A stretch of 64,000 nucleotides of DNA, taken from positions 124,001 through 188,000 of the forward strand of contig JAGTXK010000054.1 in NCBI GenBank assembly GCA_019096195.1, given 5' to 3'. The notes beneath the pieces were generated by a model. It was not told the DNA's origin. It did no database searches and saw only the letters and a program-made list of their open reading frames with translations. The position numbers and the translations under genes were made by a program. Position 1 is the first letter of the stretch; each line of letters opens with the position of its first letter. Origin of the DNA: Boletus sp. NGJ. Its lineage: Eukaryota > Basidiomycota > Agaricomycetes > Boletales > Boletaceae. Positions 1 through 64,000 of the stretch are shown here, in pieces.

Positions 1-677
1 TTGGTCTGGAGCTCTAGGATGAACTCTTTAAAGTCGTCCATCCAGAGCGGATGGAAAGTGGGATCTTCCATCTGGAGGAGGTCCAGTTCGAACCACTCTA
101 GAGCCATGCCCTTTAGGTAGGGACTGCGCAAAGGTGACTTTGGTGCAGTCCATCCTGAAAGTCTTCGGGCGGTCTTGGAAGTTAAGTTTCGCACTGGACC
201 AGAAAGACCCAGAGTTTTGCAGGGCTCAGTCCCGTCAAACTGGTCCGGTTCCCGGACCTTAGTGGCATGGAGTGTGGTTGGAGGGATGATGCATGGAGCA
301 AGCAAGGCCTTTGATGGCATCAGCAAGCAGTGCGCGAGAGTGTCTTGTGGGACGTGCTTGTTGTCGGAGTCTGAGGGAGCGTCGTTGTTGGGGAAGTCAG
401 GATCATCATCCGACGGGTCATCTCCAGGGAAGTCCGGGAAGTCGTCATTTGGGAAGAGGGCAGCCTGCACTCATTGACTCAAGTGTCGGCTTGTGAGTGG
501 GGAGGTGGTGGAGTCATTGTCGGTGGGTAACTCAACGATGCGCGCTCCTGGAGTAGGGGACTCCAGGAGTGGTCATAACTGAGAGGCAGAGGTGGGAGTT
601 CATCGAGGCGGAGAAACTTCAAAACTGGTCGACGAGTTCTGGACCTCGCCAACTGCTGCCAAATGTGCTCAACAGGT
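1..677 (-). mobile_element. Ty3/Gypsy retrotransposon, degenerate gag region (truncated by window edge)
   Basis: Reading the minus strand away from the LTR at 678-1260, broken frames give typical basidiomycete Gypsy Gag phrases: REPDQFDGTEPCK around 200-260, FQDRPKTFR around 150-180, and KGMALEWFELDLL followed by LWMDDFKEFILELQ in the last 120 bases. No single frame covers these. At least two one-base insertions interrupt it (one near 188-190, one near 130), so this copy cannot make an intact Gag. Pol would lie to the left, outside the window. Assignment to Ty3/Gypsy rests on family resemblance of these phrases; I am fairly sure of it. The copy is inferred to be an old, inactive insertion. 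Confidence 0.75.
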
Positions 678-1260
678 TGTAACGTGGGGATGCGGAGGGG
701 TTTGCGCCAATGGCGCAAGTCTGGGATCTAGTAGTACATGTAGCCATAATGTGAGAGACTCGTTGCAAGTGGGAGTTTGAATATACTGTTAAGAATGGAC
801 AACTCCGATGAAACTCCAAAGGACTGGAGTTACTTGAGGGTGTCAGGACTTGGCTTTACCTTATGTGGTGCGCCCTTGCTCAAGTCCGATGTCCCAGATT
901 TCGAAGACGTAGGAGGATCAGAGGTTTGGACTCGACGTAGTCGAACATCAAGTCGAGCAGAGGGTTGGAGTGAGTTGTCGAGACTTGGACAGGAGACAGG
1001 AGGAGTGTTCAGAGTTGATATTCAAACTGACTTTACAGGAGTAGTACAGAGGGTTTATATACAATCAGAACGAAGGTATTAGTAATGGAGTTTGTAAGGT
1101 GTAATGAGTAACGGGACGGAGATGGGACCTCACTGGAGCAGTGCTCCTAAGCGAGACAGACACTGGGTCAGAGACAACTATAAGGCGGGACTAGGATGGA
1201 TGAAGAAGCATAGGTTATGTATGAAAGGAGAAGTATGAATACTATAGTGAGGGTGTTACA
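678..1260 (-). repeat. 5' LTR of the Gypsy element
   Basis: On the minus strand the segment begins TGTAACACCCTCACTATAG and ends CCCCACGTTACA, so it has matching TGTAAC...GTTACA inverted ends and a length of 583 bp, both usual for fungal Gypsy LTRs. It lies directly upstream of the gag remnant. A TATA-like TATATAAA on the minus strand near 1053-1063 could be the element promoter. The base run AGTCC just outside (1261-1265) would be one side of a target-site duplication; the partner is not in the window. I saw no second LTR here, as expected for an element cut by the edge. Confidence 0.6.
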
Positions 1261-2100
1261 AGTCCAAGGGTATGAGGACGTACTCCAAGGGAGAACATGC
1301 CGGAGTTATGGACAGAGTGCCAGAGTTGGACTTGTCGAATTACATGGGATATGACAATGAGATAAACTAGCACTTGTTTTCATTATGTTAAATTTATTGT
1401 ACTGCAATGTTTTTTGAGAGCTGAAAAGCTGAGAAAGTTTAATAAAGGTGAGATAAGGGTTTTGCTAATTTGCTGATGTGCCTGTGGCCACAAGATAATG
1501 CCTGATAATTTGCATACTCTCCTGCTGTACAACAATGTTCTTGATTCTGACAAAAAATAATTATGACCCTCAGAGACATTATTCTATCCCAGTACATGAC
1601 TCTGATCTGGCAAAAATTGTGTTGTTATGTAGTGGGAGACTTGAGAAGGTTCCATGATGCATTTGGTGGTGGATAACTGTATGCAATTTATACACTGAAC
1701 TCAGGTTCATACTGTACCATAAGAACCCACATTATTATATGGAAACAATCAATCCGCACTCACAATAGGTGTAAATGCCCACATCAGTAAATTTACATGC
1801 ATCTTATTCTGTCTTATTCAGCTTATTGACTTGCACAACATTTCCAAATCTGACATAGAGACAAATTCTAACCCTCATTTTGTTGAAAAATAGATCAGCT
1901 TGGTTGTTGTTGATGTTTCTGATGTTCTGGAATGCATCATCATGGGAATGAATATATTTTGTAATTTAACAAACAGAATTAGCTAGAATAAGCCAGATTA
2001 AGATGCATGTAAATTTACTGATGCAATTTCATAAGTGATCAAAACACTTCGATCTCAAAAATCTACACCTCATGGTACCCCTGTTTGGTCTATTCTGACT
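1261..2100. other. AT-rich non-coding stretch with foldback element
   Basis: No open frame of interest is present on either strand. The stretch is clearly more AT-rich than the flanking genes. Its only structure is the foldback repeat at 1782-2023. Confidence 0.5.
1782..2023. mobile_element. MITE-like foldback element
   Basis: The left end reads CATCAGTAAATTTACATGCA and continues as an imperfect match to the reverse complement of the right end (about 1976-2023). Roughly 46 bases per arm pair, with about 40 matching by eye. The core is about 150 bp, AT-rich and without a frame. This is the size and form of a non-autonomous DNA transposon (MITE). No obvious target-site duplication was identified and the superfamily is unknown. 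Confidence 0.5.
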
Positions 2101-2325
2101 CAACAAGGAACCCTCTCTAATGGTTGTGGGAACCTCTCAGAAGTGATGCCAAGGGTGGGATTTGCTGTCTCGCCCCCTGTCGGGCTGAAGGCCCAATAGC
2201 GAGCCACCGGCTTGTTTTCCTGATGGCCCGAAATGATTCCAGAATTGTTGTACTTGTTGCTCTTGAGCGTCACACGGAGGTTTCTGTACTGGGAATGCAT
2301 TTGTAACACAGACTGCTCAGTAAAT

Positions 2326-5306
2326 TCAAGGATGTCGACTATTGTACAACATCTGAGCTGGTACGACGACAACTACAAGTACATAGGATTTACGAGGAGG
2401 AAGGCTACTCTTCGCATAAAGCACGTCCTGACCAAGGGTGAACTGCGGGACACCCGGGTAAGGCCAGATGTTGCCGGTTCCGCTGCTCGGGAATGTGGGA
2501 AGCGGGGACGGGTTGGGTTCATTGCCGATGTAAGGGTATTTCTTCGTCACGTGGAATGGCCATTTCTCGCTCCCCGGAGCAGTGTCTCGGGTCAGGTGCT
2601 TGATGGGACTACATCGAAGCAGCGTGATCAGTCGTGGGTCCGGGGTGCAGTCAGGAGAAAGAGAAACTTACGACGTGAGAGTTTCAGTGGCAGCGAGCCT
2701 GAACTTGACGCAGGGTGGCGGGATCTTCTTACCCCCGTGACACCATTTGACATACAAGGTGAGTTTGGCGGTGTAACCGGGGGGTGCCCCAGTGAAGTGG
2801 CAGCCCGCAACCTAACTCGGACCGTCAGCTATGTGTACTACAGGCCACGGCGTGGTCACATACCGCGGGGGATTCAGTGTCGATGGCACAGCCCTGGTCG
2901 ATGGGTTAGTATTGACTGCGAAGAGAGCGAACGAAACGACCTGACATCGAAGCACACCCCATTCGTGAAGATCTTATCGTTCTCACATGTCAAGGTCCCT
3001 GGAGAAGACACGAGTCAGCGTCGCTGACGAGAGGACACCACGGCAACAACAAACATGTGGACCCAGACGGAATGATTGCGTTGTCACACTCGACGATGAT
3101 GGTCCAGAAGGTGCAGGTAGAAGCGCATTCGGGGATGACGAGCTGAGTGCAGCAAGGCCACTGTGTGCACTGCGGTCCAGGGGTGCAGGGAATCCAATTG
3201 ATGTTCCTCCAGCACACGAGCGGGCAGGAGAAAATCCAGTTCTGGAAGTCGGCCACTGCAACGAGTTCAGGTGAGCACTAGACTGGTGCGAGCGAGCGAA
3301 AACACGAACAGGTTGCAAAGTCCTGCTGCTGTTCGTTTGGCCAGCACGAGTACATCAAGCAGCATTTGCGCTTCTGACGTACTTCTGCGACGAGGCAGTA
3401 GTGAGTGTTGGGGTCGGTAGGGGTCGTGAGGTCGAATGGCTTGTTGAACAGGTAGAACTGATTGCCATTTGCGACAGGGGGGAGGCTTTGCTGGTCGATC
3501 TGCGCGGTGCCACCGATGACCTGGGCCGAGATGCCGTTCTTCATGTACTGGGACGGGTGGAGGAGAGCGCTTCCCGGGACTTCGATAAGTCTGCACTGGA
3601 GATCAATGTCCGCGAGGGTGCTGTGTCCGCGCACGAAAATATAGTTGGTATCGCCTTCGATAAGCTGGACCGAATTGGCAGTCGTATAATCAACATCGGG
3701 GTTCTGGAGACCACCCCACAAGCCCTGTTTAGTCAGGTCCGTGCCGACGGGCTGAATGTCTGTCGTGTCGTCCCCGTTGGTAACGACGGGGTATGCAGGA
3801 ACAGAAGAAGAAACGTACCAGGAGAATATCCGCCCGTGCCAGTGAGAGGGAAGTTGTTTGTGTCGGTCACATGAGCTCGGAACCACCATCCAGTGGCTGC
3901 CGGGCTCGTGACGGGAATTGGCCCACAGTCTTGGCCGGAATTGGGGTCATCCTTTCCAGGACAATTCTTGGAGTGCTCCCTCAGCTGCGCCGCAGCGGGA
4001 CTAGCGAAGCGAAGATTACGGGTCGAATGAGGCTCGAAAATGATGTTCAATGCACCCAGTAACTGAGCAGTGTGGAGGCGAAGCGGATCGATGGCAGCCT
4101 CTGCGAGATCCGGACTCGGTCCCGAGCCGCGTCTGCCTCTGCTCTTAAGAACCTGGAGAGAGAGGCCAGAGTATGGATCAAAGAATGTGTTTTTGTCCTT
4201 GGAAGTAAACACGTGTAGCGTCAACATGCCGTCGTAAGACGGCTCGAGCTGGACCTGGAGTTCCTTCAAGTTAGACCACTTGGTGCGCGGTATAGCTATC
4301 TTTCCGAGATTGTCATGCAAGGACACCTCCAACCCATCAGGGACCGGCGTGCCTTTGTGCCACTATACAGATTCAAGCGAGTCAGGGTGATCGTGCGTGC
4401 GTGCGTACAAGAGAACGATGACGCTTACGTTGAGTCGGAAAGTGACTGACGTGGACGACTGACCAAACATGCGGAGTCGAGTGGTGGTTGAAACATGCTT
4501 CAAAGTAGGGTCTGCGACAACCACCTAGGGAATGGTTGGATCATGTTCCTTTCAGAGAAGAAAATGTGAAACTTTACATTATAGAAGGTGTGGTTTTTGT
4601 TCTCAGACAGGAAAGAGAGGAAGTCGTCCACATTGGATCGCTTGAAATTGAACGACGGAGCCGGCTCGTAATCTTGCAAGTTCTTGTTCTCGTCGCCGGG
4701 ATGATATTTGAAGACGTTGGCGACCAAGGAGTATGTGTTTCCCGTGGTGTGAGGTGGACGGAACTGCACAGGACCATCGGAAGCGTCTACGATCCAGATG
4801 AGTGGCACCCCCAAACAAACGTACGAAAGACACCTACATGGACCCTTGGTGTCTCCGCTCGTAATCACTACGGGGCTAGATGAGACAGGCTTCACGTCGG
4901 ACCACACTTGCGGCCATAAGATTAGCTCGCTTGGAACGGCCCTCAAGGTAGCGAGGTGGGGTCCGCCGGAGCCATGGCCGCGGATGTAGACATTGTTGTC
5001 ATCGCCGCCGACAATGGGCATACCCGTGAAACCACGCCAGGATGCAGGATGAACAAGGGTGCTTTGATCAGCATTCGCGCCGTAGAGCGGGATGATGTCA
5101 GGTGACTATATAGCGCATCAGTTTCGCCACGCATTCCAGTTGAAGGTAAACATGACGTACGAAGGACTGCGCTTTGGAGTACTTCCCCGGATTGTCCAAT
5201 GCATCGTCGTCTGGATCTAGAATGAGCTTTAGTGTGACAGCGTGGTCTAGTGAGACGGGGGACGCGAACAATTTCTCAAGGTGAGGGTGGTTAGATCGTT
5301 GGACAT
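2326..5306 (-). pseudogene. Palindrome gene, left copy: tandem-domain protein of unknown family, frameshifted in exon 1
   Basis: Start ATG at 5306 (MSNDLTTLTLRN), with a TATAAAG about 75 bases upstream (5381-5387). Splicing reconstructs a multi-exon protein whose domain is repeated: a first unit (around NNVYIRGHGSGG ... GNTYSLVANVF) and a second (around NYIFVRGHSTLA ... NTHYCLVAEV), separated by a linker with an EVSLHDNLGKIAIPRTKW stretch. A Cys-containing region and a Pro-rich C-terminal part (KKYPYIGNEPNPSPLPTFP) follow. I see no signal peptide or catalytic motif and do not recognise the family. In this copy one T is missing after codon 12, which shifts the frame early. At the 3' end one missing G removes the stop used in the right copy, extending the tail to 2326. 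Either a pseudogene or a sequencing slip in a T run. Confidence 0.6.
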
Positions 5307-5380
5307 TGTATGGGTTCGAGTTATCTGTGAGATCGCGAGATGGAGGTGAGATGCTGACGGAGAGAGCAGAACGCACCTAC

Positions 5381-5387
5381 CTTTATA
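5381..5387 (-). promoter_or_regulatory. TATA box of left palindrome gene
   Basis: TATAAAG on the minus strand, about 75 bases before the ATG. It is the mirror of the one at 7760-7766 and is unchanged between arms. Confidence 0.45.
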
Positions 5388-5619
5388 TCTTTTGGACACC
5401 CCTACATAACAGAACTGGTAACTGACATCCACACGGTATTGCCAGCTGACTGCCATTCCGACGGAAACGCGAACCCTTTACGCGATATCTATGTCAGATG
5501 ATTGGGAACAAGGGTGGGTTGGACAACGGGCGCGTCCAATGAAAAAGTCGATGGCTGCATCCTTCTGTTTCTGGGGCGCCTCTTCACTTATAAAATATAG
5601 ACATTGATCGGCGAAGTGT

Positions 5620-6045
5620 CTGAAGATCAGTGAGATAGGAGAAGAATTCGCAGTCCCATCAAACCCCGAAACCGGGTTGACGGTCCCAATTCTAAACAAT
5701 TCAGGACGTTTCTGATGTGACAACACTCACAGACACCGCATTGACGATTCAAATATTCATGGAGGCGCCGGTAGCCCTGCATGGGCAGGTCGAGCGCCAC
5801 TGCAAGCTACGGCTGACTCGATGGCAAATCATTCATCCGATTGTGACCATGATAATGAGAAGAGTGAAAATCCAGATGTGCTCCCTCCAATGGGGTTATG
5901 GCATGCATGGGAGCACTCGAAATGGCGCGCATTGTAGACATATGTGCGACAATGCGCATCTTGTCACTGACTGCAACAGCGAGTAGTCTACCGCGTTCCC
6001 TTGCGATGCAAACGAAATGAACGTGGTTGGGGTCGAACCGTTGAA
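5620..6045 (-). repeat. Upstream-region direct repeat, unit A
   Basis: The stretch containing AGATCAGTGAGATAGGAGAA and then GCATGCATGGGAG and CTTGCGATGC recurs in the same orientation at 6181-6590 with many small changes (roughly 80% by eye). Unit A overlaps the 5' flank of the left palindrome gene, so the repeat looks like a duplicated upstream region. Confidence 0.7.
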
Positions 6046-6180
6046 GGTAAGTGGCTGGCGCCACTACTAGTAAGCGCTAATCCTTGATCAATATTATGTA
6101 ATTGAGGGTGAGCAGGCAAATCGCCATCATGATCGCGGCGAGTGCCAGTGAGCCACACTGGTGACAGGGGTATTGGTGTT

Positions 6181-6590
6181 CTAAGATCAGTGAGATAGGA
6201 GAAGAATTCGCAGTTCCCATCAAACCCCGAAGCCGAGTTGGCGGTCCCCCAACTCTAAACAATTCAGGACGGATGTTTCCGATGACAGCACTCGCGGACA
6301 CCGCAATGACGATTCATGGAAGCACCGGTAGCCCTCATGGGAAGGTCAGAACCCTGAAAGTACGGCTGACTCGATGACGAATCATTTGATGTGACAATGA
6401 TAATGAGTGAAAATCCAGATGTGGCCCTCCGACGGGGGTTATGGCATGCATGGGAGTACTTGAAATGGTGCGCTTTGTAGACGTACGTGCGAGAACGCGT
6501 ATCTTGTGATTGCAACAGCGAGTAGTGCAGATGGGTCTATCGTGTTCCCTTGCGATGCCGACGAAATGAGCATGTTGGGATCGAACCGTC
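6181..6590 (-). repeat. Upstream-region direct repeat, unit B, inside the palindrome spacer
   Basis: Shares the same ordered blocks as unit A, including AGATCAGTGAGATAGGAGAA and ATGGCATGCATGGGAG, but is more diverged and has lost short segments. No gene body follows it, so it is likely the relic of an older third copy of the palindrome gene's 5' end. Confidence 0.65.
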
Positions 6591-7233
6591 GTATATTATG
6601 TAATTTGAGTACCACATGGGTCACTTGATAATAATGACAGTGAGACCAATCGAAACCCAAGAATAAGGTGAGGTACACTCGATCACCCACCTTATCACCG
6701 GATGGACAAAATTGGATGATTTGTACAGATAGAAATCCAAAGATTCTCGGCGCTATCGGTACTTCCATGGATCATGAATGCGGTGTCGGTGACTGCGTGG
6801 CAAGAAGGGCTGGATAATTCACTCGCGGGAAGGTCATTCCAAACCAGTGGGTCAAGTACAGAAAAGGCTAGCTTGTTCCCCTGTTTCGCATTTGTCGCAT
6901 ACTTGGTGACGAGGTTTGTGGAGTGGGTGAACGGCGAAACTAATTATTGCTGTCCTGCCCGTAATTGAGTCACTGTTACAACTAGAAAAAGTCAATTGAG
7001 TGAAAACACCAACGACGAATAATAATCATAAAAAGAGAAAAAAAAAAAGGCGAAGTCGACCAACACTCACCCGATAGCAAAAAGCAAGAATAAGGTGACC
7101 TGCTGACTGACAAAAATATCAGTTGTGGGTGCTACAGGTGCCTCCATGCGTTGTCGACGCTGTGTCGGAACTGCGCCATGAGAGAGCCAGACAACTCACA
7201 AGTCGCGGGAAGGTCATCCCAAACCAGCAATGA
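6591..7233. other. Palindrome spacer, non-coding
   Basis: No supported gene. Blocks CAAGAATAAGGTGA and CGCGGGAAGGTCAT...CCAAACCAG occur twice (about 6657-6860 and 7089-7225), so this part is also an old direct duplication. An A-rich run lies at about 7027-7049. Confidence 0.5.
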
Positions 7234-7759
7234 GACATGCATGCCATAACCGCATTGGAGGGCGCACAGCTGGATTTTCACGCTTCGACAGTATCATGGT
7301 CACAATCGGATGACTGCTTTGCCATCGAGTCAGCCGTAGCTTTGCAGTGGCGCTCGACCTGCCCATGCAGGGCTACCGGCGCCTCCATGAATATTTGAAT
7401 CGTCAATGCGGTGTCTGTGAGTGTTGTCACATCAGAAACGTCCTGAATTGTTTAGAATTGGGACCGTCAACCCGGTTTCGGGGTTTGATGGGACTGCGAA
7501 TTCTTCTCCTATCTCACTGATCTTCAGACACTTCGCCGATCAATGTCTATATTTTATAAGTGAAGAGGCGCCCCAGAAACAGAAGGATGCAGCCATCGAC
7601 TTTTTCATTGGACGCGCCCGTTGTCCAACCCACCCTTGTTCCCAATCATCTGACATAGATATCGCGTAAAGGGTTCGCGTTTCCGTCGGAATGGCAGTCA
7701 GCTGGCAATACCGTGTGGATGTCAGTTACCAGTTCTGTTATGTAGGGGTGTCCAAAAGA

Positions 7760-7766
7760 TATAAAG
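7760..7766 (+). promoter_or_regulatory. TATA box of right palindrome gene
   Basis: TATAAAG 75 bases upstream of the ATG at 7841, identical in the left arm. Confidence 0.45.
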
Positions 7767-7840
7767 GTAGGTGCGTTCTGCTCTCTCCGTCAGCATCTCA
7801 CCTCCATCTCGCGATCTCACAGATAACTCGAACCCATACA

Positions 7841-10743
7841 ATGTCCAACGATCTAACCACCCTCACCTTGAGAAATTGTTTCGCGTCCCCCGTCTCACTA
7901 GACCACGCTGTCACACTAAAGCTCATTCTAGATCCAGACGACGATGCATTGGACAATCCGGGGAAGTACTCCAAAGCGCAGTCCTTCGTACGTCATGTTT
8001 ACCTTCAACTGGAATGCGTGGCGAAACTGATGCGCTATATAGTCACCTGACATCATCCCGCTCTACGGCGCGAATGCTGATCAAAGCACCCTTGTTCATC
8101 CTGCATCCTGGCGTGGTTTCACGGGTATGCCCATTGTCGGCGGCGATGACAACAATGTCTACATCCGCGGCCATGGCTCCGGCGGACCCCACCTCGCTAC
8201 CTGAGGGCCGTTCCAAGCGAGCTAATCTTATGGCCGCAAGTGTGGTCCGACGTGAAGCCTGTCTCATCTAGCCCCGTAGTGATTACGAGCGGAGACACCA
8301 AGGGTCCATGTAGGTGTCTTTCGTACGTTTGTTTGGGGGTGCCACTCATCTGGATCGTAGACGCTTCCGATGGTCCTGTGCAGTTCCGTCCACCTCACAC
8401 CACGGGAAACACATACTCCTTGGTCGCCAACGTCTTCAAATATCATCCCGGCGACGAGAACAAGAACTTGCAAGATTACGAGCCGGCTCCGTCGTTCAAT
8501 TTCAAGCGATCCAATGTGGACGACTTCCTCTCTTTCCTGTCTGAGAACAAAAACCACACCTTCTATAATGTAAAGTTTCACATTTTCTTCTCTGAAAGGA
8601 ACATGATCCAACCATTCCCTAGGTGGTTGTCGCAGACCCTACTTTGAAGCATGTTTCAACCACCACTCGACTCCGCATGTTTGGTCAGTCGTCCACGTCA
8701 GTCACTTTCCGACTCAACGTAAGCGTCATCGTTCTCTTGTACGCACGCACGCACGATCACCCTGACTCGCTTGAATCTGTATAGTGGCACAAAGGCACGC
8801 CGGTCCCTGATGGGTTGGAGGTGTCCTTGCATGACAATCTCGGAAAGATAGCTATACCGCGCACCAAGTGGTCTAACTTGAAGGAACTCCAGGTCCAGCT
8901 CGAGCCGTCTTACGACGGCATGTTGACGCTACACGTGTTTACTTCCAAGGACAAAAACACATTCTTTGATCCATACTCTGGCCTCTCTCTCCAGGTTCTT
9001 AAGAGCAGAGGCAGACGCGGCTCGGGACCGAGTCCGGATCTCGCAGAGGCTGCCATCGATCCGCTTCGCCTCCACACTGCTCAGTTACTGGGTGCATTGA
9101 ACATCATTTTCGAGCCTCATTCGACCCGTAATCTTCGCTTCGCTAGTCCCGCTGCGGCGCAGCTGAGGGAGCACTCCAAGAATTGTCCTGGAAAGGATGA
9201 CCCCAATTCCGGCCAAGACTGTGGGCCAATTCCCGTCACGAGCCCGGCAGCCACTGGATGGTGGTTCCGAGCTCATGTGACCGACACAAACAACTTCCCT
9301 CTCACTGGCACGGGCGGATATTCTCCTGGTACGTTTCTTCTTCTGTTCCTGCATACCCCGTCGTTACCAACGGGGACGACACGACAGACATTCAGCCCGT
9401 CGGCACGGACCTGACTAAACAGGGCTTGTGGGGTGGTCTCCAGAACCCCGATGTTGATTATACGACTGCCAATTCGGTCCAGCTTATCGAAGGCGATACC
9501 AACTATATTTTCGTGCGCGGACACAGCACCCTCGCGGACATTGATCTCCAGTGCAGACTTATCGAAGTCCCGGGAAGCGCTCTCCTCCACCCGTCCCAGT
9601 ACATGAAGAACGGCATCTCGGCCCAGGTCATCGGTGGCACCGCGCAGATCGACCAGCAAAGCCTCCCCCCTGTCGCAAATGGCAATCAGTTCTACCTGTT
9701 CAACAAGCCATTCGACCTCACGACCCCTACCGACCCCAACACTCACTACTGCCTCGTCGCAGAAGTACGTCAGAAGCGCAAATGCTGCTTGATGTACTCG
9801 TGCTGGCCAAACGAACAGCAGCAGGACTTTGCAACCTGTTCGTGTTTTCGCTCGCTCGCACCAGTCTAGTGCTCACCTGAACTCGTTGCAGTGGCCGACT
9901 TCCAGAACTGGATTTTCTCCTGCCCGCTCGTGTGCTGGAGGAACATCAATTGGATTCCCTGCACCCCTGGACCGCAGTGCACACAGTGGCCTTGCTGCAC
10001 TCAGCTCGTCATCCCCGAATGCGCTTCTACCTGCACCTTCTGGACCATCATCGTCGAGTGTGACAACGCAATCATTCCGTCTGGGTCCACATGTTTGTTG
10101 TTGCCGTGGTGTCCTCTCGTCAGCGACGCTGACTCGTGTCTTCTCCAGGGACCTTGACATGTGAGAACGATAAGATCTTCACGAATGGGGTGTGCTTCGA
10201 TGTCAGGTCGTTTCGTTCGCTCTCTTCGCAGTCAATACTAACCCATCGACCAGGGCTGTGCCATCGACACTGAATCCCCCGCGGTATGTGACCACGCCGT
10301 GGCCTGTAGTACACATAGCTGACGGTCCGAGTTAGGTTGCGGGCTGCCACTTCACTGGGGCACCCCCCGGTTACACCGCCAAACTCACCTTGTATGTCAA
10401 ATGGTGTCACGGGGGTAAGAAGATCCCGCCACCCTGCGTCAAGTTCAGGCTCGCTGCCACTGAAACTCTCACGTCGTAAGTTTCTCTTTCTCCTGACTGC
10501 ACCCCGGACCCACGACTGATCACGCTGCTTCGATGTAGTCCCATCAAGCACCTGACCCGAGACACTGCTCCGGGGAGCGAGAAATGGCCATTCCACGTGA
10601 CGAAGAAATACCCTTACATCGGCAATGAACCCAACCCGTCCCCGCTTCCCACATTCCCGAGCAGCGGAACCGGCAACATCTGGCCTTACCCGGGTGTCCC
10701 GCAGTTCACCCTTGGTCAGGACGTGCTTTATGCGAAGGAGTAG
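7841..10743 (+). pseudogene. Palindrome gene, right copy: tandem-domain protein of unknown family, frameshifted in exon 2
   Basis: Same gene as 2326-5306. Exon 1 is open here (MSNDLTTLTLRNCFASPVSL onward). It is followed by an intron from GTACGT (about 7988) to ATAG (about 8042), which removes two in-frame stops and leads into SPDIIPLYGANADQS. Later introns are supported near 8312-8360, 8567-8636, 8719-8785, and 9329-9390 (the last joins GGYSP to DIQPVGTDL). In exon 2 one T is missing at GPHLAT (about 8203), giving an immediate stop that the left copy does not have. The end is ...LGQDVLYAKE and TAG at 10741-10743. The 9.75-10.3 kb part is poorly resolved. No function assigned. Confidence 0.6.
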
Positions 10744-10947
10744 CCTTCCTCCTCGTAAATCCTATGTACTTGTAGTTGTCGTCGTACCAGCTCAGATGTT
10801 GTACAATAGTCGACATCCTTGAATTTACTGAGCAGTCTGTTGTGTTACAAATGCATTCCCAGTACAGAAACCTCCGTGTGACGCTCAAGAGCAACAAGTA
10901 CAACAATTCTGTAACCATTTCTGCCACTGCTACTCTCGCGTAATCTC

Positions 10948-11851
10948 CTAAAATTTGAGTGAGCCCGGAACGACCTCGACCCAGTACCTGTACATGGTAC
11001 GATGGAATCACATAAATCAAAATCAACCCATCGAGCCAACGCTTACCCATCCGGATCCAAGATGAAGGCAATGTGTCTCATCTTACCATCGGTGAGGCGC
11101 TTCTTGAAAGGCACACCGAGCTGTTCAAAGCGTGCACACGCCACCTCGATGTTATCGACCGTGATGGCAATATGGCCAAAGCCCCTGCCGGGTTCCGCAT
11201 TGCCGCTCGCATACCCCTGGAAACTGGGATCGGACTCCGTCCCGTGGTTGTGCGTGAGCTCCAGAACGCCTGATCGCGACGTACGTATGTGAGCGTTCGT
11301 CGGTATGTGTTGTGTGTATACGTAGTAATGTCTTACCTTCGCGGTTAAATCTGGCCTTGTTCTTATCCTCGGTAGAAAGCTTGCTTATGCCATCGTGATC
11401 ATATCCAAGGAAGTACAGGGTAAAGTCACCCATGTTCTGTTCTGTGACGTGACATAGAGTTTTTCAACCACATTCGTCGTGTGAAGGACGTTTGTCAGAA
11501 TCGAACTCACCCGCAAGGAGGTCCATGCCAAGAGTCTAGAGGGTGATGTCACGTTTAAAAGGATCACTGAACTCGACCTGGGAGGCACTCACGTCTAGGT
11601 AAAACGGCAAAGACACTTTCGGGTCCTTGATACGAAGCATGGTGTGGTTGAACTACAGAACACCGATACCCCTGTGAACTCGCTGCGATCGTGGCGATTT
11701 CAAGCCCGCTCACCTTGAAGCTGGCGGTCTCAGCTGTGCGCGGCATCCTGGCTAGTATTGTGGTATGAAAATTAGAGCGTTGCGGGGAAAGCAGGGCACT
11801 TCTGCTCTTGAGGACACCTGAGAGGAGCCGCCTGAAGTTCACGTTACTCAT
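10948..11851 (-). CDS. GLO1: Lactoylglutathione lyase (glyoxalase I)
   Basis: Catalyses conversion of the methylglyoxal-glutathione hemithioacetal to S-lactoylglutathione, detoxifying methylglyoxal. Six exons splice to about 196 residues. Exon 2 gives [20 protein letters not shown], exon 4 [16 protein letters not shown], exon 5 [14 protein letters not shown] and [13 protein letters not shown], and the last exon [12 protein letters not shown]. All four metal-binding positions of the family are visible: H in FNHTML, E in VLELTHN, H in GFGHIAI, and E in YWVEV. The N-terminus is basic and Ser/Arg-rich for about 35 residues before MPRTAET, which looks like a mitochondrial presequence; the second Met would give a cytosolic form of usual fungal length. 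Exon ends match GT...AG. The 3' end lies next to the palindrome's right arm. Confidence 0.93.
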
Positions 11852-12098
11852 TCCCGGTCACCAGACAGACGGATGGGGTCTATTTATGGCCGGCCCGGAG
11901 TGCCGCAATCCGACTCCATTTCCGTCCGGATTTGCTGGCTTAGGATTGACTATCTTTGTCGAACGTTGCCAGCCAAAGTAGTTCAATTGGGCCAAGGTAA
12001 CGTTACAGAAGAACCAAAATTACGAAACCGGTGTGCTATCGAGGTCCATGCCGAGTATTATACAGTATGTATCTAAGTGTAGTTGGGAAGGAACGGAG

Positions 12099-13353
12099 TT
12101 ACTGCGAAATACGGGAGCGACGTGAAGGATGGTTGGAAACCAATTCGTGGCTGCCGCGAATGTTGATGAAGGAATACTGTTTTCGCAATTTTAGCCCTGT
12201 GCCGTCACCGTCGAGTAATATATAGCAAGGCATACCTCTATCAAGTCGGGACGCACGCCTCTCACAAGGTTTACATAGACGAGGTTTGGTTCAGAGAAGA
12301 ACGGTCTCAGACCCGCTTCTTCGAGCTTCTCCCACCATTTGAGGAACTTTGGGAAATCTTGCCATTCGCTGCCACTATAAACGTGCACTTCGAGTTGAAG
12401 CTGGCCAAAGGGTAATGGTTCGCCGTGGAAACTGTCGATGAAGACCTCAAACGAGTCGAATTCATTACCCTCGATGTCGATTTTGAGCACATCGATAAAG
12501 TCGTGGCCGTTCCGCTCCATCAAGGTACGCAAGGTGTACATCTTTGGATCGTCAATCGGGCTAAACGCATCTTTAGGACCGAGAGCATAGGGAAAGAAGT
12601 GGGAACGGTGCTTCAAATCTGAAACGAGTTCGATCTCTGGACCAAACTGATAGGGGTGAACTGCTTGGCCCGACAAGTTCAATCGGCATACGTACGGAGT
12701 TGACACTGAAATCATAGCCATAGGCCTCGCAGCCTGGTGCTGCTTTCATGATATCAGCTTCGAATGAGGACTCGCCATTTATACCTGACAGCAGAATTCA
12801 CTGTTTCTGACTATGCCAAGGAAACGAGGACCGCACCGAAGGAGTACATGACACATTTCTTCTTGGGGGTGATGCGTTCCAAGCCACACACCCATTTACC
12901 ACCATCCCCCATGACTCCGACGCGCTCGACGCGGTGGGGGCACTTGAAGGATGGGAGGAAGAAGTCCCCTTGTGAACAAATTAGCCCATCACATGAGTAA
13001 TACACATAGACACTTACAGAGTGTATAGTATTCGCCATGAGAGGGAAAGCTGAGAAAGGATGGTTGGCGTATGACGAAAGACATGGAGAAGTTAAGTACA
13101 GGACTTACGGGTCAATTTTGTCAGCTGTAGGGCCCCATTTCTTGATGAGGTCCTGCCGCTGGTCGAGCATTTTCTGGTACTGTTCCTCTTCAATCCTCAG
13201 TGACTCGGCGAGATAGCGACCTGCGGATCGGTGGAAGCCCACTTGGCCGAATAACAAGTCGTCCGGTTCCGAGTTTGCGAAAAGAAGAACTGAGATGAAT
13301 ATCAGGACCAGGAGGGCTATGGTGAATCTTGGGTGGCGGCTGTGAAGAGCCAT
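12099..13353 (-). CDS. Membrane-anchored methyltransferase-like protein (Methyltransf_22 type)
   Basis: Starts MALHSRHPRFTIALLVLIFI, one hydrophobic segment at about residues 10-27 like a type II signal anchor, then a coiled, charged stem (EEEQYQKMLDQRQDL). Spliced exons then read HGEYYTLWDFFLPSFKCP, GVMGDGGKWVCGLERI, VMYSFGINGESSFEADIM, YGYDFSVNS, VLKIDIEGNEFDSFE, and a final exon YSFINIRGSHELVS ending at TAA 12099-12101. These are the signature stretches of the fungal Methyltransf_22 (FkbM-related) family, of unknown substrate. One candidate intron (12661-12691) is only 31 nt; the join to HPYQFGPEIE depends on it. The rest of the family order is intact, so I read it as a working gene. Confidence 0.82.
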
Positions 13354-13880
13354 GTTGAAGGGAACGAACGGGGGAGCTGTTGAGAGCTGTTGTGGGATAG
13401 TTTTGAGAAAACGGTTGGTCTTAAATTTCTAGCATATGCAGCAGGGCGCCGGTGTGCCGGCTCTCGAGAGATTATTACAGCATGCCAAGAGCGGCAAGAC
13501 TAACAAAAATATGTTGCACTGATTTATGGACCCGCGAAGCACATTGCCACTACACTGGAAACATCCACCCCACCATCCATGACCCGCACAGCGAAAAGGT
13601 ACGCAGAGAACGAGTCCTCGAACATGTGCATGAAGAGCTAACCGTGGGGAATCCAACACGGTCCAACTATATAAGCTCCACTCTGATAGACGAGCCGAAT
13701 CAGAGGTGGCGTGTGTAGGAACGTTTCCAACACCCGCGCCTGGTCAGTCTTGTGGTCACGACACAGCTGGCACCCGCTTACGGCAAGACGCGGATCGCTG
13801 AATTTAATCTCCGCGCAAAAACGCGTTTACTGGACAGCTCGACGCCACGTGACCGCATATACTCTTGACAGTCGACATCG
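13354..13880. other. Divergent intergenic region (shared promoter space)
   Basis: Lies between two genes transcribed away from each other. No frame or recognised motif was found beyond a TATATAAG-like run near 13668-13675. Confidence 0.4.
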
Positions 13881-16020
13881 ATGTCCTCATTCGGATCGCT
13901 CTCGCCGCTGACCATCCCGTTCAGATTCAGGCGAAAGAGCTCATCGGCCTCCACGAGCGTTTCAATGGACCACCATATGTATAGTCCTGGTGACGCTGCA
14001 CCATCTTCGTCTCCTCTACTATCATCTTCGCCTTTGCTGACCCCTCTGCACCTCACGCGACGGTATGAATGCGCGGAATGGCAAGCCAGCGATTACTCGG
14101 ATGACTTAAATGGGGTTATATGTGATCCGCGAGACAACGTCGACGACGCTACTCACCCTTGGTCGTGTCGTACACGGCCAGAGCATCCACTTCCCTATAT
14201 ACAACGGCCCCCCCCTTCCTTGATGACAAAAATCGCGGCACACACACTCCGAAACGATGCTTCGCCACCATATAGCCCACCACCCTTCTCTTCCGCTCCC
14301 CGAACACCATATTTCTACCCACAAGGGGACAGTGCAATTGCAGATGAATGCGAGGAATACGATCTCGAAAGCATGGATATCCATATACGCGAAACGTACT
14401 TCGCGACGTCTGCCGAACGTGGACGATGGTTGAGCAGTCCCATCGCGTCACGCGTCCGATCTCAAGTTATCCCACCTATGCGTGGACACTCATCACCCGT
14501 CAAGACACTAGCAGACGCGTCCTCTCTGAGACACAACAGAAGTCGTTCCCAAATTTCGCCCTCATCGTCAGAAGACCGCGATGAGGACTTGCGTTGTTCA
14601 TCCTCACTTCCGCCCTCCTCACCCCTAATATCGCCGATGTCCAGTTTTTCCGTTCTAGGTGATGAGTGCGAGGATGTTGATCCTCGATCAAATGTGCGAA
14701 TTATTCCACCTTCAACCTCATACTTTCGTGCTGAACCTGACTCTTCGCGTATAGTCAGACGATTGCCATCCCTTTACCGGGACTCCAGAATTGCGAAATC
14801 CCTCAACTACTTGCACATCACCTGTTGAACCCACGCACGCGCCAACTCCGCATGAAGCGCCCGTCATCGTATCGGCACTCCATCCCACGGATTTCCCTTG
14901 CCATTCGCCTGGTTCCGCCATTTCTCATCATATGAATCCCTGCTCCAGTCATTCGCCTAAGCCTATTGACGTCCGCGCACATGGACCTGGCACCACCAGT
15001 TTCGAGCTAGACGACATTCTCTCACCCCTATCTCAGTTTGAGTTGGACCTCGTGGAGGCGGAACCGTCGAAACTGCCCTTATCAGATACGGTGAATAGAC
15101 CCTACCCTGGGCAGCAGACAGCTAGTCTAGGCGTGACCGTAGAAGCCGCCCGCAGTCAAGATGGATTCTCGTGCATCCAATCTCTGTCGATGGACTCGAT
15201 ACACAATGCTCTCGATTTCTCGCTGGACACTGTCGGTGGGTCAAGTTCCAACAAGAGAGCGAAGAAAAGGGGGAAATCTGCCACTGGTAATCCAGGAGCA
15301 AGGGGGGCGAAGAAACGCGTTGTCATCCGGTCGGGGAGCCCACCCTTTGACACGAAGAAAAGGAGAGGGGCAAGGAGTCACTCGCCCAAACATTCGGAGC
15401 CTTCAAGCAAAAAATGCAAACAGTCGCATTGCAAAAATGATTGCGGTAGGATACCCAAAGTCGAGCGACTTTCGCGATCACCCTCGCTGCCCGCTGTTGA
15501 GGGTTGTGACTCAGAATCTGCATGTCCACGTCATAGGAAGACACCAAAACCTACAGATCATCCCCAGCTACAGCAACCGACAACACCAGCTCCGATGGAT
15601 GCAGTCGACATGGAGTTCCATGTTTCCTTGACAGGGATGCTGGTTGAAGCGCTTGCCACCTCACGAGCAACCTCCTTGGATTCAGCAGCGCTGTGTCTCG
15701 TTCTCACGCAAGCACATCCTTTCCTCGCGGCCGAGCGTGCAAAGGAGGAGCTCTTGATAGACATTACCGTCGTGCTGGAAGCTGGACGGGCTCGATGTGG
15801 AATGTTCGAGAAGGTGGACAGTAGTGGCGAAAGGTCGCGACACAAGGCGCTCGAGAGTCGGTGGTTTTACGTTCCAGAACGGGACGAAGATCCTGAGCGG
15901 GCGTCGTTGATAAGCGCCATTATGCCGCGGCAGAAGAGAAACGAGACGAAGAAGTACAAGCAATACTATTACCAACCGCTGGACAAGATATCGAGATGGG
16001 ATCCGGAAGATGCACCATAG
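13881..16020 (+). CDS. Hypothetical nuclear low-complexity protein
   Basis: Two exons: 13881-14748 and 14789-16020, joined by a 40-nt intron GTATAG...CCAG. The phases fit and join into an open frame of about 699 residues. The N-terminal two thirds is rich in Ser, Pro and acidic residues without a recognised domain. A strongly basic stretch (KRAKKRGKS, AKKRVVIRS, TKKRRGARSHSPKH) near residue 440-500 looks like nuclear localisation signals. The C-terminal 110 residues are better ordered (FHVSLTGMLVEALATS ... AAERAKEELLIDITVVLEAG ... RWFYVPERDEDPERASLI) and end KYKQYYYQPLDKISRWDP. That tail is the likely conserved part. I do not recognise the family; a chromatin or transcription role is only a guess. 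Confidence 0.75.
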
Positions 16021-16280
16021 TTTGATATCTTTATTTCGTTTACTTATTGACGCAGACGTTAGTGTAGTGTATCGAGGCAACTTTGACGGGTCCATATAAT
16101 TATAACATACGCGTCGCTTGAGCGCGCAGCGACTCGGTTTTGTTATGTTTCAGTGCACTTCGGACGTCGCGTCGTGATACTGTACACTGCCTTTCAGAGC
16201 GATTTGTTGGTCCGTCGCAACGGCGCTTGGTCGTCGTCGCTTTGTCCTTGTGGACAGGGACGCGGTTTCTTTCCCCTTCT

Positions 16281-16287
16281 TATAAAG
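16281..16287 (+). promoter_or_regulatory. TATA-like box upstream of the checkpoint kinase
   Basis: TATAAAG at 128 bases before the chosen ATG, within a 394-base gap otherwise without features. Confidence 0.35.
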
Positions 16288-16414
16288 ACTGCCACAAACT
16301 TTCGTCCAATCCCCCACCAACATCGCATTTCGTTCACAGCAAGTTACTCACAGCACTACAGCATTGCCACAAAGTCTCCTTTTGCATTCGTCTCGCGCAG
16401 TTCTCCAAGCAATT

Positions 16415-18996
16415 ATGCAGGCCCCGGAAGACTCTATGAACACTGACGACATCCTGGAAGAGCAGACTCAACAGGCGACTCAGTCGACGCAGCACTCGGG
16501 TTCTCAAGCAGCCGGCGACGTCCATTCCCACCTCTGGGGATTCCTCCAACCATGCAGTACCTTGCTGAAACGCATCGACTTCTTCAAAATCCAGCCCATC
16601 GTCAGCATCGGCCGAGGCGAGCAGAATGAAATTATACTCCCTGGAGGGAAAGTGAGTGCGTACATTTCCCATTGTTGACTCTCGCTACGCGTTGTTCACG
16701 CCCGGAATTGACGCGTTTCTTGCAGGCAATCGTCACTGTCGTATCGTGTGGGACGGCAAGGAAACCGAAAAGTCTGCTGTGGTTGTGGCAGACTACTCTT
16801 CCAACGGCACCTTTGTAGGCTTTGACGCGTTCCCTTTTCTCGCAACGCGTGCCACTCACGGGTCAAATTTTTCGTAGATCAATGGGATCAGGATCGGCAA
16901 AGACAAGACCGCGATCCTCAAAGAGGGCAACGAAATTGCCTTTGGGTCCGCCACACCCCAACCTGGAAGTGTCGAGGATTATCGTATGTTGTTGTTTATA
17001 CCTCTGTGATTGACTGCTGATCCTCCTCTGGCCTAGGTTTCATCTATAGGCACACCGCTGGCGGCCCAGCTCAGGGAGGCGTGCATGCGTACTATGATAT
17101 CAGCCACGAACTCGGCAAGGGCACGTTTGCTACCGTTATGAAAGCTATCTCGCGCGCCACCGGCCAATGGTTCGCCATCAAGATGATCCAGGAGAGCAAG
17201 GTCCGACGCGTAACTGCGAACGAGAACAACAGGTCGGATGGCGAGAGGGCGGAGAGCGCATTTATGCGCGAGATCGCGATTCTCGAAGATCTGGACCACC
17301 CAAATATCTGTAAACTAAAGGAGGTGTTCAGAGATCATGGTAAGATTGGTAAGGTCTCTTTCCGACTATTGTTGGGGATTTGTCTCACCGGTGCATCCTT
17401 AGATCTCGTCCTCGAGTTTGTCGACGGAGGCGATCTTCTGGATTATATCTTGAAGACGAATGGTATTGGTGGGTTCTGTTTTGGCTTTCCCAGGTTTTGC
17501 ACGATGTCTGAGCTATGAGGTGTAGACGAGGCAATGACAATCCATATCACGAAACAGCTTTGTGACGCCCTTGCTGTACGTTTCTGTTGGTCACCTTGGC
17601 TGTCATGCCTGATTTCCTTTTGTGCAGTATATTCATGGCAAAGGCATCGCCCACCGAGACTTGAAACCAGAGGTCTGCTCAATATCATAACTAATCTGAC
17701 TCTTGACTCATGGGCCCTGTTCATGTAGAACGTGCTCCTGACCTCGGACCACCCACCCAAGGTGAAGGTTGCGGACTTTGGTCTCGCCAAAGTCGTTGAC
17801 AGCTACACGTTCTTGAAGGTCCGTTGTATGGTTCGCTCTGTCCTGAATCAAACTGACCTCGGTCCAAAAGACCATGTGTGGCACACCTAGCTACCTTGCT
17901 CCTGAAGTTGTCATGCAATCGGATCAACAGCCAGGTTATAGCCACTTGGTGGATAGTTGGAGTGTCGGCGTTATCGTGTTCTGCATGTAAGTGACGGCCT
18001 TTCCCTTCCTCTGCATCGAATGATACTGAACTCTTGGTCCAACAGGTTGACGAGTGCGAGCCCCTTCATCGAGGACGAGAATCAACGAGATATGAAAGTG
18101 CGCATAGCAAAACGCACCGTCGACTGGAGTTATCTCGACAATACTGGAGTTAGTGAGCTTGGTGAGTGGAAGCACCTACTTGTTGGCCATCAGCTCTGAT
18201 CACCTTTGTCAACATAGCAAAGGATTTCATTCGGCGTCTTCTTGAATTCGACCCTTGTCGTCGTCTCTCTCTTTCTGCGGCTCGCAACCATCCCTGGCTC
18301 AACCAATCCATCGTCGCTGTCGTTGGAGCCAACAACCCCCAAGAAACACGCGATTTGATTACTTCCCTTGAATCCATTCCTAGCTCTTCATTGACTTCCC
18401 TTCCCGACGATGACGATGAAGCCATGGCCAACGCCTGCATCACTGAACCTTCCATGAGCGCTGGCCTCGAACGGCTTCAGCTCGAACAGGAAAACCAATC
18501 TCCACAGCGAAACGGCGGGCGCGCACCCCTCCAACGGCGCAGCCAAGTGCTCGCCAACGCTGCCGAACACGACGTGGATCTCCCAGAACCATCCTGGCAG
18601 ATGCTCGACGCGGCAGGTGCGGCCCCCGCGCGTGCCGGCAAGCGTAAGCTAAACGAGCACGATCCGCAGGCCCTCAGTTCCACAATGGAAGACGGGGAGA
18701 ACGTCACGCCACACAATGGCGGCGCGCGGAAGAAGGGAAAGCAGACGCCGTCGAGCGACGCGGAAGATTCGGCCTCGGGTGGTGATGCCCGTGCGCCTGC
18801 GCCTGCGCCACCCAAGCGAGGTGGGGGTGCTGGTAGAGGGCGGGGACGGGGACGTGGTGCTGCACAAGTCAAGGCCCGATTGCAAGAAGCGGCTGCTGAT
18901 ATGGTCGTGGAGGAAGACCATCTGGACGATGAAACTGAACCTCCCAGGCCTCGACGATCTTCCCGCACATCGCCCAACAAGGGTCGAAGGGCTTGA
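16415..18996 (+). CDS. Chk2/Cds1/Rad53-type DNA-damage checkpoint kinase
   Basis: About eleven exons. The N-terminus has three TQ motifs within EEQTQQATQSTQ, the SQ/TQ cluster where ATM/ATR-like kinases phosphorylate this family. An FHA domain follows (VSIGRGEQNEIILPGG, NRHCRIVW, DYSSNGTF joined to INGIRIG). The kinase domain begins YDISHELGKGTFATVMKAI (Gly loop), then FAIKMI (catalytic Lys), IAHRDLKPENVLL (catalytic loop), VADFGLAK (DFG) and TMCGTPSYLAPE. All catalytic residues are present. The kinase ends with the Rad53-like FDPCRRLSLSAARNHPWL. A long disordered basic tail follows, with GRGRGRGRG repeats and RRSSRTSPNKGRR. A single N-terminal FHA is as in Cds1/Chk2 rather than two as in Rad53. 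Starts at the first Met before the TQ cluster; Met at 16436 is possible. Confidence 0.9.
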
Positions 18997-21900
18997 ACAA
19001 CACGACAATAAGAAAAATGGCCCGTTTTCCTATCGTAGATCATCTCGATTCCATTTTCCCCTAGTACGTCGGTACCTGGTTACCCTGTTCCCCGTCTTGC
19101 TTTCCGCACAAGTCTCGTTTGTATTGTTCACATCCACTGGTCCTAGTCTCCCCCGCTCACGTTGACCTGATTATGCATATCGTCGTGACTACCCTCGTTT
19201 TATCGTGCATGTAATTGTTGGATATAAGAATGCTCATTATATATGCATCTACTACCTTGACCGGACACGGATTGGCCTACCCGTTGGAGCGCAACATCGG
19301 ATCGATCCTCAGTGATACAAGTATGTGGTATTCAGGGGCAGATAACGCAGTGACACTATACACGGGCTCGACCAACTCGGCTCTCCAGCGTCGTCGGAAA
19401 CACGCATGACACATTTCCAAATACTTACCGGTCCATCTGATGGCACGATGGGTTCGACCACGTTTTTTCTCGACATCGGATGATATGCGCTCGTTATCTA
19501 TGACATGCCAAGTCCTTGAGGTCAGCGGGACAAGACATCCATGAGACAAAAGATCGAGGTGGAGGTGAGTAAAACCTTCTCCCCCCCCTCGATCCATCTC
19601 TCCCAAAGGCGTCAGCGTCTCATCTCGTCTAGCCGATGGAAACGAATTTGAAAGAAAGATGGGTGTCGACCTCGTCGGAAGTGATTGGATCCACTTGATC
19701 GTTGGGAGGGGGGTCTCCATGATGATTTTTGCTTACGAACCCCGTGCATGATTGTTTCGCCCACCAACGCAGACTCGACCCCCGCCGTAGGGTGTACGGT
19801 TGACAATCGACAACCTCGAGACACGTTGGCCGATGCCACGTCGATGGACGCCACGTCCAACACGGACAAGACGGTGTTATCGCCGAGCTCTCCCGTCTGA
19901 TAATGCGTGATCATGACGCGAGCGTATTCGTGCAAGTAAAGGGGAGGCCACGAACGTATCCGCAGTCGGGGGTTGAGACGCGAACTCGGATCACTCCTCG
20001 TTCTCCTGAATACAGAACTCGAGCAGGAATCCGTCGATGGGGTACGTTTGGGGATCATTTGTCCCCCCCCTCGGTGCGGATGCCGCGAGGAGCCTTGACC
20101 CATGCCGCAACGAACGGGTCATTTTTTCATCACGCCTATATGACGATTCTTGTAACGCCGCAGCTGCCTGCGCGTTTTCGGCACCATCATATCTGTAGAT
20201 CTGTGCTGCACTTGGCCAGTCAATCGGACCCGTTGCACAGGGACCCACACATCTCTTGTTCATGGAATCCATGTTTCGGCGAGTGGAGGCCATGTCACTC
20301 ACCGAGTATGCATGTGTACTGCCCGCGGACACACGTATCGATCGGTGGAGGTGAACACACCACCCAATCGCGAGTCAAGTTAAGAGCGATAAACGTGACC
20401 CTGCCAACTTGATAAACGCAGGAGGCGCTTCCAAATTGCCAGTGGGTGAGGTGTAACTTCCGAGGACTCGATTTACAATGACGACTAAACGTGTTCTAGC
20501 CAGAAAGAATCGCGGATCGGCAAGGATGCTCACCGGCACCATAGGTAGCAAAGTGCCCACCTTCTCTTTCCGCGGACTGGCAAACACGTATGCATTGATG
20601 TGACGTGCTTGTCGTACTATGGGGGTGCTTCTCGGTTCCTGGACTCGGTTACATACAACTCGATAGTCTGCATGAAACAGGACACCTCGGTTGTGTCCGA
20701 AAAAACGCAAGCGCGAATGTGGGGTATTACGAAGTGACTCGTTCTCGGTGAGACTTGAACGAAAGTAGCGAAGACGCCAGTCTATTTCCATCACACATCA
20801 GCGACTCGGTGTTCATCTGATCATCGAAGAAAGAAAAAAAGACCTAGGTGATGGGATACAATCAGGGGCAGTTCAAAACCCTCCGCGGGCCAACTTATGA
20901 GCAGGGGGGTCGCCTACGTGGAATTAGACATGCGTCTCTGATGTGGCCCTGGATTTGTGGCGCAAGGGTCCCGTCCATTCCGAGCGTCGACGTCGTTTCA
21001 ACCACTTCAAAGGGCCGTTTGTGGGTCAAAACGGTTGGCACTTTTCAAGGGAAGCATGCGTCCTGTCCACGCCACGAGAACACGCCGTCAAGTGGGAACT
21101 GTGCACCGTTTGTGTTGCGAGTTGTACTCGACCAGTTGCTCGGATGGGCGGCAGGCTGCCGCCTAATGGGGATAGCTAGAGTTTATCAAGGTACGGTTGG
21201 TGACCGCCACGAACCCTCAACTTCGCCCTGATAATGAATCAGCCGCGAGAGGGTGGGTCCACATCTCACCGAGTGCGTGCGGCCGTGAGCAGGATCATGG
21301 TGCGATGTGATCTGTGAATCTTGCCAGAGAGACCCAAGGGCAACAAAACCCGACCGTGGAACCCAGTGAAAAAAAAAAAAAAAAACGAAATGCGTCCCCG
21401 AGTTGGCGCACAAGGCTCCAACGTCGACGTCGTCACTAGGGGAACCCAGTGCCACCCCTTTGACGTTGATAGAGACAGGCTTGACACCCTGCGCAAGAGC
21501 TGTGAAAAATTTACCTTGAGAAGATCCGTCTGAAATTTGCGGGCCCCACATCAAACCATATGGTCCTACAAGGTCCTAGGCGAGCTCGCACAGCAATCCG
21601 CAGCGTGGGTTTTAGATGGTAAGTTACACTTTGACTTTGAGCCCTAGTGTTCAATTGAATTGGCTTTTTGACGTTGAAACTTGAAGCACACTGACGCCAG
21701 CTTTTTGCCTCCGGGGATAGGCGGTTAGCTACGTGCATGTGCCGTACTTGACACGGATGGCAGACAGTGATACCATAAGAGCAGTGCGTATGGATGACTT
21801 GATAGCAGTTGAACGATAACGACCACGAGAAACAACCAAGATACATGATGAGCCCCTTGATAATGACTTTACGATCTTGAAAGGATGAAACACGTATTTC

Positions 21901-22082
21901 TATATGCGTCACGGTATGCCACGAAAACAAAGCGGGTCACCGAATAGATGATGGATAAGATGTGATCAAGTGCGAGAAGAAATGGTAAAGCAAACAGAAA
22001 GCATAGAACAAATACGGAAAGGACCTGAGAGACACGGGGCCGGTCAAGAATCACACGCATGGGACGTAATGGGACACGGCGC
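18997..22082. other. 3.1-kb stretch without a supported gene
   Basis: Frames up to about 160 codons occur on both strands but overlap one another, lack recognisable domains and do not splice into anything convincing. The stretch has G/C homopolymers (near 19576, 19705 and 20063) and an A15-18 run (near 21369). It might hold a fast-evolving or non-coding transcript, or an old decayed element. Confidence 0.4.
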
Positions 22083-23678
22083 CTAGGTGTTCTTCTCGAC
22101 GGAACGTTTCCGAGTGGCCTTGGCTATATTGACTCTAGGCCCGTCTGGATTGATCTCAGGGGTTGTGGATGAGGTCCGAGGAATCAGCGACCGGCGCTTT
22201 CGCATTCCCCGTCGAGACTCGAGGGGGTATTCACATTTCAGATGCCGTCGGGCACATTGACTGGGAAAAAAAAAAAAAAGGGACATGTGAGTACAGGTTC
22301 GGCACAAATAATCATGTTACGGAGATCAGCGAGACGATCAGGTGATTGAAGGGAGATAGCTAGTGAACAGGAAAATAAAGCAATTTGTCGAATCCGGTAC
22401 ATGTTTGAAACCGGTGGACGAGTTTGTGCACATCCGACCAAGTGCTGGATATGCAATTCAAATGGGACGATATGGAAATATACTCACTTGCAAGTCTTGT
22501 CCTTACTGCCTGGTTGCGGTGGACCGCATGCGATCTTGCGCCCTCGACAGAATAAGCAAGCTAGGGCAGGCTTCTTATCCAAGGACCGCTTGGTGTGTGG
22601 GTGCTGGGGACATGCGGAGAGGTGAGCGAGGGGACGGAGAGCGAGAATGGCGGCGATGGGAACGAGTGACCGACGAAGAAGGATACTGTTGAGGGAGTGA
22701 TTGTGAAAAGGCTGGGGAAGGAAGCTCGCTGAGCATGTATGAATGAGTAGGAATGGTAAGACGAGGCGCACGGGCTGGAGAGTCCTCCCAATGATCGCGA
22801 GCGGTGTTCATCTGGAATGAGGCGTCGTGGATGAAGGGGGGTGAGCCTAGGTCCTGCATGGCTTGTGAGGGCGGAGGGACGGAAAAATAGGGCGGGGAGG
22901 CAGAGTTGGCAGGAGGAGGGTAGGGCAGGGAATCCATGGGGGGTTCATCATATATGGGAATCAGGGGTTTTTGGTCGTCTACGTGTTGCATGGACGTGTC
23001 CGATGGGGATGTAACGATTGTCAAGTCAGCGTCATCTTGGTCGGGTAGAGTATACAGATGACATGACAAGGCCGGGATTATAGTAAGTCGTTACACCCTA
23101 AATGGGTTGAGATAGTGCGGACGCTCAGTTTCATGTGGCGCACCTCGCTAGGTTCCTGTTTGATGAGTTGCCAATCGTGGCAGGGTGGGGGCAATTGAGG
23201 CTCCCGGTATGTATTGTGGCTCCGGGCTGAGCCCTCACCCAAGGGGTTTTGCAGGGTATAGGATTTTGAGGTGAGGACAGGCGGGTCGAGATGGAGGCGA
23301 TTGTTCTGGAGGGAGTCGCAGGAGGGCTCGGAAGTCGGGTAGGTGCCGTGTACGATGAAATTGCCGTCGACGTGATCCGGGGGTGGAATGAAGACGGGCT
23401 GACCGTATACGCGGTAGAACTGAAGATCGGACTCGTCGAGGGAGGAAAAGTAGGAGCCCGACTGGAGCTCTTCGAAGGAGAAGGAGCGCTGGACGCGGAC
23501 CTGGGTGGCGTAGGGGTGTTCGGATGCGAGTCAGAAAAGGGGGATTGAGAGGACAGACCTGAACGTCGAACTTTGCCTCGTGTTCGGGGTAGTGGGAGCG
23601 GTGGGTGGCGAAGAGGGGACGGTGTGAGCGAGGGGGATGATGGTCGTGAAGGGGGAACGAGGTAGAGGGGTAATCCAT
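22083..23678 (-). CDS. Zn2Cys6 transcription factor with C-terminal zinc cluster
   Basis: Starts MDYPSTSFPLHDHHPPRSHR. Exon 2 gives QRSFSFEELQSGSYFSSL and a Pro-rich stretch (PVFIPPPDHVDGNF), then a Ser/Pro-rich middle (SHRRHSRSPSPRSPLRMSP). The DNA-binding cluster lies near the end, split by an intron ending in a pyrimidine-rich CCCAG: ACLFCRGRKIACGPP joined to CNQCARRHLKCEYP, spacing CX2CX6CX11CX2CX6C, followed by a basic ESRRGMRKRR. All six Cys are present. A C-terminal cluster is known in agaricomycete members, in contrast to the usual N-terminal place. The protein ends EKNT. It likely binds CGG-type sites as a dimer, but its targets are unknown. An earlier Met at 23750 is possible. Confidence 0.82.
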
Positions 23679-24532
23679 TGTGGTGGTGGTGGGGGGGATA
23701 TGAGTGTCGGGATGGAAGAGAGGGACTTTATAACATTGTCTGAGGGACAAGTTTCGCAGGGCTGCCTGAACGTTTTGAGACTAACCAAGTATGGAACCCA
23801 CGCCTTTGGCAGGTTCGATGGGTCAGAAGACGAGATGAGGCACTTTTTACAGCAAACTCCATTCGTAACTTTCTCGTAACGTCCTGCCGTAACCGCATTT
23901 GACTCCATTTCAGACGCTTTGACCTCGGATTCGTGCGCTCATTCGCTGCGAATATCAGAGTATCATCAATGAAATCATTCGTCGCTCAGCGGGCGAGATA
24001 ACGATCTTGTCGAGTATCCATTGTGGTCGCCCCGCCAATCCAAGACGCCGACTGTATTATACCCGCAGCATCCATCACGAAGACCATCACAGCTCCCCGT
24101 TCAGCGGCTTCCAGATGCGAGCACAGGGATGGAAAAGGGTCTACCTTCGGATTACACTGGGCATGTGTCTGCCTGCGGTCCGCCTAACTATTGTAAATTG
24201 CGTCCGCGACTACGAGAGAAGTCCCCTAGTCCCCTCTTTTTTTTTTTTTTTTTTTTTCTTTTTTCTTTTTTCTTTTTTTTTCCCGACTGAAAAAACTCCG
24301 TCGCTACGTTTGGGATGGCCTAGCCTCTGCACTGAGAACGCGGAGCACCAACTGAGCTGCAAAGCCGCCCATCCCACTATATACGCACGTGACCGCATCT
24401 TTGACTTTCTGATACGAACAAAACAAGTGTTGGAATGACTTTCCGGTCCGGAAAACCACACAAAAACTTTCTTTGAGCGGGTGCCCGCGCGCCACAGACA
24501 CCGCTTATGTAACACACACTCTCCCCTCCACT
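23679..24532. other. Intergenic region with long pyrimidine tract
   Basis: Upstream of the Zn2Cys6 gene and downstream of SPC3. A T/C tract of about 50 bases occupies 24234-24284. No gene is supported. Confidence 0.4.
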
Positions 24533-25541
24533 TTACGAGACCGCATCCAGCGCCTCAGGCATATCAAACCCCGTCGTCCGTGTCGCCTCCCCGTAACTGA
24601 GCAGCCCAACGTAGGGCATGATGTTGTACTTGAGTGTGAATTCGGTAGGAGACACGTTCCTAGAAACCAAACGTTATCAGTCAGCACCTTGTCGCACTTT
24701 TTTTCTTTCTTCGCGATAAGGACACCATCAACAAAGGAACAACACGCGGTAGCCTCCCCCCCCTTTCGTAGATCTCCGGAGCAAACCGTACCACGGTGGG
24801 AACTTACTTGAATGACTGTGATAGTTCCCGGAACTTGTACTTGTTCCTGGACGACTGCACAATATTTGCGTCTTCTTTTCGTCGCACGATGCGATCCCAT
24901 AGCACCACCGAATTGTTGGCCTAGAAAGTAGACATGTGGTCAGTATCGAAACACAGGCACCGCACCCTAATGGGTCAACCCGGAACAGTAGTAACCGGCT
25001 ACCCACCCCTTGCGCATTCGTGTACTCAGCCTCAAGGTACACAAATAACTGCTTTGTGTTCCAGTTGAAAAGGGACCGCAGGTCTGATTGTGTGTCATCC
25101 AAATCCAACATTCAGCCCGGTAATTGAGGATCAGGTGGAGCGGGATCGTTTGTGAACCCGGTCGAAATGAAACACCAACCGTGAACACGCGGTCCACTTG
25201 TCACAATGGAAGCAAAACACTCACCAGCCGTTATGTCGAATTTTACAAACCCGATTTCCTCCTGTTTGAAAGGATACCGCTTCCCTTTTGCATTGTATCT
25301 GAGCAACAAGGGAACATGATTAGTTGCCGTATCCGGAAGGACTCGGGACAAGTCCCATCGAAACCTTTGTATCAGCTCAAAGAGTTTGGTGTACTGACAC
25401 TTTCAGAGATGCCACGTCAACTTTCCCCGTCGGATTGGCCGTGAAAACAAAGGACGAAAGCGCGATGGCTGCGAGCAAGACCATCATGCAGCTAGACCAC
25501 AGGCTGGATATCCCATTGATACGAGCATAAATGCTATGCAT
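24533..25541 (-). CDS. SPC3: Signal peptidase complex subunit 3
   Basis: Non-catalytic subunit of the ER signal peptidase complex, which removes signal peptides. The start MHSIYARINGISSLWSS leads into one membrane segment (CMMVLLAAIALSSFVF, about residues 18-33), the single N-terminal anchor of the family. Spliced exons give YPFKQEEIGFVKFDITA, LFNWNTKQLFVYLEAEY, SVVLWDRIVRRKEDANI, RNKYKFRELSQSFKNVS and FTLKYNIMPYVGLL. These are the family's most conserved stretches, in the right order. It ends EALDAVS. Length (about 185-200 residues after splicing) matches the family. Nothing suggests damage. Confidence 0.92.
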
Positions 25542-27181
25542 GATAGGAAATGGCAAGCTGGACGAGCCAAACGTGACTGCACTTGTTAAAAAGTGGCGTG
25601 CACAGCTTTCTACGATGATTACCATTTCAGGCTGCATAGGGCCTCAGGGTTATTGTGCATCTTAACTCGTTTAGATTTGATTCAATCGCCTCAAGTGTCA
25701 GAGACCCGTCAACCTTGTACTCGACCCTTCATGTCTCCAACTTACGAAAATGGGGTATTTCTTTCTGCACCATGCAGCTATGCGCTCGAATCGCATCTCA
25801 CATCACCACCACCCCTCCTGTCGTGCCCAATGCACCGGAAATTGATACCATACCCAAACAGTGCGTATTTGTCACTCGTACTAATCGTCGCCACAACTCG
25901 TCTCGACATATGGATTCCATCACACAAGTACCTCCGCTACCACTTCAGGAGAACTACCTCCACTTGGTAACCAACAACAAATGTTAAACATCGTTCTTTA
26001 CTCGGCTGAAGCACCACCGGTACCTTTTCATCAAACGATGCTTATCTGATGGTAAGCTACCATTTCTGCGTGTTTCTGACCAACATTTTCATATCGCCCG
26101 ACGTTCGCTGTACCACGCACCGCATGGGAACCTGCCTGTTCCTCGATATGTTCAGATGTTTGATCCCTCATCCTGTGTTCACATTCAGTCTCATCCCCTA
26201 TCACTCGCCAGTGCAATCATCACGACGACTCGGTAGCTATCGTGACGCTTTCCACTCCTTCCATCCATAGCATCCTCTCGTTTTCCTCTTCAGTATTATG
26301 GGCGCTATCCATCCATCCGCAGTGCGACCCAACCTATCCCGAAAGAGCATGGAAACAAGGTGTTTCCCCGTTACATTGTTCTCTTAACCTCCTCATATCT
26401 GGAACAGGCACCGCCCTCCCCCCCTTCATTCATTCAACACAAAACCCGACCCACGAATGGCGTATCCTCACCTCCATTCCTAGAAGATCCAGACACATGG
26501 GCTCCAATCGCCGAATTTCATTGTTCGGATGCTTGGGGTGCAACATGGACTGTATCTCCAATATATGACCGTGAGCCCTTTTTGGCATCATCGCTCTCTC
26601 CCCCCCCCCTCTCTCTCACACACATGCACACTTGGACAATTACTGCCTCTGGGCGCGAAGCACATCAGTGTCGAGAGAAGAATGCATCCATTAAACGTGG
26701 GTCTGTTTGGTCTGGCGCGAACCCAGATCAAGAGCTTGGGGTTGGAGCGATCTGGAAAACTATTGGCCATGGGGCTTTTGTGCATGATTGACGGTGATTA
26801 TCTCCCGCATGGTACATGGTTGCGTCCTGTTTCCAATTATACAGTCTTCCATCGTTAGGGTATCTCGTTATCGTTGTCATAGTCGATCCAAAGTAGGCTG
26901 TCCGACTGTCTCCTTGGACCTATCGTCATTGAAGGTAAGCTCAAACTTAACCTACACTCTGGTACTCCGTGATGCGGCGTCCAAATTTGTCGGCAAGAAA
27001 GATAAAAAAAATTTACGGCTCATGACCGCAAACGCAGATCGCAACGCAAAAACGCATGCAACAACTTTCAGAATGCAATATGCCTCAAAACGAATCAATC
27101 ATATTCATATATCGCAGAGTATGTCACCCTGAAATTTGGACTGCGCCTGTAATCCGGCAAGGCGGTGTCATAGCACGGACC
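25542..27181. other. Intergenic region with possible weak exons
   Basis: Plus-strand frames at about 26420-26570 (with NGVSSPPFLEDPDTWAPIAE) and 26690-26859 (with TQIKSLGLERSGKLLAMGLL) read like protein and could be exons of one small gene separated by a CT-rich intron (about 26570-26672). I could not find a consistent start, splice set or stop, and no family is recognised. Confidence 0.25.
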
Positions 27182-29703
27182 CTACTCCACCGTCTTGGGA
27201 TGCGATTCGCTTGGAACCCAAACGATGTCGTCTTCCTCAGCCTCACCTTCCCCATCTTCACTCCCACCAGGCGTCCCATCTTCTTCTTCGCTAACCAACG
27301 TACCAGCCCAGCCACCCTCGATCTTCCTCTCTAATGTCGCAATCTTGGCTCCTCTTAATCTCAGGAACGAAATGACCTCACGGGCATGCCTGTAACCCTG
27401 CACCTGCACCTGCACAGGACCCTGACCTTGCTCTTCCATACTCACTTTGACCTCATCGACCCACCCGAATCGCCTGGCAAGATGTGCGCATGCTACAACT
27501 TGCTTGATTTCACCTGCGTCTTCCAGCGCACCGAAGACGCTTGCAAGGGCCCGCACAGCTTCGCCGCGTGCGCGCAACACATGACGCATGATCCGGCGGG
27601 ACGCGGGGCGTGTCCGTTTGAGTACCACAGGTGGTTCAGTCGCCTGTGCAGGGAGGTCCGGGGTCGAAGATCGTTTGCTCCGCTCTACCCACGGGCTCTC
27701 GGGTGGAGTTAGAGGCGTGGTGTATTGAGAGAGCGCGGCGAGGGAGAGGTCCCAACGTGTGGGGGCCCACACGCCTACGAGGGCACGCCACGCTGCTGTG
27801 ACGCGTTTGAAGCTAGTAGATAGGGTTCGTGTGCGTCAGTGGCTGAGGCAACCCTGACGAACAAGAGGTATGAAAGAAACGTACTGGAGATAATTATCTG
27901 TCGCCACCGTTATCAAGTCATAATCAACGTCATATACCACGCTGACGAGCCAAATGATCGACCCACCATTGACCAGCCTCGTGTGATAATACGCGAATGC
28001 CCACACAGTCAGTCCCGCCACTAGCGCACCGTAGCTTGTGAAGCTCAGTACAGCCCACAGCACCCAGAATGTCGCGGGATAGATCAACATTAGTAACAAC
28101 AGTCCGATGACAACCTTGTTCTGTGCCTGGGACTCTTCTTCGTGCTCAGAAAGGCCGGCTGCAAGTCGACCCATGACGTACACGGGAAAATGGAGGATGA
28201 GCGGAAAGAGGAAGAAGGGGAGGCGAATAAGGGCCGCCAAGGTATCACGGACAAGAATGGAGAGCGTCAGAAGCCGCGAAGGGAGCGGCGTCGGATGAGT
28301 AGGAGACAAGGTTTCCGGGAGGGGAAGAGAGGACAAGACAGAGTTCGTAAGGTGTGTCGACTGAAGGAGTGAATAGTATTCCAGAAGGTGGCGGCGCACG
28401 GAACAGAAGTTCGGCGTTGCATCCTTGGTCGAGAAAAGGTCAACAAGACTAAGCATGAGCGTGAGTAGATTGCGTGAATCGAGAGGCGGAGATCGGGGGT
28501 AGCTCACGTCTGAGATATAGTCACAAACTCTTTCAAATCGATTGAGCGTTCGTCTTCCCAAAGTAGATCTCTAGCCATTCGAGCAATATAAAGCGTGTCC
28601 CTACGTACAACGCCGTTAACTTCCTGGTTACGCTCAATGTAGGGCGCTGCTTACCAGTCTGGGGCATTGATGGTGGTTTCTACGAGCTGCCGTTCGATTG
28701 CACGTGTGAGGCGCTTGACGGCGGCGCGAGCGGCACCTTCCTCATCAGAAAAGAATTGTTCTTTGTACTGTTCCATAGAGATCGGCGGACCAAATCTGCA
28801 ACGGTTTTGTTAGAAGAGATGGTCTATGATCACTTTATCTTCTCACTCTATGATCACCTATCATAATGGGGTTATTAGCAAGTGAGCACGCGAGTTCCCG
28901 GCCCAGACTGTAGGGCTCGACACTTACGTCGCTACGATACTTGGACTTGTTTGTGTAGACAATTGCCGTGGGCACGATCTTAACTTCAGGGCCCTCGATC
29001 CCGTGGTCTGCGGCCCATTTTGTGTATTCTAGCCCCGCCCAAGCTGCACCGTCTTTGACTTGCATGATTCGAGGTTCCGTGTAGGAAGTCCCCTCGGGGA
29101 AAAGCGCGACAGCACCACCTCGAGCGAGGGCCTCGAACGTTCCACGGAACAGCACCTGTCTGTCCTTGGACTTGCGGTCCACAGGGATGTTTCCAGAAGA
29201 ATGGAGAAGCCAAGCGAGAAACTTGTTGTTGAACAACGATGCTGCCAGATTTGACGGTAGGTGTCATTAATTCGTACGAGCAAGCTGAGGTCACTGTCCG
29301 CACCTTTCGACCAGTAGTTCAAGATTCGCCGGTGAGGAAATGAAGTCGCTGTAGGCATTCATCGATTCGCCGCGTGATCAACAACGGCACGTAAAATGGA
29401 CTGACACAGAATAGAAGGGTCAAGAATCATGTTATGGTGGGTTGCGGGCCTGTAAAAAGGAGACGCGTTAATATCAGGTCGAGCGGAACCCTAGGCTCAT
29501 GGAAACCCCTGGAGGTGTTGAGCACCGCCAAGGGGCTGCGGTGGGGTCTATGCTTCGAGCTGAGGAACTTACACGATGATTGGTCCCTCCAGAGGAACGT
29601 TTTCTCCTCCTACGACGCGGACCTCTGTGAAGAAGGACCAAACCGCCCACCCTGCTAACCGTCTGAGAACCCTATGCAGCGTCTGGGGATCCGATTCGGC
29701 CAT
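27182..29703 (-). CDS. Glycerol-3-phosphate / dihydroxyacetone-phosphate acyltransferase (SCT1/GPT2 type)
   Basis: First acylation step of glycerolipid synthesis in the ER membrane. Starts MAESDPQTLHRVLRRLAGWA, then VVGGENVPLEGPIIV. Motif I reads THHNMILDPSIL (the HX4D catalytic pair), followed by NKFLAWLLHSSGNIPVDRKS (motif II region), ALFPEGTSYTEP (motif III) and KIVPTAIVYTNKSKYRS (motif IV). A large second half carries several hydrophobic segments (KVVIGLLLLMLIYPATFWVL, FTSYGALVAGLTVWAFAYY) and a soluble tail (RRIMRHVLRARGEAVRALAS ... WVDEVKVSMEEQ) ending in acidic repeats. This is the layout of fungal Sct1/Gpt2 rather than small bacterial PlsC. At least five introns. Confidence 0.88.
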
Positions 29704-32147
29704 GATAAACACCGTTAGAGTCGTTTGGATGGATTAGCAGAAAAATGGGGATAATACAGCGACCTGAAGAGAAATGAGACAAGTTGTGGAAGGTCAAGGA
29801 TGACAGTGACGGCCTGAGCCCACTGCCTTGTGCCAAGGGACGAGCCTCACAAAAAAGAGTTTCGCGTCAAACGGAAGTAAAGTTCTTTCTGCGTAACTGG
29901 CTTTAATTGATCTCTTTGGGATACTCGCTATCACCACCAACAATAGCTAGATTTGTATACCACGGCGATACTACTACTTGGCTCTCTTCTACAGTAATTA
30001 TATTTTCTTGTCCTCTGCCCATTGACAGTGCTGCCTCCGCAGTGATGCATCAACCCGCCAGCAGTTACCAAATCAACATCAATACGACCCTTGCTGTAAC
30101 AACACTAAGCCTTCACTGTGGCTTCGACAACTGCGCCAGCCAAAGGCTCATTGGTGAAACGTATTTCCCTCCGACAGACTTGACCTTGCGAAGAATATTA
30201 ACGGGCTTATTACGTCCGCGTAGTCAAGCAGGGCAGGCAGCGCGGCGCCGCCGAGTAACCTTCAGCAGCTTGTTAACGGCATACGGAGCCTGCTCTCCAC
30301 CGTCACTTATGGCCAAACAAAGAGGAAATCACGTCGCGACCGGTCTGACGATACCATTGGCCTACGCCGTTTACCAGACAGCTTTCACCAGAGGGCGTTG
30401 GGTTTTCAGTGGAGCTACTTTGGTCAAGTTGCCATGGCGTTGTCAATGTCATATCCACCCCCCCAATCGCCCAATAGAAATCTAACCCTCACTAGCACTT
30501 CTCACGTGGGGTGTCAGGAATGTCGAGCATTGTATCATGTGTGTCACAGAACCCAGGTCACCGGCGGGTTCCCAATGCGGGTCGGGATCGTTGACGTTGA
30601 CAACGCCAACTCAATCCATATCCCAGTCAATCTCATTGAAGAACGTCTTAATATCGGCGAAACCGTTGTGGGATCAAAAGTGGATGACACGTTCACGATG
30701 GCAGCCGTTCAGGACTGTTTTAAAAAGGTTATGTACATCTCTAGGACATAACGTCTCATAATCTCATGATCCTTCGGATGCTACAGTTCATCCTTTCGGA
30801 AGACTATTCTGTTGATACTAGGCAAGATTTCTACCGGATGATGCTTTTCCTCCTACTCAGCTTTGCTTGGATAAATATATATATCCCTGGTGTCTACGTT
30901 CTCACCAACTGTGGTGAGTGACGATAATTATATTCTGCCATAGATGGAATTTGCGGTCGTTGTGTTTATAACCGTGCTAATCTCCCTTTTTTTTTGTTTA
31001 TCTCATGTGCTCATCGATACATAGTCATGTCTATTGACAGATGCGGCATATACAGTCACTTTATGTTTCCGCCTAATCACCGCAATCGATATGAATCGAT
31101 TAGTAAACAGCGCTACTACCCCGCTTGAATCAGTCTCATCATCGATATTGCAATTCGCAGCTCTGATCATACAGCCCTTTACCCCGAGAAACCATCGCAG
31201 GCTCTCTCGCCTTTGAAAGCGTCATTCATCGAACCAAAAAGTTTCACCCGTTCTTTTCGGCCCGTCTCACGATAATGCCCATCGATCTTCTCAGGGTCGT
31301 TCCAAAGTTGAGCACAACTTATCCGAGGAAAGTCAAACGTGCTTCTCAATATTGAACGCCTCTCTGATACGCTCACGCCACGACATAAATATATCGAGCA
31401 GTCGAGTCTCCGAGGACTTGGAGAACTTCATCCTACATCCCATCGTGAACCTGATCACACCGAGCCTAGAATTTCATTGATGGTGGCCCGATGCTCCACC
31501 GTTCGGATTCGGACGGGTACCTGACGAAAACATTTCCTCGGGCCATGTCGTAGCGCTGGTCTAATAGTGATTGTGGACGGTGTGCACGCTGCACTGTACG
31601 AGGCCGAATGTAGTATTCATTGTTTTAGTAGAATCCATATGCCCCTGCCAACCTGCACGTTAGCCAAATAAATCATTTCATTCGTGCATATGAACTGTCA
31701 CAGCTGCAAAGTGCTGGCGGGACGTCATCGATCATCGACCATTATGGTCCCTCGAATCAATTTCGTGCGTCATGAGTAAGTTTAGCTGACCTGCGCATAA
31801 GGCATGATGACAGATTCCCGATACCTCTCGGAACACTGGGGCCCAAATTACGCTCCGGCCCGGTTATGAGCACAGTCCGGGTATGAGCGAGGAGTACGAC
31901 AAGAAGGCGATCTGATTGGGCCGGAGATGAGTAGTACTTGCTCAAGAGCCCACTGGGAAGAACTTGATATAACTAAATGTGTACTAGTGTAAGCATGCGG
32001 GACCCGGTCGCCCATCCGGAAACAAAAAACAATCGATCCACAGTCCGATATACCGGTGCGTACATCGGTTTCTTTCAATCAAGCTTTTCCCAGCAACTTT
32101 GTCAAATACACACGGTTGGGTCCGAGGCGATGACTATATACACAAAG
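29704..32147. other. 2.4-kb stretch without a supported gene
   Basis: Contains scattered frames up to about 190 codons (29907-30485, plus strand) with no motif, no codon-level support and no splice partners. AT-rich runs occur near 30880-31000. I see no repeat ends. Confidence 0.4.
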
Positions 32148-33798
32148 TCACCATAAGTATGATTTGAACACGGTGGAGGTCATCCGAGGTGATAGTAAAC
32201 GTCGACGCTTACGTTGTCGAAAGTAGACCCAATGTGCGGGATTCACACCAGTGGATGCTATGAACCGATTAAAATAGAGGGAACTATAAGGACGAACTGT
32301 GTGGACCTACGAATGTTGGAACTACCAGTCGGGTCTTCGCCTCCCTCGAGGTGCTTCACGTTCTTTGGCGGACCTGGTATCAATGACTTAGTTTCTTGTA
32401 GATCACGATTACAACGGCTACGAGACAGAAATTCCATACATAGTAGAAGGGACAAAATTCCTACCTAGTTCATTAAACTGCCAATATTCTGCACCGCTAC
32501 AAACAGGTCAGTGAGGTCAGATATGGACCAGATCTGGAGGAGGATAGCATACAAATGTCGATAACCAAGTCGAGTCGGAATCATCGTTGGGACGCCGTCT
32601 GATGCGCATCAGCATCAATGGACTAGATCGATGCCAAATAAGCTCAAGTGTAGAACTCACCGACCAAGTGCACGCCTATCCGTCTTCGTCATCGTAAAGA
32701 AAGGGTATATCCGAGTGCAGGACTCACATCGATAAATGTTCCCAGTACCGATGGTACGCTCTACCAGCTCTGCAAAGGGACGATCCCCGGTACGGGGTTG
32801 ACCTGACAACTTATAATTTCAATTGTCATCCAAAGAGAGCACGTTGCCTCACCAAAAGTGTATAGGGCGACACGCCTTCCAGGAAACGTATGACTGAGAG
32901 CAATCGAAGCAATGCTCGAAATAGATCCCTGTTACGTCAAAAACTCAAACGTTTAATCTCACAGAAGCCACGAATCGGTTTACCCCCAGAGAATGACCTA
33001 GTGTCCGTTAATATCCAACTCATCACGATGAGCGATGGGGGTTGACTTTACCACACACGACGATATCGTATGACGGATACGCTCGTACTTGCGGCTCGAG
33101 TTCATCCAAAACCTTTTGTGCGACGCTATTGTACGCAAGGAGGAAGCCAGCATGAACACGCGGCTCGGCTGAGCGTGATACCACGGATGGATCCGGCGGA
33201 GGGAGTCCGGGGCCCCGCAAAGACACAAGCATGATGAAAGCATCTGCATTGCGAAGCCCGAGTGAATGACCATCGAGATGGGGGCACACATTGTGGTTGG
33301 TACGTACCGAGAAAGATGCTAGTGAAGTCTGTCGTCCCTCTGAACGCGACGACGAGTTCTTCCCGTTTGTCATCCCTTGCAATAAACCCTCTCGTTGAGG
33401 TGACCATATCCTGGAACTGATACAGGAGGTGTCAGTCCAATTACTCCCCCTTCACGTCGAGTTTCGATTGGCAATGATCCGAGTCGCCAAGTCGACGCGT
33501 TCGCACTAACCTGAGCTATGAGGGTGTTCCCCATCGGACGAGGACACAGCACCTGGTAAGTACCGGATGCATACTTGGTGTACCGAACAAGATTATCATA
33601 GGTTCGCTGGTCGACTCCAACGGAGGGGTCGTCGGAGCGGGGAAAATGTGGCTGCCACGGCCACCCTGTCGCTATGTCGGCCGTTTCAGAGTCATTGGGA
33701 GTTGGCGCGACATGAACCTCATTGATTTCGTCCATGAGTACTACAGAGTATTCAACGTGCTCAGAGGCCAGAGCGCGATTAGAACAGAAGTTGTACAA
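32148..33798 (-). CDS. Class 3 lipase (triacylglycerol lipase-like)
   Basis: Alpha/beta hydrolase that cleaves acyl esters. Reads QRTYDNLVRYTKYASGTYQV near residue 60, then RDDKREELVVAFRGTTDFTS. Exons spliced across two introns give YDIVVCGHSLGGSISSIAS (nucleophile elbow GHSLGG), then RRVALYTFGQPRTGDRPFAE, VHLVDGVPTMIPTRLGYRH (Asp region) and HFGAEYWQF (His). It finishes GEDPTASTGVNPAHWVYF, so the Ser-Asp-His triad and C-terminal signature are present. About eight short introns. The first Met (MYNFCSNRALAS) has no clear signal peptide although most relatives are secreted; Met at 33735 is also possible. The gene starts 43 bases after the chitinase stop on the same strand. Confidence 0.85.
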
Positions 33799-33841
33799 TC
33801 TACAAACCCCGTGCCGGCGGGGCTTTTACCTCACAATGACG

Positions 33842-35304
33842 TTAGCAATCAAACCCAGCCGCTTGCCTAACAGAATCGAGGAGAATGTCATCATAGTCAC
33901 CGCCAGCTTCCCACATTGCAAACCCTCTAAGACCCGTCTCCTGAATGTAGCTCCCCTTGGCAGCAAACGATTCAGCATTATCAAATGAGACCATGACCTG
34001 GGTCGTCTCGTTGTAAACGTACGGCTGAAATCAGATCGTCAGATCGAAAAGCACCATATCATCCAAATATCGAGGCCACTCAACAGTTTGACTGCAAGCG
34101 TCGTAACGGTAGTAGATACCTGGCGCTGCGTCCCCTTCCGTGGTCAGGAACCCGCCATCAATGAGACCCCACAAGCCGAAGGTACCACCGGGTCCTGCAT
34201 AAACTCCACAAGCATCAACGCTACTGGTGTTATCCCATGCATCACCGAGCGGTTGATTCGAAGCATTGAACATCGGGTATGCAGCGAGTTCAGTCTTGGA
34301 GCCATTGACGAATGCATTGGAAGGCGAGACGCTAAAGGAGTGACCATAAGCAGCAACGCCGAGTACGATCTGGTCGAATGGCATTCCGGCGGTAGTCCAT
34401 GCATTGACAGCCGAAACCGCAGAACCAGCCTGGTCGGTAGTAGATGCACATGTGTCATTTAAAGGAGCGTTAGGTCCGACACCCGGTGACCACGAGCCCC
34501 AAACATCGTAGTTCATGACGGTAATGTAGTCGAGGACCTCAGCGAAGTCGGATACATTCTTGGAGGGAATACCAGACGCGTCACGGAATGGGGTGACCCC
34601 AGTCGCGGCAGAGAGGGTCAAGTTGGCCCCGACAGGATTCGTACGGAGCTCTTGGAGGAAGGAAAGGAAGTTCTGCGTATCATTGGCACTAAGTGTGTTG
34701 CAACCAATGCCTAGATTATTCGGATATTCCCAACTGGCAGGAGCGCTTTCAGCGCTCGTCGATTAAGAGAAACCGCCAGGACCTACTCAAAGTTGATGCC
34801 ATCTAGGCCATATTGTTCTGCGAAAGTTGCAACAGTCTGCACGAATGCAGTACGGTTCTCCGGGGTTGCTACGTTGGATGAGAACCAGCGGCCACCACCC
34901 CAACCTCCAATTGCAATATGCGCAGCAACACCCTTCATGGGTACAAGTAAGTAATCGTTTCAGCACTAAGCATATAAACTCACGTTTGTATGTGCTTCAC
35001 AAACAAAGTCGGGGAGGAGTGATGGGTCTGATCCGTTCAAGGAAAGACTACTGATGTTCGGGGTCGTGATACTATTCAGAAATAGTCAGCTCTTCCTGAA
35101 AGTCAGGAATGACAAGGTCAAGCAGGCTTACGCAAAAGAGTAGATCAGTGTGTTGTACTTGTCCCAACTGACGTCTGAGAGTGGGAACCCTACCGTGGCA
35201 TGCCACCCTGCGTACCAAGCAGCCGCGACAGGTGAAGTCGGTGCAAGGGAAGTTACCCGCTGGAGGACAGACAGTACTGTCAATGAAAGTAGTGCAAAAG
35301 ACAT
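33842..35304 (-). CDS. GH18 chitinase, secreted
   Basis: Hydrolyses chitin beta-1,4 bonds. Start MSFALLSLTVLSVLQRVTSL looks like a signal peptide; an upstream Met at 35325 would add seven residues. Order: AAAWYAGWHATVGFPLSDVS, NTLIYSFA, HIAIGGWGGGRWFSS, then LDGINFDWEYPNN split by an intron, YITVMNYDVWGSWSPGVGP, FDQIVLGVAAYGHSF, GGTFGLWGLIDGGF, and SYIQETGLRGFAMWEAGGDY. The catalytic motif DGINFDWE keeps the acid Glu and the preceding Asp; the first Asp of DxD is Asn, which the family tolerates. Ends QAAGFDC and TAA at 33842-33844. No carbohydrate-binding module is seen. About four introns. Confidence 0.9.
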
Positions 35305-35819
35305 TGCTGGTCGCTTGGATTCCAAGAGCTAGGTCGAGTACAGCGTGCACCTGCCGTTAGCAAGATCCCCTACTTATACTCAGCTTTTTTCATCGAAAAT
35401 TTCGGTGTAGTTTCGGCTCTTATTCGCACCTTGGAAGCCACATGACGTGTTATGCCGTAGCCATGGAGTTGGCCATGAGTCACAAGCATATCTTACATAG
35501 TTAAAATAGGTTTGCCGAGTGAAAACCACGCTGCCCTTCGAAGCCTCCGAGTCGGGTGATGGAAGTATCGTGAGTCCGCATAGCAACCCGATCTCAGAGT
35601 GGTTTTAATTTGGCGTCGAAGTTTCAAGTGGAAGGTCCTACGAATAGGGAGCGAGCCCGAACGAATGTCTCAGTTGTATAATGTAATACGAGGTGCTAGG
35701 ATGAGATTACCTGTTCTGTTTGTAAGTGTGCCTGTAGCAGGTATGTTTCAGTACGTCTGTGTGGTATCAAAACGCAGCCGCCCACCTGATGGGGTCAAGG
35801 ACAAAATATCGGTAGTTGC
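35305..35819. other. Chitinase promoter and intergenic region
   Basis: No gene. A TATACTC-like run on the minus strand lies near 35374. The left part is presumably the promoter of the intact chitinase. Confidence 0.3.
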
Positions 35820-36900
35820 CTCCAGCTTCTCAAATTGCAAACCCTCCTAGACTAGTCTCCTTGATGTAGTCGTCCTTGGCAGCAAATGACTGAGTAAAAA
35901 AACATGATTCACAGAAGTTTCATTTTAAATACATGGCTGAAACAGACGCATCAGAAAGGAAGCGCAACAGTATCCAAGTCTCAGGGTCACTCAACAGCAA
36001 TAGATAGTACTCGGCGCTAGGTCCCCTTCCGTGGCCAAGAACCCGCGGTATCAACGAGACCCCGTAAGTTGAAAGTACCGCCGTATCCTTCGTAAACACT
36101 GCACACATCAACACTACCAGTTTCATCCCATGCATCGCCGACCGGTTGATTTGAGGCGCTGGTACGCCGGAGATGCAGTAAGTTCGGTCTTGAAGCCGTT
36201 CACGAAAGCACCAGATGACGAGACACTGAGAGCGTAAGAAGGGACACCAAGTTAGGATCTGGTTGATTCCACCGGCAATGTGGTCGACAGGGGCATCGTA
36301 CGTGTCATTCAATAGGTGTTCACGGTCCCAAGAGTCGTAATTCACAATGGTGAAATAATCGAAAATCTCAGCCAAATCGAATACATTGATGGGAAGATTT
36401 CCAGAGGCGCCGAGGAAAGGGTTGGCGCACAGTGACTGCTGTAAGCGTTAACTGGGAACCAACAGGATCGCACCGTCGGTGGTTCTCCCAACGTCCGGTC
36501 GCGGTGTGTAGTGGCACCGTTTTTGCTGTGAGTGAGGGAACGTTTCAACAACGAGATGTAAACGCACGTGCAGTGATTGCCACGAGCAAGGAAGTGTTTC
36601 GGCATCGAGATACAAACTCACGTGTGCATTACGAATTCAGGACGGAATGGTGCGTCTGACGGGTTCAAAGAAAGCATAAGAACCGCTCTGACGACCTGGG
36701 GTTGTGATCCCGTCCGGAAATAGTCAGCTTGCTAACCAGGATCAAAGTGGTCAATCTGGCTTACGCAAAAGCGTAGATCAGGGTGTCATACTTCTTCTCC
36801 CAACCGACCGGTGAGAACAGTGGGAAGTTGAAGTCAACCTTCCCGCTGCCTGCCGGAGGATCACAGCACTGCCAGGGAAAGACACCGCTGATTGCTTAGA
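35820..36900 (-). pseudogene. GH18 chitinase pseudogene 1
   Basis: Matches the intact chitinase from 3' to 5' end. Near 35820-35890 a cognate of the SYIQETGLRGFAMWEAG segment appears; GSVDVCSVYEGYGGTFNLRG near 36050-36150 matches DACGVYAGPGGTFGLWG; FDYFTIVNYDSWDREHLLND near 36310-36370 matches the YITVMNYDVWGSWSP part; and 36760-36830 matches the N-terminal NTLIYSFA segment. Frames are broken by stops and deletions, and the catalytic DxxDxDxE segment is not found. Clearly dead, moderately old. Confidence 0.8.
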
Positions 36901-37439
36901 TTCGGAGAAACCCGTCGTGTAAAGGTTCCGCTTGTAGTATTACTTCTCCCTACGTCCACTGAACTGAGCCACCGTGCCAGTGAGGCTTCGGCTCAGAAAG
37001 CGCACCTTGACAACAAGAAGTATACTGTGGTGAGACTGTAGTTGCAGGGATGGTCGTGTACCACCATCGGGGTGTAGTCAGGTTTCCTTGACGAAGAGCG
37101 ACCGCATGCTATCACGCGTAGGGAATCCAAGTCTCTAAACCCCGGAAGCGCAGCTTGCAATCTCAAACGATACAGGCTTGTTGAGAAGCTTATGTCCTGC
37201 GCGGCAAATGGGCTCTGTCGCGCGTGTCAACGGAAACCACTGCTTCAACGCACCATGGCATCGACGAGTCCCAGACATAGGTCAAGTGAAGAACGTTGGC
37301 ATAGACACCTATTGCTCGAATCAAATTAGTGGACGTGGTCACGAGAGACCAATCGAGTAAACGCGATGCCAGCAGCGTGAGGTCGTTGGACGATATTCTA
37401 TACCATTGATTTGGAAGGTATCACTAATGCTGCTGGTAG

Positions 37440-37830
37440 GTAGTAGGTAAGTCTGTAGTTGGACTGTATGCATGGCTGCAGAGCAAACACCTGGAGCGGG
37501 ATTTCCGTCCGCATCCAGGAAGCCGACTTTCACAAGTCCCCAAGATATTTCAGGGACCACCGGGTTCGTCGTAGACACTGCTAGTATCATCCCACGGATC
37601 ACCGGGAGGCTGGTTTGAAGGGGTATGCAGCTAGCTCAGTATTTGAATCATGGACAAACGCATCGGAAGGCGAGGAATGACCGTAAGAAATTAACCCAGG
37701 CACGGCTTGGTTATCCAAACTTCTACAGCGCAGAACCATGTCGGTCAGCGGGACATCATTGAGGAGAGCGTTGGGTCTGCGACACACATTCACTGGCAGT
37801 CGTGGACATGGGCCGTGCACAAGATCACGT
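37440..37830 (-). pseudogene. GH18 chitinase pseudogene 2 (fragment)
   Basis: Two separate matches to the intact chitinase remain: ISYGHSSPSDAFVHDSNTEL (about 37630-37700) corresponds to VAAYGHSFSVSPSNAFVNGS, and TNPVVPEISWGLVKVGFLDA (about 37500-37570) to the GGTFGLWGLIDGGFLT region. The rest is deleted or unreadable. More decayed than pseudogene 1. Confidence 0.7.
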
Positions 37831-38343
37831 GCATCAGCGCACGGACCACTGCAAAAATGTATATAGTCCGCGTTTCGGGATGATGAAACCCCAGAACATA
37901 CTCAGCTAGGATCTATTTTATAGAAACTAACTCGAGTCTCGCATGTTTACACATGCCACATCCTTCAAATCCGCTCGATGACATCCGCGCTCGCTCGTTT
38001 GACAGAGAACATGATCTCCACTTTTTGTGGGGTCTCGAGGACGTTTGGTTCTGTGCTTTGCCGGGTTGCTTGCAGCTCGGTCAGTCGGAGCCAACGAGCA
38101 GAGCGTCTGTCTGATGGATTTTTGATTAGATATTTGGTAGTTAGTTGATTTAGATGTAATTTTTGAATGAATCAAAGTGTTTGAATCAAAATTTCTTGCA
38201 ATGAATGGTTAAATGACAAGTTTGTTGCCCACCAATTTCTCATATGTCTGTGGCTGTGTAATGTTGGTTGTGAATTTCACGTGACCGCGTTTTGGTTCGC
38301 GTTTGACCGCTCCGAACTCAAGTTCACACCGAGCAACCGCAAG
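37831..38343. other. Intergenic region, AT-rich core
   Basis: No gene. The core (38110-38270) is AT-rich and lies just upstream of the next plus-strand gene. Confidence 0.35.
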
Positions 38344-39928
38344 ATGCTCAGTGCACGGCCCGCCGTCCTGCCTCTCGACGCCGACAGAGGCATATCGACC
38401 AAAACCCCAGGTCGTGTATTTACCAAGATGCGGAATGTCCTGCAAGAAAATACAATCCGCAATGCTCCCATGACCGTCATAGGCAAAGGGAGGAAGGCAG
38501 TCCAGAACACGCCGCATCAGTCAAAGACCCTGCGTAAGTTCATCTTCATACCATTCACATCGTACCCGACGTCCACCAACAGAAGTAGACCGTGTGTTGA
38601 AAGACCTCCCTGGCAAGCAGGTCGGTCCTTCTAAGCTGAAGGACACGTCTGCCATTCGTCCCCTCGGCGATAAGACACCTTTTCCAAATCGTACTGCCAA
38701 CCAGCTCTCTCCCACCGGCGCAAAGATCGCTAAACCCGCCTTACTTGACGGATCCCTTCGTCCCAGCTCAGCACGCAAACATGATCGCTTGCCTCGCAGC
38801 GCAAGCAAAGCCTTTGAGACTCCCGTCACTGACGGTAAACACTGGGACGTGAGCGACATCGATATCGAGGTCGATCCACCCGTCGCAAATCAATCAATTG
38901 AAGAGGAACGTTGCGAGGAAATCGAGTACATGCCACCAAAGGTCGACGGTAAGCGCTCGTAGTTCAATCCACTTTCCTTTAGGGAGTTCACAACGAGGTA
39001 GACATTCCGTACGAGCCACCCTTTGAAATGCCAAACTACAGGGAGGTCGGAAAAACCCTGATGGCCCTCATACGCTCGTACACCCAGGAGGACGATCCTC
39101 CAAGCACCGACATTACTTTCGCCGTCGATGCGTCTGAACATAATTTTTTCGCGCCACCCACCCTACCGCAACGAGAAATTGGTGAGCGTCCACGGATACT
39201 CTATTGCTTTTATTTAACCATTCTTGCACAACTGCGTACAGAAGACGACAGTCCTTTTGCGCAGGCTAAACACAAGCCGGAGGTCAAACATCAGCCCTCG
39301 CCGACCCCAAAGCAGAAATCTGTCCCCAAGCAGTAGGCCCATCCCACGTCCGGCAGCACAGCGAACCACGTCGGGAATCCGCACGATTACCACAACAAAT
39401 TCTCGAGGACCACCCATTATTCGAGGACCACCCACTACGTCGACCGCTCGCTCTCATGCAATCCCAGCGCGAACGGCGTCTTCTCAGCCCGTGACCCGTG
39501 CCCCCACGTCTCAATCGACCTCGCGCGCGCCCACATCAAGAGCTACAACGCGAGCACCTTCGGCCACGCGTTCGACGCCTTTAGTGCGCACAGGCACTGC
39601 TCAGCTTTCCCGTGCGACATCCGTCTCACGGACTACGATAAAGCCTGCAGCGCGGCCCGCTGCGCCGATCGCACCTGTCAAGGGTAAAGCAGCTGCAGCC
39701 CAACCCAGCACCACCGTCGTCGCGAGGAACCCCGCCCCGTCTGCTAACGCCACGCCGAACACGGAACGCCCGAGGTCCGGAACGATCACCAAGGCGGCGT
39801 TCGAGTCGAACACGCACGTGGTCGTCCACATCAGAAACAATAGTTTGGAAGACGTGAAGAAGGACCTCGAGGGTTTGATCGTGTTTGACGACGCGTTCGA
39901 TGACGATGGATTCCGATTTGATGTGTGA
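38344..39928 (+). CDS. Securin-like protein (candidate separase inhibitor)
   Basis: Four exons. N-terminal basic part MLSARPAVLPLDADRG, STKTPGRVFTKMRNV and PLGDKTPFPNRTANQLSP; an acidic middle HWDVSDIDIEVDPP; then EEIEYMPPKVD joined to DIPYEPPFEMPNY; and a Thr/Ser/Pro/Arg-rich tail (TSRAPTSRATTRAPS) ending IVFDDAFDDDGFRFDV. A disordered basic N-terminus, followed by a short acidic segment with an EIEY-Pro motif, recalls fungal securins, where an E-x-x-(non-Arg) stretch occupies the separase active site as a pseudosubstrate. That link is from memory of the family and is not proved here. I do not see a clean KEN box. The last exon uses acceptor GACAG (39247-39251), which opens the long tail frame. 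Alternative: an unrelated disordered protein. Confidence 0.55.
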
Positions 39929-40225
39929 AGCATGGCAGATTGACCGAGGGGGGGGGGTTCGATTTATGGCCATGGTATGGATATACGAGTGACGCCGATT
40001 AGTTTTGATAGCATTTTTTTTTGAGTAGCATTTGTGCATGTAGGGTGTGATCCAAGTATGATAGCATGTGGTAGGTTCCCATCGAAATCTCAAAACTCGT
40101 ACATGTAGTATACGGCGTGGATTGATGAAAGAAGCTGGGAAAAACACGATGACGTCCCTCATGTCAGGAGACAATATTTTATACAACTATGATAGTACAG
40201 AACGGTAAGACAGAGATAGAAATTA
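39929..40225. other. Convergent 3' region
   Basis: Between two genes that converge. It has a G9 run at 39950-39958 and an AT-rich run near 40010-40025; no gene. Confidence 0.35.
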
Positions 40226-42534
40226 TTACAACATAAAGATGTCCTTCGCCGCGACGAGAGAGCTCATGAATCCAGTGTCCCACTCGGGGTCATCCTGAGC
40301 TCGAGACGCATTCCGCCCCATGGCCGACAACTTGTACCTCAAGAAATCCCGCGCCGACTCCGCTATGAGGCGGGCTTCGGGACGATGTGCCCAGAGGCTC
40401 TCGATAAACATCCACATGTCGTCGTCCAACCCGAGCGCCTGAACCCGCGCTTCGGTGGGGCGTCGGGGCCTGCTACCGCTCAGCAGCATCTGGCTGCGCA
40501 CAGTCGGGTTGTTCCCTTGAAAGGGTGGGCCACCAGTATACACCTACGCAGACACGTCAGCCATCTCCCGCCCCATAGCGAACGTGGTCATCTTAAAGTA
40601 CCTCATACGTGATACAACCAAAGGCAAAGATATCGGACCGTCGTCGATCAAGCCGAGAAAGGAGAGCTGCACCGTCCGGGTCTTCCAAAACCGAAATGAG
40701 TTCGGGTGCCATGTATCCCGCAGTACCGGAGATCCCGTTGACGGTCGTGGCCATGGAAATCTGCGAATCATGAACGGTAGAAAGGCCGAAATCGGCGAGA
40801 CATGCCCGCTCGGAAGTAGTGACAAAGATGTTCAGCTGTATGAATGCTATGAGCATCTACATGGGATTACAGAGCTTGGGGATGCTCACGCTCTTGAGAT
40901 CACCATGGACAACGGTGGGTTGCATCCCATGCAAGTACTCCAACCCACTCGCAATGTCAAGTAACTGGTGAAGGTCGGTGATCATGTGCTTCCTGAGCCA
41001 ACAGGACGTACCAAAGGCAAACGTGGCACATCTGGATTGTGGGATAGGTAAACGGATAAGTTCCCGTTCGTCATCCATGGGGAAACCAGACAAATTCTCG
41101 GTACCCCATCTTCGTCAAAGTGGGTGACGCCGTAAAACGGAAGACAGTTCCTGTGATGTACATTTCTCCATACGATAGCCTCTTGGCAGAAATCCTGGTT
41201 GGATCACACATCAGCAAATCTCTCGACTGTACAGAGTGCCTTACCTTCAAATAATCATCAGCCGTGCGGCCAGTTGTCTGTAGCACCTTTAGGGCAACAA
41301 CTCTGCCGGACAACTCTCCACGGAATATTGCACCAAAGCCACCTCGGTCACCAGTACTAGCGACTTGATCAACACCGGTGATGTTTAATGATTGAGGGTA
41401 TATGCGAGACTTCCTAGATAACCTTACAACCGCATCCAGAAATCGACGTTTGTACCATCCATCTAGGTGGTCGGATTTCAGATCTATCAGCTGCACGTCG
41501 TGTCAATTTTATCATGAAGTTGATACAAGGTCGAGTCTCGCCTCTTGTAGCAAATCCAGGATCGCCTGAGCCTGGTCATCTCTCATAGCGTAGAATGACT
41601 GTACGTGACTCCGATCAGTGGAATAGATGATCACCAATGCAGCCAAACTATGGATATCCAAGTAGTGGAGCCTTGCGCTGTCCATGAGTTGTTGATTACA
41701 GTTATGATACGAGACTCGAGACTTTAACTACAATTAGAGAGAAAGGAAAATGGATCAGAATGTATGTATTACCTGCTCAAGGAAGCTGGTCAAGTCTGTT
41801 TTGATAGTTTGGTAGTTGATCAAGCACCATTCTTCTTGTTTGTTGATCCATTCCTGCGTCATGAGTAGAAACGAATCTAACAAGCTTCAAGGTAACCATT
41901 AGTTCTCTCCCAAAACGTCATTAGATCGCGATGCGTACTTTGGCTTGTCCACCACGCATAACTTCAAATGCGTGAAGATATAAGCACTCAGACACTTGAC
42001 AGGCGTAAGAACAAAACCCAGAATACGAGATATCACGCTCACAGCAAACACGGGCAGTTTTCGGATGAGATCATTACACTTCTCCCGATCCTCGCTTGGC
42101 AATTCCTGAAACTCGCTCACGAATTCCTGGATATCATACTTGGTCGATTTTTGAAGTGACCGCGCAGCGGTCTGAGGCTGATCCGAGCGATCAACGCGGA
42201 ACGAGGACACGTCGTCTGCGGTGATGCACTGAGTGCTCTGCGTGAAAGCAAATTTATTGCGTTCCTGCCACGCGGAAAACGTCGTGCTCATTTTGGAATC
42301 AGTGGCACTGCCTTGGAGGGTGGTATCGGAGGAAGAGGACGCCGAAGGAGGCTTGGGTACGGCAAGTGTCTGCTTCGAAAGCTGTTGACGGTACGACGCA
42401 TAGTAAAGAGCATAGTTTTCCTTGGCCCTGCACAAGTCCTGTACGGTGGGGGTGGCGTGCTTTTCCCTCATATGGGAGTTGAATTCGGCTTGCGGAACGG
42501 ACTCGTTGCAGTACTGACAACGAACGTTGGTCAT
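40226..42534 (-). CDS. Zinc-finger plus TKL-type protein kinase
   Basis: Starts MTNVRCQYCNESVPQAEFNS, a C2H2-like finger (CX2C...HX3-4H) right at the N-terminus. A helical middle follows (SSEDREKCNDLIRKL, LLDSFLLMTQEWINKQEEW, MRDDQAQAILDLLQE). The kinase domain has GDRGGFGAIFRGELSGRVVA (Gly loop), VALKVLQ (Lys), VVHGDLKSVNIFVTT (catalytic loop) and LADFGLSTV (DFG), then SGTAGYMAPELISVL. It ends DTGFMSSLVAAKDIFML. Exon joins (CCAAA / CTTGTTAG, and SFLEQ / VKSRV) are in phase, which argues for one gene. Catalytic residues are intact. Coding may extend further upstream to about 42840: a frame LLWDGHLITYFAEPQVLVVN splices in phase to this exon. Related kinases are expanded in agaricomycetes; role unknown. 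Confidence 0.7.
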
Positions 42535-43325
42535 TTTGCAAAAGGGATATTTATGCAGCCTGCGAGCGAGAATGACACGGGTATCTGTACAACAGATGAT
42601 TTGAAAGGGGAGGCGTGCAGTGACGAGTGAGAGGCTGATGACCGGGACTGTTATGTTGTGATTGATCCCCGATCAAGTGATAAACTCACCTTGCGTTCTG
42701 AAGATCGCGTCGATTGGGTCGGCGTGTAACAAACGATGAAAGATAGGGTTCACCACAAGGACTTGTGGCTCAGCAAAATATGTAATGAGGTGCCCATCCC
42801 AAAGGAGATAAGACGGCTAATTCTTGTAGTCCCATGAAGTCGAATACAACACCGCTGGGTCCATTAAACAAGGTATCCAGTGCCCACGCAGGACAAAGAC
42901 GATTGATTCGTTAATAGAAACAAAGCTGTGTAACTGGCGTGTGGGTTAGCTTGGGAAGACTCACAGTGACTTTGTTGGGGCTTGCTTGCATGGGTGCTAC
43001 CGAGCTACATCACAACTCCAAACAAGCGTAAAAATGCAACCCACTCTGCAGAACTTGTCTTTCCAACACACTGCCGGATCCCTTATCACTTTTCCTCCCG
43101 TCGTCCACAAGGAAAGAGTCATTATCATCCGGCACAGAATGACCAAAGAGGGCTTCGCTTTCGCTAGCAGCACTATGCTTTTTGCCGTGCGCACTTAGCT
43201 ATGATGGTCTTCTAGATAGTGGTGCAAGCTACAATATGATACATTATTGATACAATCGGCACATTTCGATGAAAATACAACAAGTGCTATACATATAACC
43301 GCAGAGATTTTTTCGATGATTAAAT
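42535..43325. other. Upstream region of the kinase gene
   Basis: Apart from the possible extra 5' exon of the kinase gene (about 42690-42830, minus strand), no gene is seen between here and the Mio stop. Confidence 0.35.
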
Positions 43326-46300
43326 CTAGAATTCGTCTCCGCAGTGACAGTCGCAATCCCCAACCGGACATACTCCACGCGCGCGACTGCCTTCCTCACC
43401 GAAAAACCAGTCGAGGATATGCGATGCGTGACCACCATGTCTGCATGTTTGACAAATGATGATAGCATCTTCAATCGTATCTGCTTGTCCGAACGTCGTA
43501 TCCACAGCAACAGACGACGGAGTGTTGGACATACCTTTGAACGCAACGCGTGTGTTCAAAAGTTCAGCATTCCTATTTGCATCGGGTGTCATGCTCAGCG
43601 TCATCAAACAGACGGAGCAACGTGGAAGGGCGCGGTTACAATTCGGGCAAGCGGTGGGCTAGTTACTTTAGTTCAGCAAATGCGACATCGCAATCGCATG
43701 TTTACTCACCCGATTTTTGTTCGCTGCATCCGCGACCGAAGGGTTCATCGGTTTAGAACAGTAGTTGCATCGTATCAGAACATGTTTCGGTGCCCACTCG
43801 AAAGGCGGCAAGTCCCCATTCTGCACGGCCTCCTGAAGAATTTCACCGCGTTCTATATCGAAGCTAACCCTGTGATGGAACAGCCGAAACCCGTCAAGCA
43901 AGTCCCGGTATGCCTCTAGCCATCGGTCGGCCCTCATATCCGAGAACTTTGCTGGACAAATATAAGACGAGACGATAGCTGCTGTCTGAATATCCCCCGT
44001 GCGGTCAACGTAATTTTGTAGGATATCTATCCCGCCTGGAGTCAGCCCAGTAATGATGAGACCTTCAATGTCCCCTTTAGCAGATGCTCTTTCGGCAGTG
44101 CGATGGAGGTATAGCGATAAAGCCCTGTCTTCGAGGAATTGGAAGGCGATGACGAGACGCTCCCGAAGGGGAAGGGCCTCCTCCTCGAGCACCTCCGACC
44201 AATCTTTTGATGTCAACTGGGTTAACATGGCACGAAAATATGGATCTTGAAGTCGGACGATCAACCGCTCAGAATGATCTCGCAACTCGCTGCTTCTCGT
44301 ACTCCCTGGAATGAGTGCGGCGAGTGTCCCGGTCATTAAGTGATGCATCTCGTCTGAGTTGAGGTTTAATCAAGTGAAGGACTCAAACACGGTCATGTGA
44401 CGAGCGTACCTTTACTGCGCATGAGCAACTCGAGTGCCTTTGTGTATTGTCGCGTGAACACGAGCCAACAAGCAGCACGAGACTGATGTCCATCCTTTTC
44501 CCATCTGTATATACTGCTTAGACAACACGGACGACGACCAACATAGTTCCGTACTTTTTGATCGCATCTGAGAGCTCATCACCTCCCAGATACCACCCAC
44601 ACAATTGGAGTGCCAACTCTCGTTGTGCTGATTTGTTCGTCCGTAATGTTGGGGACCAAGATGCCATACTTATTCCCTGTCGAGATAGTATCGCGGTAAT
44701 AGCAGCATTGAAGTCTCCATAAGACAAATCTTCGAAAGATTGGGAGAAAGCAGATGGCAGGCCTGGAGTCGATGTAGAGCTTGACTCGAATGCAGGAGGC
44801 GCCAAGTGCAAATCGTTCAGTAGGCTCGTGGAATCCCTGGAATCAGATACTTGAGGCAATGCTTGGAAACCTTCCCATATTCCCATCAGTCCCTGGTTCG
44901 AGAAATCATAACCGTGGATTCTCGACGTGGGAGAGCATGCGATTTCTCTTGAATCTAGAAAATACATCTGTAAGCATTCTCAAAAGTACCGGTCAATTCG
45001 ACTTACGACGCATCCACTTCCAGAGCGTAGATAATGTACCAGACAAAAGATCGTCTTGCATCAGGTCGGCATTGTGGGAAACCTACCAAAGTAGATGAGA
45101 CAAATATCAATTGGTGTTGTCGGATGGCAACATACACTTCTGATTCCGTAGCCACGCATGACCCTGTGTCTCATCACCATCGAGATATCATCTTCGACGA
45201 TTTGATAAATTGCACGCACGGAATACTCGTTTCTCGATGCGGTGAGTTTGTCGACCTGTATACGCGGAGCTTTCTTCTTCCCCTCTTCGTTGCTCACTGC
45301 ATGCCGGTTCGGCTGCTCGAGCGTTCGTTCTACAGGTACCGATGCATCACTCCGCAGTGTAGATAGCTCCAGGGGGTAGTGACGAAATGATGCCGGGCTG
45401 TATGTCCGCGACTTTGACTGTTTCCCATTGCTTGAACCTTCCTGAACGCTAGACGGAAACCCGTCGGCATCCCGTCTGCTCTCTGTGAATTCGGGACTGA
45501 TCGCTTTAGTCCGGCCGCCCGATGCAAATTGATCACCCGTAGTCCTGGAGGCAGCCCATGGTTGGAGGGATAGTTCTCTATCTCGGAATCCAGGAATAAG
45601 TTTGTGGGATCGCCCGACGCCAATGGCGAGATCTCCACGAGCACTCCATGCCACTTGCTTCGGCGTATCATGAATTGCATACAGTTCCAAATCTCCGTCT
45701 TTGTTGACAACCATGACCTCGGATGTCAACGAGTGTGGACGTGAGTGAGGCACGAGCGTAAAGGATGCGAGAGGTCGACTAAAGCGTTTCGCTGTTGACA
45801 TGTAAGAGGCTGCTCATTGGTCGTCTAATAAGACAGGTGACAGGCTTACTTCTGCGGGTATCAGCGAGGACCAATACGGAAGGCTCTTGTAGTTCGGATG
45901 AAGTTTGTTTTATGCCAGATGCAGAGGTAGCCCATGACAGGTTGGTCCAGGACCTCCGAGGTACCCGCGAATGCGATGAATCCCTCGACCGCTCTCCGTC
46001 CGACGCTCCATCTATAGCCTGAGCGTGTTGGAGATCCCAGAATCGCACGTAAGTCGAGTCCTTTTCCATCGCTGCCAGTTGACCTCTGCGAGTGCTTGAG
46101 AATTCGATATGGTGTATGATAGAACCAGGGCGAGGTCGTGCACCGTCGGCTGCTGCGTCTTTTTCAGAGAACGTAAGGAGAGGATTGATTAGCCTGCGCG
46201 CATCCCAGATGGTAACAGTCGCGTCCCCGCAACAAGCTATCTGGTTAGCGTCGGTAGGGTTGGTGGCTATTCCCGAGACTTTGCTTGCTACGTTCGTCGT

Positions 46301-47046
46301 GGGTGGGGTCGGAGTACGCAAGTCGAATAGACGTAGCCATCGGGCGGATATGCCAGCCAGCAACAGATGGGTGGACTGCGGCAAAAACGACAACGCGGAG
46401 ACTACCTCGGTCTGAGCATGCTGTTGTAGAATGCGTGGGTCAGCTCGTGGGCTGACATCCGCTCTGGCTATCCTAGGGTGCGGTCGGGTCACACTTGCTT
46501 CGTCGGAAGAGGCGCCCTTGGTCAATGACAACGTGGGGATGCAGGACTGAACATCCCAAATAGTGAGACTAGAGTCCCCGCGAACTTTGTCGAGGCCGAC
46601 TGCGAGGTAGTTTGGGTCCGCCTCACAAAAAGCCAACGCATTGCACGACCGCGAGTTGCGAACGGTAAGAGAAACAACAGGCCCACTAGACAGAACACCA
46701 TTTCGGGCCACCTTCGTTGCTTCAAGGCGAATGAGATCAACGCGTCCCGAAGTGAGTCCGATAGCAAACAAATCATCAAAGGAGGGATCTGGAGACCATG
46801 CAAAACACTAGGCACGAAAGAATCAGTAAATTGATTGTCATGATTGGTACGTATGCCTTGCGCGAACTATTATGATTTGCTCACCTTCATGAACGAGAGG
46901 TCACTTTGAGAGCTTAGATGGCGTATTTCTGAGCGATCTGCTGCCCACTCATACATCGACATCTGAGAACCTCCGCCAACCACGAACTTGTGCTGCCGCC
47001 GTGGATGCCACAGAAGATGCTTTTCTGCCTGCGCCGTCGTAACCAT
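43326..47046 (-). CDS. Mio/SEA4, GATOR2 (SEACAT) complex WD40 subunit
   Basis: Component of the complex that relays amino-acid status to TORC1 at the vacuole. Starts MVTTAQAEKHLLWHPRRQHK. WD40 repeats follow: FAIGLTSGRVDLIRLE, LAVGLDKVRGDSSLTIWDVQ, LLLAGISARWLRLFDLR, IACCGDATVTIWDARR and STYVRFWDLQHA. A long helical middle (LRERLVIAFQFLEDRALSLY) leads to a C-terminal zinc domain: IRCNYCSKPM, CPNCNRALPRCSVCLM, CQTCRHGGHASHILDWF, and CPVGDCDCHCGDEF just before the stop. WD40, alpha-solenoid and a Cys/His-rich RING-like end in this order are diagnostic of the MIOS family. Four or more introns. No damage seen. Confidence 0.87.
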
Positions 47047-47063
47047 CTCTCAAGCTGCAGTGG

Positions 47064-48870
47064 TCAAACGGTACGCGTTGCTCTGCCAGTAGGAGAGGGA
47101 CCTGCCAATCTAACGATGAAGTTCGCGCAAAGGTCACTGCCCGTCGACGTCGACAGAACGATCAGGCCGATATCAACAAGGTCGAATTGAACGCCCGCCG
47201 CGGCTAACGGCGGTGTCGCTGTGTCACCGGCAAACCTTGCCACTGCATAGCATGTCACTTTTAACACGGAACGTTTCAAGAAATCATTAAAGTTTGCAAG
47301 TTCTCGCCCCCTGAAGCAGGTTTGAGACACATATTCTGAAACCAAATACAAGTAAGTCCATTCGCGCATCCGACACGTGGCCTGTGGCAAGGGAGACGGT
47401 GCCCAATGACTTGGACAGTATGTGTTATCAATCAGATTGTTCGACATGTTACATCCGTCCGAACTGATGTCTTGTACCACTTTGCCCCTTACTCCCTTCC
47501 CTCGGGAACGTTGGGCTGAACCTCTCCTCTTTTGACCTGGTCCGAATTACGCCGGATCTTTTGCGGTGTTGGCGAGACCCTCTTCACAGGTCTTCACGAA
47601 CTGCAAGTCGCTTTGCTAGAACGTACTAATGATATTTGCGATCTATTCATCGATGGCGGCCCTGGCAAGGGCCAGCTGACGTCCAGCCAGGGTGTCATGG
47701 TTCGTTCACCATCGTTGTCAAACAGTCCGCCGTTGCTGATCAGTGTGTTGGCTATTAGAGTCTGGTTATTTTTGGCCCCTGCGTCTGTGAACAGACTATC
47801 ATAATCTGGTGCAAGCACATGCGCCGAGAGCCAAATTTTATCAATGATCATCCACACTTCCCGCGTGCGTACTGGTGGTGATCAGCCCATTCATCAGCAC
47901 TTTTCATGATCTCCAGGTGATCGGGCATACGCGCAAGGCCCATTGGAATTGTCAACGCGAGCGGCGGACAGACTCACATGTGACTTGGCGCCTAGGGGAT
48001 GAAACATGGACCTTCCAGCTACACGAGACTGGTTTGCAACGGCGCCGAGTAAACTTTTAGAGGGTCTGGTTGAGTACATTTCTCGAGCAAAACAAACCTC
48101 GGACCAGTGAGAGAGCAGTCTGGTATGCGGCCAGGCGCCCCAGTAACAAGCATGGCGCATACCCGATGAGAGACCGGATGATGGTGGCGTTTATCATTCT
48201 AATGCATGACCTAGGCCAACAATGGGCGATTTATTCCGCCGATGCCCGCGGCGGCTGCAAGTCAACACGCCTAACAGGAGCACTGATCCTAATGAGATGA
48301 GTCATTGTTATCGAATGTGCATTTGATGCCATCTCGTGTGAGCATATGCTTCATTCCTTCATATTGTTGGCCGGATGGATCCGGCCATATGATGCCGCGT
48401 ATAAAAGTGACTCCATTCCTGGTCGATATGAGCACCGCGCCTGCTGGATACTTAGAGCTCAGTCGACCACATGGTGATAAGATTACCATGGAAAGTGTTT
48501 CATATCGACACAAGAGTGATTCGAGGGGTTTTGAGGCGATGCAGTATAGGTCGGAGCTTGCTTGACGGTGTCGTCGCTTGGAGCTGGCAGTGGTACCTTG
48601 GCGTGACGGCGGCCGATATGATTGAGGGTGAGAACATCCGTTCCGAAGATCTACAGGTACTGGTTGCACTGCCTTTGTGATTTCTCAATAAACATCCCGA
48701 CAGCTCCCGAGTTAGCGACAGCCGGCGAAATTTGAACAAAGTGCCGGACCTGCCAAATGTCAAGTTGGGTGTATGAGCTTGAGCTTACCGGGCGTGTGGA
48801 TGCTTGCGTGCTCGGTTGAGGCGCCACTTCAGGGACGCATGCCAGCGAGTTACTGTACAACAATTGCCTA
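47064..48870 (-). CDS. Hypothetical multi-exon protein, structure uncertain
   Basis: Several minus-strand segments read like real exons: YTQLDIWQVRHFVQISPAVA (about 48700-48770), YPAGAVLISTRNGVTFIRGI (about 48380-48440), EVWMIIDKIWLSAHVLAPDY (about 47795-47860) and FDNDGERTMTPWLDVSWPLP (about 47665-47725), and TCYAVARFAGDTATPPLAAA (about 47180-47250). A CTGAT...CACCACCAG acceptor precedes the third. I could not fix the phases between them, so start and stop are approximate. The pattern resembles large secreted or membrane proteins of unknown function in agaricomycetes. The 3' end nearly touches the start of the Mio gene on the same strand. Confidence 0.35.
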
Positions 48871-49008
48871 AACTACCGATTGGTTTGATGGCAGTACAAC
48901 TGGATCAGCTTCTTTGCCCCGCCTGTACATACGTGGGACTCTCCGGTCGGGAGTGCAATTAAGACGTTGCACTCCAGCGTTTACCACCGTCAGTCCTGCT
49001 CAGCGGAC

Positions 49009-51189
49009 ATGAGCAAACGAGTTGGCCATACCCACTCCTCCTCAGAACCAATCCTACTTCAGTCCGTAGGGGGAACGTCCAAGGCCTCCCCTTTCTATGA
49101 TGAGGAAGCCGCCCGTACCAGCCAGAAAATAGACGACGAGCTCAGAGTGGGTCTCTTTCACACCTTCGCGTCTTCCAGTTGTCCTCATAGCCTCCTATAG
49201 CGAGAATGGGCACGAATCAAGGAGGCAGAGAGAAAACAAGTCAAAGGTATCATCGATGTGGCCACGAGCAACTGTGACTCACTTGGGTTATCCTTCAGTT
49301 ATGCTCCTCGGCCAAGCCGAGTCTGGCAAGTCCACTTTGCAGAAGCAATTCCAGCTGTACTATGCTCACCAGACACTCGACCATGAACGTCCCTCGTGGC
49401 GACCTGTGGTCTACTTCAACATCATCAAGGCTGTGCGGATGATCCTCGACGAACTAGATTTCGAGCTTGCAAACATTGGTTCCGATGACTCGACAGAGGG
49501 CCAGGCTGTCGCACATGCCCTCGCGCCGCTCGGGGACATCAGTGGCGAAGTATCCCGCCTAAGGACGAAACTGGTCACCCTTATCTCCATGGAGGATTCC
49601 CTCGCGTCCGAATTGAGTGGCGGAGTCTCTGTGACTGGCGGCCGCACAGGCGTGTATGTTCGAGCAGGATGGCAGGCCCTCGTCACTCCACTATCTCCAA
49701 ACCGCAGTAGAGCAGTCCCAGCCACCGGTGGCCCAACTCCTGCTGTCGCTCATGTAACGAACCTCGCTTCGAGAACACTCAATTCCGCTCAAGACCAACT
49801 CGACGAACTTTGGAAACACCCTGCCGTTCGGATATTGTTGAACAACCGCAGAATACGACTTGATGAATCAGCAGCTTTGTAGGTTATGGGTCATAATATC
49901 CCCGCCATTGCTGAATTCTGGCTTAGTTTCTTGGATAACGTGAAGCGAATCTCACAACCGGACTATCTACCAACCACAGGTACAGTCCATTCCTTGGTGA
50001 GACTGCACATGTCGATCAAGTCCCCACAGCCGATTTGCTCAATGTTCGACTGCAAACATTGGGTGTTGCTGAGCACTCCTTCGACGTTGAGCTCTGTGGT
50101 TCTCGTTACAACTGGCTCATGTACGACGTTGGCGGCGCAGTAAGTATCGGTCCTATCATCTATCGAGGAACTTCGCACGGTTTTTGATATGCTGTCTTCC
50201 ACCTCAGCGTGGTCAGGCAAGTCAAACCAATGTCGTGCTGTTGATGGCATCTCATTTTCGCATTCGAACACTAGAGACATGCATGGGTGCCCTATTTTGA
50301 TGACGGTATGTCGTTTCATTCAATGCTGTGCGATGTCTACTCCACCGAGTGGCAACAGCATAGCATGGTTGCTATGCCCATGACACAGCCCTAACATCGA
50401 TTGCTACTTGCAGCGACAGCGATCATCTTCTTGGCACCCATTAGTGCATTCGATCAGGCATGTATCTCCATATGTATATTGCGGTTGGCGCTAACTACAC
50501 CGCCTTTCTCTCAAATCCAAACATAGTATCTCGAAGAGGATTCCCGAACGAACAGAGTAGATGATTCGCTCCAACTTTTCACAGCTATATGTTCCAACAA
50601 ACTTCTGAAAAATTCACATCTGGTACTTCTGCTCAACAAGGTAGTTGCTTGACAAGTTTCATCCGTGTCTCCGCTGATCCTGAATCCAAATAGACTGATC
50701 TTTTGAAGAAGAAACTAGAGGCGGGGATCAAGGTCCGGAAGTAGTGCGTGGCGTTCTCTCTTCGGTATTTACTCGGTGGTATTCATCAAACCCCCTTTTG
50801 TTGTGTAGCATCACATCTTATGGGGATCGTCCGAATACGTTTGCCGATGTATCGGAGTATTTCCGCGCCCACTTCATCCAGGTGCACAGGCGCAATGATA
50901 TCGGGCGTAGGGCGCTGTATGCAGTACGTAGTTACCCGCGTGCTGATCGGTTTAATGTACTGATCAAACTCGTCTAGCATTTCAGTTCTATGCTCGTGCG
51001 TAATCTTTATCCATCCCATGTTCAGGTCTCATTGATGCTTCGTAGGATATTCGCGCTACCCAGGCCATCATTGTCAACGGTGAGTCCTTCTCTTTCTCTT
51101 TGCTTGCAAGTCCAATTACTGAGTGTAGATGGAATGCAGTTGGCGAAGCCATTATCCGTTCGCATATTGCGAGGACTGGTCTTGCCTAG
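49009..51189 (+). CDS. Divergent heterotrimeric G-protein alpha subunit
   Basis: GTP-binding signalling subunit of the membrane. Starts MSKRVGHTHSSSEPILLQSV. The spliced protein has SQKIDDELRREWARIKEAER, then MLLGQAESGKSTLQKQFQLY (P-loop GxxxSGKST), an enlarged helical domain with a Ser/Gly/Pro-rich insert, VRLQTLGVAEHSFD (switch I, RxxTxG), LMYDVGGARGQRHAWVPYF (switch II; its exon junction is a GC-AG intron), LVLLLNKTDLLKKKL (NKxD) and HFSSMLDIRATQAI (G5, usually TCAT). It ends GEAIIRSHIARTGLA. All guanine-contact motifs are present. The N-terminus lacks the MGxxxS myristoylation motif. The insert and length mark it as one of the basidiomycete-specific extra G-alphas. Confidence 0.88.
50217..50274 (+). 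other. GC-AG intron in the G-alpha gene
   Basis: The intron starts GCAAGT after CGTGGTCAG and ends ACTAG. Its removal joins RGQ to RHAWVPYFDD, exactly the conserved switch II order. A GC donor is an accepted minority splice class. Confidence 0.75.
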
Positions 51190-51511
51190 ACAGAGAATTA
51201 TTCTCGACAACGTTGACTATCTATCAGATCGTTGGATGATCGTACGGCTGCGTATTCTCGGCGAACTTTACTGATATCCAATTATTTAGTATTACTGCTA
51301 CTAGTTACCCTTTGTTTCGATACCTCCCTCCTTCATAGCTTCTCATGGATGCCCTTGTCTAGTAGCCACTCACATGCTGTAGGAATACCCTGGCTGTTTG
51401 AACACCACATGACCCGTGAGAATTCAGTTCCTAAGTTTTGGGGCCGCATGTTCGAGAGGCTACCCATCACTTTATCTTTGCTCAGCTCATCGACCCCTGC
51501 AGTTTGTCGCG

Positions 51512-53980
51512 ATGTCGACGAGCGGGCTAAAAGCAATAGCGCCAGTGCCTACGGCTGCAGATTTCTTGGACATCGTGCTGTCCAAGACGCAGCGAAAAAC
51601 ACCAACTGTATGCAGCTCGCGTCCTTGAATATCCTGAGATCGAGTGGCTGACAGTGCTCTAGGTAATCCACAAGAACTTCAAGATTAGCCGTATACGCAA
51701 TTTCTATATGCGCAAGGTTAAATTCACGCAAGACTCTTTTGACGAGAAGCTTGGTGCTATCCTCACCGAGTTCCCGATCCTCGATGTAATGAGTTCACAC
51801 TTTAGTCGGACTGCACTCACGAACATTCTTGTGTAGGACCTACACCCTTTTCTCGCATCCCTTATGAATGTACTTTATGACAAAAACCACTACAAGCTCG
51901 CACTTGGGCAGCTTCGGACTGCCCGGCATCTGATCGATCAAGTGGCTAAGGATTATGTGCGCTTGCTCAAATTTGGCGATAGCTTGTACCGATGTAAGCA
52001 ACTTAAAACGGCTGCACTGGGTCGGTGGGTTGTCCAGGGGTATCCATACATTCGTGCCTTTGTTTATATATCACTTTTAGGATGGCCACGGTCATGCGGA
52101 GACAAAAAGATCCTCTGGCTTACCTCGAACAAGTCCGGCAACACATTTCCCGTCTCCCCGCAATAGATCCTAACACACGGACTCTCCTCATCTGTGGCTA
52201 TCCGAATGTTGGAAAATCTTCCTTCATGAACAAAGTCACTCGGGCCGACGTTGACGTCCAGCCATATGCATTCACCACAAAGTCGCTCTTTGTTGGCCAT
52301 CTAGACTATAAATATTTGCGGTGGCAAGTTATTGATACCCCCGGTATATTGGATCATCCACTTGAAGAGATGAATACGATTGAGATGCAAAGTATTACGG
52401 CGCTGGCACATCTTAAGAGCTGCGTTTTGTATTTTATGGACCTCAGCGAACAATGTGGTTATACAGTAGAAGCACAAGTAAGTTTCTTTGTTGTTAATAC
52501 ATGTCTATCTCATGCGACGAACAGTGTAAACTCTTCCATTCCATCAAACCACTTTTTGCCGGTAAACCGGTGATGCTTGTTATCAACAAAATTGACGTCA
52601 TGCGTCTCGAAGACCTAGAGCCGGAAAACCAAACACTCGTACAAGAGATCATCGACTCGGAAAACGTGCAATGCATCCAGGTGTCGTGTTACTCTGAAGA
52701 CGGTGTCATGGAACTCAAAAACAAAGCTTGCGATGCTCTCCTTGCCCATCGCGTCGACTCCAAGCTCAAGGGAAGCAAAATCAACACCGTCATTAACCGA
52801 ATCCACGTCGCACAACCAGTTCCTCGGGATGACGTCGTTCGTGTACCTTTCATTCCTGATTCCGTAAAGGAACGCAAGAAGTACGACAAGAACGATCCTG
52901 ATAGGGTGAAACTTCTTCGCGACGTCGAACAAGAGGAGGATCGCGATGGCATTTTCAGTATTAACTTGAAAAGTACGTCATCAACTCTCGTGGTTTGTGC
53001 GACCGGTTGTCTGAGTGACTGGTCGATACTTTCAGCCAACTATTTGCTGTCAAATGATGAGTGGAAGTTTGACACTATGCCCGAGATTATGGATGGCAAG
53101 AACGTTGCTGATTTCATTGATCCTGATATTGCTGAGAAACTCGAGGCACTTGAACGTGAAGAAGAAAAACTCCAGGCAGAAGGCTTCTACGATAGCGCGG
53201 AAGATATGGTATACATCCTCGCAATCCCGCTGTCCTGTATCCTAACCTGAGCTGGCTGCAGTTTGATTCCGAAGATGAGCGCGAAGCAGTCGACGCACAA
53301 AAAGCGCTTGCCCACAAGATCCGCTCTCAAAGTATCAAGAAGTCAAAGAAGAATCAAGCTCGCCTTCCGCGGACGGCTGGTCTTCGGACTCTCAGCGAGC
53401 TCTCGACGGAATTGAAGAAGGCTGGGTACGATCCAAGTAGCATAGAGGCGCGCGCGGGGATGCTGGCCAAGGTGCAAGCCGCGAAACGAAAGAGGGCAGA
53501 GGCCGACATGGATGTGGATATGGACGATGCCGAAGCGACCGATGACGATGGCGATGGCGATGGCGATGGCGAATGGATGGATGTTGATGGAGAGGAACCG
53601 CCTACCAGCAAACGCGTCAAGAGCAACTCTGGAGCTGTGATTGCGAAGAACCCGAGAGCCCCACGCACGAATCGGCAACTTGCGGGCATGCGGGATGACC
53701 AGGTAAACGATTTTTTGCCTTTTATCTACCCTCGACACGATTGTCTTAATTCGATATGTCACCAGCAAGCATCCAAAGCCATCAAGCTGCGTAACTTGGG
53801 TCAACGCGAACGTAATATGCATGCCAAAGCTGGGGAGAGCGATCGTGCTATCAGGGTTAAAAAGGTTCATTTTTCTACGCATATACTTCGTTGTGCAAAA
53901 CCTGACGTTGGTCTATGTCTATGTAGCCAAAGCATTTGTTTTCTGGCAAGCGGAAGGCCGGCAAGACCAACAGACGTTGA
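51512..53980 (+). CDS. NOG1: Nucleolar GTP-binding protein 1
   Basis: GTPase for 60S ribosomal subunit maturation. Starts [20 protein letters not shown]. It has the family's N-terminal helical part ([20 protein letters not shown]), then [20 protein letters not shown] (P-loop), [20 protein letters not shown] (switch I), [20 protein letters not shown] (DTPG) and [15 protein letters not shown] (NKxD). After that come the acidic [20 protein letters not shown] stretch and basic tail. The tail contains a DGDGDGDG run from a GATGGC microsatellite and ends [16 protein letters not shown]. Complete and intact, about 650 residues after splicing. Co-directional with the G-alpha gene 322 bases upstream. 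Confidence 0.95.
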
Positions 53981-54432
53981 TTCCCATGTCTACAGGTCCC
54001 TTCTATGTTATCGGTTGGCATTCTGTTGTTTCGTCAGTTCACGAAACGATAAATCCATTAACAATTTTACGATCATTGGTGCATGGAGTTCAATAACCGC
54101 AGGACATAAGGTGGTACAAGTTCTCCTTACAGAGTCGTATTGTTCTTGGGTACGGATCACCTGCTCGGCGTGTAAGATATGCTTTCCGAATTGGAGTTGA
54201 TACTGGTGACCCTGGTCAAGTGTGGAAACTTGAATATTGATTTCACACATCCTTCACGGTAGCTAGGAGGACCTAGGCGTAAGTTGCTACCGTGAAGCCA
54301 AGCCAATAAGGTTTTTGCACTTAGGTGAGCATCATTCCCATAAATTGTAAACGTGCACTTATGTCCGCACATCCTTCTGCCAGGGACATTGACGTCCGTT
54401 CTCAAATTCCAGCCTCAAGTATCTGGTAACGA

Positions 54433-55357
54433 CTAGATAAAACCCGCAATTAAAAAGTAACTTGGCAACTTCTCCATTGATGCGGAGTGAGTGATTCCAG
54501 CGTCGTACCATGTCAAGAATGACTTTTCTTCCCCTCTGGCGATACGCCCAACTATGACTATGTTTGTTTGTCCTTCCACGCTACATTGGATGACGACCGT
54601 GACAGGAGAGCCGATAACGCTGACTGTCCATGTCAGGGCTGGCGGTACCTGGTGCACCGCCTGTCCTTGATTGGGTGTCCCGTGTCCCTCAAACAACGTT
54701 TCTACCTCGTGCGCTTCCATGCAAGGCTCCATGTGTGGTAACACTCCACTGGAGGGTTTTCTTGGCAGGAGACAGACGTTGCTGGATACCTTCAAGGGGA
54801 ACTCCTTCACAGGCCAAGCATATATCCCATATACGCAACAAGCGGGATGTTCCGTACGTTCCGTACTAGGACCTTTTTTAGGCTCATTTTCCTTCAGTTG
54901 GAAGGGCGGCAGTGCGCGGATGACTTTTCCTGTGAGCTCTTTTGCCCGATCACGTCGATCGCCGGGTTCGGGCCTTGTCCGATCTCTCCGAATTCGATTG
55001 ACGTTGCGAGGTCAGGCAGGGAGGGCTGCTCCCTCGAAAGCGAGTCAGCACCACTGAGAGGGTTGTCCGTGGAGAAGAGCGAGTATTGCAGGCGAGCTCC
55101 GGGTGGCTTTGTCGTTGATAACATCGAGATAAACTGACAGGCAGCCCTGGTCTCACGTCATTTGAAAGTTGCACAGGTTCTAGGTTACCTGAATCACCCG
55201 AGTTTAGACATGGCGGTGAGTCGGAGACCCAATGCAACGTTATGGTGAGTGGCTCGTTACCCAACTCACGCCGTTTACGATCTAGCGTGCACGAGACGTA
55301 AGGCAAAGCTCCGTTATCCGTCAGCTTCAGACCACTAGATGCAGTGGAGGGAACCAT
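54433..55357 (-). CDS. Hypothetical protein
   Basis: Three minus-strand segments look like exons: TLDRKRRELGNEPLTITLHW (about 55230-55290), LSREQPSLPDLATSIEFGEI (about 54970-55040), and ALTWTVSVIGSPVTVVIQCS followed by SFLTWYDAGITHSASMEKLP (54470-54640). A frame starting MVPSTASSGLKLTDNG at 55357 supplies a start. Phases between exons are not proved. No domain is recognised; beta-rich and Pro-containing. Confidence 0.35.
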
Positions 55358-55822
55358 GAATGAGATGCTCGTGTTCCAAGGTAGGTCTCATGCAGAACCA
55401 TGCGATACCACGGGAGTGACCTTTGTGCATGTGAGGTTTGATTGTAAGTTCCGCGAGGGGACATCACAACGTACATAATTTACCAGTTGTGGTGACTGAT
55501 AACCGAGTCCTTCTTGTCAGGCTCAGGCTCAGGCCCTAGTCACCTCTATTTTTTTCCAACTTTGCAGTCCGAGTACAATAACGTTGTGGATTTTCTAAGA
55601 ATCGCCTTTCGGTCCGTATGAGCGACAGCCCAAGTCGTTTGTGTGTATACACATCATTGTTAGGGAACGCAGAGAATATATGTACATCAACGGATGTATG
55701 ACAGCCGCAGCGATGGATGGTACGTGTGTGAGTCTACAGAGACGGGAATATACCGGAGGCAATACATGTTAAAAGTTGCTCTAGTAAGTATCTAGTAGCA
55801 AAAAATCACCAATCCTCCCCCT
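55358..55822. other. Intergenic region
   Basis: No supported gene or repeat. Lies between the hypothetical gene and the 3' end of the first GTPase. Confidence 0.3.
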
Positions 55823-56716
55823 TCACAATGCCAGGTCAGGTCCAGTGTTCTCCACACGTTTGGCCCAAATTTTGCCAGCCAGCTGTAGCGCATCCTCTCC
55901 GGGAATTTTGCATTTCTCTTTGAGATGCCGTGCCAGCTCTTCCACCGTCAAAGATTTCGGCTGCCCTGGGAGGTGCAGCTTGCGATCCGTGATCATTGTT
56001 ACCCACTTCAACAACTTGCCCGCCAGGTGAATAAACCAGCCTGTGCGTTCGGGCTCCCACGAGGTCTTGGACAGATGCTCCAACAGCATTCCGTGGATCG
56101 CAGTCTGCGATAACTGATACTGGCTAACATAAACGTCATCCAATCCACGAGTTGCTGTGACGCAAACGTGCGAAGTGCACGAGAGATTGGACTTTGCGAA
56201 TAACGCAGCGTTCCTGTTCCACCAACTCTCCATCGGATGTTCGTTCTCCAACCCGGTGATGACGAACGCCACAGGAACTTGGTTCTGGCAGAGGATGTCG
56301 CGGAACAAGCGATAATTGTTTTGCATGACAGCGGTGATTCTGCTCCCTCGAATGCAAAAGATAAGAAGGCGGATGCCACCCGTGCGTTGGAGCTGAGTGA
56401 TCAACACGTTGGCTTTCTCGATGGCTCCGAGGTAATTGTTTTTGCTCAAGCTTGGTTCGTTCAATCCAACTGTATCAAACAGACGGATATGGTGGCCGAC
56501 TCCCTGATTGTCGGTGAGAACGACGTCGTACGAAGTAGCTTCCATCGTGCAACCGCTTGCGCCAGCAGATACGTCGGCAAGTCGCTCCCCAGCGATGAGG
56601 TTGATGACGGAGCTTTTCCCTACCCCCGTCTCGCCAAAAATAAGTACATTGGGAGTGCAAGCACGTTGAATCTGATAGGACGAGGAATTGTCTGAGATCA
56701 GCATTTTCTGGGACAT
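55823..56716 (-). CDS. AIG1-like GTPase (single G domain)
   Basis: Uninterrupted frame of 297 codons. P-loop LIFGETGVGKSSVINLIAGE at residues 25-44. G2 candidate Thr in GASGCTMEA. RLFDTVGLNEP (DxxG). LLIFCIRGSRIT, then VAFVITGLENEHPMESWW, where ITGLEN stands at the G4 position in place of NKxD. A conserved tail ends with LAGKIWAKRVENTGPDLAL. The ITGLEN variant is shared with the neighbouring gene, so it is a family feature here. Resembles P-loop GTPases of the AIG1/septin-like group common in some agaricomycetes; function unknown. It faces away from the gene at 57777. Confidence 0.8.
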   Translation of the reverse strand: MSQKMLISDNSSSYQIQRACTPNVLIFGETGVGKSSVINLIAGERLADVSAGASGCTMEATSYDVVLTDNQGVGHHIRLFDTVGLNEPSLSKNNYLGAIEKANVLITQLQRTGGIRLLIFCIRGSRITAVMQNNYRLFRDILCQNQVPVAFVITGLENEHPMESWWNRNAALFAKSNLSCTSHVCVTATRGLDDVYVSQYQLSQTAIHGMLLEHLSKTSWEPERTGWFIHLAGKLLKWVTMITDRKLHLPGQPKSLTVEELARHLKEKCKIPGEDALQLAGKIWAKRVENTGPDLAL

Positions 56717-57776
56717 CTGAAAATACTGTTCACTTTGGATGGAAACTGATATCGGGGAACATGACGCTTACTGCTATGTTTGTCTGTTCAGTTCGTGTTT
56801 GGGGCACAACGGCTCGAGGAGGGGGTTGGACAAGGTAAAGACAGGATCCCGTCGCATTTATAGAAAAGAGGGTCGACGATGCCTCCGCGGTGTACGGTTG
56901 AGATCAGACTACCGAGGCGGATGCTGTGGACATGTGAACTCAACACTTAGCTTAGGTTGAACGTTATGGAGCGTTTAAACTGCCCAGAACGTTTCTTTCT
57001 TTCTTTCATTTTTTTTTTTTTTTTTTTTTGGTTTCGTTACAACTGGAAACGATTAGACTGTAGCGCTTGATATTTGGGCGCTGACCTTAACCTTCACCAA
57101 TCATTTCACATGACACATATCAAGCGCCTATGTGGCGTCCGTTATCTTCCCATGCATAAACGTTCTGTTGACGAATTCGGAGAAAAATGACCTCACTCTA
57201 ACCAAACAAGAACATCAGTGGCGTCTTCTAGAATATATCCGAGTCTTACTCGTCAGGTATGCCCAGTGCAGCAGTGCACTCATACTTAGCCCAACACGAG
57301 GTTCTTGCTCCAAATAGAGCATTTTTCTGCCCTGAGGATGCCGTGTAACGAGTGTTCTGCATGCAGAGCACGTTCAACAGCCGCATCTCCAGGCTATGAC
57401 TCACCGTGCTTCTGCGCTACGTTGTATTAATGAAACGCCGTTTCCGGACCCAAACCTGTTCCCTCATCCGTTGCAAGCGTGTTGTTAGTGCGGTAGGCAC
57501 CGAGGAGAGTCCCCGAACTATAAGCGATCGGTCGTCCTGAGGGCAACGTTCAACCAAGGGTATTGCAACACTGAACATACCCCTTGAACCGTGACCCGAC
57601 TACATCCCGACGTTAATGTTCAGAAGGGTGTGATTCCCCCACTCTCGAATATTCAACGGTGTACCCTAACACGCATTTGCAGTCAACAACTTTACGCTCA
57701 AACAAAGCCGAGGGAAAACCCAGGAAGGTGTGTGTTGTGGTCGGTGGAGGGTGAACTCTTTGACTGAGCCACCTAG
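56717..57776. other. Divergent GTPase intergenic region
   Basis: About 1 kb between two divergent GTPase genes. Has TTTC repeats followed by a T20 run at about 56990-57030. The first exon of the plus-strand gene must lie in its right part, but I could not place its ATG. Confidence 0.4.
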
Positions 57777-59327
57777 GAGATCAAGAATGTCGTAATTTTC
57801 GGAGAGACGGGCGTGGGCAAGAGTTCCCTCATCAACCTGATTGCTGGTGAAAAGATTTCCAAGACTTCCAGTAGTGCTGTCGGATGCACACTCGGTTATA
57901 AACGTCACCTGTTGAAACTAGGTGATCAGCGTTTCGCTGTATGGGATACCGCGGGGTTGGACGAAGGTACTCAAGGAACCGTCCCTGCTGAGGAAGCGGA
58001 GGCGTATCTCAAGGAACTCCTCCACGATCTGGCCAAAGCGAGCAGCATCGACTTGCTCATCTACTGCGTGCGTGGGACGCGAGTCCGATCTGCGTTGCTC
58101 ACGAATTACCACCTCTTTTACTCCGCGATCTGCAGGAAGAAAGTTCCCATCGCCATCGCGATCACAGGACTCGAGAATCAAGAGGGAAACATGGATACGT
58201 GGTGGCTCAAAAACGAGAAACAGTTCTCGGTGCTGAAAATGTATTTCGACAACTATGCTTGCGTGACGACGCTTGAGTCTTCCATGGAGACCGCCACTCT
58301 GAAGGAAAGACGCAGGATATCAAGAACAGCACTAATCAAGATGATCACGAGCACGTGTCGCACCGAGCAATGGATGCCAACTGAACGCAGCTGGGTCGAC
58401 ACGGCATTTCCGGACATCCGTACCATATTGTCTCCAAGGAACGGGCACGGGGTTCACATAGCCAACGTCATCATGTGCGATGTCTCTCGACACACTCCCA
58501 TCGGCCAAACCGCCATAAAGCGTTCCGTCACCTTTCACAACCCTATCACCCTATCGCTATCTTTCACCCGGCCGATGAGCCTCCGCAGCCCAGTATCGGT
58601 CCTGAATGAGAAGTCACAAAGCAAACTTCCATTTGATGAGGCTATGAAATGCACACCAGATCGCCTATTTCGCGTCTACCAGGTTCCACGGAGACAGACT
58701 TCGCTCTGGGGAAAGGAGGAAGAGATGAAGAAGGATATGGTGGTCAAGCGCGGAGCAGATCTGCTTATCTTCTGCGTGGAGAAAGGGCGCATTGACCGTG
58801 AAGACGTCAAATTGCAATGGGATTATTTCAACCTCACCTACGGAGGTGATCTTTCCCCACAGATTGTCATAGTAATCGGAGCCACAGATCAACGGTCGGC
58901 GGAGGAATGGTGGAACGATGCAATCGGTGGAGTCGTCACGAAGCCCGGCGATCCTTCCATTGCTTATTGGCCCATAAACGACACAGCCGCTGGAGCCGAG
59001 GCCCTAAAAGGACGATTGCGAGACCTCATAAATGCTTGCTGTATTGATTGCAGTAAAGTAAACTTCACAGGAGACAAGCAAATATTCAGGCACAATACCT
59101 CACTTCGTTTGGATAAGAGCTCAATAACTCTGTGGATGAGACCATTGGCGAAGAACAGTAAGATGGACGTGCCGGTCGTTGACCAGGATATTTTGACGAA
59201 ATGGGGTGTATGGGAACACATTTCAGTTGGGAGAAATAAGGTAACTTCTAGATCGAATACGGTACCCCGCACCTTTACTAGTAAGGACGATCAGGTGCAG
59301 AATCTTTTCCGTCCATCCTTGTCTTGA
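57777..59327 (+). CDS. AIG1-like GTPase with a second, degenerate G domain (5' exon not located)
   Basis: The main exon is open for about 516 codons. It begins after an acceptor (ACCTAG) with EIKNVVIFGETGVGKSSLIN (P-loop), then RFAVWDTAGLDEG (DxxG), LLIYCVRGTRVR and IAIAITGLENQEGNMDTWW. The second half repeats the fold: HIANVIMCDVSRHTPIGQTA sits where strand 1 and the P-loop should be, LFRVYQVPRRQT where DTAGLDE should be, ADLLIFCVEKGRIDRED aligns with LLIYCVRGTRVR, and IVIVIGATDQRSAEEWW with ITGLENQ...TWW. The nucleotide-binding motifs are lost in domain 2 while the scaffold is kept, so it is a pseudo-GTPase by sequence. The start codon lies in an upstream exon not identified. Confidence 0.78.
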   Translation, partial: EIKNVVIFGETGVGKSSLINLIAGEKISKTSSSAVGCTLGYKRHLLKLGDQRFAVWDTAGLDEGTQGTVPAEEAEAYLKELLHDLAKASSIDLLIYCVRGTRVRSALLTNYHLFYSAICRKKVPIAIAITGLENQEGNMDTWWLKNEKQFSVLKMYFDNYACVTTLESSMETATLKERRRISRTALIKMITSTCRTEQWMPTERSWVDTAFPDIRTILSPRNGHGVHIANVIMCDVSRHTPIGQTAIKRSVTFHNPITLSLSFTRPMSLRSPVSVLNEKSQSKLPFDEAMKCTPDRLFRVYQVPRRQTSLWGKEEEMKKDMVVKRGADLLIFCVEKGRIDREDVKLQWDYFNLTYGGDLSPQIVIVIGATDQRSAEEWWNDAIGGVVTKPGDPSIAYWPINDTAAGAEALKGRLRDLINACCIDCSKVNFTGDKQIFRHNTSLRLDKSSITLWMRPLAKNSKMDVPVVDQDILTKWGVWEHISVGRNKVTSRSNTVPRTFTSKDDQVQNLFRPSLS

Positions 59328-59847
59328 TGAAGTATGTTGGATTCTAGCAGCACATTGGTAGTAGGATTGTGATAGCTTTGAACACTGCATGTACAGTAAG
59401 TGTGGTAGGACTCACTGAATGTACCACTCCCCTTGGTCTCCACTGGCAATAGTCGTAACTCCGTTTCACAAGGACAGAGACCACAGACATTCATCATCAC
59501 GGGGCCCCTTCCACCCACATTCTTCTTGGAGTAGCGCAAGACTTGTGTCCACATACTCCTGGTAGGCTTCAACCTCGCAAGGGGCGTCGACGATTGGTGC
59601 AATAGTGTTCGGCAGATGGCAATGCTGTATGTCGTAAGACGAGGAAGGCGCGGGGTGACTTAGAACACACAGACAGAGCCCCTTGTGAGGGCCGGGGACG
59701 ACGACTTCGATTATTTTATCCCCTCAGTACAGGCCGAGCTATATACTATCGCGCTATTGCAAATGGACGACTCAGATGTATAATCCAAATCCCTAATGGG
59801 CGGTCGCTATCCTCCAACACTGTAATAACGGACCGCGGCATTCGAAG
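59328..59847. other. Intergenic region
   Basis: No supported gene between the double GTPase and the next plus-strand frames. Confidence 0.3.
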
Positions 59848-60699
59848 TTGGATGCAAAATGCAAAAGAAAACTGGTCCGTCGATTCAACTCGGACTTGAT
59901 ACCACGCTTCACGGTTGACGATGCCCGCAAACTCTGGGACAGCATTGAGAACGAGTCTAAATGGGTCCCCACTTTTCTTCATTGCGGACCTTTCGACTAT
60001 AGGTTGGAAGCCTTCCCTCTCAAGACAAAGTGTCGAGGCTCCATCATCTTTGGATCCCAGTCGTAATGTACTGCGTGTGGCATGCCTCTCTCGACCAACG
60101 GTTGTCAGACGAGATTCGTGGTCGACTTATACGCGAGGACAAGTATGCAGAACACCTGAGATCAAACTTTTTTGATGAAGTCCTCGAGTACTGGTATCGG
60201 CCCGGTACTAAATTTCTGACGAATGAAGAACCCACTCGCCAAAACTATCCACTTCATTCATGCTACCTTGCCAGTTTTCTCGTGATCATGTTCAACCAAA
60301 TCTTTCTTAGGCCTACAAATTTTTTTTTGCGGTTTGGTTGACGGAGTGGAACCTGGACCCTACGACGTTTGGTAAGTGCATAACCACACTCGTTTCGGGC
60401 ATACTTGATAGCTGTTTGGGGTGAATATCGTCTGACACAGATCGGGAGAAGTGGGCCATGAAAAGTTCTATCCATAAGGCTCTCTACGGCGCCTTTCCAC
60501 CTGCTGGCACAGAAGAGTGCAAGCGTCTGTTAGAGGAAAACAGACTTGCGCGGATCTCCAACACACCCTCCGTGGAAATTGATTCCTCTAGCTGGTCTCG
60601 GTTTGCCTCGAGCTTCGTAGAAACCACGAACGGCCGTCGGTGTCATTCTGCTATACCTGCCGTACCCTCTCGGCCAGATAGCGATGAGAGGTATGTTTA
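59848..60699 (+). pseudogene. Hypothetical gene, possibly frameshifted
   Basis: Protein-like frames in order: FTVDDARKLWDSIENESKWV, HASLDQRLSDEIRGRLIRED with LRSNFFDEVLEYWYRPGTKF, then AVWLTEWNLDPTTF, which splices in phase to DREKWAMKSSIHKALYGAFP. Two joins are doubtful: near 60030-60066 no intron explains the frame change. Near 60282-60330 either a 29-nt intron or a one-base error in a T9 run is needed. It may be a gene with very short introns or a decayed copy. No domain recognised. Confidence 0.35.
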
Positions 60700-61223
60700 G
60701 GGCTTTGCAATCGATTCAGCTAACACTGTAACAGTGATCCTCGTCATAGTACCGAAGAAACGTAGGTTGATGATCTGAGTCGTCGTCGAGATACTATCAG
60801 GAATGCGTAAATGATCCCATTGGTGAGAGAAAGCTGTAGTGCAGCGCGACTGTTTTTGTCTTTGGGTGTCGGAGTGAGTATGAAGGGCGAAATGGATGGA
60901 TTGAAGATACGATCGACTGTCACGCTCTGGTTTATTTTGAACTTCAGTCCCGGGTGAAATATTCAGTAGATTCCGCGATGAAATCCATCCGTGTGTAGTT
61001 TTCTCTCGTCAGACTTGTACCAGTCAACGTCGATGGCGGCGACTCTGGTCCTGTTCCAAAACGGCGCATGCATCGATTCTGAGATCTCAACGTTAACCAT
61101 TGCATACAGTACAACATGGACTTGAAACATTACATATTAAACAATGTATATACTGTATCCTACAGCACTACTCAAGCATTTAGTCGTAACGGCGCAAGCG
61201 CCAATCTTCTCACTCATCCATCA
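60700..61223. other. Intergenic region
   Basis: Between convergent units; no gene seen. Confidence 0.3.
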
Positions 61224-62794
61224 TCATAACCTTGATAACTGGGACTTGATGAAGTTAACAGTCTCTGCGCTCGACGGACGCTTAGAGGGACTGGAATCCC
61301 AGCACGTCTCTATAAAATGCCACAGCACGTCTGAGATAGCTCTGCCATCCCATCCAGGCTCTCGAGAGGGCCGGTTGCCACGCGCAATCATAATCACGAT
61401 CTCAGCGACCCTTTGAATCCCATGGAACGGCATTTTGCCGCTCAGGGTCTGTAAGAAACGTCAATGACGCACGAGGACCATATGAACACAAGGATCGAAC
61501 TTGGAGCATGATGCTTCCGAAAGAGTAGATGTCCGCTTGTTGGCCCGACGACTGCGATGGGGGCGTGCCGTCTTCACGCCTATCGATCAGCTCAGGAGCT
61601 GCCCATCGAACATTCCCCGGCGAGGAAATGCCAGAAGCCATTGTGTCTGAAACTTGTTCGAATAGCGCGGAAAGCCCGAAATCGGAAAGACGCGCCCGTC
61701 CATTCTTGGTAATCAAGATGTTTGACTAGTCAACGGGGGATGAGGTTCTTCATAGGAACTAGATTCGAGTGTGGGTAACGTACGCCGCTAAGGTCACCAT
61801 GTATTATGTTACGAGAATGCACTAGCCAGCAGTTGATGAAACTGAGTGAAACGAGCGAGAGGCGAGAACCCACAATACTGCAGACCATCTGCAATGTTGC
61901 TAAGCTGCGGATCGATTTATACAATTCAAGACTGGCAGTGTTTTATCAACATACCAGAGTCATTCTTCTGTTCAGATCAAGTTCTGTTTCGAACTTTTCC
62001 AGGTATTCGGACAGTGTGCCATTATCTGCCCATGGGCAAACAAAGGCAGCAAATGGTCCGAATCCCATTGTAGTGCCGTACAGAGGCAAAACGTTTGGAT
62101 GGTCGAGCCCAAACCAAACGTTGCGTTCCTGTTCAATTGCCTGGAAGAGGAATCAGCAAGGAAATCACAACAGCCCTTGAGCCTGAACGCCCATCACCTT
62201 TCCCTTGACCAGGAATTCTTCTTTATTCGCAATGCCAGGTCGAACGACCTTGACAGCCACCTGTAGCATTCCAATAGTGAGTATTATTTGCTGGAACGGA
62301 TGCGTATCAGGAGGACGCACCCTCTCGGGAGGCGACTGCTTATATAGCAGCTGACAACTCCAGACATCGCTGAAGCCGCCATAGGCCATAGGATACGTAT
62401 GCATCCTTACTATCCTATCGGTGAGGTCCTCGACACCTTTCGCACGCCTTTCTGGGACCGTCGTTTGGGTATGACCCCGAAGTAGATGGTGATGGAATGC
62501 CTCCCAAGAACGGGAGATGCCAGTTCCGACACCCCGCACCTCCAGACGGCAGTGGAGCGCCGCCCCCTCGTGCAGTTTATAGTCCCATCCGAAAGTGAAT
62601 GATGTGAAAGCCAAGACGACCTCATACTTCTCGTAAGGAATGTGAATGTGAATGAAGGCGCTTGACATGTTCGATGGATCAAAGGGAGGGCAGAAAACAC
62701 TCAGCATACTTTGCTCTACTTGAACGTTTAAATACCACGTCGGGGGAGCTATGGCACTCCATCCAAGAAGCTCCGCTGTCGAGAATGTTGCCAA
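61224..62794 (-). CDS. TKL-type protein kinase
   Basis: N-terminal part (MATFSTAELLGWSAIAPPTW ... YKLHEGAALHCRLEVRGVGT) without a recognised domain. The kinase begins YPMAYGGFSDVWSCQLLY (Gly loop), VAVKVVRPG (Lys), ERNVWFGLDHPNVLPLYGTT, SRNIIHGDLSGVNILITKNG (catalytic loop HGDLxxxN) and ARLSDFGLSALFEQ (DFG), then GNVRWAAPELI and ADIYSFGSIMLQ. It ends WHFIETCWDSSPSKRPSSAE. Catalytic residues are intact. Several introns of about 50 bases. Same broad group as the kinase at 40226-42534. Agaricomycetes carry large expansions of such kinases, mostly with unknown roles. Confidence 0.8.
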
Positions 62795-63187
62795 GCTGTC
62801 GTAAACTGGCGGGGATTACTGGCTACCTGCCAACGCCGCCCAGAAATTGAGATGAAGATTTGGAGGGCGGCGGTAATTTGCGTCTTGATGAGCCCTCCAA
62901 ACGACGTTCCTGGCGTGCCAAAATTCTCATACTTACGGGCGCCGAGCTCCAGTCCAACTGGTCACACAGTATAGTCACGGTATGTCACGAAGGACGAGTT
63001 CATGCTCTGCCTTACTTTCATGATGCTCATATTTCATCTGAGGGAAAAGCAGGTAAACAGAAGTATCAAGCAAAAGCATGGACATTGAGACAATTCGTGT
63101 ACTGCCAAATTCCTGCGGGAAACCTCAACCACAATCGAAAATTGAGTGCACGTCCACCTGCTCCAAGCTATAGAGAGGGCGGCAAGC
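62795..63187. other. Intergenic region upstream of the kinase
   Basis: Separates the kinase start from the S0 stop, both on the minus strand. Nothing else is seen. Confidence 0.35.
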
Positions 63188-64000
63188 TTAATCCCATCCG
63201 CTGGCTGCTGCTGCTGCTTCCTGACCCCAGCCCGATGTGGGCTCTGCTGACCAATCGGTCGCTGGTGCAGGCTCTGCGGCCCAGTCGAGGGCACCTGATA
63301 AATTTTGAGATAGCATCCAACTCAGGTAAACACGCTACTTACCGCCATCCGCGACAACCAAGGCGGGGTTGATAGAACCTGGTTGAGGGGCAGGTGGAAC
63401 ATCCCATTCTGAAAGAGCGGCTTGGCCTTCTGGCTCGGCAGCAGCGAGCTTGGCCTGGGCCTCCTCCTGTTGTTGCCTCTCCACCTCTTCGGGGTCACGG
63501 TAAAAGAACATGTCCACCATGACATTCCAGCCATCGGGCGTGCGGGGAATGGTCCCACGCAACCTGAGGACTTCCCGTGCGAGCATCCACCAGATCAGAC
63601 CGATAGAGTGGCGCGTCTTGTTGTTTGTGGGAATCGCGACATCGACGAATTTAAGAGGGGCGTCAGTGTCGCAGAGTGCAATGACGGGGATGTTGACATA
63701 TGATGCCTCGCGAATAGCCTGGTGGTCCACGCGAGGGTCGGTAACGACAATAAGACGGGGCTCCTTGAACGAGCGGGTGATGTAGTTGGTGAAAGAACCG
63801 GGGGTAAAACGACCAGCGATGGCCTGAGCTCCGGTGTTGGCAGCGAATTTCAAGACACCACGATGACCATAAGGACGCGCAGAAATAACACAAACGTCAT
63901 GTGGGTTCTCGACGGCAGCGATTACACGGGCGGCGAATACAAGCTTCTCCCAGGTTTTTCCGATGTTGATAACATGAATTCCTTTGCAACAGAGCCATCG
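63188..64000 (-). CDS. RPS0: 40S ribosomal protein S0 (uS2), 5' end outside the window
   Basis: Component of the small ribosomal subunit. The visible part runs from [20 protein letters not shown] at the window edge through [60 protein letters not shown] and [20 protein letters not shown], all hallmark stretches of the family. A short last exon (63188-63299) adds the Trp/Ala-rich acidic tail ([16 protein letters not shown], ending ASGWD) typical of S0/RPSA. One intron separates it (GTAAGT...ATCAG). An intron end appears near 63985. Confidence 0.95.

Follow-up and report, generated by a model that had tools for sequence, protein, structure and literature searches.

When two copies of a gene lie in an inverted repeat and are nearly indistinguishable, were they duplicated only recently, or do they keep overwriting each other? 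Mutual overwriting is known, if seldom reported, as a means of keeping gene duplicates identical; homogenised inverted pairs of genes are well documented for mammalian sex chromosomes and for a few other settings. The question is raised here by a palindrome in the window, by which we mean the whole stretch of 64,000 nucleotides analysed (C23:124001-188000, C23 being the contig that carries it, in an assembly of 32.8 Mb and 141 contigs). The arms of such palindromes cannot be dated from their identity. At this locus the arms alone cannot separate a recent duplication from conversion; a third copy of the arm would decide between them, and it favours conversion.

Comparing the window with itself by blastn, we obtained an inverted match of 2230-5909 with 10921-7236, extending over 3,687 columns at 99.51% identity (E 0; 10 mismatches, 6 gap openings). 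The 8.7-kb palindrome with near-identical 3.7-kb arms that the preliminary description reported is therefore real in the assembly: it spans 2230-10921 (about 8.7 kb, each arm about 3.68 kb) and has one of the features that define a gene-converting palindrome, two inverted arms around a spacer (99.5% over 3,687 columns, 1,326-base spacer; Table 1). The mirror sum of 13147 given there holds over most of the arm length and moves by a few bases at indels. The drop in similarity toward the spacer was also borne out, since 8 of the 10 arm-to-arm substitutions fall within the 82 bases adjoining it, at 7252-7317. The remaining two, 10912 and 10915, lie at the ragged outer end; with two mismatches in the final ten aligned columns, homology effectively stops at 2240/10911, and within it the outer edge carries no substitution between arm 1 and arm 2. 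There are 1-base indels at 7287, 7341, 7879, 8202 and 10737 and a 3-base indel at 10838. Over the 3,594 bases of 7318-10911 the arms thus differ by no substitution and five indels (four of 1 base, one of 3 bases).

Table 1. Features of the palindrome and its right flank (window coordinates)
Feature	Position	Strand	Description
Arm 1	2230-5909	minus (gene outward)	from self-blastn and the listed differences
Spacer	5910-7235	none	1,326 bases, between the arms
Arm 2	7236-10921	plus (gene outward)	from self-blastn and the listed differences
Gene copy 1 (predicted)	3383-5456	minus	seven exons, one open frame of 578 codons; 3' exons lie beyond the model
Exons of copy 1 (predicted)	5456-5381, 5324-5161, 5105-4838, 4786-4578, 4524-4429, 4362-3819, 3759-3383	minus	GT-AG, open frame
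Gene copy 2 (predicted)	7691-9764	plus	structure as copy 1; 1-base indels at 7879 and 8202 shift the frame as assembled
Inner unit, type A, complete	5616-6041	none	spacer side of arm 1; 80.5% direct repeat of 6176-6589
Inner unit, type U	6176-6589	none	in the spacer; first 203 bases 97% identical to the third copy's inner unit
Inner unit, type A, cut off at 7236	7236-7531	none	spacer like that of the third copy starts at the cut
Substitution cluster	7252-7317	plus	eight substitutions, from arm-to-arm alignment; polarity by eye
Flank marker X	11692-12038	plus	sole other genome copy found (82%) adjoins the third copy's spacer, same strand

Each arm carries one copy of a predicted gene, which reads outward from the spacer of about 1.3 kb in both arms, as first described. 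The splice sites were picked by eye and give GT-AG introns of 51-66 bases. An earlier gene start, at an ATG in the present second exon, was dropped in favour of a model with one exon more upstream, whose frame stays open both in arm 1 and in the third copy. The earlier claim that long translations contain no substitution stands, but it needs qualification, because the 1-base indels at 7879 and 8202 lie inside predicted coding exons and the two arm copies are consequently not equivalent as assembled. The third copy resembles arm 1 in that its first two exons are open, and its other modelled exons show no frame-shifting indel relative to arm 1; they differ from it by a 3-base gap, two extra 75-base units and substitutions in or beside that repeat. 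A 471-residue piece of the spliced protein had no Pfam or NCBIfam match at E 1, and a search with a spliced piece of the protein returned no PDB chain at E 1. In one scan of a single exon against bacterial and archaeal sequences, 33 stretches matched a pattern and none was confirmed. Comparison of the protein halves by BLASTP gave a weak repeat (25% over 57 columns, E 0.004). The gene thus appears to have three copies in this assembly and to belong to no recognised family.

With one arm as DNA query, the whole assembly yielded a single further copy besides the two arms. It lies some 35 kb left of the palindrome, at C23:91168-94859, and other contigs gave no match; this rarity holds at the sensitivity used, as the search passes over very common words and scores the best candidates only. 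One gene exon used as a protein query matched exactly three places in the assembly. The third copy adjoins a second spacer, the two together spanning C23:91168-96321, and the preliminary description missed both because they lie outside the window. This spacer matches that of the window in inverted orientation: C23:95586-96321 corresponds to 130847-130107 (window 6107-6847) at 94.3%, and C23:94910-95298 to 131235-130846 (window 6846-7235) at 96.9%. The two matching stretches of the left spacer are separated by 287 bases that nothing in the window closely matches. At the same search sensitivity, the spacer and its units were found on C23 only. Self-comparison of 318 of the 322.7 kb of C23 revealed no other inverted pair of at least 300 bases and more than 96% identity outside the three copies. 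The third copy differs from both arms by substitutions deep in the repeat, at 8619, 9358 and 10518, and in a 75-base in-frame tandem repeat (9001-9107, plus strand) present as one unit per arm and as three units in the third copy; position 10737 is the site of an indel among the three copies.

Divergence between arm 2 and the third copy is uneven. The gene core has 3 substitutions in 2,951 positions (0.10%), whereas the edges of the gene block diverge by 2-5%: 7 of 147 at the inner edge (p 5e-8 against the core) and 3 of 132 at the outer edge (p 0.0014). The spacers of the two blocks differ at 29 of 1,131 positions (2.6%; p 1e-13 against the core). Ten of the 13 gene-block substitutions lie in the two edges, an excess that none of 100,000 permutations reached. 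These counts omit 9001-9107, where the tandem repeat holds many substitutions, 7318-7531, where a type A unit faces type U (16 substitutions), and the indel position 10737, and the limits of edge and core were chosen after the profile had been inspected. At sites expected to be neutral, the modelled exons show no change at 378 synonymous sites and the introns 2 changes in 340 bases; together this makes 2 changes in about 718 neutral core sites against 29 in 1,131 spacer sites (p 5.7e-5). The introns alone differ only weakly from the spacer (2/340 against 29/1,131, p 0.029). Between the blocks, then, the core is more alike than neighbouring sequence of the same origin, neutral sites included, within those post hoc limits and with that weaker result for introns. 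Diverged edges around an alike interior are seen against the third copy; between the arms, the inner edge holds 8 of 10 substitutions and the outer edge none within the homology.

Simple duplications of all three copies would give roughly even divergence, and the unevenness observed therefore points to non-allelic gene conversion. Because near-identity is confined to the gene core and extends to its synonymous and intron sites, conversion is favoured among all three copies and not just from arm to arm. Of the two explanations offered in the preliminary description, recent duplication or conversion, the latter is the better option. Selection on the protein is not enough to explain the identity of the core, given the synonymous and intron counts; however, since the intron comparison is weak and two of the three core substitutions are intronic, exon constraint may contribute to the pattern. 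At the rate seen between core and third copy, finding no substitution in 3,594 bases between the arms has a probability of 0.026. Divergence between the blocks reaches 18% in marker X and about 20% between units of type A and type U; as the spacer differs by only 2.6%, at least two layers of events are needed.

Marker X also bears on the orientation of the spacer. In the window it sits beyond arm 2, whereas at the third copy it lies at the spacer end that corresponds to the arm-1-facing end in the window. The side of the spacer on which X stands thus differs between the two blocks, which suggests that the spacer was inverted relative to X, either by itself or along with one arm. This contrast is seen between two blocks of one genome and for a single marker. 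At the left junction the passage from the spacer side into X falls on a shared GCTCACC, inside a direct but imperfect homology of about 28 bases; both right-hand partners have it, in the same direction when the spacer is reversed. If sequence was deleted between homologies as short as these, one arm would be lost together with the approximately 770 bases that separate arm 2 from X, and the left block looks like the palindrome minus one arm. The reverse path, in which the palindrome was built from a single-gene block, requires an insertion with matching ends.

The inner units suggest how the last exchange between the arms ended. The third copy has an inner unit of type U, with 97% similarity to the second unit in that block, yet this unit stands beside the same gene flank as the type A units of the arms. 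It can be aligned with the arms only from about 7310-7320 outward, whereas type A sequence in arm 2 begins at 7236, and arm 2 therefore seems to have received some 75-80 bases past the homology. Nearly all eight substitutions of the cluster fall in these extra bases of arm 2. All eight are transversions, whereas transversions make up 9 of the 29 spacer differences (p 6e-4), and six are T to G or A to C in the direction from arm 1 to arm 2, read on the outward strand. Polarity was read by eye from an alignment: six of the eight are taken as changes on arm 2, since arm 1 has the bases of the U units there, and at 7263 and 7282 the direction of change is ambiguous. The cluster may reflect error-prone synthesis where a copied tract ended, or poor base calls at a weak join.

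Judging from these sequence comparisons, we consider the following history probable. The palindrome would be one of two copies of an inverted-repeat block carrying an intron-containing gene, a block duplicated long ago. Non-allelic homologous recombination would since have copied the gene core among all three copies, the latest and most complete exchange being that between the two arms. Some exchanges may have been resolved as crossovers between the arms, turning the spacer round, and the left block would later have been reduced to a single arm when the sequence between two short direct homologies was deleted. For the latest arm-to-arm exchange, arm 1 probably served as template; copying would have continued some 75-80 bases beyond the end of the homology, into the part of arm 2 that faces the spacer and holds the substitution cluster. 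All comparisons were made within one genome; the third, partly decayed block serves as an internal outgroup within that single genome and lets conversion, inversion and arm loss be distinguished.

An unlikely alternative is a single very recent inverted duplication: a template switch, through fold-back or break-induced replication, would have copied an arm the other way round, and no conversion would have followed. The absence of substitutions in 3,594 bases suits a very young copy as well as it suits conversion, arm 2 stops abruptly at 7236 without clear homology, and error-prone synthesis at the switch might leave a cluster of transversions in the 82 bases at the junction. Such a duplication nevertheless leaves unexplained why the core of the third copy differs by 0.10% when the edges differ by 2-5% and the spacer by 2.6%. 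Moreover, the spacer of the third block meets its gene copy just as the spacer of the window meets arm 2, and a gene copy therefore probably stood at the arm 2 side earlier.

A bolder form of the conversion history, which we regard as speculative and rather doubtful, treats the palindrome as a recombination engine whose arms overwrite each other and the distant third copy and flip the spacer, maintained by selection for identical copies of an orphan gene or for cheap repair. The transversion-only cluster at 7252-7317 would then be a by-product, a readable scar of error-prone synthesis past the homology.

We find it improbable that the palindrome is an assembly artefact, whether a chimeric join, two haplotypes placed end to end, or the equalising of different arms by short-read polishing. 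Four of the five 1-base indels change the length of runs of two or three equal bases, as is typical of consensus error. Low-quality read ends at a join can produce transversion clusters, and the present cluster, mostly T to G or A to C, could have arisen in that way; polishing with ambiguous reads could also homogenise the arm interiors and spare the edges. Against this, the 318 kb of C23 compared contain no N, and the 1.3-kb spacer recurs, in diverged form, at the third copy alone, which a missed-adapter chimera would not give. The third-copy substitutions at 8619, 9358 and 10518 persist deep in the repeat, so that homogenisation by polishing was at least incomplete. Haplotype merging was set aside as unsupported: the one 4-kb flank searched occurs a single time in the assembly, and nothing points to a second haplotype. 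We consider it hardly credible that a foldback or terminal-inverted-repeat transposon carries the gene. The inverted arms do enclose a central stretch, but instead of dispersed copies, searches with the arm, a single gene exon, the spacer units and X yielded matches on C23 only at the sensitivity used. No target-site duplication was seen by eye at the outer junctions, and the parts searched gave no transposase match, the protein part among them having no Pfam, NCBIfam or PDB relative.

Comparable inverted repeats are known elsewhere. On chromosome XIV of Saccharomyces, the flip/flop inverted repeats of about 4 kb that carry genes are nearly identical and are homogenised by gene conversion, and the region between them inverts as a by-product of occasional crossovers (PMC9731477). 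A pressure for homogenisation of the yeast Centroid genes is inferred in that account, which does not identify its nature (PMC9731477). Both loci are fungal inverted repeats of the 4-kb class that carry a gene and combine near-identity with conversion, which is putative in our case. Unlike the Boletus arms, with one recognised gene each around a 1.3-kb spacer and a third copy taking part, the yeast repeats lie 24 kb apart and carry two genes each; inversion in yeast was shown across strains and species, whereas here it is deduced from one genome. In C. elegans, divergent inverted gene pairs such as F44E5.4/F44E5.5 tend to duplicate as an entity (PMC1803023). They share with our locus a long near-perfect inverted repeat, two outward-facing gene copies and a short spacer, but there the structure is common to three species and the spacer of that example measures 126 bases, compared with one genome and 1,326 bases here. 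We regard the yeast repeats and the C. elegans pairs as close precedents, which would place the locus in a known kind. It would be a second fungal-type case of a homogenised inverted repeat, the closest fungal one, in yeast, having no known cause of homogenisation in the account cited.

Two further systems are more distant. In primate X-chromosome palindromes, arm identity above 99% is attributed to gene conversion and the spacers are structurally unstable (PMC8981503); their median arm is 37 kb and they lie on a sex chromosome, in contrast to arms of 3.7 kb and no mark of sex or mating seen here. The sex-chromosome comparison made in the preliminary description accordingly fits as to mechanism, but the 20 of 36 listed ORFs scanned on the right side gave no sign of a sex or mating chromosome. 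Gene palindromes of Folsomia candida consist of inverted gene blocks, for which gene conversion and concerted evolution are discussed (PMC5490193); the synonymous rate in its Dscam2 palindrome is 0.2, as opposed to no substitution over 3,594 bases between the Boletus arms.

As for the surroundings, we detected no tRNA in the window with a bacterial-code scan, no Rfam family at gathering score in 1-16000 and no tandem array in 1-14000. Six of the ORFs scanned to the right of the palindrome scored above the Pfam curated cut-off, with matches to GH18, MIOS WD40, G-alpha and NOG1 and two with a GTPase domain. Genes such as MIOS, NOG1 and G-alpha, like the introns of 51-66 bases, mark the DNA as eukaryotic, and intron density and genome size would suit a basidiomycete. 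Several repeats of 0.4-0.6 kb, 79-98% alike and in both orientations, occur at window 501-1356 and C23:110485-119204, that is, immediately left of arm 1 and between the two blocks. Toward the left contig end, C23:16464-63863 (loci L018-L023) holds a crowded family of repeats of about 1-2 kb, in both orientations and 74-92% alike. An exon with a match to FkbM-type methyltransferases (window 12191-12721) adjoins marker X and has one weaker relative on another contig, C41. Finally, window 33894-36793 contains a diverged direct duplication (75-87%) in a region with a glycosyl hydrolase family 18 match.
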